Positions 1 to 64,000 of a stretch of 64,000 bases of DNA are shown here, piece by piece (position 1 is the first letter of the stretch; each line of letters opens with the position of its first letter). Position numbers and translations under genes: made by a program. Source of the DNA: Pseudomonas sp. FP2309 (GTDB lineage: Bacteria; Pseudomonadota; Gammaproteobacteria; Pseudomonadales; Pseudomonadaceae); the NCBI RefSeq assembly GCF_030687575.1, contig NZ_CP117439.1, positions 4,145,501 to 4,209,500 of the forward strand, in the 5' to 3' direction. Below the pieces are notes generated by a model. It did not search any database and was not told the DNA's origin. It worked only from the letters and a program-made list of their open reading frames with translations.

Positions 1-299
1 CCAGGGTTGAGGTTGACCCCACGCAGAAACAGCAGCAGTTCGGCCTCGGGCAACGGTAGCAGCCTTGGCCGCGTGTTCTCCTCCAGCAGCAGATCACAGG
101 CAAACTCACTCAAACCACTGGCTTTGCGCAGCCAGGTCTGCGTTTGAGGATGGCTGCGATCCCAGTGCAGCCACAGGCTTTCCTGGGGCTGCAGCTGCAA
201 ATCATCGAGCTCAGTCCGGGCAATCGAACGCGCACCGCCTTTACCGTCCAGCACCAGGGCATGCACCAACCCCCATTGCGCGTTTTCTTCCTCGAACAT
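1..299 (-). CDS. zntB: Zinc/magnesium transporter, ZntB/CorA family (N-terminal part only)
   Basis: The gene runs off the left edge of the window; only about 99 N-terminal codons are present. The protein begins MFEEENAQWGLVHALVLDGK and reaches LLLFLRGVNLNP, a segment I associate with the soluble N-terminal domain of ZntB-type CorA-superfamily transporters. The membrane helices and GxN motif lie outside the window, so the assignment rests on this domain alone. The ATG at 297-299 has a purine-rich GGTGAGG directly upstream. It is transcribed in the same direction as, and 25 bp downstream of, the rraA-like gene. Confidence 0.7.
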   Translation of the reverse strand, partial: MFEEENAQWGLVHALVLDGKGGARSIARTELDDLQLQPQESLWLHWDRSHPQTQTWLRKASGLSEFACDLLLEENTRPRLLPLPEAELLLFLRGVNLNP

Positions 300-324
300 C
301 CTCACCCCTGTCGGCTATTGCGAT

Positions 325-816
325 TTATTCAGGCATTTTCAGCGGGCTGGGCGAAACGATCACACCATTGTTATCGGCATAAATGTATTCGCCGGGCCGG
401 AAGGTCACGCCGGCAAACGTGACCACCACGTTCAGGTCGCCGATACCACGCTTGTCGGTCTTCATCGGGTGACTGGCCAGGGCCTGCACCCCCAGATCGG
501 TCTGGGCGATGACATCGACGTCACGGATGCAACCGTAGATCACCAGGCCTTCCCAGCCATTCTTCGCGGCTTTCTCGGCGATCATGTCGCCCAGCAAAGC
601 GCGACGCAGTGACCCCCCACCGTCGACCACCAGCACCTTGCCGGCGCCCGGCTGATCGGCTTGCTCCTTGACCAGCGAGTTATCTTCGAAGCACTTGATG
701 GTGACAATCTCGCCACCGAAGGAATCTCGGCCACCGAAATTGCTGAACATCGGCTCGACCACCTGCACCAGTTCCGGGTAGGCGTCACACAGGTCGGGGG
801 TCACGTAATGGTTCAT
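325..816 (-). CDS. rraA: RraA-family protein (RNase E regulator A / aldolase-like fold)
   Basis: This is a 163-residue protein of the length usual for RraA. It contains the [21 protein letters not shown] and [16 protein letters not shown] segments typical of the family, and ends with the [17 protein letters not shown] strand. Family members either bind RNase E and inhibit its degradosome activity or act as divalent-metal HMG/CHA-type aldolases; sequence alone does not decide between them, although enterobacterial-type RraA is the usual annotation for this length. The start is ATG at 814-816, preceded by AAAGGAATT at good spacing; the longer open frame upstream has no such site. Its partner-type gene rraB is elsewhere in the window (62045-62386). 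Confidence 0.85.
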
Positions 817-1003
817 TGAAAAATTCCTTTCTGCCAAAGAAGTGTCTTTCGAAAGAAGCGCCAGCGAGGCCGGTGCGCAACATCCCATTCGCTTCGCCGT
901 AACGCAATAGCGACCAAGCGACTGAATATGACCAGAAGCGTTTAACGCGTCATATCTTAGCCGCAACCTTGCAGGAGCGAAACGCCCTTGGCAGAGCCCT
1001 GCA

Positions 1004-1993
1004 TCAAACCGTCGCAGGGATTTCGGCAGGGGCACCGAACAAAGGAGTGAGCGGGTCCTTCAGCCATTGCTCCACCAGCGGCCACACTTCGACCTGAGCC
1101 GCTTTGCTGACCAACATCTCCACATGCCCGAAATCTCCAGTGAAACCCTGCCGGCGGCCAAGGAGCAGGTACTGGCGATGTTCAGAGCCGACCTGGTCGA
1201 AAAGTTTACGACAGGCCCAGTCCGGGTCCTGCTGATCGCCAGCGGCACTGACTGCCAGTAATGGCACCTCGACTTGGGCGAGACCTTTCCACCAATCCAG
1301 CTTTGCATCGCCAAAACGGCCGAACAAACCATTCCAGCGCATGGCCTCGATCATCACACCCGCAGGCTCATCCTCCGGACCGCGCTTGAACCGCGAGCCA
1401 GATACCCGGCCGAAGCGTTTCATGAGCAATCGGCCGGTCCATTCCACCGGCGGGATTTTCAACGGCCAGTGGGTGCGGCTGACCTGGCAGCCAAACAATG
1501 CCACCGAAGCCACCGCCGGCGCCCCCAGGTACTGACCGCCAAGGGCCGCCGCCAGGGTGGTAGCTCCCAGGGAATGGCCGATCCAATGTGGAATCTGCGC
1601 GCTTTGCTCCCTCACAAACGCGCCGATGGCCGGCAAATCGTAACGCGCGTAGTCGGCAACCCGGTTTTTGGCGTAGTCGTGATTGCGCTTGGACAGACCA
1701 TGACCGCGCATTTCCGGGATCCACACGTCAAACCCCTGCCGCGCCAAGTAGGCGCCCAGGCCGATACCCTTGGGCGAGTACCAGAAGCGTCGATTGGAAA
1801 AGCTGCCATGCAACAAAATAACGGGGATGCCCCGGTTTTCCGCGACATCAGCCAGGCCTAATCGGGTAACCGCCAGCTCGACGGTGCCGTCGGGGCTGTT
1901 ACCGGGCTTGAGGCGGTATACATCTTCACTCAGGTCGCCACGACGTTCAGCACTGATCAAGGCGACGGGAAACAGATTGCTGCTGCTTTGCAT
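1004..1993 (-). CDS. Alpha/beta-hydrolase family protein
   Basis: A 329-residue alpha/beta hydrolase. The oxyanion-side HG motif lies in [13 protein letters not shown], the nucleophile elbow is GHSLG, a plausible acid is in [10 protein letters not shown] and the catalytic histidine is in GDFGHVEML. There is no signal peptide, so it is probably a cytoplasmic esterase or lipase-like enzyme of unknown substrate. ATG at 1991-1993 is preferred; a TTG five codons upstream keeps the same frame. The gene lies between rraA and ppsA on the same strand, and a strong terminator separates it from ppsA. Confidence 0.8.
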
Positions 1994-2006
1994 AATGCTC
2001 TTGCAC

Positions 2007-2040
2007 AAAAAAGGGCGGCGTCCGCAAGGATGCCCGCCCT
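2007..2040 (-). terminator. Rho-independent terminator after ppsA
   Basis: Read on the minus strand, a 7-bp GC stem (AGGGCGG / CCGCCCT) with a 15-nt loop is followed by six T residues. It lies downstream of the ppsA stop codon and just upstream of the hydrolase start, so it should insulate the two genes. Confidence 0.75.
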
Positions 2041-2053
2041 GTACAGATAAGAA

Positions 2054-2082
2054 TGCCGGTCACCCTCAACAGGTGACCGGCA
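2054..2082 (-). terminator. Second hairpin downstream of ppsA
   Basis: A perfect inverted repeat TGCCGGTCACC / GGTGACCGGCA with a short loop lies 18 bp past the ppsA stop codon. On the minus strand it is followed by TTCTTATC. It probably works together with the stronger terminator at 2007-2040 as a tandem terminator or 3'-end stabiliser. Confidence 0.6.
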
Positions 2083-2099
2083 CTTTTGACCAAGCGACC

Positions 2100-4475
2100 T
2101 TAAGCGGACGCTTGACCTTCAGCCAGGAAGAACCAGGTTTCCAGCACGGAATCCGGGTTCAGCGAGACGCTTTCGATGCCCTGTTCCATCAGCCATTTGG
2201 CCAGGTCAGGGTGGTCGGAAGGGCCTTGGCCACAGATGCCGATGTACTTGCCGGCCTTGTTGCACGCCTGGATGGCGTTCGCCAGCAGCTTCTTGACCGC
2301 AGGATTACGCTCGTCAAACAAGTGCGCGATGATCCCCGAATCACGGTCCAGGCCCAGGGTCAGCTGGGTCAGATCGTTGGAGCCGATGGAGAAACCGTCG
2401 AAGAACTCCAGGAACTCTTCGGCCAGAATCGCGTTGGACGGCAGTTCGCACATCATGATGACGCGCAGGCCATTCTCACCACGGGACAGGCCATTTTCGG
2501 CCAACAGGTCCACTACTTGGCTGGCTTCGCCCAGGGTGCGCACGAACGGCACCATGATTTCGACGTTGGTCAGACCCATCTCATTGCGTACACGCTTGAG
2601 CGCGCGGCATTCAAGCTCGAAGCAGTCGCGGAACGCTTCGCTGATGTAACGCGACGCGCCACGGAAGCCCAGCATCGGGTTCTCTTCTTCCGGCTCGTAC
2701 AACTTGCCGCCGATCAGGTTGGCGTATTCGTTGGACTTGAAGTCCGACAGGCGCACGATGACCTTTTTCGGGTAGAACGCCGCAGCCAGGGTGCTGATGC
2801 CTTCCACCAGCTTCTCGACGTAGAAACCCACCGGGTCGTTGTAGCCGGCAATGCGCTTGTCGACGCTGTCCTTGATCTCCGGCGGCAGGCCGTCGTAATT
2901 CAGCAGGGCCTTGGGGTGCACGCCGATCATGCGGTTGATGATGAATTCGAGACGGGCCAGGCCCACACCGGCGTTCGGCAACTGCGCGAAATCGAAGGCG
3001 CGGTCCGGGTTGCCGACGTTCATCATGATCTTGAACGGCAGGTCCGGCATGGCGTCGATGGAGTTTTGCTTGATGTCGAAGCCCAGCTCACCCTCGAAGA
3101 TGAACCCGGTGTCGCCTTCAGCGCAGGACACCGTGACACCCTGGCCATCCTTGAGCAGTTGGGTGGCGTTGCCGCAACCGACGACCGCTGGAATCCCCAG
3201 TTCACGAGCGATGATCGCCGCGTGGCAGGTACGCCCGCCACGGTTGGTGACGATGGCGCTGGCGCGCTTCATGACCGGTTCCCAGTCCGGGTCGGTCATG
3301 TCGGAAACCAAGACGTCGCCTGGCTGGACCTTGTCCATCTCGGAGACGTCCTTGATGATCCGCACCTTGCCGGCGCCGATGCGCTGGCCGATGGCGCGGC
3401 CTTCCACCAGCACGGTGCCGGTTTCTTTTAGCAGGTAGCGTTCCATAACGTTGGCCGAGGTGCGGCTTTTCACGGTTTCCGGGCGAGCCTGCACGATGTA
3501 CAGCTTGCCGTCGTCACCGTCTTTGGCCCACTCGATGTCCATCGGGCACTTGTAGTGCTTTTCGATGATCATTGCTTGTTTGGCCAGTTCGCTGACCTCG
3601 GCGTCGGTCAGGCAGAAACGCGCGCGGTCAGCCTTGTCGACTTCGACGGTTTTCACCGAACGACCGGCCTTGGCCTCGTCGCCGTAGATCATCTTGATCG
3701 CCTTGCTGCCCAGGTTACGGCGCAGGATGGCCGGGCGGCCCGCTTCGAGGGTGCCCTTGTGTACGTAGAATTCGTCCGGGTTGACCGCGCCTTGTACGAC
3801 GGTTTCGCCCAGGCCGTAGGCGCCGGTGATGAACACCACGTCACGGAAGCCGGACTCGGTATCGAGGGTGAACATCACGCCGGCGGTGCCGGTTTCCGAA
3901 CGCACCATGCGCTGCACACCGGCAGACAGGGCCACCAGCTTGTGGTCGAAACCCTGGTGTACACGGTAGGAAATGGCGCGGTCGTTGAACAGCGAGGCGA
4001 ACACTTCCTTGGCCGCGCGGATCACGTTTTCGACGCCGCGGATGTTGAGGAAGGTCTCCTGCTGACCCGCAAAGGAGGCATCGGGCAGGTCTTCAGCGGT
4101 GGCCGAGGAGCGCACCGCAACGGCGACGTCCGGATTGCCGGCCGACAGTGCCGCGAAGGCGGTGCGGATTTCTTCGTTGAGCTTCTCGGGGAACTCGGCT
4201 TCCATGATCCATTGACGGATCTGGGCACCGGTCTTGGCCAGGGCGTTGACGTCATCGACGTCCAGAGCATCCAGCGCGGCGTGGATCTGAGCATTGAGGC
4301 CGCTCAGTTCGAGAAAATCACGGTAAGCCTGGGCCGTGGTGGCGAAACCACCCGGCACCGAAACACCAGCGCCTGCAAGATTACTGATCATCTCGCCGAG
4401 GGATGCGTTCTTGCCCCCCACGTGCTCTACATCATGGACGCCGAGCTTATCGAGGGAAACTACGTACTCTACCAA
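2100..4475 (-). CDS. ppsA: Phosphoenolpyruvate synthase
   Basis: A 791-residue protein of full family length. PpsA converts pyruvate, ATP and water to PEP, AMP and phosphate, the first step of gluconeogenesis from C3 acids. Visible parts are the N-terminal ATP-binding domain ([30 protein letters not shown]), the phosphohistidine domain with catalytic His in [14 protein letters not shown], and the C-terminal PEP-binding barrel with [12 protein letters not shown] and [10 protein letters not shown]. The start is probably TTG at 4473-4475, with GGAGAG six bases upstream. It is divergent from ppsR, its regulator, across about 180 bp. Confidence 0.97.
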
Positions 4476-4653
4476 GGTGATCTCTCCACTAACTGTGTTG
4501 GAAAAGCTCAGGACGCCGGCTGCTCAGTAGGAGCGAATACCTGCGTTTGTGGCCTGGACCTGGAAAATAAGTGAGAATGCGGCCCACTGTGGGACAGCAA
4601 AATCGCGCCTATCATATCCAAGATTCGTCATCAGCTTAAGGCCCAGGGCTCAA

Positions 4654-5472
4654 ATGAAACGATCTGCTTTCTTTATCTCCGACGGCACCGGCATTACAGC
4701 TGAGACATTGGGTCAAAGCCTGCTCGCGCAGTTCGAAAACGTCACGTTCGCCAAATTCACGCGGCCCTATATCGACAGCGTGGATAAAGCGCGGGCCATG
4801 GTACAACAAATCAATCTGGCGGCAGAAAAAGACGGCTTTCGGCCGATCATTTTCGACACCATCGTCAATCAAGACATTCGTGAGATCCTCGCCACTTCGA
4901 ATGGTTTCATGATCGACATCTTCTCGACGTTCCTCGCGCCACTGGAGCAAGAGTTGAGTGAACACTCCTCCTATTCGGTCGGAAAGTCCCATTCCATTGG
5001 GCATAACTCCAACTATATGGAGCGTATCGAGGCGGTGAACTTTGCCCTCGATAACGACGATGGCGCGCGCACCCACTACTATGACAAGGCCGATTTGATC
5101 CTGGTAGGCGTGTCTCGCTGCGGCAAAACGCCCACCTGCCTGTACATGGCCATGCAGTTCGGCATCCGCGCGGCCAACTACCCGTTGACCGAAGACGATA
5201 TGGAGCACCTGACGCTGCCGGCCGCGCTGCGCGCCCATTCGCACAAGCTGTTCGGCCTGACCATCGACCCGGACCGCCTCACCGCCATCCGTAACGAGCG
5301 CAAACCCAACAGTCGCTACTCCAGTTATGCCCAGTGCGAGTTTGAAGTGCGCGAAGTAGAAAATCTGTTCCGTCGCGAGAATATTGCGCACATCAATTCC
5401 ACGCATTTTTCGGTGGAAGAGATTTCAGCGAAGATTCTGGTGGAAAAGGGTGTAGAGCGACGGTTCAAGTAA
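4654..5472 (+). CDS. ppsR: PEP synthetase regulatory protein (ADP-dependent kinase / pyrophosphorylase)
   Basis: A 272-residue DUF299-family protein. PpsR inactivates PEP synthase by ADP-dependent phosphorylation of a threonine beside the catalytic histidine and reactivates it by phosphorolysis. It begins [20 protein letters not shown], the family signature, and has the P-loop-like GVSRCGKT at residues 152-159. The ATG at 4654 is chosen because the protein then starts at the conserved family N-terminus; the open frame extends upstream without homology. Its position head-to-head with ppsA fits a shared regulatory region. Confidence 0.95.
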
Positions 5473-5489
5473 CCAGCATCCCTTCCCCC

Positions 5490-5518
5490 AGCGGGCCTGT
5501 CAGGCCAGCAGGCCCGCT
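5490..5518. terminator. Stem-loop between convergent ppsR and the MocR gene
   Basis: The inverted repeat AGCGGGCCTG / CAGGCCCGCT has a 9-nt loop and lies 18 bp after the ppsR stop codon, between two convergent genes. It has no T-run, so it may be a REP-like palindrome rather than an intrinsic terminator. Confidence 0.45.
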
Positions 5519-5575
5519 CGCCACAGGAGTCCCGCTCGCCACAACAGGCGCGAGCGCTACGAAAGTGATGGGGCT

Positions 5576-7000
5576 TTACAGGTGAAACCGCCCGCCGCCC
5601 TGCCCCAGCGCTGTCGCCAGCGCATCGAAACCGGCCAGCAACAACTGATCATCCCCGGACGTATTACAAATGCTCGCCCGAATAAACTGCGGCACAGCCG
5701 TCTGCCCGACGGCGAACGCTTCGGCGGTGGCGATCAGGTAGTTGTTCTGCTTGAGCTCCGCCTCGATTTCCGACGCACGCCACGGCTCCGGTACTTCAAT
5801 CCAAAAGTGCGGGCTGTTGAGGTGCGTGCGGTATTCCAAGCCCGCCAGCAGGTCACGCACCAGGGCCTTGCGCCGGCTGATCTCGTTGATCTGCTGACGC
5901 AACAGGTACTCGGCCGTGCCGTTCTCGATCCATTGCGTGGCCAGTTCCAGAGTGACCGGGGTCGCCATCCAGCAGGTTGACCGCAGGGCCGCCGAAATCC
6001 GGCTGACCAACGCCGGAGGTGCATGCACGTAACCCACGCGAAGCCCGGCGGACACCGCCTTGCTCAGGCTGCTGATTAAAATCGTACGTTCGGGGGCGAA
6101 ATGGCTCAGGGGCGGCGGACGGTCCTCCACCAGTACCCCGTGGGCTTCATCCTCAAGAATCAGCAGGTTGTGTTCGCGGCACACCCTGACCAGCGCTTCG
6201 CGGCGCGTCACCGAAAGCACCGCCGTGGTGGGGTTCTGGATCGTCGGCGTGCAATACAACGCCGAAATCCGGTGGTTACGACAGACTTCATCCAGCGCGC
6301 TCGGCAGCACGCCCTCTTCATCCATCTCCAGGCCGATCAAACGAATGCCGAGCATGCGCGCGGCGGTTATCAGGCCTGGGTAAGTGAGTTGCTCGGTGAC
6401 CACGGTATCCCCGGCGCGCAACAGCGCCATCATCGCGCACAACAGCCCGTGCTGGCCGCCGTTGACGCAAATCACCTGCTCGGGGATCGGATGAAAATCA
6501 CGCTGCACCAGCCACTGCGCGCCGGCCTCGCGGTAGCGCGGCAGGCCGGCATCCGGCGTGTAGGCGCTGATGTCCTGGAGGAACTTGGCGTTGGTCGCCA
6601 GGGTTTGGAAGCTCTGGGCCAGGAAGGTCGTTTCCTGCCCTGGGATATGCATGTTACGGCTCATATCGAAGTACTGGCGCGGCTCCTCGCTGACGTTGCG
6701 AAAACCTTCGTCGCGCTGGCGCTCCATCCCACGCTTGCGCACGAATGTACCGTCACCGACCCGGGCGACTACCAACCCCAGGCGTTCCAGTTCGCCGTAG
6801 GCCCGGCTTATGGTGCCGATGGTCACACCCAGGTTGTCGGAAAGCACCCGATGGGGCGGCAATTTTCGTCCCGGTTCAATCAAGCCTTCGAGGATGCCGC
6901 GTTCCATGACATCGGACAGGCGCTTGTACTTGACGCCCTGCCCGTTGGACAACCCCTCACGCATAATTGACACCATGTCAATATTTGTTTTGACAGCCAT
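5576..7000 (-). CDS. MocR-type transcriptional regulator (GntR DNA-binding domain fused to aminotransferase-like domain)
   Basis: A 474-residue protein. Residues about 20-90 form a GntR winged helix (GRKLPPHRVLSDNLGVTIGT, ISRAYGELERLGLVV). The remainder is a fold-I PLP aminotransferase-like domain, with SSLSKAVSAGLRVGY carrying the expected PLP lysine. Regulators of this class sense an amino-acid- or PLP-related ligand. The gene is divergent from the exporter/sulfur-carrier operon at 7104-12649, and three GTTCAAT direct repeats lie between them, so it is the likely activator or repressor of that operon. The ligand is unknown; cysteine, O-acetylserine or the operon's product would fit. Confidence 0.92.
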   Translation of the reverse strand: MAVKTNIDMVSIMREGLSNGQGVKYKRLSDVMERGILEGLIEPGRKLPPHRVLSDNLGVTIGTISRAYGELERLGLVVARVGDGTFVRKRGMERQRDEGFRNVSEEPRQYFDMSRNMHIPGQETTFLAQSFQTLATNAKFLQDISAYTPDAGLPRYREAGAQWLVQRDFHPIPEQVICVNGGQHGLLCAMMALLRAGDTVVTEQLTYPGLITAARMLGIRLIGLEMDEEGVLPSALDEVCRNHRISALYCTPTIQNPTTAVLSVTRREALVRVCREHNLLILEDEAHGVLVEDRPPPLSHFAPERTILISSLSKAVSAGLRVGYVHAPPALVSRISAALRSTCWMATPVTLELATQWIENGTAEYLLRQQINEISRRKALVRDLLAGLEYRTHLNSPHFWIEVPEPWRASEIEAELKQNNYLIATAEAFAVGQTAVPQFIRASICNTSGDDQLLLAGFDALATALGQGGGRFHL

Positions 7001-7028
7001 CTTTTGCCCTAATAGTGTGCTTTTACGG

Positions 7029-7079
7029 GTTCAATCGCCGAATTACATAACTCATTACAAGTTCAATATAGAGTTCAAT
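7029..7079. promoter_or_regulatory. Three GTTCAAT direct repeats in the divergent intergenic region
   Basis: GTTCAAT occurs at 7029-7035, 7061-7067 and 7073-7079, all in the same orientation, within the 103-bp gap between the MocR-type gene and the exporter operon. MocR-family regulators such as GabR and PdxR are known to bind direct repeats, so these are probable operator half-sites. The assignment is inferred from position and repetition. Confidence 0.55.
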
Positions 7080-7103
7080 TCAGGCTCAGGGAAGCAATAA
7101 ACG

Positions 7104-8054
7104 ATGCCAATGTCCGCCGTTGTCGAAAACACCGCCAAAATCAAAACTCAAAAACAGTGGTTGGCCGGGCTGGTCACCAGTGTGATGTTCCTGATCGTGT
7201 GCCTGAGCTGGGGGACTACGTGGCTGGGGATCAAAATTGCCGTAGAGAGCGTCCCACCGCTCACCTCCGCCGGCCTGCGCTTTCTGATCGCTTTCCCGCT
7301 GTTCCTGTGTTTTGCCATGGTGCGCCGCGAGCCCATCCTGTTTCCCCGCGAAAGTCGCTGGTTCTTCGTGTTCGTCACCCTGTCGTATTTCAGCGTGCCG
7401 TACTACCTGCTCAACTACGGTGAGATGCATGTCTCATCCGGCCTCACCGCCCTGCTGTTCAGCTGCATGCCGGTGTTTATCCTGATCTTCTCCGCGTTAT
7501 TCCTGCGCGAGCGCATTTACTTCTCACAGGTGGTCGGTATCGGCATCGGCTTCGGCAGCCTCTACATGATCATCAAGAGCCAGGGCCTGCACCTGGATCA
7601 CGCGGAGTTCTTCGGCGTCCTGGCAATCCTGACCGCCGCCGTCATGCACGCCTTGTGCTACGTCATCACCAAACAGAAAGGCAGCGCCATCAGCGTCATC
7701 ACCTACAACACCCTGCCCATCGGCATTGCCGGGTTGATGCTGTTCGTGGCTGGCCTGTGGTTCGAGACGCCGGCCTTTGAAAACATCACCCTGCGCTCCT
7801 GGAGTGCGCTGGTCTACCTGGGGCTGGTGGCCTCGGTGGGCGGGTTCATCGTGTACTTCATGCTGCTCAAGCGCTTGAGCCCGATCATCCTGTCATTCGT
7901 GTTCATCATCTTCCCAGTGTTCGCGGTGATCATCGGCGCCTGGTACGAAGGCGTGGAGATTTCCCGCGACCTGATGCTGTACTCGGCCGTCCTGCTGGCC
8001 GGTTTTGCAATCACCAAGTTGCCCATCGAAAAACTCATGGCCAAGAAAAATTGA
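7104..8054 (+). CDS. EamA/DMT-superfamily exporter
   Basis: A 316-residue integral membrane protein with about ten hydrophobic helices and duplicated EamA architecture (LSWGTTWLGIKIA near the N-terminus; second half from FFGVLAILTAAVMHALCYVI). It is the first gene of the operon and lies 38 bp upstream of the fusion protein. E. coli EamA (YdeD) exports cysteine and O-acetylserine, which fits a neighbourhood of cysteine-synthase and serine-acetyltransferase homologues. The substrate here is inferred, not shown. Confidence 0.85.
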   Translation: MPMSAVVENTAKIKTQKQWLAGLVTSVMFLIVCLSWGTTWLGIKIAVESVPPLTSAGLRFLIAFPLFLCFAMVRREPILFPRESRWFFVFVTLSYFSVPYYLLNYGEMHVSSGLTALLFSCMPVFILIFSALFLRERIYFSQVVGIGIGFGSLYMIIKSQGLHLDHAEFFGVLAILTAAVMHALCYVITKQKGSAISVITYNTLPIGIAGLMLFVAGLWFETPAFENITLRSWSALVYLGLVASVGGFIVYFMLLKRLSPIILSFVFIIFPVFAVIIGAWYEGVEISRDLMLYSAVLLAGFAITKLPIEKLMAKKN

Positions 8055-8092
8055 CCCTCCGGCCCCCTAACCACCAGAAACGCGAGAGAAAC

Positions 8093-9955
8093 ATGGACGT
8101 GCTCCGCCCCGAAGCCCTGGAACAGATTTACGCCCACGCCAGCCGCAGCTATCCCGAGGAATGCTGTGGCTTCGTCTTCGCCGACGGCAGCGTGTACCTG
8201 GGCTGCAATATCCAGAATGAACTGCACCGCAAGAACCCCGAGATGTACCCGCGCAGCGCGGCCAATGGCTACACCTTTTCCGTGGCCGACACCCTGCTGC
8301 TGAACAAGGCGTTTCGCAGCGACAACCCGGTGGTGGTGATCTACCACTCCCACCCGGACGTCGGCGCCTATTTCAGCGATGAAGACCAGGACAAGGCCCT
8401 GTTCATGGGCGAACCGATCTACCCGGTGAGCTACCTGGTGGTCGATGTTCGCCAGGGCCAGGCCCTGGGCTCCAAGCTGTTTGCCTGGGATGGCAAGCAT
8501 TTCGCCCTCACCCCTTTCAACGACCTGCACACGGAGTTGTCCATGAACGCTGTTTCTTTCCCCGATATCCTGGTTCGTGTGGCCAAGCTGCCGGAATCGA
8601 CCCTTAAGGGCACCGGATCGACACTGCGCGAAGTCATGGAAAACCTCTGCAGCAGCCACCCGCAGTTGCGTCAGCATCTGTTTCACGAGAACAACAACCA
8701 GCTCAAGGAGCACTTCCTGTTTACCGCCGAGCAAGCGCTGATCGACGCGGATGAACCCTTGCCGGAAAAAACCAGAATCGAAGTGCTGCTCGCAACATCA
8801 GGCGGCATCGACGTCGACAGTTTGAGCAATGAAGAAGTCCAGCGCTATGTGCGCCACATCACCCTGCCCGGGGTCGGCCGCGAAGGCCAGTTGAACCTCA
8901 AAAAAGCCAAGGTGCTGATCATCGGCACCGGCGGTCTGGGATCGCCCATCAGCCTGTATCTGGCGGCAGCCGGCATTGGCACCCTGGGCCTGGTGGATTT
9001 CGACGTGGTGGAAAGCAGCAACCTGCAGCGCCAGATCGTCCACGGCAATAGCACGCTGGGCATGCCCAAGGTCGAGTCCGCCAAGCAGCGTTTGCAGGAC
9101 CTCAACCGTCACATCCAGATCAACGCCCACGACACCGCCTTGAATGCCGACAATGCCCTGGAACTGGTGGACGCCTATGACCTGGTGATCGATGGCACGG
9201 ACAATTTCGACACCCGCTACCTGGTCAACGACGCCTGCGTACAGCTGGACAAGCCCTTGGTGTACGGCGCCATCTACCGTTTCGACGGGCAGATCAGCGT
9301 GCTCAACTACAAAGGCGGGCCGTGCTACCGCTGCCTGTTCCCCCAGGCACCGCCGGCGGAACTGGCGCCCAATTGCAGCGCCGGTGGCGTGATCGGCGTG
9401 CTGCCGGGGGTGGTGGGGATGATCCAGGCCACTGAAGCGATCAAATTGCTGATCGGCATCGGCGAGCCGCTGTCGGGGCGCCTGATGCGGTTTGATGCGT
9501 TGGCGATGAAGTTCAGCGAGATCCGCTTCAAGCGCCGCGCCGATTGCCCGTGCTGTTCAGAGTTGCGGCACAGTGAAACCGTCGCGCCGGCGGTCTGCGC
9601 CGACAAGATGCCGAGTGTTCCGTCATTGGCAGAAGAGCGCTACATCAAGCCACGGGCACTCAAGCAATTGCTCGAACACCCGCGCAGTGCCGACGTGTTG
9701 CTGGACGTGCGCGACGCCAGCGAACTGGAGGTGTGCAAGTTACCAGGCGTGGTGCATATCCCCCTGGATGAGCTGGACGGGCAACTCGACCGCCTCAGCC
9801 GCGACAGCACTCACTACCTGATCTGCTATGCCGGCACCCGCGCCGAACGGGCCGCCAGCACGCTGCTGGCCGCCGGGTTCGCCAACACCAAAGTGCTGCA
9901 AGGCGGCATGAAGCACTGGGTGCGCGACGTCGAACCCGACATGCCGTTGTACTGA
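8093..9955 (+). CDS. Four-domain fusion: JAMM protease - ubiquitin-like sulfur carrier - MoeB/ThiF-type E1 - rhodanese
   Basis: A 620-residue protein joining four parts of a sulfur-relay system. Residues 1-145 are a JAMM/MPN+ metalloprotease: a conserved Glu in PEECCGF (22-23) and HSHPDVGAYFSDED, giving His85, His87, Ser95 and Asp98. Residues about 151-238 fit a beta-grasp sulfur carrier ending in ATSGG, with the di-glycine at 237-238 inside the chain. Residues about 245-488 are a MoeB/ThiF adenylating domain: GTGGLG at 278-283, zinc pairs CYRC (411-414) and CPCC (485-488), and PNCSAGG with Cys428. Residues about 515-620 are a rhodanese with active loop CYAGTR, Cys578. Related separate proteins are QbsE/D/C and CysO/Mec/MoeZ. 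The start is ATG 8093; an internal ATG at 8543 has its own GGAG site. Confidence 0.9.
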   Translation: MDVLRPEALEQIYAHASRSYPEECCGFVFADGSVYLGCNIQNELHRKNPEMYPRSAANGYTFSVADTLLLNKAFRSDNPVVVIYHSHPDVGAYFSDEDQDKALFMGEPIYPVSYLVVDVRQGQALGSKLFAWDGKHFALTPFNDLHTELSMNAVSFPDILVRVAKLPESTLKGTGSTLREVMENLCSSHPQLRQHLFHENNNQLKEHFLFTAEQALIDADEPLPEKTRIEVLLATSGGIDVDSLSNEEVQRYVRHITLPGVGREGQLNLKKAKVLIIGTGGLGSPISLYLAAAGIGTLGLVDFDVVESSNLQRQIVHGNSTLGMPKVESAKQRLQDLNRHIQINAHDTALNADNALELVDAYDLVIDGTDNFDTRYLVNDACVQLDKPLVYGAIYRFDGQISVLNYKGGPCYRCLFPQAPPAELAPNCSAGGVIGVLPGVVGMIQATEAIKLLIGIGEPLSGRLMRFDALAMKFSEIRFKRRADCPCCSELRHSETVAPAVCADKMPSVPSLAEERYIKPRALKQLLEHPRSADVLLDVRDASELEVCKLPGVVHIPLDELDGQLDRLSRDSTHYLICYAGTRAERAASTLLAAGFANTKVLQGGMKHWVRDVEPDMPLY

Positions 9956-9970
9956 TCCGGGGGCTGACTG

Positions 9971-10885
9971 ATGCTGCATAACTCAATCCTCGATGTCATC
10001 GGCGACACACCCATCGTGCGCCTGACGCAGTTCTCCGAAGACCTCGGCATCGAGGTCTACGCCAAGCTCGAATCACTCAACCCAGGCGGCAGCCACAAGG
10101 CGCGCATCGCCTTGGCCATGATCCTCGACGCCGAGCGCCGGGGCGTGCTGATCCGCGATTCCGGGCAAACCATCATCGAACCCAGCGGCGGCAACACCGG
10201 CATAGGCCTGGTCATGGCCGGCAATGTGCTGGGCTACAAGGTGGTGCTGGTGATTCCCGACAACTACAGCCCCGAGAAGCAAAAGCTGCTGCGGTTGTAC
10301 GGGGCCAAGGTGGTGCTGTCCGACAGCCGTCTCGGCAACAACTCCCATGGCGAAAAATGCATGGAGCTGCAACTGGAAAACCCGAGCTACGTGATGCTCA
10401 ACCAGCAACGCAACGGCGCCAACCCACAGACCCATCGCGACACCACCGCGCCGGAAATCATCCGCGCCTTTGGCAAGCGCCGCGTGGACTACTTCGTGTC
10501 CGGCATCGGCACCGGTGGCCATATCACCGGTATCGGCGAAACACTCAAGACCCACTGGCCGGCCATCCGCGTGATGGGCGTGGAGCCCGAAGAGTGTGAC
10601 CTGCTGAAAAACCAGCATGCGCCGCACCATATCCAGGGCCTGTCGATTGGCGTGATTCCAAGCATCCTCAACCTGGATATGATCGACGGCATGCTCAAGG
10701 TCTCGCGCCAGGACTGCATCGACATGATCAAACGCATCATGCGCACCGACGCCATCAGCCTGGGCCTGTCCTCCGCCGCCAATATGGTGGCCATCGCCAG
10801 GCTCGCCCCCGAACTACCGCCCGAAACGGTGGTGTTGACCATGGTCTATGACAATGCCGACAGCTACCTGCCCAGCTTCGAATAA
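9971..10885 (+). CDS. Cysteine-synthase-family PLP enzyme (CysK/CysM-like)
   Basis: A 304-residue fold-II PLP enzyme. The PLP lysine is K43 in NPGGSHKAR, where most cysteine synthases have S(I/V)KDR. The substrate loop reads EPSGGNTGIGL instead of the usual PTSGNTG. The phosphate-binding GIGTGGHITGIG is intact. It should catalyse beta-replacement on an activated serine. Next to a sulfur-carrier/E1 fusion, the sulfur donor could be a protein thiocarboxylate, as in the mycobacterial CysM-CysO pathway. The deviating loops leave room for another substrate, for example a diaminopropionate-type reaction. It starts 15 bp after the fusion gene. Confidence 0.85.
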   Translation: MLHNSILDVIGDTPIVRLTQFSEDLGIEVYAKLESLNPGGSHKARIALAMILDAERRGVLIRDSGQTIIEPSGGNTGIGLVMAGNVLGYKVVLVIPDNYSPEKQKLLRLYGAKVVLSDSRLGNNSHGEKCMELQLENPSYVMLNQQRNGANPQTHRDTTAPEIIRAFGKRRVDYFVSGIGTGGHITGIGETLKTHWPAIRVMGVEPEECDLLKNQHAPHHIQGLSIGVIPSILNLDMIDGMLKVSRQDCIDMIKRIMRTDAISLGLSSAANMVAIARLAPELPPETVVLTMVYDNADSYLPSFE

Positions 10886-10922
10886 CCGGTTTTCCAACGA
10901 TCCAGAATGCGGGGGTGCCTCA

Positions 10923-11915
10923 ATGGGCGGCTTTATCGACATGCAACAGCTGCACGATGAGTTGCTCACCCATCTCATCAAGACACTCACGCCCGCGCAG
11001 ATGAAGCAACTGGAACCGCACCTGGCACCGTTGATCCAGAACGCGGCGCAGGCAGTGGCCGAGGACCTGATTGCCTATGCCTACCGCGACCCGGCGTCCC
11101 GAGGGCGCGGCGAGCTGATCCTGGAATCCTACGCCTCGTTCAAGGCGGTGTTGTATTACCGGCTCGCGCACCTGGTGTGGAATTTTCCCGAACAGACCAA
11201 CGCCATGTTCTCGCGCATTGCCCTCAAGCTCAGCAACCAAGGCAAGGTGCTGTCCGGTGCAGAAATTCACCCCGCGGCGCGAATCGGCCGGCGCTTTGTG
11301 CTGGACCACGGTTACGGCACGGTGATCGGTGAAACCTGTGAGATCGGCAACGACTGCTACATCCTTTGCGGCGTGACCCTGGGCGCCCGTGGCATTGCCA
11401 ACAACCCGGACGGCAAGCGCCACCCGCGCTTGGGCAATAACGTCGAAGTCGGCTCCGGTGCCCGGGTGCTGGGCTATGTGCAGATCGGCGATAACGTTTT
11501 TATCAGCCCTTCGTGCGTGATTACCCAGGACGTGCCCGCGGGGACCAAGGTCAAGGTGGTCAACCAGATCCAACTGCAAAAAAACGACGAGTCCGACCAC
11601 AGCAACTACCTCGGTGCCTTTGCTCTGGATGAGCGCCTGCATGTGGTCGGCGAGATCAATGCCAGTCACAAGGTCACGGTGCTCGATGCCGACTTTCACC
11701 CTTTGCCGGGGGTGATGCTCGAACCGACGGTGAAAGAGCGTCACCACCTGCAGTTTCGCCTTCATCGTGTTGAGTCAGCCAACCACCTGCCGCGCCTGCC
11801 GCTGAACCTGAAAGTCTGCGGCCCCGAATTTGAAATCACTCTGCTCTCGCCACCTGGCTTGAGTGCAATGGTGCGTCACCTGCTGCAAGCCAGCCCACTG
11901 ATCGTCGGAGGTTGA
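10923..11915 (+). CDS. Serine acetyltransferase-like protein with a C-terminal extension
   Basis: A 330-residue protein. Residues about 40-215 match serine O-acetyltransferase: a helical N-terminal part and a left-handed beta-helix with hexapeptide repeats (GAEIHPAARIGRRFVLDHG, ETCEIGNDCYILCGVTLG, VEVGSGARVLGYVQIGDN). His129 in LDHGYGTVIGET is the likely catalytic base. Residues about 222-330 are an additional domain that I do not recognise and that CysE does not have. ATG at 10923 is chosen because it follows the end of the cysteine-synthase gene by 37 bp. It would supply O-acetylserine to the upstream enzyme. Confidence 0.82.
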   Translation: MGGFIDMQQLHDELLTHLIKTLTPAQMKQLEPHLAPLIQNAAQAVAEDLIAYAYRDPASRGRGELILESYASFKAVLYYRLAHLVWNFPEQTNAMFSRIALKLSNQGKVLSGAEIHPAARIGRRFVLDHGYGTVIGETCEIGNDCYILCGVTLGARGIANNPDGKRHPRLGNNVEVGSGARVLGYVQIGDNVFISPSCVITQDVPAGTKVKVVNQIQLQKNDESDHSNYLGAFALDERLHVVGEINASHKVTVLDADFHPLPGVMLEPTVKERHHLQFRLHRVESANHLPRLPLNLKVCGPEFEITLLSPPGLSAMVRHLLQASPLIVGG

Positions 11916-11917
11916 AT

Positions 11918-12649
11918 ATGTCCGTGCACACCATGGAAACCCTGGCGCTGTTCGACAGCGCGCCCTACCAGAACGCGTTCAGCGCCCGGGTGATTGCCAT
12001 CAGCGAACACGGCATTGCTCTGGAGCACACGCTGTTCTACCCCACCGGCGGCGGGCAGCCAGGGGACACTGGCCACTTGACCTTGCCTGATGGCACGCGG
12101 GTGGAAGTGACCGGCACCGTGCGCGACCCGGTGCTGCGTTCGATCATCTGGCACCAGGTGGAACATTGCCCGGAGCAATTGACCAGCGGCGTGCAGGTAG
12201 ACGCAGGCCTGAACTGGGAACGTCGCTACCAGCACATGAAAATGCATACCTGCCTGCACCTGCTGTGCTCAATCATCGACGCGCCGGTGACCGGTTGCAG
12301 CATCAGTGCAGACAAAGGTCGCCTGGATTTCGACCTGCCGGAAATGACCCTCGATAAAGAAACGATCACCCACGACCTCAACGCGCTGATCGAGCAGGCC
12401 CATCAGGTCAATACCCTGTCGATGCCTGCCTCGGAATACGCCACCCTGCTGCAGATCACCCGCACCCAGGCGGTTGCACCGCCGGTGATCCAGGGCTCGG
12501 TAAGGGTGATTGAAATTGCCGGGATCGATATCCAGCCATGCGGCGGCACCCATGTGCTCAATACCGAAGAAATCGGCCGGGTGTTCTGCGAGAAAATCGA
12601 GAAGAAGAGCAAGCACAACCGCCGTGTAATCCTGCGGTTTGAGGGATAA
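11918..12649 (+). CDS. AlaX-type alanyl-tRNA editing domain protein
   Basis: A 243-residue stand-alone AlaX-like hydrolase. It has both zinc-binding halves: HTCLH in HMKMHTCLHLL and CGGTH near the C-terminus. An N-terminal PTGGGQPGDTG segment identifies the second-additional-domain-like fold. Family members deacylate Ser- or Gly-tRNA(Ala). ATG at 11918 has GGAGG six bases upstream, and the gap after the previous stop codon is 2 bp, so it is translationally linked to the acetyltransferase gene. Its presence suggests that the operon raises a serine-like amino acid that can be mischarged. Confidence 0.88.
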   Translation: MSVHTMETLALFDSAPYQNAFSARVIAISEHGIALEHTLFYPTGGGQPGDTGHLTLPDGTRVEVTGTVRDPVLRSIIWHQVEHCPEQLTSGVQVDAGLNWERRYQHMKMHTCLHLLCSIIDAPVTGCSISADKGRLDFDLPEMTLDKETITHDLNALIEQAHQVNTLSMPASEYATLLQITRTQAVAPPVIQGSVRVIEIAGIDIQPCGGTHVLNTEEIGRVFCEKIEKKSKHNRRVILRFEG

Positions 12650-12667
12650 CTTGATGCTGAAGCGCGC

Positions 12668-12693
12668 CAGTGTGGCGGCTGCCCACCACACTG
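12668..12693 (+). terminator. Stem-loop at the end of the sulfur-carrier operon
   Basis: An 8-bp perfect stem CAGTGTGG / CCACACTG followed by TTTG lies 18 bp after the AlaX stop codon, between convergent genes. It is a weak intrinsic terminator candidate. Confidence 0.5.
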
Positions 12694-12710
12694 TTTGAAT
12701 CGGTACAGCC

Positions 12711-13628
12711 CTACTTCTTTCTCTCGTTGGCTTGCCTGGTCAAGGTTTCGAATTGCTGCTCAAGCGCTGCCATCGTTTGCTCAAAATAAGCAGTCATTTG
12801 ATCAATGTGACTCTCAAGTTTTTGGTTTTCCTGCTTGAGGTATTCAACAGTGCCGGGGGCGGGCGCTACTGGATTACTGGCCGGGGCCGACTTCTCGTCT
12901 TTCGCTGGGGCCGTCGTTTCAGGGCTCACGTCGTTTGAGGTGACGGTTTCGGTGATACCCGGCTGCTCTGGTGTGACCTGGCTTTGGGGGGCGCCCTTGC
13001 TGAGCAGTTGAGTCAACGTATCAAGTTTCTCGGTCAGTATTTTCATTGCAGCATTGAAGTTCTCAAGCAACTGATTGAACGCATATTGAAGCCGGGTGAT
13101 TTGCTCAGACACGGTTTTGAAACCCTGAGGCTCAACGTGCTCAGTCCCCTCATTGCCTTGTACCTCGGGGGTTGGCGGTGTTTCAGGCGGCGCAGTCTGC
13201 CCACCGGCGTTACGGCTTTGAGGTTCAGGCTCCGGCGCTGCGGGCTTTTCTTCAGTCTGTTCGCCTGGAGTACTGAGTTGCTGAATCAGAGTTTCTATCT
13301 TCGTACTTAGCTCAGTGATCTTCTGTGAAAACCTTTCGCCCAAGGCTTTGTATTTAGCGGCAAGCGTCTGATTTTTTTGCGTCAACTCAGCCAGCTCGCC
13401 CGCGGTGTCGGTGCCCTGAGGTTGCCGCGGGTTAACGATAGCGTTGTGGCTCGAAAACTGACCGCGCTGCTCGGGCGTTACCGGCGGGCGGGGCGGCGCA
13501 ACATTGGCATGTGGGACGGGATGTCCGGAGGCCTCGGCGCTGCTTTCTTGACGGACGGGTTCTGGGCTTTGGGGCTGTACGTAGCCTGCCGCGTAAGGGT
13601 TTTGTGGATGAGTATTTACGGAAGTCAT
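12711..13628 (-). CDS. Unrecognised Pro/Gln/Glu-rich coiled-coil protein behind an hrp box (candidate type III-secreted protein)
   Basis: A 305-residue protein that I cannot assign to a family. It contains no cysteine and no tryptophan. The N-terminus MTSVNTHPQNPY has no acidic residue in its first 12 positions and is rich in Ser, Thr, Pro, Gln and Asn, as in type III secretion signals. Residues 1-75 are proline-rich. Three similar amphipathic helices follow, aligned on Phe100, Phe191 and Phe282 with exactly 91-residue spacing, joined by Pro/Glu-rich linkers. ATG at 13628 is preferred, with GAGAG eight bases upstream; a TTG seven codons earlier is possible. A perfect HrpL-type box lies at 13712-13739. 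Secretion is inference. Confidence 0.8.
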   Translation of the reverse strand: MTSVNTHPQNPYAAGYVQPQSPEPVRQESSAEASGHPVPHANVAPPRPPVTPEQRGQFSSHNAIVNPRQPQGTDTAGELAELTQKNQTLAAKYKALGERFSQKITELSTKIETLIQQLSTPGEQTEEKPAAPEPEPQSRNAGGQTAPPETPPTPEVQGNEGTEHVEPQGFKTVSEQITRLQYAFNQLLENFNAAMKILTEKLDTLTQLLSKGAPQSQVTPEQPGITETVTSNDVSPETTAPAKDEKSAPASNPVAPAPGTVEYLKQENQKLESHIDQMTAYFEQTMAALEQQFETLTRQANERKK

Positions 13629-13711
13629 AGAGCACGCTCTCAAATTCAAACATCACGTTCGCAATACGCGAACAACCAGAAGAACCGGCGTCAACCGGTT
13701 ATCTGGCTACC

Positions 13712-13739
13712 TGAGTGGCCTTACTCTGAAATGGGTTCC
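13712..13739 (-). promoter_or_regulatory. HrpL-type (hrp box) promoter
   Basis: On the minus strand the sequence reads GGAACC, fifteen bases, then CCACTCA, which matches the hrp-box consensus GGAACC-N15/16-CCACNNA at every fixed position. It lies 84 bp upstream of the ATG at 13628 and points toward that gene. HrpL is the ECF sigma factor of pseudomonad Hrp1-type and Rsp-type type III secretion regulons. Confidence 0.7.
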
Positions 13740-13837
13740 AGGGACCTGGCAGGCGTGAGCCGGGGTACCGTGAACGACGAAAAAATCGACCTCAGCAACC
13801 CGGAGTACGCCCGTTCATCCACAGGTTGTGTAGCGCG

Positions 13838-15322
13838 TCAGATCACGAATAAGTCCATAAAGCGGTGCACGGCGGTCGCCTCGAGCTTCGACTGATCCTT
13901 GCACAGCGCAAAAATCTCGGCGCTGCGCTGGGCAGTAAAGCGAGTGGCCAGGTTCGCCTTGAATTTGGCCTCCAGCAGCGGAACACCCTCCTCCCGGCGG
14001 CGGCGATGGCCAATTGGGTATTCCACGGCCACCTGTTCGGTGCTCGAGCCATCGGTGAAGAACACCTGCACCGCGTTGGCGATGGAGCGTTTGTCGGCTT
14101 CCAGGTATTCACGACTGTAACGCGGGTCTTCGACGATGATCATTTTGTCGCGCAGCACATCGATGATCGGGTGCGCGGCATGGAATTGATCCTCGTAGTG
14201 CTCGGCCACCAGCGCGCCGAGCGCCAGCGGCACGGCCGTCATGTATTGCAGGCAGTGGTCGCGGTCAGCGGCGTTGGCCAGTTGGCCGATCTTGGAGATG
14301 ATGCGAATCGCCGACTCGTGGGTGGTGATCACAATGCGCTCGATCTCATGCAGGCGCTGCTTGACCTGAGGGTGCAGGATCACCGCCGCTTCGCAGGCCG
14401 TTTGCGCATGGAATTCGGCGGGGAAGCTAATCTTGAACAGCACGTTTTCCATCACGTACGTGCCATAGGGTTGGGACAGACTGAATCTGCGCTGGTCTTC
14501 GGGTTTGAGGGCCAAATCCTTGTTGGTGTGGCTGAACAGCACATCGTAGAAGCCCCACTGCGGTGCGCTCAGCACACCGGGGATACCCATTTCGCCACGC
14601 AACGCGATATCCGCCAGGCGCACACCGCGACTCGACGCATCCCCCGCGGCCCAGGACTTGCGCGACCCGGCGTTCGGCGCATGTCGGTAGGTACGCAGCG
14701 CTTGCCCATCGACAAACGCGTGGGACAAGGCCGCGAGCAGCTGTTCACGGTTGGCGCCCATCAGCTTGGCTGTGACGGCGGTGGAGGCGACTTTCACCAG
14801 CAGTACATGGTCGAGGCCGACACGATTGAAGGCATTCTCCAGCGCAATCACGCCCTGAATTTCGTGAGCCATGATCATGGCTTCCAGCACCGCCCGCACG
14901 CTCAGCGGTGCCTCGCCATTGGCCACGCGCTTTTGCGACAGGTGATCGGCCACGGCGAGGATGCCGCCGAGGTTGTCCGAGGGATGGCCCCACTCAGCGG
15001 CGAGCCAGGTGTCGTTGTAGTCGAGCCAGCGCACGAGGCAGCCGATATCCCAGGCGGCCTTGACCGGGTCCAGCCGGAACGAAGTGCCAGGCACCCGCGC
15101 GCCAAACGGTACCACCGTGCCTTCGACCATCGGCCCCAGGTGCTTGGTGCACTCGGGGAAACGCAGGGCCAGCAGCCCGCAGCCGAGTGTGTCCATCAGG
15201 CAGTGGCGCGCGGTGTCCAATGCCGCCGGTGAGTCGATCCGGTACGTCAGGACGTAATCGGCAATGTCCTGCAGGACCTGGTCATAATCGGGGCGATTGT
15301 TCTGGTCGACGTTGGCGCTCAT
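13838..15322 (-). CDS. prpD: 2-methylcitrate dehydratase
   Basis: A 494-residue MmgE/PrpD-family protein of usual length. Characteristic segments are [37 protein letters not shown] and RKSWAAGDA. PrpD dehydrates 2-methylcitrate in the propionate-degrading methylcitrate cycle; in operons with AcnD and PrpF it can be partly redundant with that pair. ATG at 15322 has GGAG seven bases upstream. It is the last gene of the prp operon, separated from prpF by about 150 bp that contain a stem-loop. Confidence 0.96.
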
Positions 15323-15425
15323 GGCAGTACTCCAAAGTTAGGGGTGGTTCCATCCTCAGGGTCAGGGTTGTTGTGGCGTGGCCGGCCGGATACCGACTCT
15401 TATAGTGTTGTGTCGCGGGCTTGTC

Positions 15426-15454
15426 GTGGTGAGCGGGCTTGTCTTGCTCACCAC
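15426..15454. repeat. REP-like stem-loop between prpF and prpD
   Basis: A perfect 9-bp inverted repeat GTGGTGAGC / GCTCACCAC encloses GGGCTTGTCTT. It has the GAGCGGGCTTG look of pseudomonad REP palindromes. In the prp transcript it could attenuate or stabilise segments around prpD. Confidence 0.55.
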
Positions 15455-15474
15455 ATTTATCGTCATTTCAGGGG

Positions 15475-16665
15475 TTAGAACGCATCGCCAGGCACGCGCA
15501 CAAACCCTTCCATCAACACCCGCGCACTGCGGCTCATGATGGCCTTCTTGACCACCCATTCCCCGTTGACTTGGGTCGCTTCAGCGCCCACACGCAAAGT
15601 GCCCGACGGATGCCCGAAGCGCACGGCATTACGCGCCACGCCCCCAGCGGCCAGGTTGACCAAGGTGCCGGAAATCGCCGCCGCCGTACCAATCGCCACC
15701 GCAGCCGTGCCCATCATCGCGTGGTGCAACTTACCCATGGACAACGCCCGCACCAGCAAATCCACATCGCCAGCCTTGATGGCCTTGCCGCTGGACGCGA
15801 CGTAGTCGGCAGGCTTGGCGACAAAGGCCACCTTCGGTGTGTGCTGGCGCTGGGCCGCTTCGTCCAGGTGTTTGATCAGGCCCATACGCAGCGCGCCATA
15901 GGCCCGCACGGTCTCGAACATAGCCAGCGCCTTGGGGTCGCTGTTGACGGCGCCTTGCAATTCGGTACCGGTGTAACCGAGGTCTTCGGCGTTGATAAAA
16001 ATCGTCGGGATCCCGGCATTGATCAGCGTGGCCTTGAAGGTGCCGACGCCGGGCACTTCCAGCTCGTCGATCAGGTTGCCGGTGGGGAACATCGAGCCTC
16101 CACCGCCCTCTTCTTCCGCCGCCGGGTCCATGAACTCCAGTTGCACTTCGGCGGCCGGGAAGGTCACGCCGTCGAGTTCGAAGTCACCGGTTTCCTGCAC
16201 CGCGCCGTCGGTGATCGGCACGTGGGCGATGATGGTCTTGCCGATATTGGCCTGCCAGATGCGCACCACGGCTACGCCGTTATGGGGCACGCGGGCGGGG
16301 TCGACCAGGCCGGCACTGATGGCGAACGAACCCACCGCCGCCGACAGGTTGCCGCAATTGCCGCTCCAGTCGACGAAGGGTTTGTCGATGGCGACCTGGC
16401 CGAACAGGTAGTCCACGTCGTGATCCGCGCGGGTGCTCGTGGCCAGGATCACCGTCTTGCTGGTGCTGGATGTCGCGCCGCCCATGCCGTCAATTTGCTT
16501 GTCGTACGGGTCGGGGCTGCCGATCACCCGCAGCAGCAAGGCGTCGCGCGCGGCGCCCGGGACCTGCGCCGATGCGGGCAGGTCCTGAAGGCGGAAAAAT
16601 ACACCCTTGCTGGTGCCGCCACGCATATAGGTGGCGGGGATCTTGATTTGCGCTACGTGTGCCAT
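15475..16665 (-). CDS. prpF: 2-methylaconitate cis-trans isomerase
   Basis: A 396-residue PrpF-family protein beginning MAHVAQIKIPATYMRGGTSK, the family start. It contains DGMGGATSSTSKTVI, WSGNCGNLSAAVG and SMGKLHHAMMGTAAVA, which form the active-site loops of this diaminopimelate-epimerase-like fold. It isomerises the trans-methylaconitate made by AcnD so that aconitase can complete the cycle. Two in-frame ATGs are close together; the one at 16665 has GAGAGGA at normal spacing, whereas the one at 16671 would sit directly on it. It follows acnD by 10 bp. Confidence 0.95.
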   Translation of the reverse strand: MAHVAQIKIPATYMRGGTSKGVFFRLQDLPASAQVPGAARDALLLRVIGSPDPYDKQIDGMGGATSSTSKTVILATSTRADHDVDYLFGQVAIDKPFVDWSGNCGNLSAAVGSFAISAGLVDPARVPHNGVAVVRIWQANIGKTIIAHVPITDGAVQETGDFELDGVTFPAAEVQLEFMDPAAEEEGGGGSMFPTGNLIDELEVPGVGTFKATLINAGIPTIFINAEDLGYTGTELQGAVNSDPKALAMFETVRAYGALRMGLIKHLDEAAQRQHTPKVAFVAKPADYVASSGKAIKAGDVDLLVRALSMGKLHHAMMGTAAVAIGTAAAISGTLVNLAAGGVARNAVRFGHPSGTLRVGAEATQVNGEWVVKKAIMSRSARVLMEGFVRVPGDAF

Positions 16666-16675
16666 ATGCATCCTC

Positions 16676-19270
16676 TCAGGCGGTCGCCGCCGATTCCAGG
16701 AAGTCCTGGGCAAAGCGCTGCAACACGCCGCCCGCCTCGTAGATCGACACTTCTTCGGCGGTGTCCAGACGGCAGGTCACCGGCACTTCGACACGTTCGC
16801 CATTCTTGCGGTTGATCACCAGGGTCAACTGCGCGCGCGGCGTACGTTCACCGACCACGTCATAGGTTTCACTGCCGTCGATGTGCAGGGTGTGACGGTC
16901 GGTGCCCGGCAAAAACTCCAGCGGCAACACGCCCATGCCCACCAGGTTGGTGCGGTGGATGCGCTCGAAGCCTTCGGCGGCAATCGCTTCCACACCGGCC
17001 AGACGCACGCCCTTGGCCGCCCAGTCGCGGGACGAGCCCTGGCCGTAGTCGGCGCCGGCGATGATGATCAACGGCTGTTTGCGTTCCATGTAGGTTTCGA
17101 TGGCTTCCCACATGCGCGTGACCCGGCCTTCGGGCTCAATGCGCGCCAGGGAGCCCTGTTTGACCTTGCCGTTTTCCACCACCATTTCGTTGAACAGTTT
17201 CGGATTGGCAAACGTCGCGCGCTGGGCGGTCAGGTGGTCGCCACGGTGGGTTGCATACGAGTTGAAGTCGACTTCCGGCAGGCCCATTTTTGCCAGGTAT
17301 TCGCCGGCGGCGCTGTCGAGCATGATCGCGTTGGACGGCGACAGGTGGTCGGTGGTGATGTTGTCCGGCAGCACCGCCAGCGGACGCATGCCCTTGAGCG
17401 GACGCGCACCGGCCAGTGCCCCTTCCCAGTACGGCGGGCGGCGGATATAGGTGCTTTGCGGGCGCCAGTCATACAGCGGCGTGACCTTGGGGCCGGTGTC
17501 TTCGTGGATCGCGAACATCGGGATGTAGACCTTGCGGAACTGCTCCGGCTTGACCGAAGCCTTCACCACGGCGTCGATCTCTTCGTCGCTCGGCCAGATG
17601 TCCTGCAGACGGATGTCGTTGCCGTTGGCGTCGACGCCGAGCACGTCCTTTTCGATGTCGAAACGGATGGTGCCGGCGATCGCGTAGGCCACGACCAACG
17701 GCGGCGAGGCCAGGAACGCTTGCTTGGCGTAGGGGTGAATCCGCCCGTCGAAGTTACGGTTGCCCGAGAGCACGGCGGTGGCGTACAGGTCGCGGTCGAT
17801 GATCTCTTGCTGGATCGCCGGGTCGAGTGCGCCGGACATGCCATTGCACGTGGTGCAGGCAAACGCCACCACGCCAAAGCCGAGCTTCTCCAGCTCATGG
17901 CCAAGGCCGGCTTCTTCCAGGTACATGGCCACGGTTTTCGAACCGGGCGCCAGGGACGATTTGACCCACGGTTTGCGCGTCAGCCCCAGTTTGTTGGCAT
18001 TGCGCGCCAGCAGGCCGGCGGCAATCACGTTGCGCGGGTTGCTGGTATTGGTGCAACTGGTGATGGCGGCGATGATCACCGCACCGTCAGGCATTTGCCC
18101 CGGCACGTCATCCCATTGGCCGCTGATGCCGCTGGCGGCCAGGTCGCGGGTGGCGACGCGGGCGTGCGGGTTGCTCGGGCCTGCCATGTTGCGCACGACG
18201 CTGGACAGGTCGAACGTCAGGCCACGCTCGTATTGCGCGCCCTTGAGGTCGTCGGCCCACAGCCCGGTGTGACGGGCGTATTGCTCGACCAGGGCGACCT
18301 GTTCATCTTCACGACCGGTGAGTTTCAGGTACGCGATGGTCTGCTGATCGATGTAAAACATGGCCGCCGTGGCGCCGTATTCCGGGGCCATGTTCGAGAT
18401 GGTGGCGCGGTCGCCCAAGGTGAGTGCCGACGCGCCTTCGCCAAAAAACTCCAGCCACGCGCCCACGACTTTCTGTTTACGCAGGAACTCGGTCAGCGCC
18501 AGCACCATGTCGGTGGCGGTAATGCCCGGTTGCAGTTTGCCCGTCAGCTCCACGCCGACGCTTTCCGGCAAGCGCATCCACGAGGCGCGGCCGAGCATGA
18601 CGCTCTCGGCTTCAAGGCCGCCGACACCGATGGCGATCACGCCCAGCGCATCCACATGCGGGGTGTGGCTGTCGGTGCCGACGCAGGTATCGGGGAAGGC
18701 CACGCCGTCACGCACCTGGATCACCGGAGACATTTTCTCCAGGTTGATCTGGTGCATGATGCCGTTGCCCGGAGGGATCACATCGACGTTCTTGAAGGCC
18801 TTTTTGGTCCACTCGATAAAGTGGAAACGGTCTTCGTTGCGGCGGTCCTCGATGGCGCGGTTCTTCTCGAACGCATCAGGGTCAAAGCCACCGGCTTCGA
18901 CGGCCAGGGAGTGGTCGACGATCAACTGGGTGGGCACCACCGGGTTGACCTGCGCCGGGTCCCCACCTTGCAGGGCAATGGCATCGCGCAGGCCGGCGAG
19001 GTCGACCAGGGCGGTCTGGCCGAGAATGTCGTGGCACACCACGCGCGCGGGGAACCAAGGGAAGTCGAGGTCGCGTTTGCGCTCGATCAGTTGGCTCAGC
19101 GACGCGTTGAGGGTGGCCGGATCGCAACGGCGCACCAGGTTTTCGGCGAGCACGCGAGAGGTATAGGGCAGCGTGGCGTAGGCACCGGGCGTGATAGCTT
19201 CGACTGCCGCGCGGGCGTCGAAGTAATCCAGGCGGCTGCCGGGCAGCGGTTTGCGAAATTCAGTGTTCAT
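16676..19270 (-). CDS. acnD: 2-methylcitrate dehydratase, Fe/S-dependent (AcnD)
   Basis: An 864-residue aconitase-superfamily protein beginning MNTEFRKPLPGSRLDYFDAR. Iron-sulfur cysteines are visible in ITSCTNTSNP and ACTTCNGMSG, and the swivel-domain loop is in GADYGQGSSRDWAAKG. AcnD dehydrates 2-methylcitrate to trans-2-methylaconitate. The presence of prpF next to it marks this as AcnD rather than AcnA. ATG at 19270 is chosen from the family N-terminus; the open frame extends upstream over the intergenic REP element, which is not coding. Confidence 0.96.
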   Translation of the reverse strand: MNTEFRKPLPGSRLDYFDARAAVEAITPGAYATLPYTSRVLAENLVRRCDPATLNASLSQLIERKRDLDFPWFPARVVCHDILGQTALVDLAGLRDAIALQGGDPAQVNPVVPTQLIVDHSLAVEAGGFDPDAFEKNRAIEDRRNEDRFHFIEWTKKAFKNVDVIPPGNGIMHQINLEKMSPVIQVRDGVAFPDTCVGTDSHTPHVDALGVIAIGVGGLEAESVMLGRASWMRLPESVGVELTGKLQPGITATDMVLALTEFLRKQKVVGAWLEFFGEGASALTLGDRATISNMAPEYGATAAMFYIDQQTIAYLKLTGREDEQVALVEQYARHTGLWADDLKGAQYERGLTFDLSSVVRNMAGPSNPHARVATRDLAASGISGQWDDVPGQMPDGAVIIAAITSCTNTSNPRNVIAAGLLARNANKLGLTRKPWVKSSLAPGSKTVAMYLEEAGLGHELEKLGFGVVAFACTTCNGMSGALDPAIQQEIIDRDLYATAVLSGNRNFDGRIHPYAKQAFLASPPLVVAYAIAGTIRFDIEKDVLGVDANGNDIRLQDIWPSDEEIDAVVKASVKPEQFRKVYIPMFAIHEDTGPKVTPLYDWRPQSTYIRRPPYWEGALAGARPLKGMRPLAVLPDNITTDHLSPSNAIMLDSAAGEYLAKMGLPEVDFNSYATHRGDHLTAQRATFANPKLFNEMVVENGKVKQGSLARIEPEGRVTRMWEAIETYMERKQPLIIIAGADYGQGSSRDWAAKGVRLAGVEAIAAEGFERIHRTNLVGMGVLPLEFLPGTDRHTLHIDGSETYDVVGERTPRAQLTLVINRKNGERVEVPVTCRLDTAEEVSIYEAGGVLQRFAQDFLESAATA

Positions 19271-19333
19271 CGTCAGGACTCGGTCACGGTGATTGCAAAC
19301 GAAGCCGGGTCCAGGGTTGGAATACGATGCAAA

Positions 19334-19360
19334 TGTGGAAGGGGCTTGCCCCCTCCCGCA
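19334..19360. repeat. REP element between prpC and acnD
   Basis: The sequence GTGGAAGGGGCTTGCCCCCT followed by CCCGC is a typical Pseudomonas REP palindrome of the GGGGGCTTGCCCCC class. It lies in the 130-bp gap between prpC and acnD and may act on mRNA stability within the operon. Confidence 0.75.
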
Positions 19361-19401
19361 GATTGCGCTCATTCCAATCCCGGGAGCGCCGGTCTCCTCA
19401 T

Positions 19402-20529
19402 TCAGCGACGTTCGATTGGCACGAACTTGCGCTGCTCGACGCCGATGTACTCGGCGCTCGGACGGATGATGCGGTTGTTGGCCCGTTGTTCGAACACGTG
19501 CGCGGCCCAGCCGGTCAGGCGTGAGCACACGAAAATCGGCGTGAACAGCTTGGTCGGGATGCCCATGAAGTGGTACGCCGAGGCATGGTAGAAGTCGGCG
19601 TTAGGGAAGAGCTTCTTCTGCTCCCACATGGTCTTGTCGATGGCTTCGGAGACCGGGAACAACACGGTATCGCCCACCTCGTCGGCGAGTTTTTTCGACC
19701 AGCCCTTGATCACTTCATTGCGCGGGTCGTTGTCTTTGTAGATCGCATGGCCAAAGCCCATGATCTTGTCTTTGCGCGCCAGCATGCCGAGGGTGCCTTC
19801 GACGGCGTCTTGCGCCGAAGAAAAACGCTCGATCATCTCCATCGCCGCTTCGTTGGCGCCGCCGTGCAACGGGCCGCGCAGGGAGCCGATGGCGGCGGTG
19901 ACGCAGGAGTACAGATCGGACAAGGTCGAGGCACACACACGGGCGGTGAAGGTCGACGCGTTGAATTCGTGCTCTGCGTAGAGAATCAGCGAGACGTTCA
20001 TGACCTTTTCATGCAGTTCGCTCGGCTGCTTGCCGTGCAGCAGATGCAGGAAGTGGCCGCCGATGCTCGGCTCGTCGGTCACGCAGTCGATGCGTTTGCC
20101 GTCGTGGCTGAAGCGATACCAGTAGCACATGATCGCCGGGAAGGCGGCGAGCAGGCGGTCGGTGACATCGCGCTGCACGCTGAAGTCTTTCTCGGGTTCG
20201 ATATTGCCCAGGAACGAGCAACCGGTGCGCATCACGTCCATCGGATGGGCGTCGGCCGGGATGCGTTCGAGCACTTCTTTAAGGGCCTGGGGCAGGTCGC
20301 GCAGTGTGCTCAGTTTGGCGCTGTAGGCGGCCAGTTCGGCTTTACTCGGCAGTTCGCCGTACAGCAGCAGGTAGGCGACTTCTTCGAACTGTGCATCGGC
20401 GGCCAGTTCGCGCACGTCGTAGCCGCGATAGGTGAGGCCGGCACCGGCCTGGCCCACGGTGGACAGTGCGGTTTGCCCGGCGACCTGGCCACGCAGGCCG
20501 GCGCCACTCAGTACTTTTGCTTCAGCCAT
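19402..20529 (-). CDS. prpC: 2-methylcitrate synthase
   Basis: A 375-residue citrate-synthase-family protein. The catalytic residues sit in the motifs SLRGPLHGGANEAAMEM (His), IMGFGHAIYKDNDPR (His) and a downstream Asp in FYHASAYHFMGIP. The compact length and the position between prpB and acnD mark it as methylcitrate synthase, which condenses propionyl-CoA with oxaloacetate. ATG at 20529 has GGAG seven bases upstream. It is 42 bp downstream of prpB. Confidence 0.96.
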   Translation of the reverse strand: MAEAKVLSGAGLRGQVAGQTALSTVGQAGAGLTYRGYDVRELAADAQFEEVAYLLLYGELPSKAELAAYSAKLSTLRDLPQALKEVLERIPADAHPMDVMRTGCSFLGNIEPEKDFSVQRDVTDRLLAAFPAIMCYWYRFSHDGKRIDCVTDEPSIGGHFLHLLHGKQPSELHEKVMNVSLILYAEHEFNASTFTARVCASTLSDLYSCVTAAIGSLRGPLHGGANEAAMEMIERFSSAQDAVEGTLGMLARKDKIMGFGHAIYKDNDPRNEVIKGWSKKLADEVGDTVLFPVSEAIDKTMWEQKKLFPNADFYHASAYHFMGIPTKLFTPIFVCSRLTGWAAHVFEQRANNRIIRPSAEYIGVEQRKFVPIERR

Positions 20530-20571
20530 GTTCGTTCTCCAATTTTGTAGTTATTCAGGGAGGCGCGTTCG

Positions 20572-21465
20572 TTACTTTTTCGCGGCGAACAGCGCGTCGA
20601 GCTTCTGCTCGAAGGTGTGGTAGTCGATGCGATCGTAGAGCTCCATGCGGGTTTGCATGGTATCGATCACGTTCTGTTGGGTACCGTCACGACGGATCGC
20701 GGTGTAGACGTTCTCGGCGGCCTTGTTCATGGCGCGGAAAGCCGAGAGCGGGTACAGCACCAGGGAAACATCGGCAGATTTCAACTGTTCGGTGGTGTAC
20801 AGGGGGGTTGCACCGAACTCGGTGATATTGGCCAGAATCGGCGCTTTCACCCGGGCGGCGAACAGCTTGTACATCTCAAGTTCGGTGATGGCTTCCGGGA
20901 ACACCATGTCAGCGCCAGCTTCGATGCAGGCGGCGGCGCGTTCCAGGGCAGACTCCAGGCCTTCAACGGCCAGGGCATCGGTACGAGCCATGATCACAAA
21001 GCTGTCATCGGTGCGCGCATCCACCGCAGCCTTGATGCGGTCGACCATTTCCTGCTGGGACACGATTTCTTTGTTCGGGCGATGACCGCAACGCTTGGCG
21101 CCCACCTGGTCTTCGATATGAATAGCCGCGGCGCCGAACTTGATCATCGACTTGACGGTGCGCGCCACGTTGAACGCCGAGGAGCCAAAGCCGGTGTCGA
21201 CGTCTACCAGCAGCGGCAGGTCGCACACATCGGTGATGCGGCGTACGTCGGTGAGCACGTCATCCAGGCCGGTGATGCCCAGGTCCGGCACGCCCAGGGA
21301 GCCGGCAGCCACGCCGCCGCCTGACAGATAGATCGCCTTGAAACCGGCGCGCTTGGCCAGCAGTGCGTGGTTGGCATTAATGGTGCCGACCACTTGCAAG
21401 GGCTGTTCACTGGCGACGGCGTCACGGAAACGCTGGCCGGGTGTGCGTGTAGTGTTCGAACTCAT
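20572..21465 (-). CDS. prpB: 2-methylisocitrate lyase
   Basis: A 297-residue isocitrate-lyase-superfamily protein with the catalytic KRCGH motif in [15 protein letters not shown] and the metal-site DVDTGFGSS. It cleaves 2-methylisocitrate to pyruvate and succinate. The ATG at 21463-21465 overlaps the stop codon of the GntR regulator gene by ATGA, so the regulator and the enzymes are translationally coupled. Confidence 0.97.
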
Positions 21466-22172
21466 GACTCACCTCTATCAGGAGCACCGTCCGGGAAGTG
21501 ACGGGCAATGTTGCGCTTGGACGCACCGATGTGCCGGCGCATCAACAATTCGGCCAGTTCACCGTCGCGATCGGCAATCGCGTCAAGAATGCGGTGATGC
21601 TCGGCAAAGGCCTGGCGTGGACGATTGGGGGTGGCGGAGAACTGGATGCGGTACATGCGCACCAACTGATAGAGCTCACCGCACAGCATTTGAGTCAGGG
21701 TGCGGTTGCCCGCACCTTGAATTACCCGGTAATGAAAATCGAAGTCGCCTTCCTGCTGGTAGTAACCGACACCGGCCTGGAACGCCGCATCCCGCTCATG
21801 GGTGTGCAGCACCTGGCGCAGTTCTTCGATTTCGGCGTCGGTCATGCGCTCGGCGGCCAGGCGGCACGCCATGCCTTCCAGGGATTCGCGGATTTCGTAC
21901 AGCTCGACCAGCTCGGCATGGCTCAACGAGACGACGCGAGCGCCCACGTGGGGGACGCGTACCAGCAGGCGCTGGCCTTCCAGGCGGTGGATCGCCTCGC
22001 GCAGCGGGCCGCGGCTGATGCCATAGGTGCGCGCCAGTTCCGGCTCGGAGATCTTGCTGCCGGGGGCGATCTCGCCCTTGACGATGGCGGCCTGGATACG
22101 GCGGAAGACGTTCTCGGACATGGTCTGGGAGTCGTCTTGCGCAACCACCGGGGTTTGCAGCTGATCCAGCAT
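21462..22172 (-). CDS. GntR-family (FadR/FCD subgroup) regulator of the prp operon
   Basis: A 236-residue protein. The winged helix at about residues 20-85 contains [20 protein letters not shown], followed by an all-helical FCD ligand domain ([31 protein letters not shown]). It is the first gene of the prp operon and overlaps prpB by 4 bp. Two copies of TGTCGACA lie upstream, one touching its own start codon, which suggests autoregulation. Upstream ORF extension is possible, but ATG at 22172 has AAGGTG eight bases before it. The ligand is probably a methylcitrate-cycle intermediate (inference). Confidence 0.92.
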
Positions 22173-22257
22173 ATTGTCGACACCTTGAAAATCAATGTGG
22201 CAAAAACTAGCCAATCAAGCCTGATTAGTCAAAGAATAAATCAACATTGTCGACAAT
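22173..22257. promoter_or_regulatory. Paired TGTCGACA operators for the prp regulator
   Basis: ATTGTCGACAAT at 22246-22257 is a perfect 12-bp palindrome. ATTGTCGACA at 22173-22182 shares the TGTCGACA core and overlaps the leader immediately before the regulator's ATG. The core centres are 73 bp apart, close to seven helical turns. GntR/FadR-type regulators bind short palindromes of this form. Confidence 0.7.
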
Positions 22258-22444
22258 CGTCTAATAACCCTGCCTGCACTCTGTAGGGGCATGGCCGCCT
22301 GCCAGCGCTGGCGCCGGAAAAGCATCATGTTAGAATGCCCGCCGCTTTTGCCTGACATCACTGGATGAAACGGCGCACGAGGGAGTTTGCGCAGCAATGC
22401 CAGTCGCCTTGAATTGAACATCGCACGGCACCGCCCCAGGATCT

Positions 22445-22978
22445 ATGAGACTCAAGCCCTTCCCCCTGTTTTGCCTACTGTGTCTACCCAGCCTCGGCGT
22501 TGCGGCCGAGAAGACCGTGTATGGCCTCAATGAATACGCGCAATTGGCCGGCATCGACCTGGAAGTCGCCGCCAAACTGGACACCGGCGCCAAGACCGCC
22601 TCCCTCAGTGCCCGCGATATCAAGCGCTTCAAGCGCAACGGTGAATCCTGGGTGCGCTTCTACCTGGCGATCGACACCGCCCACTCGCACCCCATCGAAC
22701 GCCCACTGGCCCGCGTCAGCAAGATCAAGCGCCGCGCCGGTGACTACGACCCCGATGAGGACAAGAACTACACCGCCCGCCCGGTGATTTCCCTGGATAT
22801 CTGCATGGGCACCTCTTTACGCAGCATCGAAGTGAACTTGACTGACCGCAGCGCTTTCCAATATCCGCTGCTGATCGGCTCCGAAGCGTTGAAACGCTTT
22901 GATGCGCTGGTCGACCCCAGTCTTAAATACGCCGCAGGCAAACCCGCCTGTGCCGCCGACGCTCATACCGCCGAGTAA
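22445..22978 (+). CDS. Secreted retropepsin-like (Zn_protease-family, PF05618) protein
   Basis: A 177-residue protein with a signal peptide (residues 1-20, ending LPSLGVAA). The AKLDTGAKTASLSA motif is the aspartic-protease-like DTGA signature of the family often annotated as ATP-dependent zinc protease. It starts the three-gene operon with the inactive-transglutaminase membrane protein and the ATP-grasp ligase, which in pseudomonads usually occur together. It probably acts in the periplasm. Substrate and role are not evident from sequence. Confidence 0.85.
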   Translation: MRLKPFPLFCLLCLPSLGVAAEKTVYGLNEYAQLAGIDLEVAAKLDTGAKTASLSARDIKRFKRNGESWVRFYLAIDTAHSHPIERPLARVSKIKRRAGDYDPDEDKNYTARPVISLDICMGTSLRSIEVNLTDRSAFQYPLLIGSEALKRFDALVDPSLKYAAGKPACAADAHTAE

Positions 22979-22983
22979 ACCGA

Positions 22984-24516
22984 ATGCGCGCTCTAACCCT
23001 GCACCTGAGAATCCTGATCGCCATCCTGGTGGTGCTGGGTATTTCGGTCACCGCCTATCAGATTTTTGTGCTGGGCATCCCCGTCACCGAGGACGCCACC
23101 GACGACTTGTGGAACATCGACGCCAAGGTCGAGTTCGTCGCCAACCCGAAAGACCCGGTGAAAATCCAGATGTTCGTGCCGCCATTGAGCCGCGACTTCG
23201 TGAGCCTCAACGAGAGCTTTATCTCGAACAACTATGGGGTCAGCGTCAACCGCATCGACGGCAACCGCAAAGTGACCTGGTCGGCGCGCCGGGCCAAGGG
23301 CAACCAGACCCTGTATTACCGCCTGGTGTTGACCAAGCGCTACAGCGGCGAAAAAACCAAGATCAAGGGCCCGACCTTCCGCGACAGCATCGCCGTCGAA
23401 GGCCCGGAAAAAATCGCCGCCGAAGCCCTGCTTGCGCCGATTCGCCAGCATTCGGCCGATGTCGAAACCTTCATCACCGAAGCCATCAAGCGTACCAACA
23501 ACCTCAACGACGACAATGTGAAGCTGTTGCTGGCGGGCGACCCCTCCACACCGCACAAGGCCAAGATCGTCGAATTGCTGCTGTCCATCGCCCATGTGCC
23601 GGTAGAAAAAGTCCACACCATCCGTCTGGTCGCCGACCAGCCGCAAACCCCTGAACTGTGGCTGCGCAGCTTCAATGGGAGTGACTGGCTGTACTTCAAC
23701 CCGGAGACCGGCGAACAAGGCCTGCCCGCCGACCGCCTGCTGTGGTGGACCGGCGATGAAAACCTGATCACCGTCGATGGCGGCAAGAAAGCCATGGTCA
23801 CCTTCAGCCTGAACAACAGCGAGATGAACGCGATTCGCCTGGCCAAGCTGACCGACGAAAACACCGACGCCAATTTCCTCGAATATTCGCTCTACGGCCT
23901 GCCGCTGCAAACCCAGCAGACCTTCATGATCATGGTGATGATCCCGATCGGCGTGCTGGTGATCCTGATCCTGCGCAACCTGATCGGCTTGCAGACCCTG
24001 GGCACGTTCACGCCGGTGCTGATTGCCCTGGCGTTCCGCGAAACGCAGTTGGGCTTCGGGATCGTGCTGTTTACCATTATTACCGCGCTGGGCCTGTCCC
24101 TCAGGTCGTACCTTGAACACTTGAAGTTGCAGATGCTGCCGAGGCTGTCGGTGGTACTGACGTTTGTCGTGGTGCTGATCGCGGCCATCAGTTTGTTCAG
24201 CCACAAGCTGGGGCTCGAACGCGGCCTCTCGGTGGCGTTGTTCCCGATGGTGATCCTGACCATGACCATCGAACGCCTGTCCATCACCTGGGAAGAACGT
24301 GGCGGCGGCCACGCCATGAAAGTGGCGATCGGCACGCTGTTCGCCGCCTCCCTGGCGCACATCATCATGAGTGTGCCGGAGTTGATCTACTTCGTGTTCA
24401 CCTTCCCGACGGTCCTGCTGATCCTGGTGGGCTTCATGCTGGCCATGGGGCGTTATCGCGGCTACCGCCTGACCGAACTGGTACGTTTCAAGGCCTTCCT
24501 CAAGGCTGACTCGTAA
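22984..24516 (+). CDS. Inactive-transglutaminase membrane protein (Transglut_i_TM / 7TM_transglut)
   Basis: A 510-residue protein. An N-terminal membrane anchor (residues about 5-28) is followed by a periplasmic transglutaminase-like domain and then six to seven C-terminal hydrophobic helices from about residue 310 (FMIMVMIPIGVLVILIL onward). The catalytic cysteine of true transglutaminases is not apparent. It lies 5 bp after the retropepsin-like gene, and its stop codon overlaps the ATG of the ATP-grasp gene (TAATG). The trio probably forms an envelope system that modifies or displays peptides; that is inference from the domain combination. Confidence 0.88.
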   Translation: MRALTLHLRILIAILVVLGISVTAYQIFVLGIPVTEDATDDLWNIDAKVEFVANPKDPVKIQMFVPPLSRDFVSLNESFISNNYGVSVNRIDGNRKVTWSARRAKGNQTLYYRLVLTKRYSGEKTKIKGPTFRDSIAVEGPEKIAAEALLAPIRQHSADVETFITEAIKRTNNLNDDNVKLLLAGDPSTPHKAKIVELLLSIAHVPVEKVHTIRLVADQPQTPELWLRSFNGSDWLYFNPETGEQGLPADRLLWWTGDENLITVDGGKKAMVTFSLNNSEMNAIRLAKLTDENTDANFLEYSLYGLPLQTQQTFMIMVMIPIGVLVILILRNLIGLQTLGTFTPVLIALAFRETQLGFGIVLFTIITALGLSLRSYLEHLKLQMLPRLSVVLTFVVVLIAAISLFSHKLGLERGLSVALFPMVILTMTIERLSITWEERGGGHAMKVAIGTLFAASLAHIIMSVPELIYFVFTFPTVLLILVGFMLAMGRYRGYRLTELVRFKAFLKADS

Positions 24517-25502
24517 TGTTCGGCTTCTGGAAGACCTGGAAAGCCCTCGAAGCGCGGGGGATCATGGGCATCAACCGGCGTAACGCCGACTACGTGCTCA
24601 AGTACAACAAGCGCAGCCTGTACCCGATCGTGGACGACAAGATCATCACCAAGGAACGGGCGATCGCCGCAGGCATCCACGTGCCGGAAATGTACGGGGT
24701 GATTTCCACCGAAAAGGAAATCGACAAGCTCGACGAGATCATCGGCGGGCGCAGCGACTTTGTAATCAAGCCAGCCCAGGGCGCCGGCGGTGACGGCATC
24801 CTCGTGGTGGCCGACCGTTTTGAAGGACGCTACCGCACGGTGTCCGGCAAGATCATCAGCCACGAGGAGATCGAACATCAGATCTCCAGCATCCTCACCG
24901 GCCTGTATTCACTGGGCGGCCACCGTGACCGCGCGCTGATCGAATACCGCGTGGTGCCCGACCAGATCTTCAAGAGCATCAGCTACGAAGGCGTGCCGGA
25001 TATCCGCATCATCGTGCTGATGGGCTACCCGGTGATGGCCATGCTGCGCTTGCCGACCCGCCAGTCCGGCGGCAAGGCCAACCTGCACCAGGGCGCGATC
25101 GGCGTGGGCGTAGACCTGGCCACCGGCCTGACCCTGCGCGGCACCTGGCTGAACAACATCATCACCAAACACCCCGACACCACCAACGCGGTGGATGGCG
25201 TGCAACTGCCCAACTGGGACGGTTTCATGAAACTCGCAGCTGGCTGCTATGAGCTGTGCGGGCTCGGCTATATCGGTGTGGACATGGTGCTGGACCAGGA
25301 AAAAGGTCCGTTGATCCTGGAACTGAATGCGCGACCGGGGCTGAATATCCAGATCGCCAACGACTGCGGCCTGACCCTGCGTACTCACGCGGTAGAGGCT
25401 CGCCTGGAAGCGCTGAAAGCCGCCGGTGTGAAGGAAACCGTGGAAGAGCGGGTCAAGTTCGTGCAGGAAATGTTCGGGCATATTCCGCCCGTAGAAGGCT
25501 GA
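24516..25502 (+). CDS. Alpha-L-glutamate ligase-like ATP-grasp protein
   Basis: A 328-residue RimK-related ATP-grasp protein of the ATPgrasp_ST family. ATP-grasp features are FVIKPAQGAGGDGILVV, IEYRVVPDQIF, VPDIRIIVLMGYPVMA, and the metal-binding ILELNARPGLNIQ. It is predicted to form an amide bond between a carboxylate and an amine, such as addition of glutamate or another amino acid to a peptide. It is translationally coupled to the preceding membrane protein. Confidence 0.9.
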   Translation: MFGFWKTWKALEARGIMGINRRNADYVLKYNKRSLYPIVDDKIITKERAIAAGIHVPEMYGVISTEKEIDKLDEIIGGRSDFVIKPAQGAGGDGILVVADRFEGRYRTVSGKIISHEEIEHQISSILTGLYSLGGHRDRALIEYRVVPDQIFKSISYEGVPDIRIIVLMGYPVMAMLRLPTRQSGGKANLHQGAIGVGVDLATGLTLRGTWLNNIITKHPDTTNAVDGVQLPNWDGFMKLAAGCYELCGLGYIGVDMVLDQEKGPLILELNARPGLNIQIANDCGLTLRTHAVEARLEALKAAGVKETVEERVKFVQEMFGHIPPVEG

Positions 25503-25531
25503 CGCGGCCTTCAATCTGCCTATCTCCGACA

Positions 25532-25558
25532 TCCCCCCTAGGAGCAAATCCTGGGGGA
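25532..25558. terminator. Stem-loop between the ATP-grasp gene and pabB
   Basis: A TCCCCC / GGGGGA inverted repeat with an inner AGGA / TCCT pairing lies 30 bp past the ligase stop codon. No clear T-run follows, so termination is uncertain; it may sit in the pabB leader. Confidence 0.4.
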
Positions 25559-25600
25559 GACTACAATTCCCTCCCCCGCGCCTTGGCTGATCCGCCCCGC

Positions 25601-26944
25601 ATGTCGACCTGCTCCGTACACCCGCTGCCCTACCGGGCCAACCCCGCCGAGTATTTTGCGGCGATTCGCCATGCGCCTGGCGCCGTACTGCTCGACAGCG
25701 GCCGTCCGGTTGCCGAACGCGGGCGCTATGATCTTCTCAGCGCCTGGCCTGAAGCGACCCTGACGGTTGGGCCTGACGAAAGCGGCGGTGATTTCCTGCA
25801 GCGCTTAAGGGGTAATCTTACCCAACTGGGTGAAGCGGCCCTGCCCGCAGGTCTGGAGCTGCCGTTTGCCGGCGGCTTGATCGGCTACCTGAGTTACGAC
25901 TTTGGCCGACATCTGGAGCAGATGCCCCACTTGGCGGTGGATGACCTGCATCTGCCGGATGCGCGTTTCGGTCTGTATGCCTGGGCGCTGATCAGCGATC
26001 ACCAGGCGCGCACCAGCCAACTGGTGTTCCACCCGGCCCTGGCTGACGGCGAGCGGCAACGCTTGATCGCGGTGTTCAACCAACCGCCGGCTGATACCAC
26101 TGCGTCCTTCAAATTGAAGGGCACCATGGCACCGGACCTCACTGCCGAGGCCTATCGCCAGGCCATCGCGCGGATCCAGGACTACATCCAGGCCGGCGAC
26201 TGCTACCAGGTCAACTTCGCGCAGCGTTTTCGCGCGCCGTGCGTCGGTGATCCCTGGGTCGCCTATTGTGCGTTGCGCGAAGCCTGCCCGACGCCGTTCT
26301 CCGGGTTCCAGAGCCTGCCGGATGACGGCGCGATAGTGAGCCTGTCGCCAGAGCGCTTCGTGCGCATCAGCGAACGCCAGGTGGAAACCCGCCCGATCAA
26401 AGGCACCCGCCCCCGCGGACTCAACCCCGCAGAAGACGCCGCCCACGCCGCCGAACTGCTGGCCAGCGCCAAGGATCGCGCCGAGAACCTGATGATTGTC
26501 GACCTGCTGCGCAACGACCTGGGCCGCACCTGCCGCATCGGCTCGGTCAGCGTGCCGGAGCTGTTCAGCCTGGAAAGCTACCCCAATGTGCACCACCTGG
26601 TCAGCAGCGTGACCGGCGAGTTGGCCAACGGCAAAGACGCCCTCGACCTGATCGCCGGCAGCTTCCCCGGCGGCTCCATCACCGGCGCGCCAAAGATCCG
26701 CGCAATGCAGATCATCGACGAGCTGGAACCGACGCGACGCGGCTTGTACTGCGGCTCACTGCTTTACCTGGACGTTCGCGGTGAAATGGACAGCTCCATC
26801 GTCATCCGCAGTTTGCTGGTCAAAGACGGACAGGTGTGCTGCTGGGGCGGCGGCGGGATCGTGGCGGACTCGCAGTGGGAGGCGGAGTATCAGGAGTCGC
26901 TGACCAAGGTGCGGGTATTGTTACAAACGCTGGAAAGCTTGTAA
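25601..26944 (+). CDS. pabB: Aminodeoxychorismate synthase component I
   Basis: A 447-residue chorismate-binding enzyme. The C-terminal half carries the family motifs QAGDCYQVNFAQRF, PIKGTRPRG, SAKDRAENLMIVDLLRNDLG, FPGGSITGAPKIRAM and the GRG-like WGGGGIVADS. With PabA it makes 4-amino-4-deoxychorismate for folate synthesis. ATG at 25601 gives the normal PabB length; the open frame continues far upstream over the preceding gene in another frame. Confidence 0.93.
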   Translation: MSTCSVHPLPYRANPAEYFAAIRHAPGAVLLDSGRPVAERGRYDLLSAWPEATLTVGPDESGGDFLQRLRGNLTQLGEAALPAGLELPFAGGLIGYLSYDFGRHLEQMPHLAVDDLHLPDARFGLYAWALISDHQARTSQLVFHPALADGERQRLIAVFNQPPADTTASFKLKGTMAPDLTAEAYRQAIARIQDYIQAGDCYQVNFAQRFRAPCVGDPWVAYCALREACPTPFSGFQSLPDDGAIVSLSPERFVRISERQVETRPIKGTRPRGLNPAEDAAHAAELLASAKDRAENLMIVDLLRNDLGRTCRIGSVSVPELFSLESYPNVHHLVSSVTGELANGKDALDLIAGSFPGGSITGAPKIRAMQIIDELEPTRRGLYCGSLLYLDVRGEMDSSIVIRSLLVKDGQVCCWGGGGIVADSQWEAEYQESLTKVRVLLQTLESL

Positions 26945-26945
26945 C

Positions 26946-26978
26946 GCAAGGCGCCCTGCGGGTGCTCGGGCGCCTTGC
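26946..26978 (+). terminator. Hairpin after pabB
   Basis: The perfect 11-bp inverted repeat GCAAGGCGCCC / GGGCGCCTTGC begins one base past the pabB stop codon. No T-run follows. It is probably an RNA 3'-end structure. Confidence 0.5.
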
Positions 26979-27147
26979 CCAGCAGCGGAAAAAGCCTGAA
27001 TCAGAAGGGCTGTGGACGAGGGGCAAGCGCAAAGTTAGCGTCCAGCACAGACTGTCCACTGCCCTCTGTGAAGGACCACAAGAAGCGACTGCCGACGCCC
27101 CGGCAATTATTTCCGGGATTGCACATCCAAACCGCCGCGCCTATCAT

Positions 27148-27162
27148 CTCCCAAAATGGGAG
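27148..27162 (+). promoter_or_regulatory. Inverted repeat covering the higB ribosome-binding site
   Basis: CTCCC-AAAAT-GGGAG lies just before the toxin gene, and the GGGAG arm is the Shine-Dalgarno sequence of the ATG at 27172. It could be a protein operator for the toxin-antitoxin complex or an RNA hairpin that limits toxin translation. Confidence 0.5.
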
Positions 27163-27171
27163 GGTGCCAGC

Positions 27172-27474
27172 ATGCGAATAATCGCGCTCTCTACCTTGCG
27201 AACATTCTGGGACAGGCACCCGGCCTATATCGATGCAAAAACGCCGCTGGTCGAGCTGTACCGGCATATGGAGAAGGCAACTTACCCGACGCCACAAGCG
27301 CTCAAGGCCGAGCTCAGAACCGCGAGCATTCTCAAAAGCGGCCGGGTTGTTTTCAACGTAGGCGGCAACAAATATCGAGTGATCATGGCGATCGATTACC
27401 AACGACAGCTTGGGTTCATACGTTTTGTGGGGACCCACGCGCAGTACGATCAGATCAACGCGGAGACCGTGTGA
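27172..27474 (+). CDS. higB: HigB-type mRNA interferase toxin
   Basis: A 100-residue protein of the HigB_toxin family (PF09907): MRIIALSTLRTFWDRHP at the N-terminus and RVVFNVGGNKYRVIMAIDY with FIRFVGTHAQYDQI at the C-terminus. Such toxins cleave mRNA at the ribosome. ATG at 27172 has GGGAGGG seven bases upstream. The stop codon overlaps the antitoxin ATG. The toxin-first order is the one usual for hig loci. Confidence 0.9.
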   Translation: MRIIALSTLRTFWDRHPAYIDAKTPLVELYRHMEKATYPTPQALKAELRTASILKSGRVVFNVGGNKYRVIMAIDYQRQLGFIRFVGTHAQYDQINAETV

Positions 27475-27830
27475 TGAACATCAAACCTATTCATTCCCAA
27501 GACGATCTGACCGCCGCCCTCGCGCGCGTCGAGCAGCTCTGGGGAGCGGACGTCGGCTCGCACGAGGGTGACGAGCTGGAAATTCTCGCCGTGCTTATTG
27601 AAAAGTACGAGGCGGACCATTACCCGATGCCGTCTTCGGATCCGGTGGAAGCGATAAAATTTCGCATGGAGCAACTGGGCATGACCGCCCGCGACCTGGA
27701 ACCGTTCATCGGCCCAAGTGGGCGGGTGTCAGAAGTGCTGAACCACAAGCGCAAGCTCAGCCTGTCGATGATCAAACGCCTGCATGAAGGCTTGAGCATT
27801 CCTTATGAGCGTTTGTTGGCGGGGGGTTAA
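27474..27830 (+). CDS. higA: HigA-type antitoxin (XRE helix-turn-helix)
   Basis: A 118-residue protein with a C-terminal helix-turn-helix (MEQLGMTARDLEPFIGPSG, then RVSEVLNHKRKLSLSMIKRL). The acidic N-terminal half probably neutralises HigB. The ATG overlaps the toxin stop codon by ATGA. It is likely to bind the inverted repeat upstream of higB and autoregulate the pair. Confidence 0.9.
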   Translation: MNIKPIHSQDDLTAALARVEQLWGADVGSHEGDELEILAVLIEKYEADHYPMPSSDPVEAIKFRMEQLGMTARDLEPFIGPSGRVSEVLNHKRKLSLSMIKRLHEGLSIPYERLLAGG

Positions 27831-27877
27831 GCAGCCACGGAGGCGGCCCCATCATTCCTAACGCTCAACACCCTCCC

Positions 27878-27906
27878 TGTGCTGAGCGGGCTTGCCGCTC
27901 AGCACA
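27878..27906. terminator. Perfect 12-bp stem-loop between convergent higA and thrH
   Basis: TGTGCTGAGCGG / CCGCTCAGCACA with a 5-nt GCTTG loop sits between two convergent genes. The GAGCGGGCTTGCCGCTC core also resembles REP palindromes of this genus. It could terminate both transcripts. Confidence 0.6.
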
Positions 27907-27927
27907 GACAGTATTCGCAGATGTCAC

Positions 27928-28545
27928 TTACAGGCTCAACGGCCGATTCGACGCCTTGATGAACTCTTTTTTCAAATCCTCGAACGTATGCACGGCCGGA
28001 AACTGCGGGAACTCGCGGATCACGTTCTCCGGCGCATGGAACAGAATCCCATGGTCGGCTTCGCCCAGCATGCTGGTGTCGTTGTAGGAATCGCCGGCGG
28101 CAATCACGCGGTAGTACAGGGTCTTGAGCGCCAACACTGACTGACGCTTGGGGTCTTTCTGGCGCAGTTGGTAGCTCACCACGCGGTCGGTGTCGTCGGT
28201 GATCAAACGGTGGCACAACAGGGTCGGGAAGCCCAATTGACGCATCAAGGGCTGGGAGAACTCATAAAAGGTGTCGGACAGGATCACCACCTGGAAGCGC
28301 TCGCGCAGCCAGTTGACGAACTCGACGGCGCCGTCCAGCGGCTTGAGCGTCGCGATCACCGCCTGGATGTCGGCGAGCTTGAGCCCGTGCTCGTCAAGGA
28401 TACGCAGACGTTGTTGCATCAGCACGTCGTAGTCGGGAATGTCGCGGGTGGTGGCCCGAAGGGATTCAATACCGGTTTTTTCGGCGAAAGCGATCCAGAT
28501 TTCCGGGACCAGCACCCCTTCCAGGTCAAGACAGGCAATTTCCAC
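27928..28545 (-). CDS. thrH: ThrH: phosphoserine phosphatase / homoserine phosphotransferase
   Basis: A 205-residue HAD-family protein of exactly the usual ThrH length. It begins MEIACLDLEGVLVPEIW, with the nucleophile Asp motif, and contains SDTFYEFSQPLMRQLGFP and AAGDSYNDTSMLGEAD. ThrH dephosphorylates phosphoserine and can transfer the phosphate to homoserine. The start is GTG at 28545, with GGGAG six bases upstream; the longer open frame has no ribosome-binding site. It is divergent from cysH. Confidence 0.94.
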   Translation of the reverse strand: MEIACLDLEGVLVPEIWIAFAEKTGIESLRATTRDIPDYDVLMQQRLRILDEHGLKLADIQAVIATLKPLDGAVEFVNWLRERFQVVILSDTFYEFSQPLMRQLGFPTLLCHRLITDDTDRVVSYQLRQKDPKRQSVLALKTLYYRVIAAGDSYNDTSMLGEADHGILFHAPENVIREFPQFPAVHTFEDLKKEFIKASNRPLSL

Positions 28546-28696
28546 AAGACACTCCCATTGGATGTTGTTAGTTGAGCGAGCAAAAGGACTGCCGAACTCT
28601 AGCGATTCAAGCTCGCCGCCGCAACGCAGAGCGGATTTTGATACCATCGCTCCCCTATAGAGCGCTCAGCGCCACTGACCTGTAGGGACCGTCCTG

Positions 28697-29431
28697 ATGA
28701 ACCAAGCCTTCGACGTCGTTGAACTCGCCGCGACCTATGCCAACAAATCCGCCCAGGACATTCTCAAGCTGGCGTTCAGCCAGTTCGGTGATGACCTGTG
28801 GATCTCCTTCAGCGGCGCCGAGGACGTGGTGCTGGTGGACATGGCCTGGAAGCTGAACAAGAACGTCAAGGTGTTCAGCCTCGACACCGGCCGCCTGCAC
28901 CCGGAGACCTACCGGTTCATCGAGCAGGTGCGTGACTTTTACAAGATCGACATCGAACTGATCTCACCCGACCAGAGCAAACTGGAACCCTTCGTCAAGG
29001 AAAAGGGCCTGTTCAGCTTTTACAAGGACGGCCATGGCGAATGCTGCGGTGTGCGCAAGATCGAGCCACTGCGCCGCAAACTTTCCGGCGTGAGTGCCTG
29101 GGCCACCGGCCAACGCCGCGATCAGAGCCCCGGCACCCGTAGCCAGGTGGCGGCCTTGGAAATCGACACCGCGTTCTCAACCCCGGAGCGCACCCTCTAC
29201 AAGTTCAACCCGCTGGCGCAGATGACCAGCGAAGAGGTCTGGGGCTACATCCGCATGCTGGAGCTGCCGTACAACAGCCTGCATGAGCGCGGTTTTATCA
29301 GTATCGGCTGCGAACCGTGCACCCGCCCGGTGCTGCCGAACCAGCACGAGCGCGAAGGCCGCTGGTGGTGGGAAGAAGCCACGCAGAAGGAATGCGGGCT
29401 GCATGCGGGAAATATCATCAGCAAGGCCTGA
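28697..29431 (+). CDS. cysH: Adenylyl-sulfate (APS) reductase
   Basis: A 244-residue CysH-family reductase. The [4Fe-4S] cysteines Cys116-Cys117 (ECCGVRK) and Cys205/Cys208 (CEPC) mark the assimilatory APS-type enzyme rather than the enterobacterial PAPS-type. The catalytic cysteine is Cys233 in ECGLH. Sulfate-binding segments [10 protein letters not shown] and [12 protein letters not shown] are intact. It reduces APS to sulfite with thioredoxin. It ends just before an imperfect hairpin. Confidence 0.96.
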
Positions 29432-29442
29432 TCAAACCTGTA

Positions 29443-29474
29443 CACAAGAATGTCACCATTAGTGCCATTCTTGT
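29443..29474 (+). terminator. Stem-loop after cysH
   Basis: CACAAGAATG / CATTCTTGTG, a perfect 10-bp stem with a 12-nt loop, begins 12 bp past the cysH stop codon. It lacks a T-run but is well placed as a 3' end. Confidence 0.5.
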
Positions 29475-29664
29475 GTGCACTTACCTAAATACCGCACCAA
29501 AACGTTACATTTCCCCTCGCAGCAAAATCCCCGCTACGCCACCTGAAACTCGCCACGCAAAATAAATACCTGTTCGAACGGTCAATTTATAGCACTTCAA
29601 ATTCAGTGAGTTACTTTTAAAACCTATAAAAACGAAATTACCCCCGGTTTTCATAGATCGAAAA

Positions 29665-29681
29665 CTGGCACGCATGTGGCT
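29665..29681 (+). promoter_or_regulatory. Sigma-54 promoter of the hydantoin/nucleobase uptake operon
   Basis: CTGGCACGCATGTGGCT matches the -24/-12 consensus CTGGCACG-N4-TTGCW with one mismatch in the -12 box, and the GG-to-GC spacing is exactly 10 bp. It points toward the permease gene about 95 bp downstream. The region 29475-29664 upstream is AT-rich and unassigned; it contains a single GCACCA half-site (29494-29499) of the NtrC type. Nitrogen control would fit the substrate class. Confidence 0.65.
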
Positions 29682-29697
29682 TAAGGCATAAAGCGTC

Positions 29698-29707
29698 TTG
29701 TATACAA
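29698..29707. promoter_or_regulatory. TTGTATACAA palindrome downstream of the sigma-54 promoter
   Basis: A 10-bp perfect palindrome of the form bound by GntR/FadR-type regulators lies a few bases past the expected transcription start (about 29692). It could be a repressor site for the permease operon. No adjacent regulator gene of that family is present. Confidence 0.35.
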
Positions 29708-29774
29708 TAAATACAAAACATACATACACTTTGCCATCCGCCGCCTTGCTGCAGATGCGCTGGAGCCTGCCGGA

Positions 29775-31304
29775 ATGCGTACAAGCCTCTCGAATGACCT
29801 CGCACTGGATCTGCCCTCCTCAGCCCTGACCCCCGACGCCACCCAACCCGGCCCGTTGGTGCTCAGCCCGCGGCTGCACAACAAAGACCTGGCGCCCACC
29901 AAGGTGGAAGGTCGACGTTGGGGGCGCTACAGCATCTTTGCGTTGTGGACCAATGACGTGCACAACATCGCCAACTATTCGTTCGCCATCGGTCTGTATG
30001 CGCTGGGCCTGGGCGGTTGGCAGATCCTGTTGTCACTGGGCATCGGCGCGGCGCTGGTGTACTTCTTCATGAACCTGTCGGGCTATATGGGGCAGAAGAC
30101 CGGCGTGCCGTTTCCGGTGATCAGCCGAATCAGCTTTGGTATCCATGGCGCGCAGATTCCGGCCTTGATCCGCGCGGTGATCGCGATTGCCTGGTTTGGC
30201 ATCCAGACCTACCTGGCCTCGGTGGTTTTCCGCGTGTTGCTGACGGCGATTCATCCTGGATTCGCCGACTATGACCACAACTCAATCCTGGGCTTATCCA
30301 CCCTGGGCTGGGCCTGTTTTGTGGCGATCTGGTTCGTGCAACTGGTAATCCTGGCCTACGGCATGGAGATGGTGCGGCGCTATGAGGGCTTCGCCGGTCC
30401 AGTGATTCTGGCTACGGTGGCCGCATTGGCCGGTTGGATGTACTTTCAGGCGGGCGGCCAGATTGCGTGGTCGATCCGTGAGCCGCTGAGCGGCGGCGAG
30501 ATGTGGCGCAATATCTTCGCCGGCGGCGCGCTGTGGCTGGCGATCTACGGCACGCTGATTCTCAACTTCTGCGATTTCGCGCGTTCCTCACCGTGCCGCA
30601 AGACCATTCAGGTCGGCAACTTCTGGGGCCTTCCGGTGAATATCCTGATATTTGCCGCCATCACCGTGCTGCTGTGCGGCGGGCAATTCCAACTTAACGG
30701 CCGAGTGATCGAAAGCCCCACCGAGATCATCGCCGCCATCCCCAATACCTTCTTCCTCGTGCTCGGTTGCCTGGCCTTTCTGATCGTCACCGTGGCGGTG
30801 AACATCATGGCCAACTTCGTCGCCCCAGCCTTTGTGCTGAGCAACCTGGCGCCCAAGTACCTCAACTTCCGCCGCGCCGGGTTGATCAGCGCCACCGTCG
30901 CCGTGCTGATCCTGCCGTGGAACCTCTACAACAGCCCGCTGGTGATCGTGTACTTCCTTTCCGGCCTGGGCGCACTGCTGGGGCCGTTGTACGGCGTGAT
31001 CATGGTCGATTACTGGCTGATCCGTAAAAGCCAGGTGGACGTGCCGCAGTTGTACAGCGAAGACCCTAATGGCGTTTATTACTACAGCCGGGGGGTCAAT
31101 TTGCGCGCGGTGGCGGCGTTTATTCCTGCGGCGGTGATCGCCATCCTGCTGGCGCTGCTGCCTGGGTTCGCCAGTGTCTCGCCGTTTTCCTGGCTGTTTG
31201 GCGCCGGTATTGCAGGGCTGCTGTACGGGCTCATCACCAAGCGCCAGCCGTTCTACGCCGATGTCAGCGGCGAAAGCATTGCAGTCGACAACGTCAGTCA
31301 TTAA
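29775..31304 (+). CDS. NCS1-family nucleobase/hydantoin:cation symporter
   Basis: A 509-residue permease with about 12 membrane helices. NCS1 signatures are FALWTNDVHNIANYSFAIG, PFPVISRISFGIHGA, GTLILNFCDFARS and the conserved loop GPLYGVIMVDYWLIRK. The gene follows the sigma-54 promoter and is 13 bp upstream of a hydantoin-racemase gene, so hydantoin, allantoin or a related heterocycle is the likely substrate. No hydantoinase or carbamoylase is in the window. Confidence 0.92.
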   Translation: MRTSLSNDLALDLPSSALTPDATQPGPLVLSPRLHNKDLAPTKVEGRRWGRYSIFALWTNDVHNIANYSFAIGLYALGLGGWQILLSLGIGAALVYFFMNLSGYMGQKTGVPFPVISRISFGIHGAQIPALIRAVIAIAWFGIQTYLASVVFRVLLTAIHPGFADYDHNSILGLSTLGWACFVAIWFVQLVILAYGMEMVRRYEGFAGPVILATVAALAGWMYFQAGGQIAWSIREPLSGGEMWRNIFAGGALWLAIYGTLILNFCDFARSSPCRKTIQVGNFWGLPVNILIFAAITVLLCGGQFQLNGRVIESPTEIIAAIPNTFFLVLGCLAFLIVTVAVNIMANFVAPAFVLSNLAPKYLNFRRAGLISATVAVLILPWNLYNSPLVIVYFLSGLGALLGPLYGVIMVDYWLIRKSQVDVPQLYSEDPNGVYYYSRGVNLRAVAAFIPAAVIAILLALLPGFASVSPFSWLFGAGIAGLLYGLITKRQPFYADVSGESIAVDNVSH

Positions 31305-31317
31305 TCAAGGACACTCC

Positions 31318-32046
31318 ATGCGTATCCTCGTGGTCAACGTCAACACCACCGCCTCCATCACCGACACCATTGCCGCGCAAGCGCGGGCCGTGGCCGCACC
31401 GGGCACCGAAATTGTCGGGCTCACGCCGTACTTCGGCGCCGAATCGGTGGAGGGCAATTTTGAAAGCTACCTGGCGGCCATCGCCGTGATGGACCGGGTG
31501 ATGGCCTACGACCAGCCGTTCGACGCGGTGATCCAGGCCGGCTACGGCGAACACGGTCGCGAAGGCCTGCAGGAATTGTTGAACGTGCCGGTGGTGGACA
31601 TCACCGAAGCCGCCGCCAGCACCGCCATGTTCCTCGGCCACGCGTATTCGGTGGTGACCACCCTGGACCGCACCGTGCCGCTGATCGAAGACCGCCTCAA
31701 ACTCGCCGGCCTGTACCAGCGCTGCGCCTCGGTGCGGGCCAGCGGCATGGCCGTGCTGGAGTTGGAAGAACACCCGATGGCCGCCATGGAAGCCATCGTG
31801 CGTCAGGCCGAACTGGCGATCAGCGAAGACAAGGCCGAGGTGATCTGCCTGGGCTGCGGCGGCATGGCCGGGCTGGATGAACAGATTCGCCAGCGCACCG
31901 GCGTACCGGTGGTGGACGGCGTGACGGCGGCGGTGACGATTGCAGAGTCGTTGGTGCGGTTGGGGTTGTCGACGTCGAAGATTCGCACCTACGCCACGCC
32001 GCGGCCGAAGAAGGTCATCGGTTGGCCGAGTGCGTTCGGGCGGTAG
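31318..32046 (+). CDS. Hydantoin racemase / Asp-Glu racemase family
   Basis: A 242-residue two-lobed racemase. It begins MRILVVNVNTTASITDTIAA. The pairing of Gly-rich GYGEHGREGLQELLNVPVVD and CLGCGGMAGLDEQIRQRTGVPVVDG contains the C-terminal catalytic cysteine region. An N-terminal cysteine normally found in the first lobe is not obvious (GYGEHG where many have a Cys), so activity as a true racemase is uncertain. ATG at 31318 has CAAGGA six bases upstream. It is co-transcribed with the permease. Confidence 0.85.
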   Translation: MRILVVNVNTTASITDTIAAQARAVAAPGTEIVGLTPYFGAESVEGNFESYLAAIAVMDRVMAYDQPFDAVIQAGYGEHGREGLQELLNVPVVDITEAAASTAMFLGHAYSVVTTLDRTVPLIEDRLKLAGLYQRCASVRASGMAVLELEEHPMAAMEAIVRQAELAISEDKAEVICLGCGGMAGLDEQIRQRTGVPVVDGVTAAVTIAESLVRLGLSTSKIRTYATPRPKKVIGWPSAFGR

Positions 32047-32060
32047 ACCCAGGCGCCTGT

Positions 32061-32126
32061 ATCGCGGGCAAGCCCGGCTCCCACAGTTGATCCAATTCCA
32101 ATGCGGGAGCCGGGCTTGCCCGCGAT
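32061..32126. repeat. REPIN (inverted REP pair)
   Basis: Two inverted copies of a REP sequence, ATCGCGGGCAAGCCCGGCTC and GAGCCGGGCTTGCCCGCGAT, are separated by about 25 bp. This is the REPIN arrangement known from P. fluorescens, where a RAYT transposase mobilises them. It sits between the convergent racemase and LysR genes. Confidence 0.9.
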
Positions 32127-32136
32127 GGCCACTACG

Positions 32137-33060
32137 TCAAACAGCGCTGAAACGCTGCCCCAGAGCCTTCGAGGCAAACTGCTCGATGATGAAGTCCACA
32201 AATGCGCGAGTCTTGCCGGGCAGCAGTTTGTGCTCGGCGTAATAGATGGAAATGTTGCCGTCGTCCACATACCAGTCAGGCAACACCCGCACCACAGCGC
32301 CACTGTCCAGGAACGGCACGGCCATGGGCATGCTCACCAGCGCAATGCCCAGGCCCTGGGCGCTGGCGCAGCAGGCAGCTTCGGAGTCGCTCATGGTCAT
32401 GCCGGGCTTGAGCACCAGCGGGCGATGCTCACGCTCAAGACTGGTCAACTGCCAGGAGCGCACCCGGCCGGTCTGCGGTGAGCGGATGAGGATGCCGAGG
32501 CAGCGCGCCAGGTCCTCCGGCGCCAACACTGGCGAACGCTTTGCCAGGTAATCCGGCGAGGCCACCAATACCCGGTGCGCGGGTGCCAGCTTGCGCGCCA
32601 CCACCCCTTGGGGCAGTTCAAAACCACCGCCGATGGCGGCATCGAACCCTTGGCCAATCAAGTCGACCTGACGGTTATCGAAATGCCAGTCCGGGCTGAT
32701 GTCCGGGAAGCGCCCCATGAATTCCCCCAGCAACGGCACCACATAGCGATTGCCGAACACCGTGCCCATGCTGACCTTGAGCGTACCCACCGGCCGCCCT
32801 TCGGCGCTGGCCAGGTTGGCCACAGCGTTCTGGATGGTGATGAGGCTGCCGCTGACTTCCTCGAAGAACCGTTTGCCGGCTTCGGTCAATGTGAGACGCC
32901 GCGTACTGCGCTGGAACAGCCGCACACCCAGTCGCGCTTCCAGCTTGGCCACGCTTTTACCCACCGCTGCCGGGGTCAGGCTCAGGTGTCGCGCGGCTTC
33001 GGCAAAGCTGCCGCCTTCGGCACTGCGCACAAAGCATTCGATACTGCCAAAGCTCTCCAT
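32137..33060 (-). CDS. LysR-family transcriptional regulator
   Basis: A 307-residue protein. The N-terminal winged helix reads SIECFVRSAEGGSFAEAARH, then LSLTPAAVGKSVAKLEARLG, followed by a periplasmic-binding-protein-like effector domain. It is divergent from the SDR gene at 33187 with a 15-bp palindrome between them, so it probably controls that gene. The effector is unknown. Confidence 0.92.
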   Translation of the reverse strand: MESFGSIECFVRSAEGGSFAEAARHLSLTPAAVGKSVAKLEARLGVRLFQRSTRRLTLTEAGKRFFEEVSGSLITIQNAVANLASAEGRPVGTLKVSMGTVFGNRYVVPLLGEFMGRFPDISPDWHFDNRQVDLIGQGFDAAIGGGFELPQGVVARKLAPAHRVLVASPDYLAKRSPVLAPEDLARCLGILIRSPQTGRVRSWQLTSLEREHRPLVLKPGMTMSDSEAACCASAQGLGIALVSMPMAVPFLDSGAVVRVLPDWYVDDGNISIYYAEHKLLPGKTRAFVDFIIEQFASKALGQRFSAV

Positions 33061-33072
33061 ATCGGCCCACTC

Positions 33073-33087
33073 TAAACTTTTGGTTTA
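33073..33087. promoter_or_regulatory. LysR-type box between the LysR and SDR genes
   Basis: TAAAC-N5-GTTTA fits the T-N11-A LysR-box pattern with dyad symmetry and lies in the divergent promoter region, 12 bp upstream of the LysR start codon. Confidence 0.55.
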
Positions 33088-33186
33088 CACAGACTATAGC
33101 AATCACCGTCTACCGGTTGAGAGGGGCGAGGTCGATACTCGGCGCCAACAACAGGGCATTTCGCCTTGGACAGCTCGGAGATCGAC

Positions 33187-33933
33187 ATGACCCCACTCAA
33201 CCTCAGCGGCAAAGTCGCCTTGATTCAAGGCGGTTCTCGCGGCATCGGCGCCGCCATCGTCAAGCGCCTCGCCGCCCAAGGCGCAGCCGTGGCCTTTACC
33301 TACGTCAGCTCTGCGGCCAAGGCCCAAGCACTGCAAAACAGTGTGATCGGCGAAGGCGGCCAAGCCCTGGCGATTCACGCCGACAGCGCCGACGCCACCG
33401 CCATTCGCCACGCCGTCAACGCCACCGTCGAAGCCTTTGGGCGCCTGGATATCCTGGTGAACAACGCCGGCGTGCTGGCCATCGCCCCGTTGCAAGACTT
33501 CACGCTGGAAGACTTCGACCAGACCCTGGCGATCAACGTACGCAGCGTCTTTATCGCCACCCAGGCCGCCGCCGAGCATATGGGTGAAGGCGGTCGCGTG
33601 ATCAACATCGGCAGCACCAACGCCGAGCGCATGCCATTTGGCGGTGGCGGGCCGTACGCGATGAGCAAGGCCGCGCTGGTGGGCCTGACCAAGGGCTTGG
33701 CGCGGGATCTGGGACCACGGGGTATTACGATCAACAACGTGCAGCCAGGGCCGGTGGACACCGATATGAACCCGGCAAGCGGTGAGTTTGCCGCGAGCCT
33801 CATGGACTTGATGGCGGTGGGCCGTTATGGGCACGTGGAGGAAATCGCCAGTTTCGTGGCTTACCTTGCAGGCCCGGAAGCCGGCTACATCACCGGTGCC
33901 AGCCTGACCATCGATGGTGGCTTCAGCGCATGA
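33187..33933 (+). CDS. Short-chain dehydrogenase/reductase (3-oxoacyl-ACP reductase-like)
   Basis: A 248-residue classical SDR. The nucleotide-binding motif is GGSRGIG near residue 16, the structural motif is NNAG, the catalytic motif is YAMSK preceded by Ser in INIGSTN, and the C-terminus is TGASLTIDGGFSA. The cofactor is likely NADP(H) or NAD(H), and the substrate is unknown. ATG at 33187 has GGAG seven bases upstream. It is divergent from the LysR gene that probably regulates it. Confidence 0.92.
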   Translation: MTPLNLSGKVALIQGGSRGIGAAIVKRLAAQGAAVAFTYVSSAAKAQALQNSVIGEGGQALAIHADSADATAIRHAVNATVEAFGRLDILVNNAGVLAIAPLQDFTLEDFDQTLAINVRSVFIATQAAAEHMGEGGRVINIGSTNAERMPFGGGGPYAMSKAALVGLTKGLARDLGPRGITINNVQPGPVDTDMNPASGEFAASLMDLMAVGRYGHVEEIASFVAYLAGPEAGYITGASLTIDGGFSA

Positions 33934-33941
33934 CCGAACGA

Positions 33942-33963
33942 GGGAGCCGGCAGGCCTGCTCCC
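33942..33963. repeat. REP-like palindrome
   Basis: GGGAGC / GCTCCC arms flank a CGGCAGGCCT core between the convergent SDR and HAD genes. It resembles a single REP of the GTGGGAGC class and may double as a 3'-end structure. Confidence 0.6.
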
Positions 33964-33982
33964 ACAGTTTGATCGTGATCAA

Positions 33983-34669
33983 TCAGGCAAACGGCGGCAG
34001 GCCATACCCGGCCAGATCGAAGTCCGCCAGCTTGCGGATGATCTGGTCGGCATGCTGGTATTTGCTGTCGGCCATGGCTTCATCGGGCACGGCGATGGCG
34101 GTCATGTGGGCGGCCTTTGCAGCAGTGACACCGAACGGCGAATCTTCGAACACCAGGCAATCCTGGGGTGCCACGCCCAGGCGGCGCGCGGCGGTGAGGA
34201 ATATATCCGGCGCGGGTTTGGCGGCCCCCACTTCGGGGTCGTCCGCGGTGACGATGGTGTCGAACAGGCTGAACCACTCACGGTGCAGGGTGGTCTTGTG
34301 GCCGAACGAATGGCGCGACGAACTGGTGCCCACGGCAATTGGAATGTGGTGTGCCTTCAAGTGCCGCACCAGCGCCTCGGCACCGGGCATGCCCAGGGCC
34401 TTGGGGAAACGCTCGCTCATCAAGGGCTCGCGGATCTGCAGAAACTCAGCCGGTGTGATCGGCAGGTCCAGCGCCTTGACCACGTAATCCGCCAGGTCCT
34501 GGGCGCCGCGACCAATGATGTGTTGCTTGATCCCCCAGTCATAGGTGCGGCCATAGCGCTCGGCGATGATCTGCGTGACTTCGGTGTAGATGCCTTCGGT
34601 GTCGAGCAACAACCCGTCCATGTCGAAAATCACAGCCTTGATCGGAGCAGCGGTACGCGGTGCATTCAT
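33983..34669 (-). CDS. HAD-superfamily hydrolase (subfamily IA, beta-phosphoglucomutase/pseudouridine-phosphatase-like)
   Basis: A 228-residue HAD protein. Motif I is IFDMDGLLLDTEGIY, motif II lies in VGTSSSRHSF, motif III is the Lys in GAAKPAPDIF, and motif IV is VFEDSPFGVTAA. An alpha-helical cap follows motif I. It is a phosphatase for a small phosphorylated metabolite of unknown identity. ATG at 34669 is taken; a GTG one codon upstream has slightly better spacing from AAGGA. Confidence 0.9.
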   Translation of the reverse strand: MNAPRTAAPIKAVIFDMDGLLLDTEGIYTEVTQIIAERYGRTYDWGIKQHIIGRGAQDLADYVVKALDLPITPAEFLQIREPLMSERFPKALGMPGAEALVRHLKAHHIPIAVGTSSSRHSFGHKTTLHREWFSLFDTIVTADDPEVGAAKPAPDIFLTAARRLGVAPQDCLVFEDSPFGVTAAKAAHMTAIAVPDEAMADSKYQHADQIIRKLADFDLAGYGLPPFA

Positions 34670-34777
34670 CACAACAGATCCTTGGGGGAAGGACTAAAAG
34701 GATTCAGCACAATAACGGCCACGCCGACCTGCGGGCAACCCTTTAGACTGTGCGCCTCCCCTTTCGAAGCGCACGCC

Positions 34778-35143
34778 ATGCTCTACCGTCTCGCGGCCGA
34801 CAGCCTTGTGCTGTTCCACCTGTGTTTCATCCTGTTCGTACTGTTCGGCGGCCTGCTGGCGCTCAAATGGCGGGCGGTGATCTGGCTGCATCTGCCCGCC
34901 GCAGCATGGGGTGTGGCGGTCGAAGTCTTCCACCTGCCCTGCCCGCTCACGCGCTGGGAAAACCTGTTCCGCCACCTGGCCGGCCTGGACGGGTATGGCG
35001 GTGGGTTTATCGAGCATTACCTGCTCACGCTGATCTACCCGGCCGGGCTGACCCCGCAGATCCAGCTGGGCCTGGGCGCGCTGGTGCTGTTAATCAATAT
35101 GGCCGTGTATGCGCGGCTGATCCGGCGTTACGTACAGGCTTGA
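34778..35143 (+). CDS. DUF2784 small membrane protein
   Basis: A 121-residue protein with three to four hydrophobic helices (LVLFHLCFILFVLFGGLLAL, VIWLHLPAAAWGVAVEV, LGLGALVLLINMAVYARLI). The motif CPLTRWENLFRHLAG is characteristic of DUF2784. Function is unknown. ATG at 34778 is where homology begins; the open frame upstream is an antisense shadow of the HAD gene. Confidence 0.8.
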   Translation: MLYRLAADSLVLFHLCFILFVLFGGLLALKWRAVIWLHLPAAAWGVAVEVFHLPCPLTRWENLFRHLAGLDGYGGGFIEHYLLTLIYPAGLTPQIQLGLGALVLLINMAVYARLIRRYVQA

Positions 35144-35197
35144 GACAGCTGCACTGGTGAAGAATCAGTCTCCCTTACTCCCTTCATAGCCGCCGCC

Positions 35198-35776
35198 ATG
35201 TCCGAAGCCTTCGAAGTCCCCAGCCCCCACGAAAAACACCTTGAACACACCACCGAACATGCCCACGCGCGAGGGGATAATTTCGCCAGCCGCATCGCCG
35301 TCATGACCGCGTTGATGGCCACCCTCGGCGCCATGCTCAGTTATCAGGCCGGCTCCACCGAAAGCGAAGCGGCGATGGACAAAAACAACGCCGCCATCTT
35401 CAAGACCGAAGCGGCCAACCAGTGGAATTACTACCAGGCCAAATCCAGCCGGCAGAACCTGGCAGAGCTGGCCACTCATATTCCTGGCGTGGACGCCGCA
35501 CATTACAAGGATGAAATCGAGCGCTACCAACACCAGAAGGAAGACGTGCGCAAACAGGCCGAGACGCTTGAAGCCACGTCGCGGGAGTGGAATGAAAAGT
35601 CCGAACAGGCCTTGCACCAGCACCACCGCTGGGCCCAGGCGATGACGGCGATTCAGATCGCGATTTCGCTGGCGGCGATTACCTTGCTGACGCGCAAAGA
35701 GTGGCTCAAGCGCATGGCGTATACGGCCGGCGGCGTGGCGGTGCTGCTGGGGAGCCTGGCGTGGTTGAAGCTCTGA
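35198..35776 (+). CDS. DUF4337 family protein
   Basis: A 192-residue protein. After a charged N-terminus comes a first hydrophobic segment (VMTALMATLGAMLSY), a long helical middle with Lys/Glu/Gln-rich stretches (residues about 60-140), and a C-terminal hydrophobic pair (AITLLT and TAGGVAVLLGSLAWL). This layout is that of DUF4337. Function is unknown. It lies 54 bp after the DUF2784 gene on the same strand. Confidence 0.78.
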   Translation: MSEAFEVPSPHEKHLEHTTEHAHARGDNFASRIAVMTALMATLGAMLSYQAGSTESEAAMDKNNAAIFKTEAANQWNYYQAKSSRQNLAELATHIPGVDAAHYKDEIERYQHQKEDVRKQAETLEATSREWNEKSEQALHQHHRWAQAMTAIQIAISLAAITLLTRKEWLKRMAYTAGGVAVLLGSLAWLKL

Positions 35777-35903
35777 CCTGTCTGGAGCGTGTGCAGGCGC
35801 GCAGATGAAATTGTCAGCAAAATATTTCAATCTGGCATCGCGGCGACTACAGTAGCGCGCCTTCGAGAATTGGATCTCGATATTCAGCCCATGGAGTTAC
35901 GCA

Positions 35904-36239
35904 GTGAAGTACGCCAGTAAAGTAGTCGCAGCCGCTGTTCTCGGTTTCGCCCTCGCAGGTTGCACGGGCACCGCTATCAAATCGCCGCAATACGACAGCA
36001 GCCAGTACACCGTATTGGGCCACAGTGAAGCCAGCGCCACCGGCATCATGCTGTTCGGTGTTATCCCGATCGGCCAGAACAGCCGCTTCGTGCGGGCTCA
36101 GAATGCAGCCATCAAGGCGAAGGGCGGCGACGCGCTGATCAACACCCAGGTGCAGGAAAACTGGTTCTGGGCTTGGGTACTGAGTGGTTACACCACCAAG
36201 ATTTCGGGTGACGTGATCAAGCTGAAAACCGCGCAGTAA
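35904..36239 (+). CDS. Small lipoprotein
   Basis: A 111-residue protein with a lipoprotein signal peptide ending LAGC (Cys20). The mature part has QYTVLGHSEASATGIMLFGV and ends in GDVIKLKTAQ, resembling the small TRL-like lipoprotein family. The start is GTG at 35904, with GGAG seven bases upstream. The leader contains an inverted repeat TCGAGA / TCTCGA (about 35863-35880). It is probably anchored in the outer membrane; function is unknown. Confidence 0.8.
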   Translation: MKYASKVVAAAVLGFALAGCTGTAIKSPQYDSSQYTVLGHSEASATGIMLFGVIPIGQNSRFVRAQNAAIKAKGGDALINTQVQENWFWAWVLSGYTTKISGDVIKLKTAQ

Positions 36240-36301
36240 AATCGCCGGGCGTTACTCAACGCCTGCGACGTATCATGGGCCGACCTTCAGAGGACGAGCC
36301 C

Positions 36302-37342
36302 ATGAACCTCAGCATCATGTACGCACTGGCCGCCGCCGCCCTGTTCGGCGCCAGCACGCCACTGGCCAAAAGCCTCGGCCTGGGTCTGTCTCCCATACTG
36401 CTCGCCGGTCTGCTCTACCTGGGCAGCGGCATCGGACTCGCCAGCGTGCGCCTCGTCCGCGACCGTGGCTGGAAACCCTCCGGTCTCACCCCCACCGAAT
36501 GGCCCTGGCTGCTCGGAGCAATTGCCTTCGGTGGCATCCTCGGCCCGGTGGCCCTGATGTTTGGCCTCACCCGCACCACCGGCGCAACCGCTTCGCTGAT
36601 GCTCAACCTGGAATCGGTGTTGACTGCGGTGATCGCCTGGCTGGTCTTCAGGGAAAACGCCGACCGCCGTATCGTCCTTGGGATGGCCGCGATTGTACTG
36701 GGCGGCGTCGCGTTGTCCTGGCCTGAAGGCGCCAGCACCCACCATGACTGGACAGGACCGCTGGCGGTGGCGCTCGCTTGCCTGTGCTGGGGCATCGACA
36801 ACAACCTGACCCGCAAAGTGTCGGCGTCTGACGCGCTGTTTATCGCCGGGGCCAAGGGCCTGATCGCCGGGATGGTGAACGGCGGGCTGGCCCTGTACCT
36901 CGGCGCGCAGATCCCCGGCGTGGCGCAACTGGCGCCGATTTTGTGGGTGGGGTTTCTGGGCTATGGCATCAGCCTGGTGCTGTTCGTGCTGGCGCTGCGG
37001 GGATTGGGCAGCGCACGCACAGGCGCCTACTTTTCCACGGCGCCGTTCCTGGGTGCCGCGATTGCGCTTTTTGTGTTGGGGGAGTCGGTGACGGTAGCGT
37101 TCTGGGTGGCCTCAGCCCTGATGGCCGTGGGCGTGTGGCTGCACCTGAGCGAGCGGCATGCCCATGAGCATCTGCATGAAGCCACGGAACACGGGCATCG
37201 CCATGTGCACGATGAACATCACCAGCACGAGCATGGGTTTGAATGGGACCCGCAGGCGCCCCATAGCCATGTGCACGTGCACACGCCGATCAGGCACAGT
37301 CATGCGCATTTTCCGGACGTGCATCACCGGCATCGGCATTAA
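36302..37342 (+). CDS. EamA/DMT-family transporter with a histidine-rich tail
   Basis: A 346-residue protein with about ten membrane helices in two EamA repeats (YALAAAALFGASTPLAKSLG and LAVALACLCWGIDNNLTRKV). The last 61 residues contain 23 histidines, mostly as HxH repeats. Such tails bind Zn, Ni or Co and occur in metal-linked transporters, so a metal or metal-chelate substrate, or metal sensing, is possible. ATG at 36302 has AGAGGA upstream. Its 3' end overlaps the 3' end of the convergent GGDEF gene by 53 bp. Confidence 0.88.
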   Translation: MNLSIMYALAAAALFGASTPLAKSLGLGLSPILLAGLLYLGSGIGLASVRLVRDRGWKPSGLTPTEWPWLLGAIAFGGILGPVALMFGLTRTTGATASLMLNLESVLTAVIAWLVFRENADRRIVLGMAAIVLGGVALSWPEGASTHHDWTGPLAVALACLCWGIDNNLTRKVSASDALFIAGAKGLIAGMVNGGLALYLGAQIPGVAQLAPILWVGFLGYGISLVLFVLALRGLGSARTGAYFSTAPFLGAAIALFVLGESVTVAFWVASALMAVGVWLHLSERHAHEHLHEATEHGHRHVHDEHHQHEHGFEWDPQAPHSHVHVHTPIRHSHAHFPDVHHRHRH

Positions 37343-38912
37343 GCCGCGCTATCAGCGCCTGCTCCACCACGACACGGTTACGGCCGTCTTGTTTGGCTTG
37401 GTACAACAACTGGTCGGCCCGCTCAAGCACGGCCGAAATCGGATCTCCACCGGGGCTCCACAGCGCCACCCCCAGGGACACGGTGATGTGCCCGACCGTA
37501 TCGATATCCGCAGCGGCAATAGAAGCTCGCAGTCGCTCTGCGACCTCGGCCGCGGTCTGCAGCGAACTGTTCGGCAACAAGAGCACAAACTCCTCGCCTC
37601 CAACCCGACAGGCCAAATCGTTGGAGCGGGAGTTTTGCTGCATGAGTGCCGCAATGGTCCTCAGCGTCTGATCGCCCACCCCATGACCAAACGTATCGTT
37701 CACCCGTTTGAAGTGATCGATGTCCATGGACACCACCGCGAATGCTTTGTTGGCGTCCTGCCAGCGCGCCAGGACCTCCTGCATGGCGCGCCGGTTGGCC
37801 AGCCCTGTCAGCGCATCGGTCTGTGCCTGCTGGTTCAACTTGCCGATCTTTTCCTGAAGCAGGGTCGCCCCCAGCAGCAGCGCCCGACGAATCTGCCAGC
37901 TTTCAAAATAACGCGCCGGGACTGCGCTGATCCGTTCGTAGCTGTCCGGCGTATCCAGGCGTTTGGCGCAGTCGGCGAGCCGGGACAATGGCGCCGAGAT
38001 ACGTGCCCCCAGCCACCAGATCAGGACGATGCCAAACAGCGCAAGCGGCGCGATGCCCTGCGCCACCTTGACCATGGTTTGTCGCAGGATGGTTTGGATA
38101 TTCTCGATCGGCTGCTGCGAGATCACCCCCCAGCCACTGCTGGGCACTTTGGCGAACCCCGCAAGCATTTCCACCCCCTGCTCATCGGGCGCCTGCAACG
38201 TACCCGTTTCCTGGCTGAGCGCCGCGTCGACAATCGCCCCCTGCCTCACAATGTCGCCTATCTGCTCAGGCTCGTTGTGATAGAGCACCCGACGCGCACT
38301 GTCGATCAAATAGAGATGCGCGCCATCCTTGCGCACGTTAGTGTCGATCAACGCCTGAAGCGTATTTCTCTGCTCAAGGCGAACACTGCCACCGATAAGC
38401 CCCAGGTACTCGCCCTTCACGTCGAATACAGGATGGGAAATAAACACCACCAGATTGCCGGCCATGGACTCAAACGCGTTACTGATAATCGGCGTGCGCA
38501 GCCTCAGAGGTGCCTTATGTTGCAGCGTCCGGCCATTCAGACCGAGGTCCTCGGGGGCTGAGGCAATAATGGTGCCGGCAGCGTCGGCAATGAGCACCGC
38601 GTTAAAACTGGCGTCCTGCCCGAACAGACGCTGGGTTTCTGCTGCCAGGGAATGCTTGTCGTCAAACGTTTTGCCAATGACCGCAGAACCGTATTTCAGC
38701 TTATCCAGATCAGAACGCAACACCTGCTCAACACTGGCGGCGATCCGAGCGGCATAGGCTTTATTAACCTCCAACGCATTCTCAATCAGCTCCTGCTTGC
38801 GAATCTTGAACATCACCCAAAAGCTGTTGGCCAGCGTGGCAACGGCAGAAAGCACGACGAAGATCAGCAGCAGAATACGCAGGTTGAGCTTGGGCTTCGG
38901 TTGGGCGGGCAT
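37290..38912 (-). CDS. Membrane diguanylate cyclase (Cache - HAMP-like - GGDEF)
   Basis: About 540 residues. A membrane helix (LNLRILLLIFVVLSAVATLA) is followed by a periplasmic Cache-type sensor domain, a second helix (GIAPLALFGIVLIWWLG) and a GGDEF domain. The active site is GGEEF in CRVGGEEFVLLLP. The inhibitory I-site RSND lies exactly five residues upstream, so it should be an active, product-inhibited c-di-GMP synthase. The start MPAQPKPKLN at 38912 is preferred; the open frame runs another 70 codons upstream. It lies downstream of the tRNA-Ser attachment region, insulated by terminators. Confidence 0.9.
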   Translation of the reverse strand: MPAQPKPKLNLRILLLIFVVLSAVATLANSFWVMFKIRKQELIENALEVNKAYAARIAASVEQVLRSDLDKLKYGSAVIGKTFDDKHSLAAETQRLFGQDASFNAVLIADAAGTIIASAPEDLGLNGRTLQHKAPLRLRTPIISNAFESMAGNLVVFISHPVFDVKGEYLGLIGGSVRLEQRNTLQALIDTNVRKDGAHLYLIDSARRVLYHNEPEQIGDIVRQGAIVDAALSQETGTLQAPDEQGVEMLAGFAKVPSSGWGVISQQPIENIQTILRQTMVKVAQGIAPLALFGIVLIWWLGARISAPLSRLADCAKRLDTPDSYERISAVPARYFESWQIRRALLLGATLLQEKIGKLNQQAQTDALTGLANRRAMQEVLARWQDANKAFAVVSMDIDHFKRVNDTFGHGVGDQTLRTIAALMQQNSRSNDLACRVGGEEFVLLLPNSSLQTAAEVAERLRASIAAADIDTVGHITVSLGVALWSPGGDPISAVLERADQLLYQAKQDGRNRVVVEQALIARLNADAGDARPENAHDCA

Positions 38913-39024
38913 ATCAGGCAGTCCGGATGGGGCAGGAGAATGGCAGACACTGGCGTTAAAATTTGAACCGTCCTGGCAATCAGTTCTCGTCTGGGCCCGG
39001 CGCGACTTTTCAGACGCCATAAAC

Positions 39025-39065
39025 CACAAACCCCCGGCATTTTCTAGGAAAACCGGGGGTTTGTG
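39025..39065 (-). terminator. Terminator copy 1 (outer, tRNA-associated)
   Basis: A perfect 13-bp stem CACAAACCCCCGG / CCGGGGGTTTGTG encloses CATTTTCTAGGAAAA. A near-identical hairpin occurs at 39452-39492, and each is followed to the right by a copy of the tRNA-Ser 3' end. On the minus strand it would stop readthrough from the tRNA side into the diguanylate cyclase gene. Confidence 0.7.
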
Positions 39066-39077
39066 TTTACTTAATGG

Positions 39078-39099
39078 GGGGGTGAAGGCGGGATTCGGA
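39078..39099. repeat. Degenerate copy of the tRNA-Ser 3' end (old attachment site)
   Basis: Eighteen of 22 bases match the GGCGGTGAAGGAGAGATTCG-type end present at 39504 and 49718. It lies right beside terminator copy 1, just as the intact att copy lies beside terminator copy 2. It is probably the scar of an earlier integration. Confidence 0.55.
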
Positions 39100-39137
39100 A
39101 GTACCCGCCACGAAACTGTCAAAAAAAGTGTGCGGTT

Positions 39138-39356
39138 TCAGAGCGCGGCAAAGCTGTTGCCGTCGTAAAAAATCGGTGCCGCCAGATGTTGGCTGATCGC
39201 GCGGATTTACTCGGCTGTTAAGGCATCGGCCACCACAATCCAATAGCCAAGGTGACCGCCTGTGTCAATGAATAGCTTGCGGAGCTTTTTCGGGCCGCAC
39301 TGAAAGACGCTGAGATTAGCGTTGAAACTCTTCTTCGGCTGTGTCGGTTTTGCCGT
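39138..39356 (-). pseudogene. Short degenerate coding remnant between the two terminator copies
   Basis: On the minus strand one frame reads about 48 codons (including VFQCGPKKLRKLFIDTGGHL and GYWIVVADALTAE), then TAA, then 23 more codons ending NSFAAL and TGA. No start codon with a ribosome-binding site is visible. It looks like the end of a broken accessory gene left by an older element. I do not recognise the family. Confidence 0.3.
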
Positions 39357-39444
39357 TCATGGCCCATTCAGGTGAGCTCAATTTGCGCACCAAATAGAGG
39401 GCCCCCAGCCCCATATCAGTCCCATATGGCCATTTTTCAGACGC

Positions 39445-39492
39445 AAAAAAACACAAACCCCCGACTTTCTCTAGGAAAATCAGGGGTTTGCG
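39445..39492 (-). terminator. Terminator copy 2 (next to the left attachment site)
   Basis: The stem CACAAACCCC / GGGGTTTGCG encloses CGACTTTCTCTAGGAAAATCA. On the minus strand it is followed by GTTTTTTTGC. Before the element inserted, this would have been the terminator of tRNA-Ser, to which it is now separated by the 10.2-kb insertion. Confidence 0.75.
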
Positions 39493-39503
39493 TTTTCAGA
39501 ATG

Positions 39504-39534
39504 TGGCGGTGAAGGAGAGATTCGAACTCTCGAT
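39504..39534. repeat. Left attachment repeat (att)
   Basis: A 31-bp copy of the tRNA-Ser 3' end (acceptor and T arm, starting TGGCGGTGAAGGAGAGATTC), identical to 49718-49748. Beyond it, the sequence toward 39657 holds no gene that I can see. Confidence 0.9.
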
Positions 39535-39657
39535 TCTACCGACAACCTACAAAGCCCAATGTTTACTAGGCCCTATCAAGACCCCAGCGACTGAAAGTGT
39601 ACGCACTTAAGGTACGCACGCAAAACCTAAAAAACCTTGGGGTCATGCTCCAAACGC

Positions 39658-40308
39658 TTAATTACGGAACTCAATATGGAGCTCAAGCCCATGCTCCTCC
39701 CGGAGCTGCTTCAGCATTTCCTCCGTTGAGGCGCGCGTCATAGCCCCTTGAAGACCTTCCACCCACAAGAACGCATTGACCACATCATTGATCTCAACAT
39801 CACTAACCACCAAGGAAGCAATCCCCTTAGGATGCATAAGCCTATCCCGGACCTTGACCGAACGGGCTAGAGCCTCAAAACCGGCACCTTCGCACCTAAT
39901 CCCCAACCTACCAGGTACAGCTCCTTCGAAACTACGAACCGTCAACCTGATCAAGTTCAAGGCTCCAGTTCGCATGACACGAGTCTGAACCTCTCCCTGG
40001 CCGGTGACCTCAATTTGTAATTCAGACAAAGCCATGCGGTTAGCTTCTGACAGCCGCTCCCCCCAAGAACCAAGCAGCATTTGTCGTTGGAAATACATAC
40101 AACCTTCAATGAAGGCAAAGATGGCACGTACTAATCCCCTGCGTGCTCCTGGGGCCAGGTACGTTGGGTTTGGGTACCCTACGGTTTTGGAACCTGGCAC
40201 CTGAACATATGGGTACAGGTCAGTAATGTCGGCGTGCAAAGTGAGAAAAATCGCACTGGCCTCACCCGGCTTCAGCTTGCCGTCAGCAGCATTTTGAATG
40301 TCCATCAT
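39658..40308 (-). CDS. HEPN-type hypothetical protein
   Basis: A 216-residue protein in the left part of the element. Residues 154-159, RDRLMH within SVKVRDRLMHPKG, match the Rx4-6H signature of HEPN RNases, and the surrounding helices (residues about 55-95 and 170-195) fit that fold. HEPN proteins are frequent effectors in abortive-infection and toxin systems. No obvious partner nucleotidyltransferase is adjacent. The start is ATG-ATG at 40308, with no clear ribosome-binding site. The family name was not recognised, so the assignment rests on the motif and context. Confidence 0.7.
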   Translation of the reverse strand: MMDIQNAADGKLKPGEASAIFLTLHADITDLYPYVQVPGSKTVGYPNPTYLAPGARRGLVRAIFAFIEGCMYFQRQMLLGSWGERLSEANRMALSELQIEVTGQGEVQTRVMRTGALNLIRLTVRSFEGAVPGRLGIRCEGAGFEALARSVKVRDRLMHPKGIASLVVSDVEINDVVNAFLWVEGLQGAMTRASTEEMLKQLREEHGLELHIEFRN

Positions 40309-40635
40309 GTTAATTCGGCCCTGATTGTTGAATCCCAACGAACCACAGGTAAACGAGCTTTTGGGGGTAGAAAACTCGTCTGAGCTTTAAGTAATTGGCT
40401 TGGTTTTTCTTTCCCCCTGCGGGGGCCATCGCCAACGACCGTAGGCCCGCCGGCTGACATCATGAGGAGTGAATGTATCACCGATATCATCCACCGGTAT
40501 GGGCGAGTGACACTCGACACGGCGGAGCCAATTTGCCGTGCTCACATGGGTACACCCGTGTCGGTACGGTCAGGACAGCATTGCAGGAGCGTGGCTAACA
40601 GTGGCAATCTGACTTCCCTTACAGGAGAACCACAG
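40309..40635. other. Non-coding gap in the element between the HEPN-type and RHIM-motif genes
   Basis: This 327-bp gap between divergent genes must contain both promoters. A CCCCC-TGC-GGGGG hairpin is at about 40422-40434. The frame of the downstream gene stays open back to ATG at 40462 but has no convincing ribosome-binding site there. Confidence 0.4.
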
Positions 40636-41157
40636 ATGGACGACTTGTTTTCCCCGGAAGCTGGTAACGACATTATTCACATTGAACGTAACGGCACCCG
40701 TACTGGCCCTTATAGGTGCATGTTCAGTCGTCCAAGGCTGACGCTGTTCTACGGCGAGTTGGACATATGCGAAGGTGACAAGCTCCTACGCTCGATACCT
40801 GGAAGAGAGGAAACCTACACAGTTGAACTGGTCGACTATCACCAAAGCTTCGATGGTGATATTCCCGCCTGTTACGTGGTTGAGATTAGTAAGGACACCG
40901 CGATACGGAAACCCAGCCAGAACACCACGACCAATCACATCAACATCCACGGATCGACCGGCATCCAGATTGGCGACCACAACGTCCAGAACCTTGAAGT
41001 GGCTTTGAAAGAGGTACTTGCTTCAATCGACAACGCAGATGCCCCCAAGGAAGAGCGGGAGGAAGCAAAGAACAGGCTCAATGCCTTCCTCGCCCACCCA
41101 CTGGTTTCGGCCGCTGTTGGTGCATCGCTTCCCGTGGCTCTCGGCCTACTGAGCTGA
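40636..41157 (+). CDS. Protein with an RHIM-like amyloid motif and hydrophobic C-terminus
   Basis: A 173-residue protein of unknown family. Residues 100-118 read NHINIHGSTGIQIGDHNVQ. The core IQIG-x2-N (110-116) matches the RIP homotypic interaction motif (V/I)Q(V/I/L)GxxN used in amyloid signalling in animals and described in bacterial immune proteins. After it come a charged helix (about 119-150) and a hydrophobic segment (about 152-173) that could insert in a membrane. The N-terminal 90 residues look like a small beta-rich domain. ATG at 40636 has AGGAG eight bases upstream. It is 186 bp upstream of the AbiJ-type gene on the same strand. Confidence 0.75.
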   Translation: MDDLFSPEAGNDIIHIERNGTRTGPYRCMFSRPRLTLFYGELDICEGDKLLRSIPGREETYTVELVDYHQSFDGDIPACYVVEISKDTAIRKPSQNTTTNHINIHGSTGIQIGDHNVQNLEVALKEVLASIDNADAPKEEREEAKNRLNAFLAHPLVSAAVGASLPVALGLLS

Positions 41158-41343
41158 TGACAACCCTTTGGCCCTTCGGGGCCGCAGGCTACCGTCGTCC
41201 CGCTGAAAACAGTGATTCAGTTCCAAACCCTACGTTTTGACCGTAAACCTCGATATGGGCAATATTGGGAGGCTTCAAAGATCATAGTCAGGCAATGAGC
41301 CATCAGTTACCATCTGTGCCATTGACTACCGCAAGGGAACTGT

Positions 41344-42204
41344 ATGCCTGACAATATGAATCACTTGAGTTTTTCACAGCGCATGGGTTTAGTGCCAGCC
41401 ATCAAAGTTGCACAAGTTGACAGCATTGACCCAGCCCTAAAAAACTCTCTCTGGAATGTGGTTACCATAGTATGCCTATCGGGATATTACTCCAGAGACA
41501 GGAACTATCCAGACAGACTTCGCACTTCAAATTTTAGTGACTTTGCTGAAACACTATATAGCGATTTCCATAAAGCTGCCGTGGATACAATCCCAAGCTA
41601 TTGGTCAAAATTTAAGGAAATCCTCAGAGAAAGCTATTACAAAATGAGCTGGCATCGGACTTACAGCTTCATAGAGTTCATAGTCACAATAAACCATCGC
41701 GACACCGGACAAGCTTTAATCGACGGATTCAACAAAGTTCTAGCACGTGAGAACTCAGCCTATCGATTCGTAGCGGGAAGATTGATCCAAATCACATCCC
41801 CTGATGAAATAGAGGAAATCGAGAGAGCAATCGCGAATTCCGATCAGTATGCGGGTGTAAGAACCCACATACAAACAGCACTTGGGTTTCTGACGGACAA
41901 GCTAAATCCTGACTATAGAAACTCAATCAAGGAAAGCATCAGCGCTGTTGAGTCCCTTACAAAACACTTGGTGGGCAACCCTTCTGCAACGCTCGATGGC
42001 GCTTTGAAAGTGCTGGAAAAGAGCCACAAACTGCACCCAGCCTTGAAGAAGGCATTTTCTTCGTTGTACGGATATACCAACGACTCTGATGGTATACGCC
42101 ATGCACTGATGGAAAACTCCGAACTAACTCAGGCAGATGCTAGATTCATGCTAATCTGCTGTTCAGCGTTCACCAACTTCGCCATTGATAGCACGAAAAG
42201 TTAA
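41344..42204 (+). CDS. AbiJ-NTD4-type abortive infection protein
   Basis: A 286-residue protein. The N-terminal half (residues about 8-120) starts LSFSQRMGLVPAIKVAQVDS with SLWNVV next, which I recognise as the AbiJ N-terminal (NTD4) type. The C-terminal half contains SISAVESLTKHLVGN and SDGIRHALMENSELTQADAR, a HEPN-like helical region with an RH pair. AbiJ proteins cause abortive phage infection. Codon use is visibly more AT-rich than the flanking chromosome, a sign of transfer. It is the second of two co-oriented genes after the RHIM-motif gene. Confidence 0.82.
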   Translation: MPDNMNHLSFSQRMGLVPAIKVAQVDSIDPALKNSLWNVVTIVCLSGYYSRDRNYPDRLRTSNFSDFAETLYSDFHKAAVDTIPSYWSKFKEILRESYYKMSWHRTYSFIEFIVTINHRDTGQALIDGFNKVLARENSAYRFVAGRLIQITSPDEIEEIERAIANSDQYAGVRTHIQTALGFLTDKLNPDYRNSIKESISAVESLTKHLVGNPSATLDGALKVLEKSHKLHPALKKAFSSLYGYTNDSDGIRHALMENSELTQADARFMLICCSAFTNFAIDSTKS

Positions 42205-42433
42205 TCTACCAATGGAGTGAGTCAACATCATAGGTCACCGTAGGGCTCCACCTAGTGCAGAAGTGGTAACAGCGCGAGTATAATGTTGATTCGCCTCCAA
42301 ATGCCCAAGCGCCGGGCATGTAACCAACGCTATTATTTAAACAATAACTACGGCATTTCGCACTTTGTCTTCCTTGAAAAAAGCCCATGATATCGTGCAA
42401 TTGCACGCCTGGCGGTCATGACCGCAGCTCGTG

Positions 42434-42465
42434 AAAAAAACGCCGCTAGTACCTCTTACGCGGCG
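42434..42465 (-). terminator. Intrinsic terminator overlapping the stop codon of the repeat/SH3 gene
   Basis: On the minus strand CGCCGC / GCGGCG with a 13-nt loop is followed by seven T residues. The TAG stop codon of the gene at 42446-43588 lies within the hairpin. Confidence 0.85.
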
Positions 42466-43588
42466 GAATAGCAGCGGTGAAGCCACGATACACCCAACCC
42501 TCTCTCGCCTCACCAAACAACTCCACTTCTACCTTTATCCACGCGCCCGAGGCATCAAGAACTTCAACTGGCGTTCCCAATGTTAAGCGGCCAAGATCAT
42601 CTGACTGCTTGTCGGGGGCGGACCTGAGAATCACACGATCCCGTGTCAGTACCCTATAGCTGGAAAGAAGCTCACGCTGACTTTCTGGTAAATCGGAAAT
42701 TGCTTGGCGAACTGCTTCAGGCTGGTCAGCACCAACTAACTTTCCATTGAGGTACTCAAGGGCCTGGGGTATGGCGACAAATAGTACAAATAGCTCCATG
42801 ATATGGAACAGTAACAGATAGTATTCCCGCAGGTAAGCTAAAGCTGGTTTCGAAAGAGTGTTAGCATCTCCGCCCTTTGTGAGAACACTTAGTATCTCAC
42901 CTTCCATTTCGGAATCAGCTTTGGCAACTCTTATATCACCGGTTACCTTGACTGCAACAGCCGCCGCCCCCTCCGCTGTAATAAGTTCGGAAAGGTCTGG
43001 AGCATCACCTGAAGAGAGATAACTCAGTAGCGGAGAACCTTGAATTTCTTCAAGTAGTTTTAACATCCGTGGACTGATGAATTCGGCGGCAGCCCTCTGT
43101 CCCGCTGTTTCATTCAAAGACTGAACTACTTGCGCAGCTGCCTTCATACTGGGGCTACCCTCCCAGGATTTAAGCATCTGACCTACAGCCTTCATTGCTG
43201 GATTTGCATCCCAAGAGCTAACGATCTGCGCGACAGCCTTCATAGCGGGACTGGCTTCCCAGGTCATTGCCACCTGTTCCATAGCCTTGAGCGCCGGGCT
43301 GTTACCAAAGGCATTCGCCATCTGCGCAGCAGCCTTCAGCGCCGGGCTATCTCCCAACTGCTTACTTATCAGAGCAGCGGCTTTTAGTGCTGGATTCGAC
43401 TCGAAGGACTTTGCAATTTGAGCCATAGCCTTTAAGCCGGAAGTTTCACTTAAGTGGTTTTTCGCCTGTGACGCGGCCTTAGCTAACGGTATTGTATCTT
43501 CATTGGCCGCGACTACTGACGATGCTTCTGTCGCGGTGACCCCGGATCCAGCCTTGGCATCAACTGGGGGAAGCTCCTCTCCACTCAA
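42446..43588 (-). CDS. Membrane protein with seven 16-residue tandem repeats and an SH3-like C-terminal domain
   Basis: A 380-residue protein of unknown family. Residues 49-160 are seven 16-residue repeats with consensus SPALKAxAQxxxSWxx, predicted helical. One hydrophobic helix (about 255-275) follows. Residues about 312-372 (YRVLTRDRVILRSAPDK, LTLGTPVEVLDASGAWIKV, EGWVYRGF) form a bacterial SH3 domain. The start is TTG at 43588 with GAGGAG seven bases upstream; GTG at 43603 is an alternative. It ends in a strong terminator and is an independent transcription unit in the cargo half of the element. Confidence 0.78.
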   Translation of the reverse strand: MSGEELPPVDAKAGSGVTATEASSVVAANEDTIPLAKAASQAKNHLSETSGLKAMAQIAKSFESNPALKAAALISKQLGDSPALKAAAQMANAFGNSPALKAMEQVAMTWEASPAMKAVAQIVSSWDANPAMKAVGQMLKSWEGSPSMKAAAQVVQSLNETAGQRAAAEFISPRMLKLLEEIQGSPLLSYLSSGDAPDLSELITAEGAAAVAVKVTGDIRVAKADSEMEGEILSVLTKGGDANTLSKPALAYLREYYLLLFHIMELFVLFVAIPQALEYLNGKLVGADQPEAVRQAISDLPESQRELLSSYRVLTRDRVILRSAPDKQSDDLGRLTLGTPVEVLDASGAWIKVEVELFGEAREGWVYRGFTAAIPPRKRY

Positions 43589-43971
43589 TCCATTTCTCCT
43601 CACCTAAGTCCAGCACTTTGAGGTGTTAGCTTGCGGTATTCCGCGTCGCCCAATGTACTCACGATACATGTTAGATGGTACGGAGGAAATTTATTGTGAA
43701 AAATCTGTCTGCCCTTTAGTAACAGTGGCGGTGCTTGCTTTCCCCCCCTCCCCCCTAACCTCGAATGGTTGTGCCAATGTAGGCATACAGACGGCACCTA
43801 TGGCTTAGCAAACGTCCAGTAATATGGATGCACCTTAGTTGTAGCCGTAAGGGTATGCTTCAGCGGCAACGGCTGGAGGCCAGTCAAGGTGTTACCGCTT
43901 AGATTGTGTTGACCATGTATACGACAACATGCATAGTGACACCACTTCAACGACAACAAGGGCTGCCCGCT
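43589..43971. other. Gene-free gap upstream of the serine recombinase
   Basis: About 380 bp between divergent genes. It must hold the promoter of the repeat/SH3 gene and that of the recombinase. Two related short elements, CATGTATAC and CATGCATAG, at 43914-43935 could be recombinase or regulator half-sites. Nothing else was recognised. Confidence 0.3.
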
Positions 43972-44607
43972 ATGCTTATCCACGCCTACCTCCGCGCAAG
44001 TACAGCAGACCAGGACGCCAACCGCGCCAAGCAGCAACTGAAGGACTTCGCAGTCCAACACGGCCACTCCCGCGTCCTTTACTACACCGAGAACGTAAGC
44101 GGTGCATCGCTCCAGCGCCCGGAGCTGTTCCGACTCCTGGAGGTAGCCGAGCCGGGGGACGTCCTCTTGGTCGAACAGGTTGACCGGTTATCACGCCTGA
44201 CCGAAGGAGACTGGCAACAGCTCCTAACTATCATCAAGGCCAAGGGCGTTAAGGTGGTCTCTCTGGACTTGCCGACTTCGCACATGGCAATGGCCCCGCC
44301 TACTACGAACAACGCCGCAGACGCCTTCACAGGGCGCGTCATAGAGGCCGTGAACGCCATGTTGCTGGACATGCTCGCCGCTGTTGCCAGGAAGGACTAT
44401 GAAGACCGTATCAGGCGTCAACGCCAGGGCATCGAGAAGGCCAAGAAGGAGAAGCGCTATCAGGGCAAGTCCATCGACCAGGACAAGCACAAGCGCATAC
44501 TCGCGTGTCTTGCCAAGGGCATGAGCATCCGCGAAACAGCCGAGACCACCGGCACCAGCACGTCCACGGTCATCCGGGCAAAGAAGCTCCAGGCGCAAGC
44601 ATCCTGA
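43972..44607 (+). CDS. Small serine recombinase (resolvase/invertase family)
   Basis: A 211-residue protein. The catalytic domain begins MLIHAYLRASTADQDANR with the nucleophile Ser in YLRAST and continues with GDVLLVEQVDRLSRL. A C-terminal helix-turn-helix follows (ILACLAKGMSIRETAETTGT, STSTVIRAKKLQ). It could resolve multimers or invert DNA within the element. ATG at 43972 is where homology starts. No invertible segment is obvious. Confidence 0.92.
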   Translation: MLIHAYLRASTADQDANRAKQQLKDFAVQHGHSRVLYYTENVSGASLQRPELFRLLEVAEPGDVLLVEQVDRLSRLTEGDWQQLLTIIKAKGVKVVSLDLPTSHMAMAPPTTNNAADAFTGRVIEAVNAMLLDMLAAVARKDYEDRIRRQRQGIEKAKKEKRYQGKSIDQDKHKRILACLAKGMSIRETAETTGTSTSTVIRAKKLQAQAS

Positions 44608-44855
44608 CGCCAGAATTTGTAGGTCATCACTAACCCTGGCGGTACCTAGGTATCCAGGGCGGAATTCCGGTCTTAACCGCTCCCCTGTTGGGCTTCAGCA
44701 ATAAAAGCGGCAATTAGGGCCCTTCCTTGTCTAACCATACCGGCTTCCTGTCCGGCGACATCTCAACAATGGATCCCTACGCACAATTCACCCTGCCCGG
44801 ACAACTGAGGCGGGGCGTCTGTGTTTGCCATCCCGCTTCCAAGGAACATTTATCC

Positions 44856-45137
44856 ATGTACCGCAATATCCCCTCCACCCTTGTCCGCTTCAATCTGCAT
44901 ATACGCCGTGACCACGTCCAACGTCTGGCGCAACTGGCCCAGTGTCTGGTGAAGAAGAAAGGACGCGACGTCCGCTTAGCCGAAGCCATCGAGCTCGCCC
45001 TGGTAGCAGGTCTTCACTGGAAGGACGCGGACCTCCTGGATTTGGCCGTCCCCGACAACGCCGCACCGTACTGGCTCCAGGTAGGCCCCGTTAGGCGTCC
45101 AGGTAACGTCATCGTCCCCCGCGCCATCGAGCTGTAA
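44856..45137 (+). CDS. Small hypothetical protein, possibly ribbon-helix-helix
   Basis: A 93-residue protein beginning MYRNIPSTLVRFNLHIRRDH. The N-terminal half has the strand-helix-helix character of a small DNA-binding protein (LVRFNLHIRRDHVQRLAQLA, LAEAIELALVAGL). It is 9 bp upstream of the ParB-like gene, so both may act together in maintenance or regulation. ATG at 44856 has AAGGA ten bases upstream; the frame is open further upstream to 44727. The preceding 248 bp after the recombinase hold no other gene. Confidence 0.6.
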   Translation: MYRNIPSTLVRFNLHIRRDHVQRLAQLAQCLVKKKGRDVRLAEAIELALVAGLHWKDADLLDLAVPDNAAPYWLQVGPVRRPGNVIVPRAIEL

Positions 45138-45146
45138 GGGGGCCGC

Positions 45147-45866
45147 ATGGGAAACTTATCCACGACGACAGCCACCACCTCCACCACAGCAAAAGTCACC
45201 ATTGCGCAACTCTGCCGCTCCAAAGACTTCCAAGTACGGGCGAAGCTCTGCTTCCACACGGTTCAACGATACGCAACAGCTATCAAGGCGGGGCAGGAAC
45301 TACCACCACTCCAAGTTGCTTTGGTTGACGGCGTCCCGTGTCTTGTTGACGGCTATCACCGAGCCGAAGCCCTGGATTACCTGGGTTACGTGGAAGCGGA
45401 GGCAGTCATCACCGAAACAACCAGGCACGAAGCTCAATGGATGGCAGCCACTGCCAACCTAACCCACGGACTCCCCCTCAAGACGCGTGAGCTGCGGGAG
45501 GTTTTCAGGGTCTACATTCGCACTGGCCGTCACAAGATGGGCCGAGGGCGGCTGAAGTCCTACCGGGAAATTGCTCAGGATTTAGGCCGACCACATACTA
45601 CCATCCGGGGCTGGATGGAGAAGGACTTCAAGAAACTGTTCAACCAATACGGGGACGCCAATCGAAGGGCCAAGGGGGACGAGGACATTATCCGTGCACT
45701 ACCTCCCCCAAGAAACGCATGGGTCGCGATTGACCACCTCGACGCCGTCCGCAACGCCTTTCAGGAAACTGCCTGCGCCGAGTCACGCGAGGCCATACGG
45801 GTCTACCTCAAAGCTCTCAGTGACGATCTACTGGCTGACTGGAAAAACAGGATGGCCGACTTCTAG
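45147..45866 (+). CDS. ParB/Srx-domain protein
   Basis: A 239-residue protein. Residues about 20-100 are a ParB N-terminal domain with the box LVDGYHRAEALDYLGYVEAE. A helix-turn-helix-like segment follows (LKSYREIAQDLGRPHTTIRG). Possible roles are partition, transcriptional control or a CTP-dependent switch of the element. No ParA is adjacent. An antirestriction or regulatory role, as for other phage ParB-fold proteins, cannot be excluded. Confidence 0.8.
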   Translation: MGNLSTTTATTSTTAKVTIAQLCRSKDFQVRAKLCFHTVQRYATAIKAGQELPPLQVALVDGVPCLVDGYHRAEALDYLGYVEAEAVITETTRHEAQWMAATANLTHGLPLKTRELREVFRVYIRTGRHKMGRGRLKSYREIAQDLGRPHTTIRGWMEKDFKKLFNQYGDANRRAKGDEDIIRALPPPRNAWVAIDHLDAVRNAFQETACAESREAIRVYLKALSDDLLADWKNRMADF

Positions 45867-46009
45867 CGCGGTCCCCTCCAGCCCAAGCCAAACGGGCTTC
45901 TCAGCATCAACTGTTCAATTTGTACACCTCCTATCGACAGGAAAGGGTCGCAGCCCCGCAGCGGCGCGGCCTCCAGCGAATTAACCTCGAATACAAAGGA
46001 CATCAATCC

Positions 46010-46498
46010 ATGACCACGTACATTGCTTACGTCGACGGCGCCTGCCCGAACAACGGTAAACCCAACGCCAAAGCGGGCTGGGGCGCCTACATCACTAACC
46101 CCCAAGGGGATACGTTGGAAGTTGCTGGGCCGGTACCTTCAGACCAACGTCAAACCAATAGTCGTGCGGAGCTTCTGGCGCCGCTAATGGCGCTCCGACG
46201 TTGTAAGCCTGGGGCATCTATCACCATCGTCTCTGACGCCCAATACGTCGTCAAAGGCGCTATGGAATGGCTGGAGGGCTGGAAGGCTAGGGGCTGGCGA
46301 AAGTCGGACAAGACGCCGGTCGAACATCGGGACCTATGGGAGTTGCTAGACCAAGAAATGCTGAAGCGCGAGATTCGCTTCCATTGGGTCAAAGGTCACA
46401 ACGGCGATCCAGGTAACGAGCGCGCCGACATGCTGGCCTGTCGTGGGGCCAACGGCGAGTACGTTCATGAACTGACCATGGCTGGCGAGACAGCGTAA
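46010..46498 (+). CDS. Ribonuclease HI-type protein
   Basis: A 162-residue RNase H. The catalytic acidic residues lie in YVDGACPNNG (Asp), SRAELLA (Glu), VSDAQYV (Asp) and GNERADMLA (Asp), and the substrate loop is HWVKGHNGDPGNERAD. ATG at 46010 has AAAGGA upstream. This is an element-borne paralogue of the chromosomal rnhA and may process RNA primers during element replication. Confidence 0.93.
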   Translation: MTTYIAYVDGACPNNGKPNAKAGWGAYITNPQGDTLEVAGPVPSDQRQTNSRAELLAPLMALRRCKPGASITIVSDAQYVVKGAMEWLEGWKARGWRKSDKTPVEHRDLWELLDQEMLKREIRFHWVKGHNGDPGNERADMLACRGANGEYVHELTMAGETA

Positions 46499-46555
46499 TC
46501 ACTGGCGGGGAGGTTGGGGCTTGTATCTCTACCCCCCTGTCGCTTTCAACAGAGG

Positions 46556-46777
46556 TCAGTGGAGGGCGGTCCCAGCGCCTCCGACATAACGTTCCATGCA
46601 GGCCTGCATGACGTTGCACTTCTCGACTACGACAAGTTCCAAGCGGGCAACCACCTCGGGGCTTCCTTGCTCCCTGGCGCAGTAGTACTCCCTCAAGGCG
46701 TCTCCGTATTCAACGCACAGACGCGCCATCGTTTTCAGGTATGCGTCATCCCAACCAGTGTCGTCGACGTTTTCCAT
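46556..46777 (-). CDS. Small hypothetical protein, opposite strand
   Basis: A 73-residue acidic protein beginning MENVDDTGWDDAYLKTMARL. ATG at 46777 has GGAG six bases upstream, which is why this start is preferred over the longer frame that runs into the oppositely oriented genes. Family is unknown. Its start overlaps the possible beginning of the + strand small gene by 20 bp. Confidence 0.6.
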   Translation of the reverse strand: MENVDDTGWDDAYLKTMARLCVEYGDALREYYCAREQGSPEVVARLELVVVEKCNVMQACMERYVGGAGTALH

Positions 46778-46967
46778 AACTATCTCCACTGCGTCCCTTT
46801 TTGCCAGTGTAGACAACAGTTCAAGCCACGCAAACAACGCCCAGGCCGACGCCAAGATGGAACAGGCTGAAGACCTGGACAACCAAGCCGTGGCCCTCCG
46901 TGACGAAGCAAAGGCGGCAACGCAAGCGGCAACCAACATTCGCGCCCTAGTCGGTGACGTCCAATGA
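46758..46967 (+). CDS. Small hypothetical protein (start uncertain)
   Basis: The frame ends with EQAEDLDNQAVALRDEAKAA and ALVGDVQ. It overlaps the next gene by ATGA, which supports translation. A GTG at 46758 gives 69 residues, but no ribosome-binding site is visible; ATG at 46857 would give only 36. The C-terminal part is strongly helical. Confidence 0.45.
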   Translation: MSSTFSITISTASLFASVDNSSSHANNAQADAKMEQAEDLDNQAVALRDEAKAATQAATNIRALVGDVQ

Positions 46968-47164
46968 GCCGCCGCATCGAGCAAATCCTGGAGCTGTTCC
47001 AGGAGCAACTGGAAGTGGAAGGCTATGACGCTGACGACATCGAGCGTGTACGTGCCAGCATGGCCGACGCGAAGCCTGAAGGCTCCCTGGAGTGCCTGAT
47101 TCACATGCAGCACTTTATGCGCCGGTTGCACATCACCCGGCCGGTGCTGGAGGAGACGGCATGA
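46964..47164 (+). CDS. Small hypothetical phage-type protein
   Basis: A 66-residue protein, MSRRIEQILELFQEQLEVEG onward, predicted largely helical. It overlaps both neighbours by ATGA and is therefore part of a translationally coupled chain ending in the antirepressor gene. Function is unknown. Confidence 0.65.
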   Translation: MSRRIEQILELFQEQLEVEGYDADDIERVRASMADAKPEGSLECLIHMQHFMRRLHITRPVLEETA

Positions 47165-47937
47165 ACCAGGTGCAAAACTTCGCCTTTGGCCAGATGGACG
47201 TCCGCGTCATCGAGCAGAACGGCCAGCCGTGGTTTCTAGCTTCGGACGTATGCCACGCTTTGACACTCACGAATGCCAGCGTGGCCTGTAAGGGCCTGGC
47301 CCCTGATGAATACTCTAAGTTCAACTTAGGGCAACGGGGTTTAACCTCCGCACTGGTAGTCAGCGAGTCCGGCCTCTACAAGCTAATCATGCGGTCGGAC
47401 AAGCCTGAAGCCCGAGCCTTCCAGGATTGGGTTACGCGGGTAGTCCTCCCGGCAATCCGCAAGGACGGCGCCTATGTCCTGGGCGAAGAAAAGGTAGTGA
47501 CCGGCGAGCTGTCCGAAGACGAACTGGTCATGAGGGCAATGAACATCATGTCCAGGAAGGTCGACCGACTGACCCAGGAACGTGACCAGCTCGCCAGCAT
47601 GTCGGCCGTCCAGGCTGCACACATCGAGCGAATCGCCCCGGCCGCTGAAGTGGGCCAGGCGTTGGCCAGGCGTAAGGCCCTGGGCATTGTGGACTTCTGC
47701 CGCAAGCTGCCTGGCGTCTCTATCAACGCCGTACAGACCCGCCTGTATGACATGCAGTACTTGCACAAGAAGCCAGGCCACTGGACCCCTTACGCCAAGT
47801 TCAAGGGCGTCCTGTTTGACGAAACCTTCACCGCTGACGGCTATTCGAAAGTGGTCGTCCTGGAAGCTGGTAGGCATGTACCACATGCGTTACTTGAGCA
47901 ACCCCGCCTCCAGGGCCAGGCGCGGGAACTTGTTTAG
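47161..47937 (+). CDS. Phage antirepressor (Bro-N domain)
   Basis: A 258-residue protein. The Bro-N domain (residues about 5-110) has MDVRVIEQNGQPWFLASDVC, VVSESGLYKLIMRSDKPEAR and FQDWVTRVVLPAIRKDGAYV. A helical linker and a C-terminal antirepressor-type DNA-binding or partner domain (CRKLPGVSINAVQTRLYDMQ) follow. It overlaps the previous gene by 4 bp. Its last 48 bp overlap the convergent integrase gene. Such proteins relieve repressor control on induction. Confidence 0.9.
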   Translation: MNQVQNFAFGQMDVRVIEQNGQPWFLASDVCHALTLTNASVACKGLAPDEYSKFNLGQRGLTSALVVSESGLYKLIMRSDKPEARAFQDWVTRVVLPAIRKDGAYVLGEEKVVTGELSEDELVMRAMNIMSRKVDRLTQERDQLASMSAVQAAHIERIAPAAEVGQALARRKALGIVDFCRKLPGVSINAVQTRLYDMQYLHKKPGHWTPYAKFKGVLFDETFTADGYSKVVVLEAGRHVPHALLEQPRLQGQARELV

Positions 47938-49620
47938 CTCCTCCGCCATGCGGGTCAAAGGCATACTGCCGTAAGACCGCCCTACCGTCCCACCACTGTG
48001 GCCGGTGATGGCCTCATGAACGTCGTCTGGAATTCCCGCCCCTCGACACATGGTTTTGAACGCATGGCGAAAGCCGTGCATCGGAGCAGCTGGACTATCA
48101 AGACCAACGACCTTAACCAAGTAAGGCCCCCAGTGTCGGCCAAACGACTGACCGAACTTCCCGCCTGCATCCTGCGCCAACCTGGGGAACAACTGCCCCG
48201 CCGAAGGCAAAGAATCCACGTAGGCACCAAAACCCAGCTCCAACAAATCCCGATGGAGCGGAACATCCCGTCGGCTGCTGACGCTTTTAACCCGTCGGCC
48301 ATCGTCATCGTCGGACTCATCATTAAGGATACTCAGGTAGTAAATCCCCCCAGTAGCCTGACGCACATCACGGACGTAAAGTTGAGCCAATTCGTTCTGA
48401 CGGGCCCCCGTGTAGGCAGCCAACAGCGGCATCCAGTAAAGCGCCCGACCAAGGTCCGTAAGCTGAGGTTTCCAGTCCGCAACGAATACTGGACTGGACA
48501 AGATAGTTTTTATTTCATCCCGCGTGTAGTCCTTGCGACGGCGACTGCCACCCGCTTTATTAATGTCCCGCGATACACGCTTGGAAACGCCGGAGTCAAC
48601 AATTGGGTTAACCTGAATCCACCCCATGTCCTTGGCGAACGCCAGGATGGACGACATGACTCGAAGGCGCTTCTGTGTGGTGGCAGGGCTAATCCGTGGC
48701 AGGTCCTGAGCATCCGCTAAAGCGATTTGCTGAACCGCGTCAATTCCACGAATACCTACCCCTTTACTAACTGGAGTTCGGGCGAGCTTCAGCCTGTACT
48801 CCTGGGCAAGTTCATTTGTGAAACTGGAAACGGGAATATCACCGAACAATTCGACGAAGTGCTGAACGATCCCCCTGTAGTCGTTAAGAGTGGTGGCCGT
48901 AGCAGCGCCTTTACTGGCAAGACGGTCTGTCTTGTAGGCCTCCCAAACGGCAAGGAGGGTGCGCCCCTCCACTTTGGTAGCCGACGCGCGCTCGAAAGAA
49001 AGCGGTGCAACTGGCGCTATCATGGGAGCAGCGACATAACGGCCACTGGAGTTTGAGCGGGCCAGGCAAAGTGTGGAAAGGTCACAAAGGTGGGACCAGA
49101 AAGCTTCGGCCAACTGTGCGTGCAGGGCCGTCCCAACAACAGTAGGAGGAAGTTTGTTTACCTCCAACATCGAATTGATAAAAGGAAGGGTTAGCCTGCT
49201 GACGTCGGCGGCGGAATCCACACTGACTACGGACTGGAACGTACTGAAGTACCCACCAATGGGCTCACCGCTCTGGGCGCTAAGTGCATCATCAGTCTCC
49301 TCGACAAGCCAGCGCCAGTACTCCCCAGTGGCTTCCAACTGCGACAGCTCCTCCCGAAACCAACGGGCGGCTAACTGCTGAACGTCTGAAGCATCCAAGC
49401 GCACGCCACCGTCATATATCCCCTGCGCAAGCGCGAATACCTGGGCACACTCTTCACTGACAGCACGGGCTCTACGTAGAGCAACGTCGGGGTCACGGGT
49501 GCTCAAGCTTCGCTTCCAGTCCACCTTGCCCACAACCGCAATAAGGTGCTTGGGAACCTTGCGTCGAAACTGATAAACCCCACGGGAATCCAGGGTAGGT
49601 CGGGTCATAGCTAAAACCAT
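47890..49620 (-). CDS. Site-specific tyrosine recombinase (integrase)
   Basis: About 576 residues. The N-terminal region (RGVYQFRRKVPKHLIAVVGK, then VDWKRSLSTRDPDVALRRAR) is the DUF6538-type arm-binding part seen in many pseudomonad integrases. Catalytic residues of the C-terminal domain are visible: Arg in AAYTGARQNELAQL, HxxR in MHGFRHAFKT, His in TGHSGG and Tyr in GRSYGSM. The gene ends at 47890 and begins next to tRNA-Ser, the usual arrangement for an integrase using that tRNA as attB. ATG at 49620 is tentative; ATG at 49608 is nearly as likely. Confidence 0.92.
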   Translation of the reverse strand: MVLAMTRPTLDSRGVYQFRRKVPKHLIAVVGKVDWKRSLSTRDPDVALRRARAVSEECAQVFALAQGIYDGGVRLDASDVQQLAARWFREELSQLEATGEYWRWLVEETDDALSAQSGEPIGGYFSTFQSVVSVDSAADVSRLTLPFINSMLEVNKLPPTVVGTALHAQLAEAFWSHLCDLSTLCLARSNSSGRYVAAPMIAPVAPLSFERASATKVEGRTLLAVWEAYKTDRLASKGAATATTLNDYRGIVQHFVELFGDIPVSSFTNELAQEYRLKLARTPVSKGVGIRGIDAVQQIALADAQDLPRISPATTQKRLRVMSSILAFAKDMGWIQVNPIVDSGVSKRVSRDINKAGGSRRRKDYTRDEIKTILSSPVFVADWKPQLTDLGRALYWMPLLAAYTGARQNELAQLYVRDVRQATGGIYYLSILNDESDDDDGRRVKSVSSRRDVPLHRDLLELGFGAYVDSLPSAGQLFPRLAQDAGGKFGQSFGRHWGPYLVKVVGLDSPAAPMHGFRHAFKTMCRGAGIPDDVHEAITGHSGGTVGRSYGSMPLTRMAEELNKFPRLALEAGLLK

Positions 49621-49676
49621 GCGGTGTACTCGTCCGGTGTACGCGTTTCGGGCGAGCTTTGTGGGAGCCAGACAGC

Positions 49677-49707
49677 AAAAAGCCCCGGAGCTGTTAACTA
49701 CCGGGGC
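49677..49707 (-). terminator. Element-encoded terminator of tRNA-Ser
   Basis: On the minus strand GCCCCGG / CCGGGGC with a 12-nt loop is followed by five T residues, 11 bp downstream of the tRNA 3' end. The element thus supplies a new terminator in place of the one it displaced (39445-39492). Confidence 0.75.
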
Positions 49708-49717
49708 CTTGCGAATT

Positions 49718-49748
49718 TGGCGGTGAAGGAGAGATTCGAACTCTCGAT
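49718..49748. repeat. Right attachment repeat (3' end of tRNA-Ser)
   Basis: The 31 bp forming the T arm and acceptor end of the tRNA, identical to 39504-39534. This copy reconstitutes the functional tRNA. Confidence 0.9.
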
Positions 49749-49807
49749 ACAATTTCTTGTATACACACTTTCCAGGCGTGCTCCTTAAGCCACTCGGACA
49801 CTTCACC
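49718..49807 (-). tRNA. tRNA-Ser (GGA)
   Basis: A 90-nt tRNA on the minus strand. The acceptor stem GGTGAAG pairs with CTTCACC, the discriminator is G and CCA is encoded. The anticodon loop is CTGGAAA (anticodon GGA), there is a long class II variable arm with TATACAA / TTGTATC pairing, and the T loop is TTCGAAT. It reads UCC and UCU codons. It is intact and is the integration site of the element. Confidence 0.97.
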
Positions 49808-50124
49808 GTATCTCGTCAAACCAGTTCAGTCTGTCGAGGCGCGCTAATGTAGTCGAAAGCCTTTCTGATGGCAAAGGTTTTTTTCAGAATTTTCATGCGC
49901 TTAGACCGTTATGCCGGAATCGGCCCGGTGCAGGTGGTGATTGTGCCAATCTCAGGCAGGGCCGAGGGGGTCCAGGTTGGGTGCTGTGCCCTGCCGCAGG
50001 CGCTTTTCGGGCAGGGACGCGGCGAAAGGCTGACTGGGCAGTCAGTCACGGCGCTTTACCGGGGCGGGCGTGGTGGGTAACGTCTGCTGCATTCTCTATA
50101 ACAAGTCCTACAAGGAACCGCGTC

Positions 50125-50817
50125 ATGAGTGAGTTGATTGCCTACCACCTCGAAGACGGTATCGCGACCCTGACGTTGAGCAATGGCAAGGTGAATGCCA
50201 TTTCTCCGGCCGTGGTGAGTGAGTTTAATGCGGCGCTGGACCAGGCCGAGAAGGACCGGGCGGTGGTGGTGATCACCGGCACGCCGGGGATTCTGTCGGG
50301 TGGTTATGATTTGAAGGTGATGACGGCCGGGCCTAAAGAAGCCATCAGCCTGGTGACATCAGGCTCGACGCTGGCGCGGCGTCTGTTGTCGCACCCGTTC
50401 CCGGTGATCGTGGCGTGCCCTGGGCATGCGGTGGCCAAGGGCGCGTTCCTGCTGTTGTCGGCCGATTATCGGATTGGCGTGGAAGGCCCGTTCAGCATCG
50501 GTCTGAATGAAGTGGCCATCGGCATGACCATGCACCACGCAGGCATCGAGTTGGCGCGGGATCGTTTGCGTAAATCGGCGTTTCACCGCTCGGTGATCAA
50601 TGCCGAGATGTTTGACCCGCAGGGCGCGTTGCAGGCCGGTTTCCTCGACAAAGTGGTGGCACCCGAGGAGTTGCACGCCGCGGCCCTGGAAGCGGCGCGC
50701 CAGTTGAAGAAGATCAATATGAACGCCCACAAGCACACCAAGTTGAAAGTGCGTAAAGCGCTGCTGGAAGCTCTGGATGAGGCGATCATCCAGGATCAGG
50801 GCCATATACTGAGCTAA
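50125..50817 (+). CDS. Crotonase / enoyl-CoA hydratase family protein
   Basis: A 230-residue crotonase-fold protein. Oxyanion-hole segments are GILSGGYDLKVM and CPGHAVAKGAFLLLSADYRIG. The usual catalytic Glu pair region reads NEVAIGMTMHHAGIELARDR, so one catalytic position appears replaced and the reaction cannot be stated. It starts with ATG at 50125, preceded by CAAGGA. It is followed by a strong terminator and is a single-gene unit. Confidence 0.88.
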   Translation: MSELIAYHLEDGIATLTLSNGKVNAISPAVVSEFNAALDQAEKDRAVVVITGTPGILSGGYDLKVMTAGPKEAISLVTSGSTLARRLLSHPFPVIVACPGHAVAKGAFLLLSADYRIGVEGPFSIGLNEVAIGMTMHHAGIELARDRLRKSAFHRSVINAEMFDPQGALQAGFLDKVVAPEELHAAALEAARQLKKINMNAHKHTKLKVRKALLEALDEAIIQDQGHILS

Positions 50818-50837
50818 CACTGACACCTTCTCTACCA

Positions 50838-50865
50838 AAGCCCGACGCCATGTCGGGCTTTTTCT
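50838..50865 (+). terminator. Intrinsic terminator after the crotonase gene
   Basis: AAGCCCGAC / GTCGGGCTT with a 5-nt loop is followed by TTTCTT, about 20 bp past the stop codon. Confidence 0.85.
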
Positions 50866-51029
50866 TACCTGTAAATCCGAAATGTCCTTAGCCGCTCTAG
50901 CCTGCCCGTATCGGCATATGTTGAAACATGCCCTTAAACATCGTCTATCTCCTACCTCTACCGGGGTAATTGCCGAAGACAGTGCACAACCGTACACTGC
51001 GCGACCTTTTGTCTCGATAGGCCGTGTCG

Positions 51030-51776
51030 ATGCTCTTTTTGCTGCGTATGTTGTTGATGGGCCTGCACTTTATGGTCGCCGGTGTGCTGGGCATCGTTAT
51101 TGGGGTGTGCCGCCCCTTCAACCCGGACAACAGTCGTCTGTGTGCCCGCCTGTATGCGCGGCCCGCGATGTGGATCTTGCGGCTGAACGTTAAGGCCGAC
51201 GTCGACTCACTGCGCAACAAGCCCGGCACCTGCGTGGTGATCGCCAACCACCAGTCCAACTACGACCTGTTCGTCTGCGGCAACGTGGTGCCCCACCGCA
51301 CTGTGTGTATCGCCAAGAAGAGCCTTAAATGGGTGCCGCTGTTCGGTCAGTTGTTCTGGCTGGCGGGCAATGTGCTGATCGACCGCGGCAATGCCCACAA
51401 GGCGCGCCGTGCGATGCTGACCACCACCCACACCTTGCAACACGAGGACACCTCGATCTGGGTGTTCCCGGAAGGCACGCGTAACCTCGGCAAAGGCCTG
51501 CTGCCGTTCAAGAAGGGCGCGTTTCATATGGCGATCGCTGCCGGTGTGCCCATCGTGCAGGTGTGTGTCAGCAACTACGTTACCCACATGAAGCTCAATC
51601 GCTGGAACAGCGGTGATGTACTCATACGCTCATTGCCGCCGATTCCTACAGCAGGGTTGAGCGCCGATGATGTCCCCGCGCTGATGCAGGCCTGCCAGGC
51701 GCAGATGGATGCCTGTATCGCCGCAATGGACCTTGAACTGCAAAGTGACGTAACAATAGAACTCCCTTCCAGCTAA
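51030..51776 (+). CDS. 1-acyl-sn-glycerol-3-phosphate acyltransferase (PlsC family)
   Basis: A 248-residue membrane-associated acyltransferase. An N-terminal hydrophobic helix (LLRMLLMGLHFMVAGVLGIV) is followed by the catalytic NHQSNYD (HX4D) and the phosphate-binding FPEGTRNLGKG. It acylates lysophosphatidic acid in phospholipid synthesis. Pseudomonads have several paralogues. ATG at 51030 is preferred over a GTG two codons upstream on spacing from AGG. Confidence 0.9.
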   Translation: MLFLLRMLLMGLHFMVAGVLGIVIGVCRPFNPDNSRLCARLYARPAMWILRLNVKADVDSLRNKPGTCVVIANHQSNYDLFVCGNVVPHRTVCIAKKSLKWVPLFGQLFWLAGNVLIDRGNAHKARRAMLTTTHTLQHEDTSIWVFPEGTRNLGKGLLPFKKGAFHMAIAAGVPIVQVCVSNYVTHMKLNRWNSGDVLIRSLPPIPTAGLSADDVPALMQACQAQMDACIAAMDLELQSDVTIELPSS

Positions 51777-51818
51777 GCTGCCCAACACCTGTCCTCCTAA
51801 TAAGAAGTGATCTGCACC

Positions 51819-52790
51819 ATGGGTAGAGTTGTTGCGGCCGCTGTTTACAGCGCCGGTAAGAAAGTCTCGGATATCACCCTCGACGAAGGCGCGGCCTGGG
51901 CCGCCAAACCCGACCACTTTGTGTGGATCGGCCTCGAGGAACCCAGCGCCCTGGAGCTCTCCAACCTGCAGCGCCAGTTCAACCTGCACGAACTGGCCAT
52001 TGAAGACGCCCTGGAAAAACACAGCCGCCCCAAGCTGGAAACCTTTGGCGACGCGCTGTTTATCGTCACCTACTCACCGGTGCGCGAGAACGGCAAGCTG
52101 GAGTTTATCGAGACGCATATTTTTGCCGGCAAGGGTTACATCATCACCGCACGCAACGGCCACTCGGCGTCCTACGGCTTTGTGCGTCAGCGCTGTGAGG
52201 CGCGGCCGCTGTTGCTGGAACATGGGGAAGATTTCGTACTGTATGCGCTGCTGGATTTCGTCACCGAAAACTACCAGCCGGTGAGCGAGGCGATCCACGC
52301 CGAGATCGATGAGCTGGAGCGCAACGTCCTGTGCAGCTCGTTGAGCGAGCGCGATATCCAGAAGATCCACGGCCTGCGCCGCGACGTGCTGCGGCTTAAA
52401 CGTTACGTGGCGCCGATGGTGGAGATCAGCCAGGAATTGCAGAAGCTGAGCTTCCCGTTTATCGACAAGAACATGCGCCCCTACTTCCGTGATGTGCAGA
52501 TCCACGTCACACGGCAGATGGAAGACCTGACCACCCTGCGCGATATCGCCAGCCAGACCATCGAGATCGGTGTGCTGCTTGAGGCCTCGCGTCAGAGCGT
52601 GGTGCAGCGCAAGTTTGCCGCGTGGGCGGCGATCCTGGCGTTCCCCACCGCAGTGGCGGGGATTTATGGGATGAACTTCGAGAACATGCCCGAGCTGAAA
52701 TGGCACTACGGCTATTTTGCGGTGATCGGGCTTATTGCCGTGGGGTGCACCAGCCTGTGGGCGAGCTTCAAGCGCTCTGGTTGGCTTTAA
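51819..52790 (+). CDS. corA: Magnesium/cobalt transport protein CorA
   Basis: A 323-residue CorA-type channel. The cytoplasmic domain precedes two C-terminal helices, and the YGMNFENMPE motif (GMN selectivity loop) lies between them. It is of normal family length. It is 42 bp downstream of the acyltransferase gene on the same strand. Its last 23 bp overlap the convergent amidotransferase gene. Confidence 0.94.
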   Translation: MGRVVAAAVYSAGKKVSDITLDEGAAWAAKPDHFVWIGLEEPSALELSNLQRQFNLHELAIEDALEKHSRPKLETFGDALFIVTYSPVRENGKLEFIETHIFAGKGYIITARNGHSASYGFVRQRCEARPLLLEHGEDFVLYALLDFVTENYQPVSEAIHAEIDELERNVLCSSLSERDIQKIHGLRRDVLRLKRYVAPMVEISQELQKLSFPFIDKNMRPYFRDVQIHVTRQMEDLTTLRDIASQTIEIGVLLEASRQSVVQRKFAAWAAILAFPTAVAGIYGMNFENMPELKWHYGYFAVIGLIAVGCTSLWASFKRSGWL

Positions 52791-53511
52791 CGTCCGCCTC
52801 AGGCTTGTGCGCCACAAAGCGCATCATCCATTCCGCCACGGTTGCACCGTGGTGCTCGCGATCGAGACTGGCGACGCCGTTGGTGTAGATTTTTTCACCC
52901 AGCGTCGTCTGCAGAATCTCCAGCAGCTCGCGGGAATAGTCCTGAATAAACTCCGGATGCCCCTGGAAGCACAGCACCTGGTCGCCGATGTGATAGGCGG
53001 CGAACGGGCAGAAATCGCTGGAAGCGATGACGGTGGCGTTGTCCGGCAAACGGGTGACCTGGTCCTGATGGCTGATCAACAGCGTCAGCTCCGGCACTTC
53101 AGGGCTCATCCACGGAGCCTGGGTATCGAGCTTGTAATCGTGGATGCCCATGCCCCAGCCTTGGCTCGCGCGTTCGGCCTTGCCGCCGAGCAGCAACGCC
53201 AATAGTTGATGACCGAAACAGATGCCCAGCAGCTTGTCGCCACGCTCATAGCGCTGGAGCAGGTAAGTCTTAAGGGTCTGGATCCAGGGGTCGGTGCCGA
53301 AGGAATCGGCCTTGCTGCCCGTGACGAGGTAGGCATCGAACACCTCATCGTCGGACGGGTATTCGCCCTGCACCACGTTGTACACGACAAACTCGGCGGC
53401 AATCGGCTGCTTGGAAAACAGGCGCTTGAACATCTGCCCGTAACCTTGGTACTGATCGATCAAGCCTGGACGCAGGATATCGGTTTCCAGGATGCAGACG
53501 CGTAGCGACAT
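52768..53511 (-). CDS. Class I glutamine amidotransferase-like protein
   Basis: A 247-residue protein. It has the GATase1 nucleophile in LLGICFGHQLLA and the His/Glu pair in CFQGHPEFIQDY. It is a free-standing amidotransferase of the GuaA-N/YfeJ type, with no synthase partner nearby; some relatives act on gamma-glutamyl compounds. ATG at 53511 begins MSLRVCILETDILRP, the family start. Confidence 0.88.
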   Translation of the reverse strand: MSLRVCILETDILRPGLIDQYQGYGQMFKRLFSKQPIAAEFVVYNVVQGEYPSDDEVFDAYLVTGSKADSFGTDPWIQTLKTYLLQRYERGDKLLGICFGHQLLALLLGGKAERASQGWGMGIHDYKLDTQAPWMSPEVPELTLLISHQDQVTRLPDNATVIASSDFCPFAAYHIGDQVLCFQGHPEFIQDYSRELLEILQTTLGEKIYTNGVASLDREHHGATVAEWMMRFVAHKPEADVKANQSA

Positions 53512-53604
53512 AAAAAATACCTGACACGGCGATGGGAATATTGAACACCCAGAGCCTGCCTTGAAACACCCGGTCAAGGCAAGCCCTGCACATATCCAAA
53601 ACCG

Positions 53605-55749
53605 TCAGAATGTCGCGTTCTGTGCCGCTTTCTCCAATAACAGCATCGGCGGCGAAAACCGCGGCCCATAGTGTTCAGCCAAATAACGCGCGCGCGCGAT
53701 GAAATCGTGCAAGCCATAGGCGTTGATGAACTGCAACGCGCCGCCCGTCCACGCGGCAAAACCGATGCCGAAAATCGAGCCCACGTTGGCGTCGGCGGTG
53801 GACATCAGCACGCCCTCCTCCACACAGCGCACGGTTTCGATGGCCTGGATAAACAGCAAACGGTCGCGTACGTCCTGCGCAGAAATTCGTTGAGCAGGCC
53901 GTTCAAAGCGCTGTTTGAGTTCCGGCCACAAGTACTTCTGCCCGCCGCTTGGGTATTCATAAAACCCGCCCCCGGCCGCTTTGCCCGCCCGCTTGCACTC
54001 GTTAACCAGCAGATCGATCACCACTGTCGCCGGGTGCGCCGGCACCTGCTTGCCTTCGGCCTGCAGATCCTTGGCAGTCTGCTGTCGGATATGGCTCATC
54101 AGGCTGAGGGACACTTCGTCGGACACCGCCAACGGCCCCACCGGCATGCCCGCCTTGCGCGCTTCCATTTCGATCATCGGTGCGGCCACGCCCTCACCGA
54201 GCATGGCGATTCCTTCATTGGTAAAGGTGCCGAACACCCGCGAGGTGAAGAAGCCGCGACTGTCATTGACCACGATCGGGGTCTTCTTGATTTGCAGGAC
54301 GAAATCGAAACCTCGCGCCAGGGTTTCGTCCGAGGTGTGGGCACCTTTGATGATTTCCACCAGGGGCATTTTGTCGACCGGGCTGAAGAAATGCAGGCCG
54401 ATGAATTTGCCGGCATCTGGCACCGCCTCTGCCAGGCCGCTGATGGGCAACGTGGACGTATTGGACGCGATCACCGCGTCGGCACCGACCACACGCTGCG
54501 CGGCGGCCGAGACCCTGGCCTTGAGCGCACGGTCTTCGAACACCGCTTCGATGATCAGGTCGCAGCCGGCCAGATCGGCATCAATGGCCGTGGGATGGAT
54601 CCTCGCCAAGATGCTTTCGCGCTGTTCGGCGGTCAATTGCCCACGGTCGACTTTCTTGTCGAGTAATGCGGCCGAGTGTGCCTTGCCCTTTTCGGCGGCG
54701 TCCTGGGTGATGTCCTTGAGCACCACGTCGATGCCCGCACAGGCGCTGACATAGGCAATGCCCGCGCCCATCATCCCTGCGCCGAGCAAGCCCACCTTGC
54801 GCGTCACATAGGTTGCAAAACCCTGGGGCCGTGAGCGGCCGGCGTTGATTTCATTGAGCTGGAACCAGAACGTGCCGATCATGTTTTTCGCCACTTGTCC
54901 GGTGACCAACTCCGTGAAGTAGCGGGTTTCAATCAGGTGGGCGGTGTCGAAATCCACCTGAGCGCCTTCGACGGCGGCGCAGAGGATTTTCTCCGGTGCC
55001 GGGAAACAACCATTGGTTTTACTGCGCAGGATCGACGGCGCAATCGCCAGCATCTGCGCCACTTTCGGGCTCGACGGCGTGCCGCCGGGGATTTGGTACG
55101 CCTTGTGATCCCAGGGTTGCTTCGCCTCGGGATTGGCCAGAATCCAGGCGCGGGACCTGGCCAGCAGCGCATCGCGGTCCGTCGCCAGTTCATTGATCAA
55201 CCCGGCTTGCAGCGCCTGTTGCGGCCGTACTTTTTTACCTTCGAGCAGATACGGCAAGGCTTTTTCCAGGCCAAGCAGGCGCACCATACGCACCACGCCA
55301 CCGCCGCCGGGCAGCAGGCCCAGAGTGACTTCCGGCAGACCGAGTTGCACGGAGTGATCATCCAGCGCGATGCGGTGATGGCACGCCAGGCAAATCTCCC
55401 AGCCGCCGCCCAGGGCTGCGCCATTGATCGCGGCCACCAGCGGTTTGCCGAGGGTTTCCAGGCGGCGCAGTTGGGCCTTCAACACCAACACACCGTCGTA
55501 GAAGTCCTTGGCATGGGCTTTGTCGACCTGAATCAGTTCATTGAGGTCACCGCCGGCGAAAAAAGTCTTTTTGGCCGAGGTGATAATTACCCCGGCAATC
55601 TGGTCCCTTTCCGCTTCCAGGCGTACCACGGTGGCCGCCATGGCCTCGCGGTACACGCTGTTCATGGTGTTGGCGCTCTGGCCGGGCATGTCGAGGGTCA
55701 GCACCACGATCTGGTCCTGGCCTTTTTCGTAACGAATGGCTTGGGTCAT
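53605..55749 (-). CDS. Bifunctional enoyl-CoA hydratase / 3-hydroxyacyl-CoA dehydrogenase (FadJ-like)
   Basis: A 714-residue beta-oxidation multifunctional protein. The N-terminal crotonase domain (GGDLNELIQVD, AINGAALGGGWEICLACHHR) is followed by the NAD-binding domain (GLLGAGMMGAGIAYVSACAG) and the dehydrogenase domain (IGLHFFSPVDKMPLVEII). It hydrates enoyl-CoA and oxidises the 3-hydroxyacyl-CoA. It lies 15 bp downstream of the thiolase gene, together forming a fatty-acid degradation operon. Confidence 0.94.
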   Translation of the reverse strand: MTQAIRYEKGQDQIVVLTLDMPGQSANTMNSVYREAMAATVVRLEAERDQIAGVIITSAKKTFFAGGDLNELIQVDKAHAKDFYDGVLVLKAQLRRLETLGKPLVAAINGAALGGGWEICLACHHRIALDDHSVQLGLPEVTLGLLPGGGGVVRMVRLLGLEKALPYLLEGKKVRPQQALQAGLINELATDRDALLARSRAWILANPEAKQPWDHKAYQIPGGTPSSPKVAQMLAIAPSILRSKTNGCFPAPEKILCAAVEGAQVDFDTAHLIETRYFTELVTGQVAKNMIGTFWFQLNEINAGRSRPQGFATYVTRKVGLLGAGMMGAGIAYVSACAGIDVVLKDITQDAAEKGKAHSAALLDKKVDRGQLTAEQRESILARIHPTAIDADLAGCDLIIEAVFEDRALKARVSAAAQRVVGADAVIASNTSTLPISGLAEAVPDAGKFIGLHFFSPVDKMPLVEIIKGAHTSDETLARGFDFVLQIKKTPIVVNDSRGFFTSRVFGTFTNEGIAMLGEGVAAPMIEMEARKAGMPVGPLAVSDEVSLSLMSHIRQQTAKDLQAEGKQVPAHPATVVIDLLVNECKRAGKAAGGGFYEYPSGGQKYLWPELKQRFERPAQRISAQDVRDRLLFIQAIETVRCVEEGVLMSTADANVGSIFGIGFAAWTGGALQFINAYGLHDFIARARYLAEHYGPRFSPPMLLLEKAAQNATF

Positions 55750-55764
55750 GACAAGGTCCTTGGC

Positions 55765-56970
55765 TCAGAGGCGCTCGATAAGGGTGGCGATGCCCATGCC
55801 ACCGCCGACACACAGGGTGGCCAGGCCATAGCGTTGCTGGCGCACTTCCAGTTCATCGAGCAAGGTGCCGAGGATCGCGCAGCCGGTGGCGCCCAACGGG
55901 TGGCCCATGGCGATGGAGCCGCCGTTGACGTTGACCCGCGCGGCGTCGATGCCCATGTCCTTGATGAACTTGAGCACCACCGAGGCAAACGCTTCGTTGA
56001 CCTCGAACAGATCGATGTCCTCCACGCGCAAGCCGGCCTTGGCCAGGGCTTTGCGGGTGGCCGGCGCGGGGCCGGTAAGCATGATGGTAGGGTCGGTGCT
56101 GGTGACGGCCGTGGCGACGATACGCGCGCGCGGTCGCAGGCCCAGCTCGCGACCGCGGGCTTCGGAGCCGATCAACATCAACGCGGCGCCGTCGACGATG
56201 CCGGAGCTGTTGCCGGGGGTGTGTACGTGGTGGATGCGTTCCACATGGCTGTAGACCCGCAATGCGGTGGCGTCGAAGCCCATCTGCCCGATCATTTCGA
56301 AACTGGGCTTGAGCTTGCCGAGGCCTTCGAGGGTGGAGTCGCCCCGGATGAATTCATCGTGGTCCAGCAGCACAATGCCGTTTTGGTCCTGCACCGGAAT
56401 CAGGGAATTGTTGAAGGAACCGTCCGCGCGGGCCCTGGCGGCTTTCTGCTGGGACTGTAGGGCAAAGGTGTCGACGTCTTCGCGGCTGAAACCTTCCAGG
56501 GTGGCAATAAGGTCCGCGCCAATTCCCTGGGGCGTGAAGTGACTGTGCAGGTTGGTGCAGGGGTCCAACACCCAGGCGCCGCCATCACTGCCCATGGGCA
56601 CGCGGGACATCGACTCGACACCGCCCACCACCACAAGGTCTTCAAAGCCGGAGCGCACTTTCATCGCGCCCAGGTTCACCGCTTCCAGGCCCGAGGCGCA
56701 GAAGCGGTTGACCTGTACGCCGGCGACGCTGGTGGCCCAGTTCGCCACCAACGCGGCGGTCTTGGCGATGTCGGCGCCCTGATCCCCCACCGGCGTGACA
56801 CAGCCCAGCACGATGTCATCGACTTGCTCGGTATCCAGATCGCTGCGTTGCGCCAGCGCGGTGAGCAGGCCGGCCACCAGGTTTACCGGCTTGACGCTGT
56901 ACAACGCGCCGTCGGCCTTGCCCTTGCCTCGGGGGGTGCGTATCGCATCAAAGATCAAAGCTTGGGTCAT
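55765..56970 (-). CDS. Acetyl-CoA C-acyltransferase (thiolase)
   Basis: A 401-residue thiolase. The catalytic Cys lies in [17 protein letters not shown], the His in [15 protein letters not shown] and the second Cys in [13 protein letters not shown]. It cleaves 3-ketoacyl-CoA, completing the cycle begun by the FadJ-like protein encoded downstream. Confidence 0.95.
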
Positions 56971-57359
56971 GACGTCCTCGAACCGTTGCGCAGTAGTGCC
57001 CTTACCTTAGGCCCGATTGACACGGTTTCAATGACGGATGCGCTCATTGCTTTTGACCCTCACGCTCGGACGAACGGTAGGGTCCTAAGCTAATCCACGG
57101 GTTAATCGTTTTAGCTGTCTAGCCAAGGCATTGGCGCCAATATGGCGTTATGCCTCATACATTTTTAAGCAGATTTTTCGATTGGTTGATATGAAATGGA
57201 TCTAAGCAGCGAAGAACGACGGCTCTAAGGTTCAATCAGTAGGAAGTTGCTGCCGGGTTTTGCTGGAGCATCTGTAAGAAAAGCGACACGTCAGCTCGCC
57301 ATACTGAAATAAAACCTAAGCAGTTGACGCTCAGGAATAACAACAAAAGGCAGTCAGCC
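56971..57359. other. Promoter region between the thiolase gene and the small membrane-peptide gene
   Basis: About 390 bp between divergent transcription units. It has no open frame with coding character. It should hold the promoter of the beta-oxidation operon at the left and that of the 31-codon gene at the right. No operator was recognised. Confidence 0.4.
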
Positions 57360-57455
57360 ATGTTCAAGCACTCAAAAGTACGTCAGGCGGGACTTATCCT
57401 CTTCGCCACCACACTGATTCTGATCTTGCCCAACTTGACCAAGGTCATTGGGTAA
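57360..57455 (+). CDS. 31-residue single-pass membrane peptide
   Basis: ATG at 57360 opens a 31-codon frame: MFKHSKVRQAGLILFATTLI, then LILPNLTKVIG. The basic N-terminus followed by one hydrophobic helix predicts a small inner-membrane protein with its N-terminus inside. AAGG lies nine bases upstream. The stop codon lies inside a strong intrinsic terminator (57451-57498), which indicates a dedicated short transcript. Function is unknown. Confidence 0.65.
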   Translation: MFKHSKVRQAGLILFATTLILILPNLTKVIG

Positions 57456-57498
57456 TCATCCGTCCTGCGCAATCTGCGCATCAGGATTACCGCTTTTT
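57451..57498 (+). terminator. Intrinsic terminator of the small membrane-peptide gene
   Basis: A long stem begins GGTAATC and ends GATTACC, with inner TGCGCA / TGCGCA pairing, and is followed by GC and five T residues. Confidence 0.8.
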
Positions 57499-57611
57499 GG
57501 CAGCACCTGCCGGGACTTCGTGCATAGCGACCCCGTTGCAGGAGCTGCCTTTTTACGTGCGTTTTTCCGGTATCGTGAGGCCAATCGCCACTTAACACAG
57601 GGACCTGTGTC

Positions 57612-58418
57612 TTGAAACCGATCCTTGCATTGCTCGCCATAGTGCTTGCCCTGCCCGCTTCCGCGGCACAGTTGAGCATCAAACTGGACCACGCCAGCAA
57701 GACGTGGCAAACCGCCGAACTGCTCAACCACCCGGCTGCACAGACGGTGCAGATCGTCGATGACGTGTCTTACAAACGCAACATGATCTATCGCGCAGTG
57801 CCCCTGGCGGTGCTCCTACCGGGTCTTAAGCCGGACAGTCATCTGCAAGCGGTGGCCCTGGATGGCTTCGCGGCCGAGCTTGCCGCCGCGCCGCTGTTGG
57901 AAACACGCGGTGCCCGTGCCTGGTTGGCCGTGGAAGACCCGGCCACACCATGGCCTGCGCTGGCCGAGGGTAAACCGAGTGCCGGGCCGTTCTACCTGGT
58001 GTGGACCGATCCGCAGGCCGGGCACATCAGCCCGGAGCAGTGGCCGTTCCAGGTCGGCGAGATCAAACAATTGAAGACCGTGGCCGAGCGCTTCCCCGCG
58101 TTGCTGCCCGATCCGATGCTTGCGGCGAATGACCCGATCAATAGAGGCTTTGCGCTGTTTCAGAAAAACTGCATGGCCTGCCACCGCCTCAACGGCGCGG
58201 GCGATGCTCAGGTGGGGCCGGACTTGAACATTCCCTACAGCCCTACCGAATATTTCGGCGAAGACTTTCTCAAGCGCTACATCCGCGACCCGCAAAGCCT
58301 GCGCCATTGGCCCCAGGCCAAGATGCCGGCGTTCGCCGCGGCGGTATTGCCTGACAGCGAACTGGACGCGCTGGTGGGGTACTTCAAGCATATGGCGGGG
58401 CGCAAGCAGCAGCCCTGA
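57612..58418 (+). CDS. Periplasmic c-type cytochrome with N-terminal molybdopterin-oxidoreductase-like domain
   Basis: A 268-residue protein. A signal peptide (residues 1-19, ending LPASAA) is followed by a domain of about 140 residues and a C-terminal mono-heme cytochrome c (CMACH at 187-191, probable axial Met in AKMPAF). It would carry electrons in the periplasm; the partner is unknown. The start is TTG at 57612, with CAGGGA upstream, because no in-frame ATG precedes the signal peptide. Confidence 0.85.
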   Translation: MKPILALLAIVLALPASAAQLSIKLDHASKTWQTAELLNHPAAQTVQIVDDVSYKRNMIYRAVPLAVLLPGLKPDSHLQAVALDGFAAELAAAPLLETRGARAWLAVEDPATPWPALAEGKPSAGPFYLVWTDPQAGHISPEQWPFQVGEIKQLKTVAERFPALLPDPMLAANDPINRGFALFQKNCMACHRLNGAGDAQVGPDLNIPYSPTEYFGEDFLKRYIRDPQSLRHWPQAKMPAFAAAVLPDSELDALVGYFKHMAGRKQQP

Positions 58419-58477
58419 GCCTCGCAATACGCAATACGCAATCCGCCCGTTACAGATAGCAGTCCTCGGCGCCTGCT

Positions 58478-59281
58478 TTACTGTTGCTGCACCGAGATCA
58501 CCGGCGTCGGCGCCACGAACACTTTGGCATGCATCTGCTCATGCCCGCCGCCACGGCGCATGCCGCGCACCGGGCAGGCGTCGAGGTAATCCAGGCCAAC
58601 GGCCAGTTTGAGATGCCGCTCCGGCCGCGCCAGTTGGTTGGTCACGTCAAAGCTGTACCAGGCGTCATCCAGCCAGGCTTCGGCCCAGGCATGGCTGGCC
58701 AAATGTGCGCTGTCCTCGGCGTACAAATACCCCGACACATACCGCGCCGGAATCCCCAGGCTGCGCGCGCAGGCCAGGAACGCATGGGTGTGGTCCTGGC
58801 ACACCCCGGCCCTGCCGGCGAAGGCCTGGGCGGCGCTGGTGTCGACTTCAGTGGCACCGGGGGTGTAGACCATCACCTGGTTCAGCGCGTGCATCAGGTC
58901 GATCAACGCGGTGCGGTCGCGACGTTGATGGCATTGCTGCTCGGCAAACCTGCGCAGCGCTTCGTCGGGTTCGGTCAGGCGCGTGCAGCGCAGGAATGGA
59001 AAGGCTGATTGGCTCTCGTGTTCCGCCTCACGCAATTCGTCGATGTCCACCTGGCCGCGGGCGCCAATGATGATGGCGTCGTGGGGTTCGTCCAGGGTCA
59101 GCACGTGCAGGATATTGCCGAACGGGTCCACCTGGGCGCGCACCGGGCGCGGCAGGTCCAGCTGCCAACTGAGCACGTGCTGACGCTCGCTGTCGTGGGG
59201 GGTAAGACGCAGGTACTGAATGCTGGCGCGAACCTGGTCCTCGTAGTGGTAGGTGGTTTCGTGGCTGATGGAAAGTCTCAT
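58478..59281 (-). CDS. Transglutaminase-like cysteine protease
   Basis: A 267-residue protein. The N-terminal bacterial transglutaminase domain (SISHETTYHYEDQVRASIQY) precedes the catalytic core with Cys in AGVCQDHTHAFL, His in SHAWAEAWL and Asp in YSFDVTN. The complete triad suggests an active peptidase or amidase. It overlaps the alpha-E gene by 4 bp and is the third gene of the ATP-grasp / alpha-E / transglutaminase operon. Confidence 0.93.
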   Translation of the reverse strand: MRLSISHETTYHYEDQVRASIQYLRLTPHDSERQHVLSWQLDLPRPVRAQVDPFGNILHVLTLDEPHDAIIIGARGQVDIDELREAEHESQSAFPFLRCTRLTEPDEALRRFAEQQCHQRRDRTALIDLMHALNQVMVYTPGATEVDTSAAQAFAGRAGVCQDHTHAFLACARSLGIPARYVSGYLYAEDSAHLASHAWAEAWLDDAWYSFDVTNQLARPERHLKLAVGLDYLDACPVRGMRRGGGHEQMHAKVFVAPTPVISVQQQ

Positions 59282-60228
59282 GCCGCCTCCAGGTAGGAAC
59301 TGTAGATGGCGTCGCCCAACTGGCGGACCAAGGGGATAAAGTCGGTCAGCCAGGCATGCAGGCCTTCCTCAAGGATTTCATCGATGGCGGTAAAGCGCAG
59401 GCGCGCGTCCATTTCGGCAGCCAGGCGCTGGGCCGGTCGACCGTTGAGGCCCGGCAGGCTGGCGAGGATCTGATCGATTTCTTCACTGCACGCCCGTAGC
59501 GAACGCGGGACGTCGGCGCGCAATAGCAACAACTCAGCGACCTGGCGGGCTCCGGGGGCGTCGCGATAGATCTCGGTGTAGGCCTCGAACGATGACAGCG
59601 CGCGCAGCAAGGCGCTCCACTGGTAGTAGGCATGGGCCGTGTCATCGGTGACGACCTCGGCACGGTCGCCCGCCATTTCATAACGCGCGTCCAGCAAGCG
59701 CAGGGTGTTGTCGGCGCGTTCGATAAAGGTGCCCAGGCGAATGAAACGGAAGGCATCGTTGCGCATGATGGTGCCGTAGGTGGCGCCGCGAAACAGATGG
59801 GAGCGTTCCTTGACCCACTCACAGAACCGACTCATGCCGTAGCGACTCAGGCCCTGTTGGGCAATGTCGCGAATATCCAGCCAAGTGGCGTTGATGTTTT
59901 CCCACATGTCGGCAGTGATTCGCCCACGCACCGCATGGGCGCTGGCCCGCGCTGCGCCGAGGCAGCTGTAGATGCTGGCCGGGTTGGCGGCATCCAGGGC
60001 AAAAAAGTGCAGCAGGCGTTCGGCATGCAGCTCACCGTGGCGCGCGCGGTAATCATCCAGCGTGCCTGTGATCAGCAGTGGCATGGCCAGTTCGTGCAGG
60101 CCGTCACCCCGCCCGTCCTGGGGCATCAGTGATAGCGAATAGCTGACATCGAGCATGCGCGCGAGGTTTTCCGCGCGCTCCAGATAGCGCGACATCCAAT
60201 ACAAATCCGAGGCAGTTCTACTCAACAT
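59278..60228 (-). CDS. Alpha-E domain protein
   Basis: A 316-residue all-helical protein beginning MLSRTASDLYWMSRYLERAE, the alpha-E family start. It contains the paired acidic and aromatic helices of the family. It occurs almost always with a circularly permuted ATP-grasp and a transglutaminase, as here, and has been proposed to be part of a peptide-synthesis or tagging system. ATG at 60228 is set by the family start; it lies 4 bp after the ATP-grasp stop codon. Confidence 0.92.
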   Translation of the reverse strand: MLSRTASDLYWMSRYLERAENLARMLDVSYSLSLMPQDGRGDGLHELAMPLLITGTLDDYRARHGELHAERLLHFFALDAANPASIYSCLGAARASAHAVRGRITADMWENINATWLDIRDIAQQGLSRYGMSRFCEWVKERSHLFRGATYGTIMRNDAFRFIRLGTFIERADNTLRLLDARYEMAGDRAEVVTDDTAHAYYQWSALLRALSSFEAYTEIYRDAPGARQVAELLLLRADVPRSLRACSEEIDQILASLPGLNGRPAQRLAAEMDARLRFTAIDEILEEGLHAWLTDFIPLVRQLGDAIYSSYLEAA

Positions 60229-60232
60229 GACA

Positions 60233-61642
60233 TCAGTCCTCCACCACCCAGGTGTCTTTGGTGCCGCCACCCTGGGACGAATTGACCACCAGCGAACCTT
60301 CGCGCAAGGCCACGCGGGTCAGGCCGCCCGGCACTACGCGGGTTTCTTTGCCGGACAAGACAAACGGGCGCAGGTCGATGTGCCGCGGCGCGATGCCGTT
60401 TTCGACAAAGGTCGGGCAGGTGGATAAACACAGGGTTGGCTGGGCGATATAGGCGTGGGGCTTGGCCTTGATACGGGCACGGAAGGCTTCGATTTCCTTT
60501 GCGGTGGACGCAGGCCCCACCAGCATGCCGTAGCCGCCGGAACCTTGGGTTTCCTTCACCACCAGCTCCGGCAGGTTGGCGAGCACGTGGGACAGTTCGT
60601 CGGGCTTGCGGCACTGGAAAGTAGGGACGTTCTTGAGGATCGGCTCTTCATCCAGGTAAAAACGGATCATCTCGGTGACGAAGGGGTACACCGACTTGTC
60701 ATCCGCCACTCCGGTACCAATGGCATTGGCCAGCACCACATTGCCCGAGCGATAGGCCGCGAGCAGGCCGGGCACGCCGAGCATGGAGTCCGGGTTGAAC
60801 GCCAGCGGGTCGAGGAACGCGTCGTCGAGGCGGCGATAGATCACATCCACCGCTTTGGGCCCGTCGGTGGTGCGCATGAACACGCGGTCGTCGCGCACGA
60901 ACAGGTCGGCACCTTCCACCAGCTCCACACCCATTTCCCGCGCGAGAAACGCATGTTCAAAGAATGCGCTGTTGAAGCGCCCAGGCGTCAGCACCACCAC
61001 GCTGGGGTTATCCAGGGGGCTGGAGCTTTTGAGGGTGTCGAGCAGCAGGTTGGGGTAATGGTCGATGGGCGCGATGCGCTGGGCGGCGAACAGCTCGGGG
61101 AACAGACGCATCATCATCTTGCGGTCTTCAAGCATGTAGCTCACGCCGCTGGGGGTACGCAGGTTGTCTTCCAGCACGTAGTAAGTGCCGTCGCCGTCGC
61201 GTACGAGGTCTACCCCCGAGACGTGGGAATACAGGTCGCGGTGCAGGTTCAAGCCCTGCATCGCCAGTTGGTACTGCTCGTTGGCCAGCACCTGTTCGGC
61301 GGGAATGATCCCGGCCTTGATGATGCGTTGGTCGTGATACAGGTCGGCGAGAAACATATTCAGCGCCTTGACCCGCTGGATGCAGCCACGCTCGACGATC
61401 CGCCATTCGCTGGCGGGAATACTGCGGGGAATGGTGTCGAAGGGAATCAGGCGCTCGGTACCCTGCTCGTCCCCATACAGGGTGAAGGTGATCCCGGCGC
61501 GGTGAAACAGCAAATCGGCTTCGCGCCGACGCTGGGCCAACAGGTCTGCCGGGGTGTCGGCCAACCAGCGGGCAAATTCGCGATAGTGCGGGCGAACCAG
61601 CCCTGCACCGTCGTACATCTCATCGTAATAAGTGCGGATCAT
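60233..61642 (-). CDS. Circularly permuted type 2 ATP-grasp protein
   Basis: A 469-residue protein. Family segments are YDEMYDGAGLVRPHYREFA, LYSHVSGVDLVRDGDGTYYV, LEDNLRTPSGVSYMLEDRK and VVKETQGSGGYGMLVGP. It is predicted to ligate a carboxylate and an amine. It is the first gene of the operon with the alpha-E and transglutaminase genes. Substrate is unknown. Confidence 0.93.
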   Translation of the reverse strand: MIRTYYDEMYDGAGLVRPHYREFARWLADTPADLLAQRRREADLLFHRAGITFTLYGDEQGTERLIPFDTIPRSIPASEWRIVERGCIQRVKALNMFLADLYHDQRIIKAGIIPAEQVLANEQYQLAMQGLNLHRDLYSHVSGVDLVRDGDGTYYVLEDNLRTPSGVSYMLEDRKMMMRLFPELFAAQRIAPIDHYPNLLLDTLKSSSPLDNPSVVVLTPGRFNSAFFEHAFLAREMGVELVEGADLFVRDDRVFMRTTDGPKAVDVIYRRLDDAFLDPLAFNPDSMLGVPGLLAAYRSGNVVLANAIGTGVADDKSVYPFVTEMIRFYLDEEPILKNVPTFQCRKPDELSHVLANLPELVVKETQGSGGYGMLVGPASTAKEIEAFRARIKAKPHAYIAQPTLCLSTCPTFVENGIAPRHIDLRPFVLSGKETRVVPGGLTRVALREGSLVVNSSQGGGTKDTWVVED

Positions 61643-61732
61643 GCCGTACTCCTTGTCACTCGGGACGCATGGACCTTCGCAAGGCCCGTGCCATCGGCAT
61701 AAACACTTAAATATCAGTGCGTTGAATAAACG

Positions 61733-61939
61733 CGGGCAGTCTGGCGCACCCTCCTGGTGCGCAGATTGCCCGGTGTGTAGCGGCCTGCTTCAGCACAATG
61801 CAGGTTTTTGCTATCAACAGCATAGTCAGAGTTGATTTCACTGCCCGGCCACGCCTGCGGATAATCGCCCCATCTGCTGAATAACCTTTGGCGCTCCGCT
61901 CTTCCCTTTGGGCCACCCTTGTCGGGTGGCCTTTTTTTT
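61733..61939 (+). ncRNA. Candidate small RNA ending in a strong terminator
   Basis: The + strand of this 400-bp gap carries no gene but has a long hairpin at 61733-61772 (CGGGCA..CTGGCGCACC / GGTGCGCAG..TGCCCG) and, at 61911-61939, a textbook terminator: GGCCACCC / GGGTGGCC with a 5-nt loop and eight T residues. Both flanking genes are on the minus strand, so the terminator must serve an unannotated + strand transcript. The 5' end is a guess; it may start nearer 61700. Confidence 0.5.
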
Positions 61940-62044
61940 GGTGCGTAAAAATGCAACGCAAGTTCCGCAACGCTTGCGCGCCGCGCAAACAAAATCGGCC
62001 AACCCTAAGGTCAGCCGATACGTTGTGTTGCGTATAACTTTGCA

Positions 62045-62386
62045 CTACATCGGTAACGGACGTACCGGGTGCTTGACGCCCCACCCTTCGATGATTCCAC
62101 CAAGGGGTTCCACCACTGCTTCAAAGTCCTGCTCGAAGTCTCCTATGCCGTCGTAGGTTGCAAACATGACTTTGCTCAACTCCAGGTACCAGGCGCCATC
62201 GTCGCGCGCACTGACCTGGGCGTTCAGGGACTCTCCACGAAACTCACCCGCAGCCCTGCGCGCCCGTTCCTCGTCCGGAAAAATCGCGTAGAACTCAATG
62301 GGGTGAAACCTTGAAAAGTCGAAGCCGCCTTCTTTCATGCGACGTAGAACGTGGGTGCTGATGTCTTCTTGATAGGCTGTGCTCAT
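62045..62386 (-). CDS. rraB: Ribonuclease E inhibitor RraB
   Basis: A 113-residue RraB-family protein beginning MSTAYQEDISTHVLRRMKEG. It contains FPDEERARRAAGEF, and ends FEQDFEAVVEPLGGIIEGWG, the conserved C-terminal segment of the family. It binds RNase E and modulates degradosome composition. It is an independent gene here, with rraA-like at the far left of the window. Confidence 0.88.
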   Translation of the reverse strand: MSTAYQEDISTHVLRRMKEGGFDFSRFHPIEFYAIFPDEERARRAAGEFRGESLNAQVSARDDGAWYLELSKVMFATYDGIGDFEQDFEAVVEPLGGIIEGWGVKHPVRPLPM

Positions 62387-62600
62387 GAAACGTCCTCCTC
62401 AAACCGATGGATAGACTTTCCGTGCTTCCCAAAAGCCCGCGCGCTACCGGCGCGGGTACCACGGCAATAACATCACCACGGGAAAACAAGCATGTAGCTG
62501 ACAAGACCAGACCTTAGCGATTCATTCGCTGATCTCGCTTGCAGAGTAGCGCGAAGCTTTCACCTCCACCAGTAGCGCCTGGAGGTGATACAGGGAATAT

Positions 62601-62837
62601 TCAGGCGGCGGGAGAAATGTCGAGGATCTGGATGCTGTTCTGGTCTTTCAGAATCTTGACCGTAGGCTCTGCCTTGCGGCCCTCAAGGTCATTGAGGTCG
62701 AGCTCGGCGGCTACAGGTACCAGTTTGTTGCGAATCATGTGCGCAGCATCTTCGAGGCTGGGCTTTTGTTCGCAGGTGAACTGCTCCACGGATGTCTCGC
62801 CGTGATCATCAACGAAGGTAATGTGCCACGTTTGCAT
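62601..62837 (-). CDS. Small conserved hypothetical protein
   Basis: A 78-residue soluble protein beginning MQTWHITFVDDHGETSVEQF. ATG at 62837 has GAGGAGG five bases upstream, an exceptionally strong site, so the longer frame upstream is not used. The family is not recognised. It could be a small regulatory or nucleic-acid-binding protein. Confidence 0.75.
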   Translation of the reverse strand: MQTWHITFVDDHGETSVEQFTCEQKPSLEDAAHMIRNKLVPVAAELDLNDLEGRKAEPTVKILKDQNSIQILDISPAA

Positions 62838-62940
62838 CGGTGCCTCCTCGATAAAGCCCGCGTGTGGGCTCACCTGTATCTGGACCTTGAGGGCTCGGTA
62901 AACGTTCCATTCAAGCCCTGAGGCACCGCGTCTATCGCGC

Positions 62941-63546
62941 TTATTGTTCAGCGTGGGTTTTCAAGGCTTTCAAGGTGTTGAACGGGGCGTCCACCACGAA
63001 CTTGTTGGCCAGCCACGACGGCACGCTGCCGCCGGGCTCGGTGTGAACCTGGTAGGTGACTTCGGTTTCATTAGCACCCTTGGGGACCAGCTTCCAAAAC
63101 CCCTCGACCTGGGCCACGCGCACGTAGCCTTTTTCTTCCGGCTTGTAGGTAGGCACGCCCTCAAGTTTGCGGGTCAGGCTGCCATCGGCATTCTTGGTGG
63201 TGGTGACGTGAATGTACGAATCACGATCGGTCACAGGGAACGGCGCCTTGAACTGGGTGTAGGTCCAGGCCTCGTCGCCTTTTTTATCCACCAGCTTCTG
63301 GGATTTGCATTCGTGAATCCACGCACAGGCGCCGGCGACGTCTTCCTGAAGCGCCTGGATCCTGGCAACGGGTGCCTTGATCAGAGTCACGCCGCGATAC
63401 GCCTTGTACTTGGAGCCGGCAATTTCGCTCAGCGAAATCTTGATACCGTCTTCGTCCTTGGCGACTTGCCAGTCCTCAGCCTGGGCCGTGGCCGCAAACA
63501 ACACCGTAACACCGCACAGCACAGCCATTCGTTTCAGCGAACCCAT
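62941..63546 (-). CDS. START-domain protein, exported
   Basis: A 201-residue protein with a signal peptide (ending FAATAQA) and a START/SRPBCC lipid-binding domain (GIKISLSEIAGSKYKAYRGV, DRDSYIHVTTTKNADGSLTR, GGSVPSWLANKFVVDAPFNT). It probably binds a hydrophobic ligand in the periplasm. It is transcribed with the YkgJ-type gene 37 bp upstream. Confidence 0.88.
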   Translation of the reverse strand: MGSLKRMAVLCGVTVLFAATAQAEDWQVAKDEDGIKISLSEIAGSKYKAYRGVTLIKAPVARIQALQEDVAGACAWIHECKSQKLVDKKGDEAWTYTQFKAPFPVTDRDSYIHVTTTKNADGSLTRKLEGVPTYKPEEKGYVRVAQVEGFWKLVPKGANETEVTYQVHTEPGGSVPSWLANKFVVDAPFNTLKALKTHAEQ

Positions 63547-63583
63547 TGTTGTATTCCTTATTGAAGTTCCGATAGTAAGCCCA

Positions 63584-63838
63584 TCAAGCCGCCGTCATCT
63601 GTTCCCACCAGCCGATCAAGCGGATGGCATCGGCCTGGTCGGTACCGCAGACATCGATATCCGCCTTGAAATCACTGCACACCGCCGGGCGCTCAGGCTG
63701 CCCGAACAACTGGCACAGCTGTTCGACCGACAAGTGCAGGCAGCGTTCGCCCGCGGGTTTGCCATCAGGCATCCCAGGTAATGGCGAACTGATAGAGGGG
63801 GCGATGCAGCAGGCGCCACAGCCTTCGCGGCAATTCAT
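63584..63838 (-). CDS. YkgJ-family cysteine cluster protein
   Basis: An 84-residue protein with CREGCGACCIAPSI at the N-terminus and further cysteines at ERCLHL, EQLCQL, AVCSDF and DVCGTD, the CxxC pattern of the YkgJ family (zinc or iron-sulfur binding). Function is unknown. The 160 bp to the right edge hold at most the beginning of a + strand gene (ATG at 63981, MTRAAN), too little to assign. Confidence 0.88.
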   Translation of the reverse strand: MNCREGCGACCIAPSISSPLPGMPDGKPAGERCLHLSVEQLCQLFGQPERPAVCSDFKADIDVCGTDQADAIRLIGWWEQMTAA

Positions 63839-64000
63839 GAACAGCAGTTCCTCGACAACTCAATGGGGTAGGCCGGGCTAGAGTACGCCCTTAAACAGCC
63901 GTTTTAAAATGGTCTAACAGGGGTTTTTCGCACAAATAAACAGTGACTGACCAGTCTGCGACAGGTGGTCGACAGCGTGCATGACGCGAGCAGCAAACGC

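Follow-up and report, generated by a model that had tools for sequence, protein, structure and literature searches.

Within the 64,000-nucleotide stretch of Pseudomonas sp. FP2309 DNA that we analyzed (the window), a single gene on the + strand (8093..9955) codes for a 620-residue product in which a JAMM metalloprotease, a ubiquitin-like (Ubl) sulfur carrier, an E1-like adenylation domain, and a rhodanese follow one another. The initial annotation had described such a chain, and the description holds: the reading frame is free of stops, the domains are recovered with Pfam, and the active residues are conserved. The gene is preceded on the same strand by an EamA-family transporter, predicted to be a probable exporter (7104..8054), and on the - strand by a divergent MocR-family (GntR-aminotransferase) regulator (5576..7000), both assigned by domain search. 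It is followed on the + strand by genes for a cysteine-synthase-like PLP enzyme (9971..10885), a serine-acetyltransferase-like protein (10848..11915, for which the listed ATG may be upstream of the real start), and an AlaX-like trans-editing protein (11912..12649; HTCLH in 83 of 85 loci and CGGTH in all 85). The full operon (MocR, EamA, JAMM, Ubl-E1-rhodanese, cysteine-synthase-like, serine-acetyltransferase-like, and AlaX) was found in 79 of the 80 loci L006-L085; the exception, L085, keeps EamA but, at the thresholds used, has no rhodanese and none of the genes downstream of it, AlaX included. The serine-acetyltransferase-like gene retains VLDHG and KRHP in 84/84 loci, and the PLP enzyme carries an invariant EPSGGNTG loop (10178-10201; 136/136 loci) where the closest solved enzyme has EPTSGNTG, a change which may reflect a different substrate or sulfur donor. 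No E2-like gene was found among the operon genes scanned, and no separate carrier gene was found in the operon either among ORFs of at least 70 aa or with the ThiS model; the two further ThiS/MoaD-type carriers that this model recovers in the source genome both lie outside the operon. A PLP cysteine synthase, a carrier, and a JAMM share one cluster, as in the Mec/CysO/CysM type, and the conserved operon content suggests that the carrier serves in making cysteine or a related thiol.

The JAMM/Prok-JAB domain spans residues 7-119 (8111..8449, + strand; Pfam PF14464, 5.6e-16, a score above the cut-off; structure match 2kcq, E 1.6e-9). It has the sequence features of the JAMM/MPN+ class, namely a glutamate (Glu23, 8159-8161) plus the motif HSH-x7-S-x2-D at residues 85-98 (8345..8386, + strand), and the set E23/H85/S86/H87/S95/D98 is intact in 138/138 loci scored. 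The E1-like MoeB/ThiF domain, residues 252-487 (8846..9553, + strand; Pfam ThiF, 2e-82), retains cysteines 411/414/428/485/488 in 135 of 138 loci, the last two being without an aligned residue in the other three. In the rhodanese domain, residues 522-611 (9656..9925, + strand; Pfam, 4.4e-14), the active Cys578 (9824-9826) and Arg583 are conserved in 136/136 loci; all these catalytic-residue counts are of loci that were not deduplicated and include broken copies. A ThiF domain with zinc cysteines and a C-terminal rhodanese with an active cysteine are the hallmarks of MoeZ-type E1-rhodaneses, and this part of the chain reaches the PRK05690 subfamily cut-off and falls short of the NCBIfam MoeB/MoeZ equivalog cut-offs. 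The predicted model of the full-length chain is too weak (pLDDT 73, pTM 0.58, with JAMM part blocks at pLDDT 38-60) to serve as a guide to how the domains are arranged or how far the JAMM reaches in cis, and within it residues 236-244 fall below pLDDT 50, so this linker may be flexible.

Chance or misassembly as the source of the fusion is ruled out by its single origin (support 100/98) and by its presence, intact, in 105 loci with 79 distinct products, even though some of these loci repeat a genome (the source genome, for example, is counted twice). Interrupted carrier, E1, or rhodanese ORFs were found at L017, L058, L071, L078, L085/L155, L156 (at the Gly-Gly), and L159, which suggests either that the system is dispensable and decays or that some of the assemblies are faulty.

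The initial annotation had let its interpretation hang on residues 151-238 having a beta-grasp fold (8543..8806, + strand), and the prediction agrees with it. The model of residues 151-240 has a mean pLDDT of 90.8 and, among PDB structures, matches best with SAMP1 (3po0, E 2e-6), CysO bound to BexX (4n6e_B, 9.6e-6), and the CysO of M. tuberculosis (3dwg_C, 1.2e-5). The Pfam ThiS profile matches this piece at E 7e-4 with 20.5 bits, below the curated 22.5, and 23 of the 45 members of our alignment A2 match it at E <= 0.01 (best 3.5e-9). Only 12 of the 90 columns of the piece are invariant in A2, including A84, S86, G87, and G88 in the numbering of the 90-residue piece, and most other positions vary.

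The same cannot be said of the Gly237-Gly238 pair (8801..8806, + strand), the predicted site of JAMM cutting (after Gly238) and of thiocarboxylation. Conservation of this pair among orthologues of the same architecture was the other point on which the earlier interpretation depended, and the pair is present in 117/117 proteins (65/65 long ones and 52/52 of 460-480 aa) in a set made up of the query P0001 and the best 120 of 8000 matches, with 4 of the 121 in neither size class. LATSGG is kept in 79/79 distinct fused products and in 18/18 distinct intact split products, and ATSGG still precedes the E1 at L159, a distant gammaproteobacterium with a carrier identity of 28%, while the residue after Gly238 is variable (Met, Ile, Leu, Thr, Ser, or Val). 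When 369 genomes from the class were searched, the 18 with a match comprised the source genome, the L159 fusion, L096 (where the matching ORF is an E1-rhodanese), and 15 with stand-alone small proteins from other Gammaproteobacteria. These stand-alone carriers match weakly (E 6e-9 to 4e-6), and 15/15 end exactly at the aligned second glycine (ALSGG), so Gly238 is most likely the natural C-terminus of the carrier; they mark the position of that C-terminus rather than JAMM cutting at this site. In 6/6 loci viewed of the 15, the stand-alone ALSGG carrier has a different neighbor, a conserved 362-414-aa protein with TRKG near its N-terminus (L088, L090, L092, L098, L101, and L103).

Two further ideas concerning the Gly-Gly were set aside. 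That a JAMM occurs only where the carrier is locked was not supported, as PF14464 is matched at E <= 0.001 in 17/17 genomes searched, 10 of them over the cut-off, and 15 of these genomes carry stand-alone carriers. Genome G544 at L156 had seemed to offer a natural gene split after the Gly-Gly; the frame changes at the second glycine (LATSGERA) and the next ORF has no E1 start, so we regard it as a broken copy and dropped it as proof of processing.

Comparison with split relatives indicates how the long gene arose. At split loci the JAMM is a separate gene of the same locus in 29/29 cases (20 distinct products), as it also is at L159, and altogether the JAMM shares either the ORF or the locus in 138/138 loci scored, plus the distant L159. 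Of 39 representative split homologues of 470-473 aa, 37 start exactly at the position of Met151 and two at 149. L070 and L073 are the closest sister loci with split genes; there, 31 nt separate the end of the JAMM gene from the carrier ATG, and comparison of the junctions revealed that in fused genes the JAMM frame continues through this former intergenic gap, the 3' part of which now codes for part of the linker, residues 137-150 (8501..8542, + strand). A tree of 47 of the 97 distinct rows (29 of the 79 fused products and every one of the 18 split ones) places the fusion at the single origin given above. From these sequences, the carrier-E1-rhodanese fusion is older than the JAMM fusion, and one Pseudomonas clade added the JAMM by reading through the gap. 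A match at E <= 1e-15 occurs in 35 of 199 genomes of the genus and in 32 of 298 of the family. Of 398 genomes of the phylum, 7 match at E <= 1e-6; six belong to the genus, and in one, G1117, the match is interrupted by a stop.

The fusion boundary coincides with Met151, an old gene start that has kept its ribosome-binding site, a feature which the initial annotation had missed. A Shine-Dalgarno-like (SD-like) GGAG (8533..8536, + strand) lies 6 nt before the internal ATG, and both are kept in 79/79 distinct fused genes (all 105 fused loci); the spacing is 6 nt in 77/77 aligned genes, and the location is the same as that of the ribosome-binding site of split genes. Six methionine columns are conserved, and Met151 alone among them has an SD-like 4-mer in 77/77 rows, the others having one in 0-4 of 77; of all ATGs on the two strands of the window, 4.0 and 4.8% are preceded by such a motif. 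Codons 142-157 (8516..8563, + strand), which span the internal start, have the lowest synonymous variation in the gene, with the 6-codon windows starting at codons 147 and 148 at 0.03 bits against a mean of 0.69 (489 conserved columns). This synonymous entropy was computed from 92 of the 105 fused loci (13 left out), 77 of them distinct, and the single-codon Met151 scores zero by necessity. Speaking against an internal start, a second trough at codons 174-183 (8612-8641), inside the carrier, is not explained by the start site alone, and the annotated JAMM start has neither a comparable synonymous constraint (60 loci) nor an SD as defined for the methionine columns. The start of the PLP-enzyme gene was considered as a constraint control and was left unused, its pattern having matched 21 of 63 loci. 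An old ribosome-binding site and ATG kept within the least synonymously variable stretch of the gene indicate that it probably gives two nested products, of 620 and 470 aa, the second being a JAMM-less Ubl-E1-rhodanese starting at Met151 (8543..9955, + strand), predicted from the starts of split homologues and the conserved methionine with its SD.

The Gly-Gly lies inside the gene product though it aligns with stand-alone C-termini, and the carrier is joined C-terminally to another enzyme through it, as in chains of the MoaX and DR2607 type. In MoeB/MoaD chemistry the E1 adenylates a free C-terminal carboxylate, so that the fused Gly238 must first be released if the domain is a carrier. The beta-grasp fold, the invariant Gly-Gly, the alignment of 15/15 C-termini, and the JAMM at every locus scored make release after Gly238 by the JAMM the best reading. 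We favor, and regard as reasonably likely, a scheme in which one gene gives two nested products and a CysO-type carrier is born locked, is freed by the JAMM, and feeds a cysteine-type synthesis. Translation from Met1 would give the 620-aa JAMM-Ubl-E1-rhodanese, and internal initiation at Met151 the 470-aa Ubl-E1-rhodanese; in both chains Gly238 would sit in an internal peptide bond that the E1 could not adenylate. The JAMM of the 620-aa chain, acting either in trans or in cis, would cleave after Gly238, turning the long chain into a 238-aa JAMM-Ubl and the short chain into a free 88-residue Ubl, with a 382-aa E1-rhodanese released from both. The E1 would then adenylate Gly238, and a rhodanese persulfide on Cys578 would supply the sulfur for a carrier thiocarboxylate, which the cysteine-synthase-like enzyme would use on O-acetylserine made by the acetyltransferase of the operon (CysM uses O-phosphoserine). 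Finally, the JAMM would detach the product, cysteine or a close thio-amino acid, from its carrier, and EamA may export it.

The identity of the product allows for a variant which keeps the carrier mechanism and is compatible with the processing models. In it, a thio-amino acid other than cysteine, one that could be mischarged onto tRNA, would be exported, with AlaX serving as self-protection. The unusual EPSGGNTG loop of the PLP enzyme and the joint presence of EamA and AlaX in nearly every operon speak for it, whereas the VLDHG and KRHP motifs kept in the acetyltransferase-like gene suit plain O-acetylserine and cysteine, and we consider the variant unlikely. An account by strict cis autoprocessing, the model of the initial annotation, in which a 620-aa chain is the sole product and cleaves itself after Gly238 with its own JAMM, is similarly improbable. 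JAMM and carrier do adjoin on one chain, with a possibly flexible linker after the Gly-Gly, but split relatives require cleavage in trans, as their JAMM is a separate protein, and an internal SD and ATG would hardly be expected to persist in every distinct fused gene; cis autoprocessing is possible, though nothing among the split relatives indicates it. Of the self-processing polyprotein proposed by the initial annotation, the carrier fold and the invariant Gly-Gly at the carrier C-terminus stand, while its confinement to a single chain sits poorly with the Met151 start and the separate JAMM of split relatives. A bolder combination, in which a self-activating zymogen is accompanied by a JAMM-less twin, the tethered JAMM releases the product in cis, a non-cysteine thio-amino acid is exported, and AlaX guards translation, seems to us doubtful as a whole; were both starts used and cis release true, the ratio of the starts would set the rate at which the carrier is unlocked.

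A different role is given to the Gly-Gly if the carrier-like domain only docks, so that the E1-rhodanese loads MoaD or ThiS and the glycines form a linker that is never cut. The two ThiS-family carriers elsewhere in the genome might be served by this E1, which makes docking slightly more likely and the favored scheme slightly less so, and a different role has been proposed for N-terminal Ubl-ThiF fusions which co-occur with a separate ThiS (PMC1779556). An invariant ATSGG down to 28% carrier identity is, however, not expected of a linker, stand-alone relatives end exactly at the aligned glycine, and the operon has no separate carrier gene by the searches above, so that we regard docking as decidedly unlikely. 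Protein conjugation of the SAMP/HvJAMM1 kind, with the freed Ubl attached to targets and removed by the JAMM, is very unlikely despite SAMP1 being the best fold match and despite a proposal of this kind for JAB-linked E1s (PMC1779556), as the operon holds cysteine-type metabolic enzymes, the genes scanned include no E2-like gene, and the rhodanese cysteine is invariant.

The favored scheme of a locked, JAMM-freed carrier combines elements known from several systems. In the QbsD/QbsE pair, the JAMM removes the residues after the Gly-Gly of the carrier. From the capped PtmS1/PtmS2-S3 carriers, a JAMM likewise removes, or is thought to remove, the residues after the Gly-Gly (PMC6006322); in both pairs the cap is of 1-2 residues, whereas in the Pseudomonas chain an entire E1 follows. 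MoaX of M. tuberculosis is an internal Gly-Gly carrier that needs cleavage to act, but its partner is MoaE, and in the passages of the source that describe it the protease is neither on the chain nor named (PMC4326299). In D. radiodurans, DRJAMM cuts a linear MoaD-MoaE to leave a C-terminal Gly (PMC8832034, from Yang 2018 and its own assays), yet there the JAMM is a separate protein and the chain is without E1 or rhodanese. A further likeness is with the CysO/CysM/Mec+/MoeZ pathway of M. tuberculosis, parts of which are outlined in PMC12800425 and which also has a CysO-fold carrier, an E1-rhodanese, a cysteine-synthase-like PLP enzyme, and a JAMM. Unlike this pathway, the Pseudomonas carrier is fused to the E1 with an internal Gly-Gly, the operon has its own serine-acetyltransferase-like gene and adds EamA, AlaX, and MocR, and the JAMM is fused in one clade. 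Iyer et al. (2006) had listed P. aeruginosa under operon type 4c (ThiS/MoaD, E1-rhodanese, JAB, and cysteine synthase) and had predicted that JAB proteins free a fused ThiS/MoaD (PMC1779556). The idea of the initial annotation had been published there as a general prediction; neither the single-chain form nor an internal start is mentioned in sections 12 and 16 and the table passages of that paper. Within the open PMC literature, we found no title or abstract on a JAMM-carrier-E1-rhodanese chain or on its internal start. Cleavage of internal Gly-Gly carriers by a JAMM is known in trans, and the all-in-one form with two probable starts is, within that literature, a new variant. It gives the 2006 prediction a simple testable form, as intact, cut, and loaded states of one chain can be distinguished by mass, and it is an example of adjoining operon genes becoming a polyprotein with an old start preserved inside.

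The same row of genes, judged by annotation only, occurs in P. aeruginosa as PA2100-PA2106 (regulator, EamA, JAB, MoeB-like, cysteine synthase, acetyltransferase, and AlaS-domain protein; PMC9431628, PMC9866376, PMC13256707), where, again by annotation, the JAMM (PA2102) and the MoeB-like protein (PA2103) are separate genes, unlike the fusion of FP2309. PA2100 has been called up-regulated by N-acetylcysteine, with PA2101-PA2103 in the same table (PMC9431628), and a table of an RpoH study includes PA2101-PA2104 and PA2106 with fold changes of 2.2-4.3 (PMC9866376). PA2104, a probable cysteine synthase, is described as unstudied so far (PMC12800425) and does not appear in PMC12895370, while PA2105 is recorded as a second acetyltransferase homologue (PMC13256707). 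Our scheme offers a concrete candidate function for this operon, whose genes are labelled MoeB, cysteine synthase, and unknowns.

Other JAMM fusions were also noticed. Six proteins (P0123-P0127 and P0131) have an EamA transporter fused to a JAMM, so the first two genes of the operon are also fused elsewhere. In eight others (P0130 and P0132-P0138), one of them named from Rokubacteria, a JAMM forms the N-terminal part of a fusion with a HemL-like aminotransferase. In P0128 and P0129 (688 aa, glutamate-1-semialdehyde aminotransferase-like), an N-terminal stretch ending in ALAGG precedes the JAMM; our carrier profile A3 has no match in either, both carry a precomputed Pfam ThiS label, and they are possibly an independent chain with a carrier, an internal Gly-Gly, and a JAMM.
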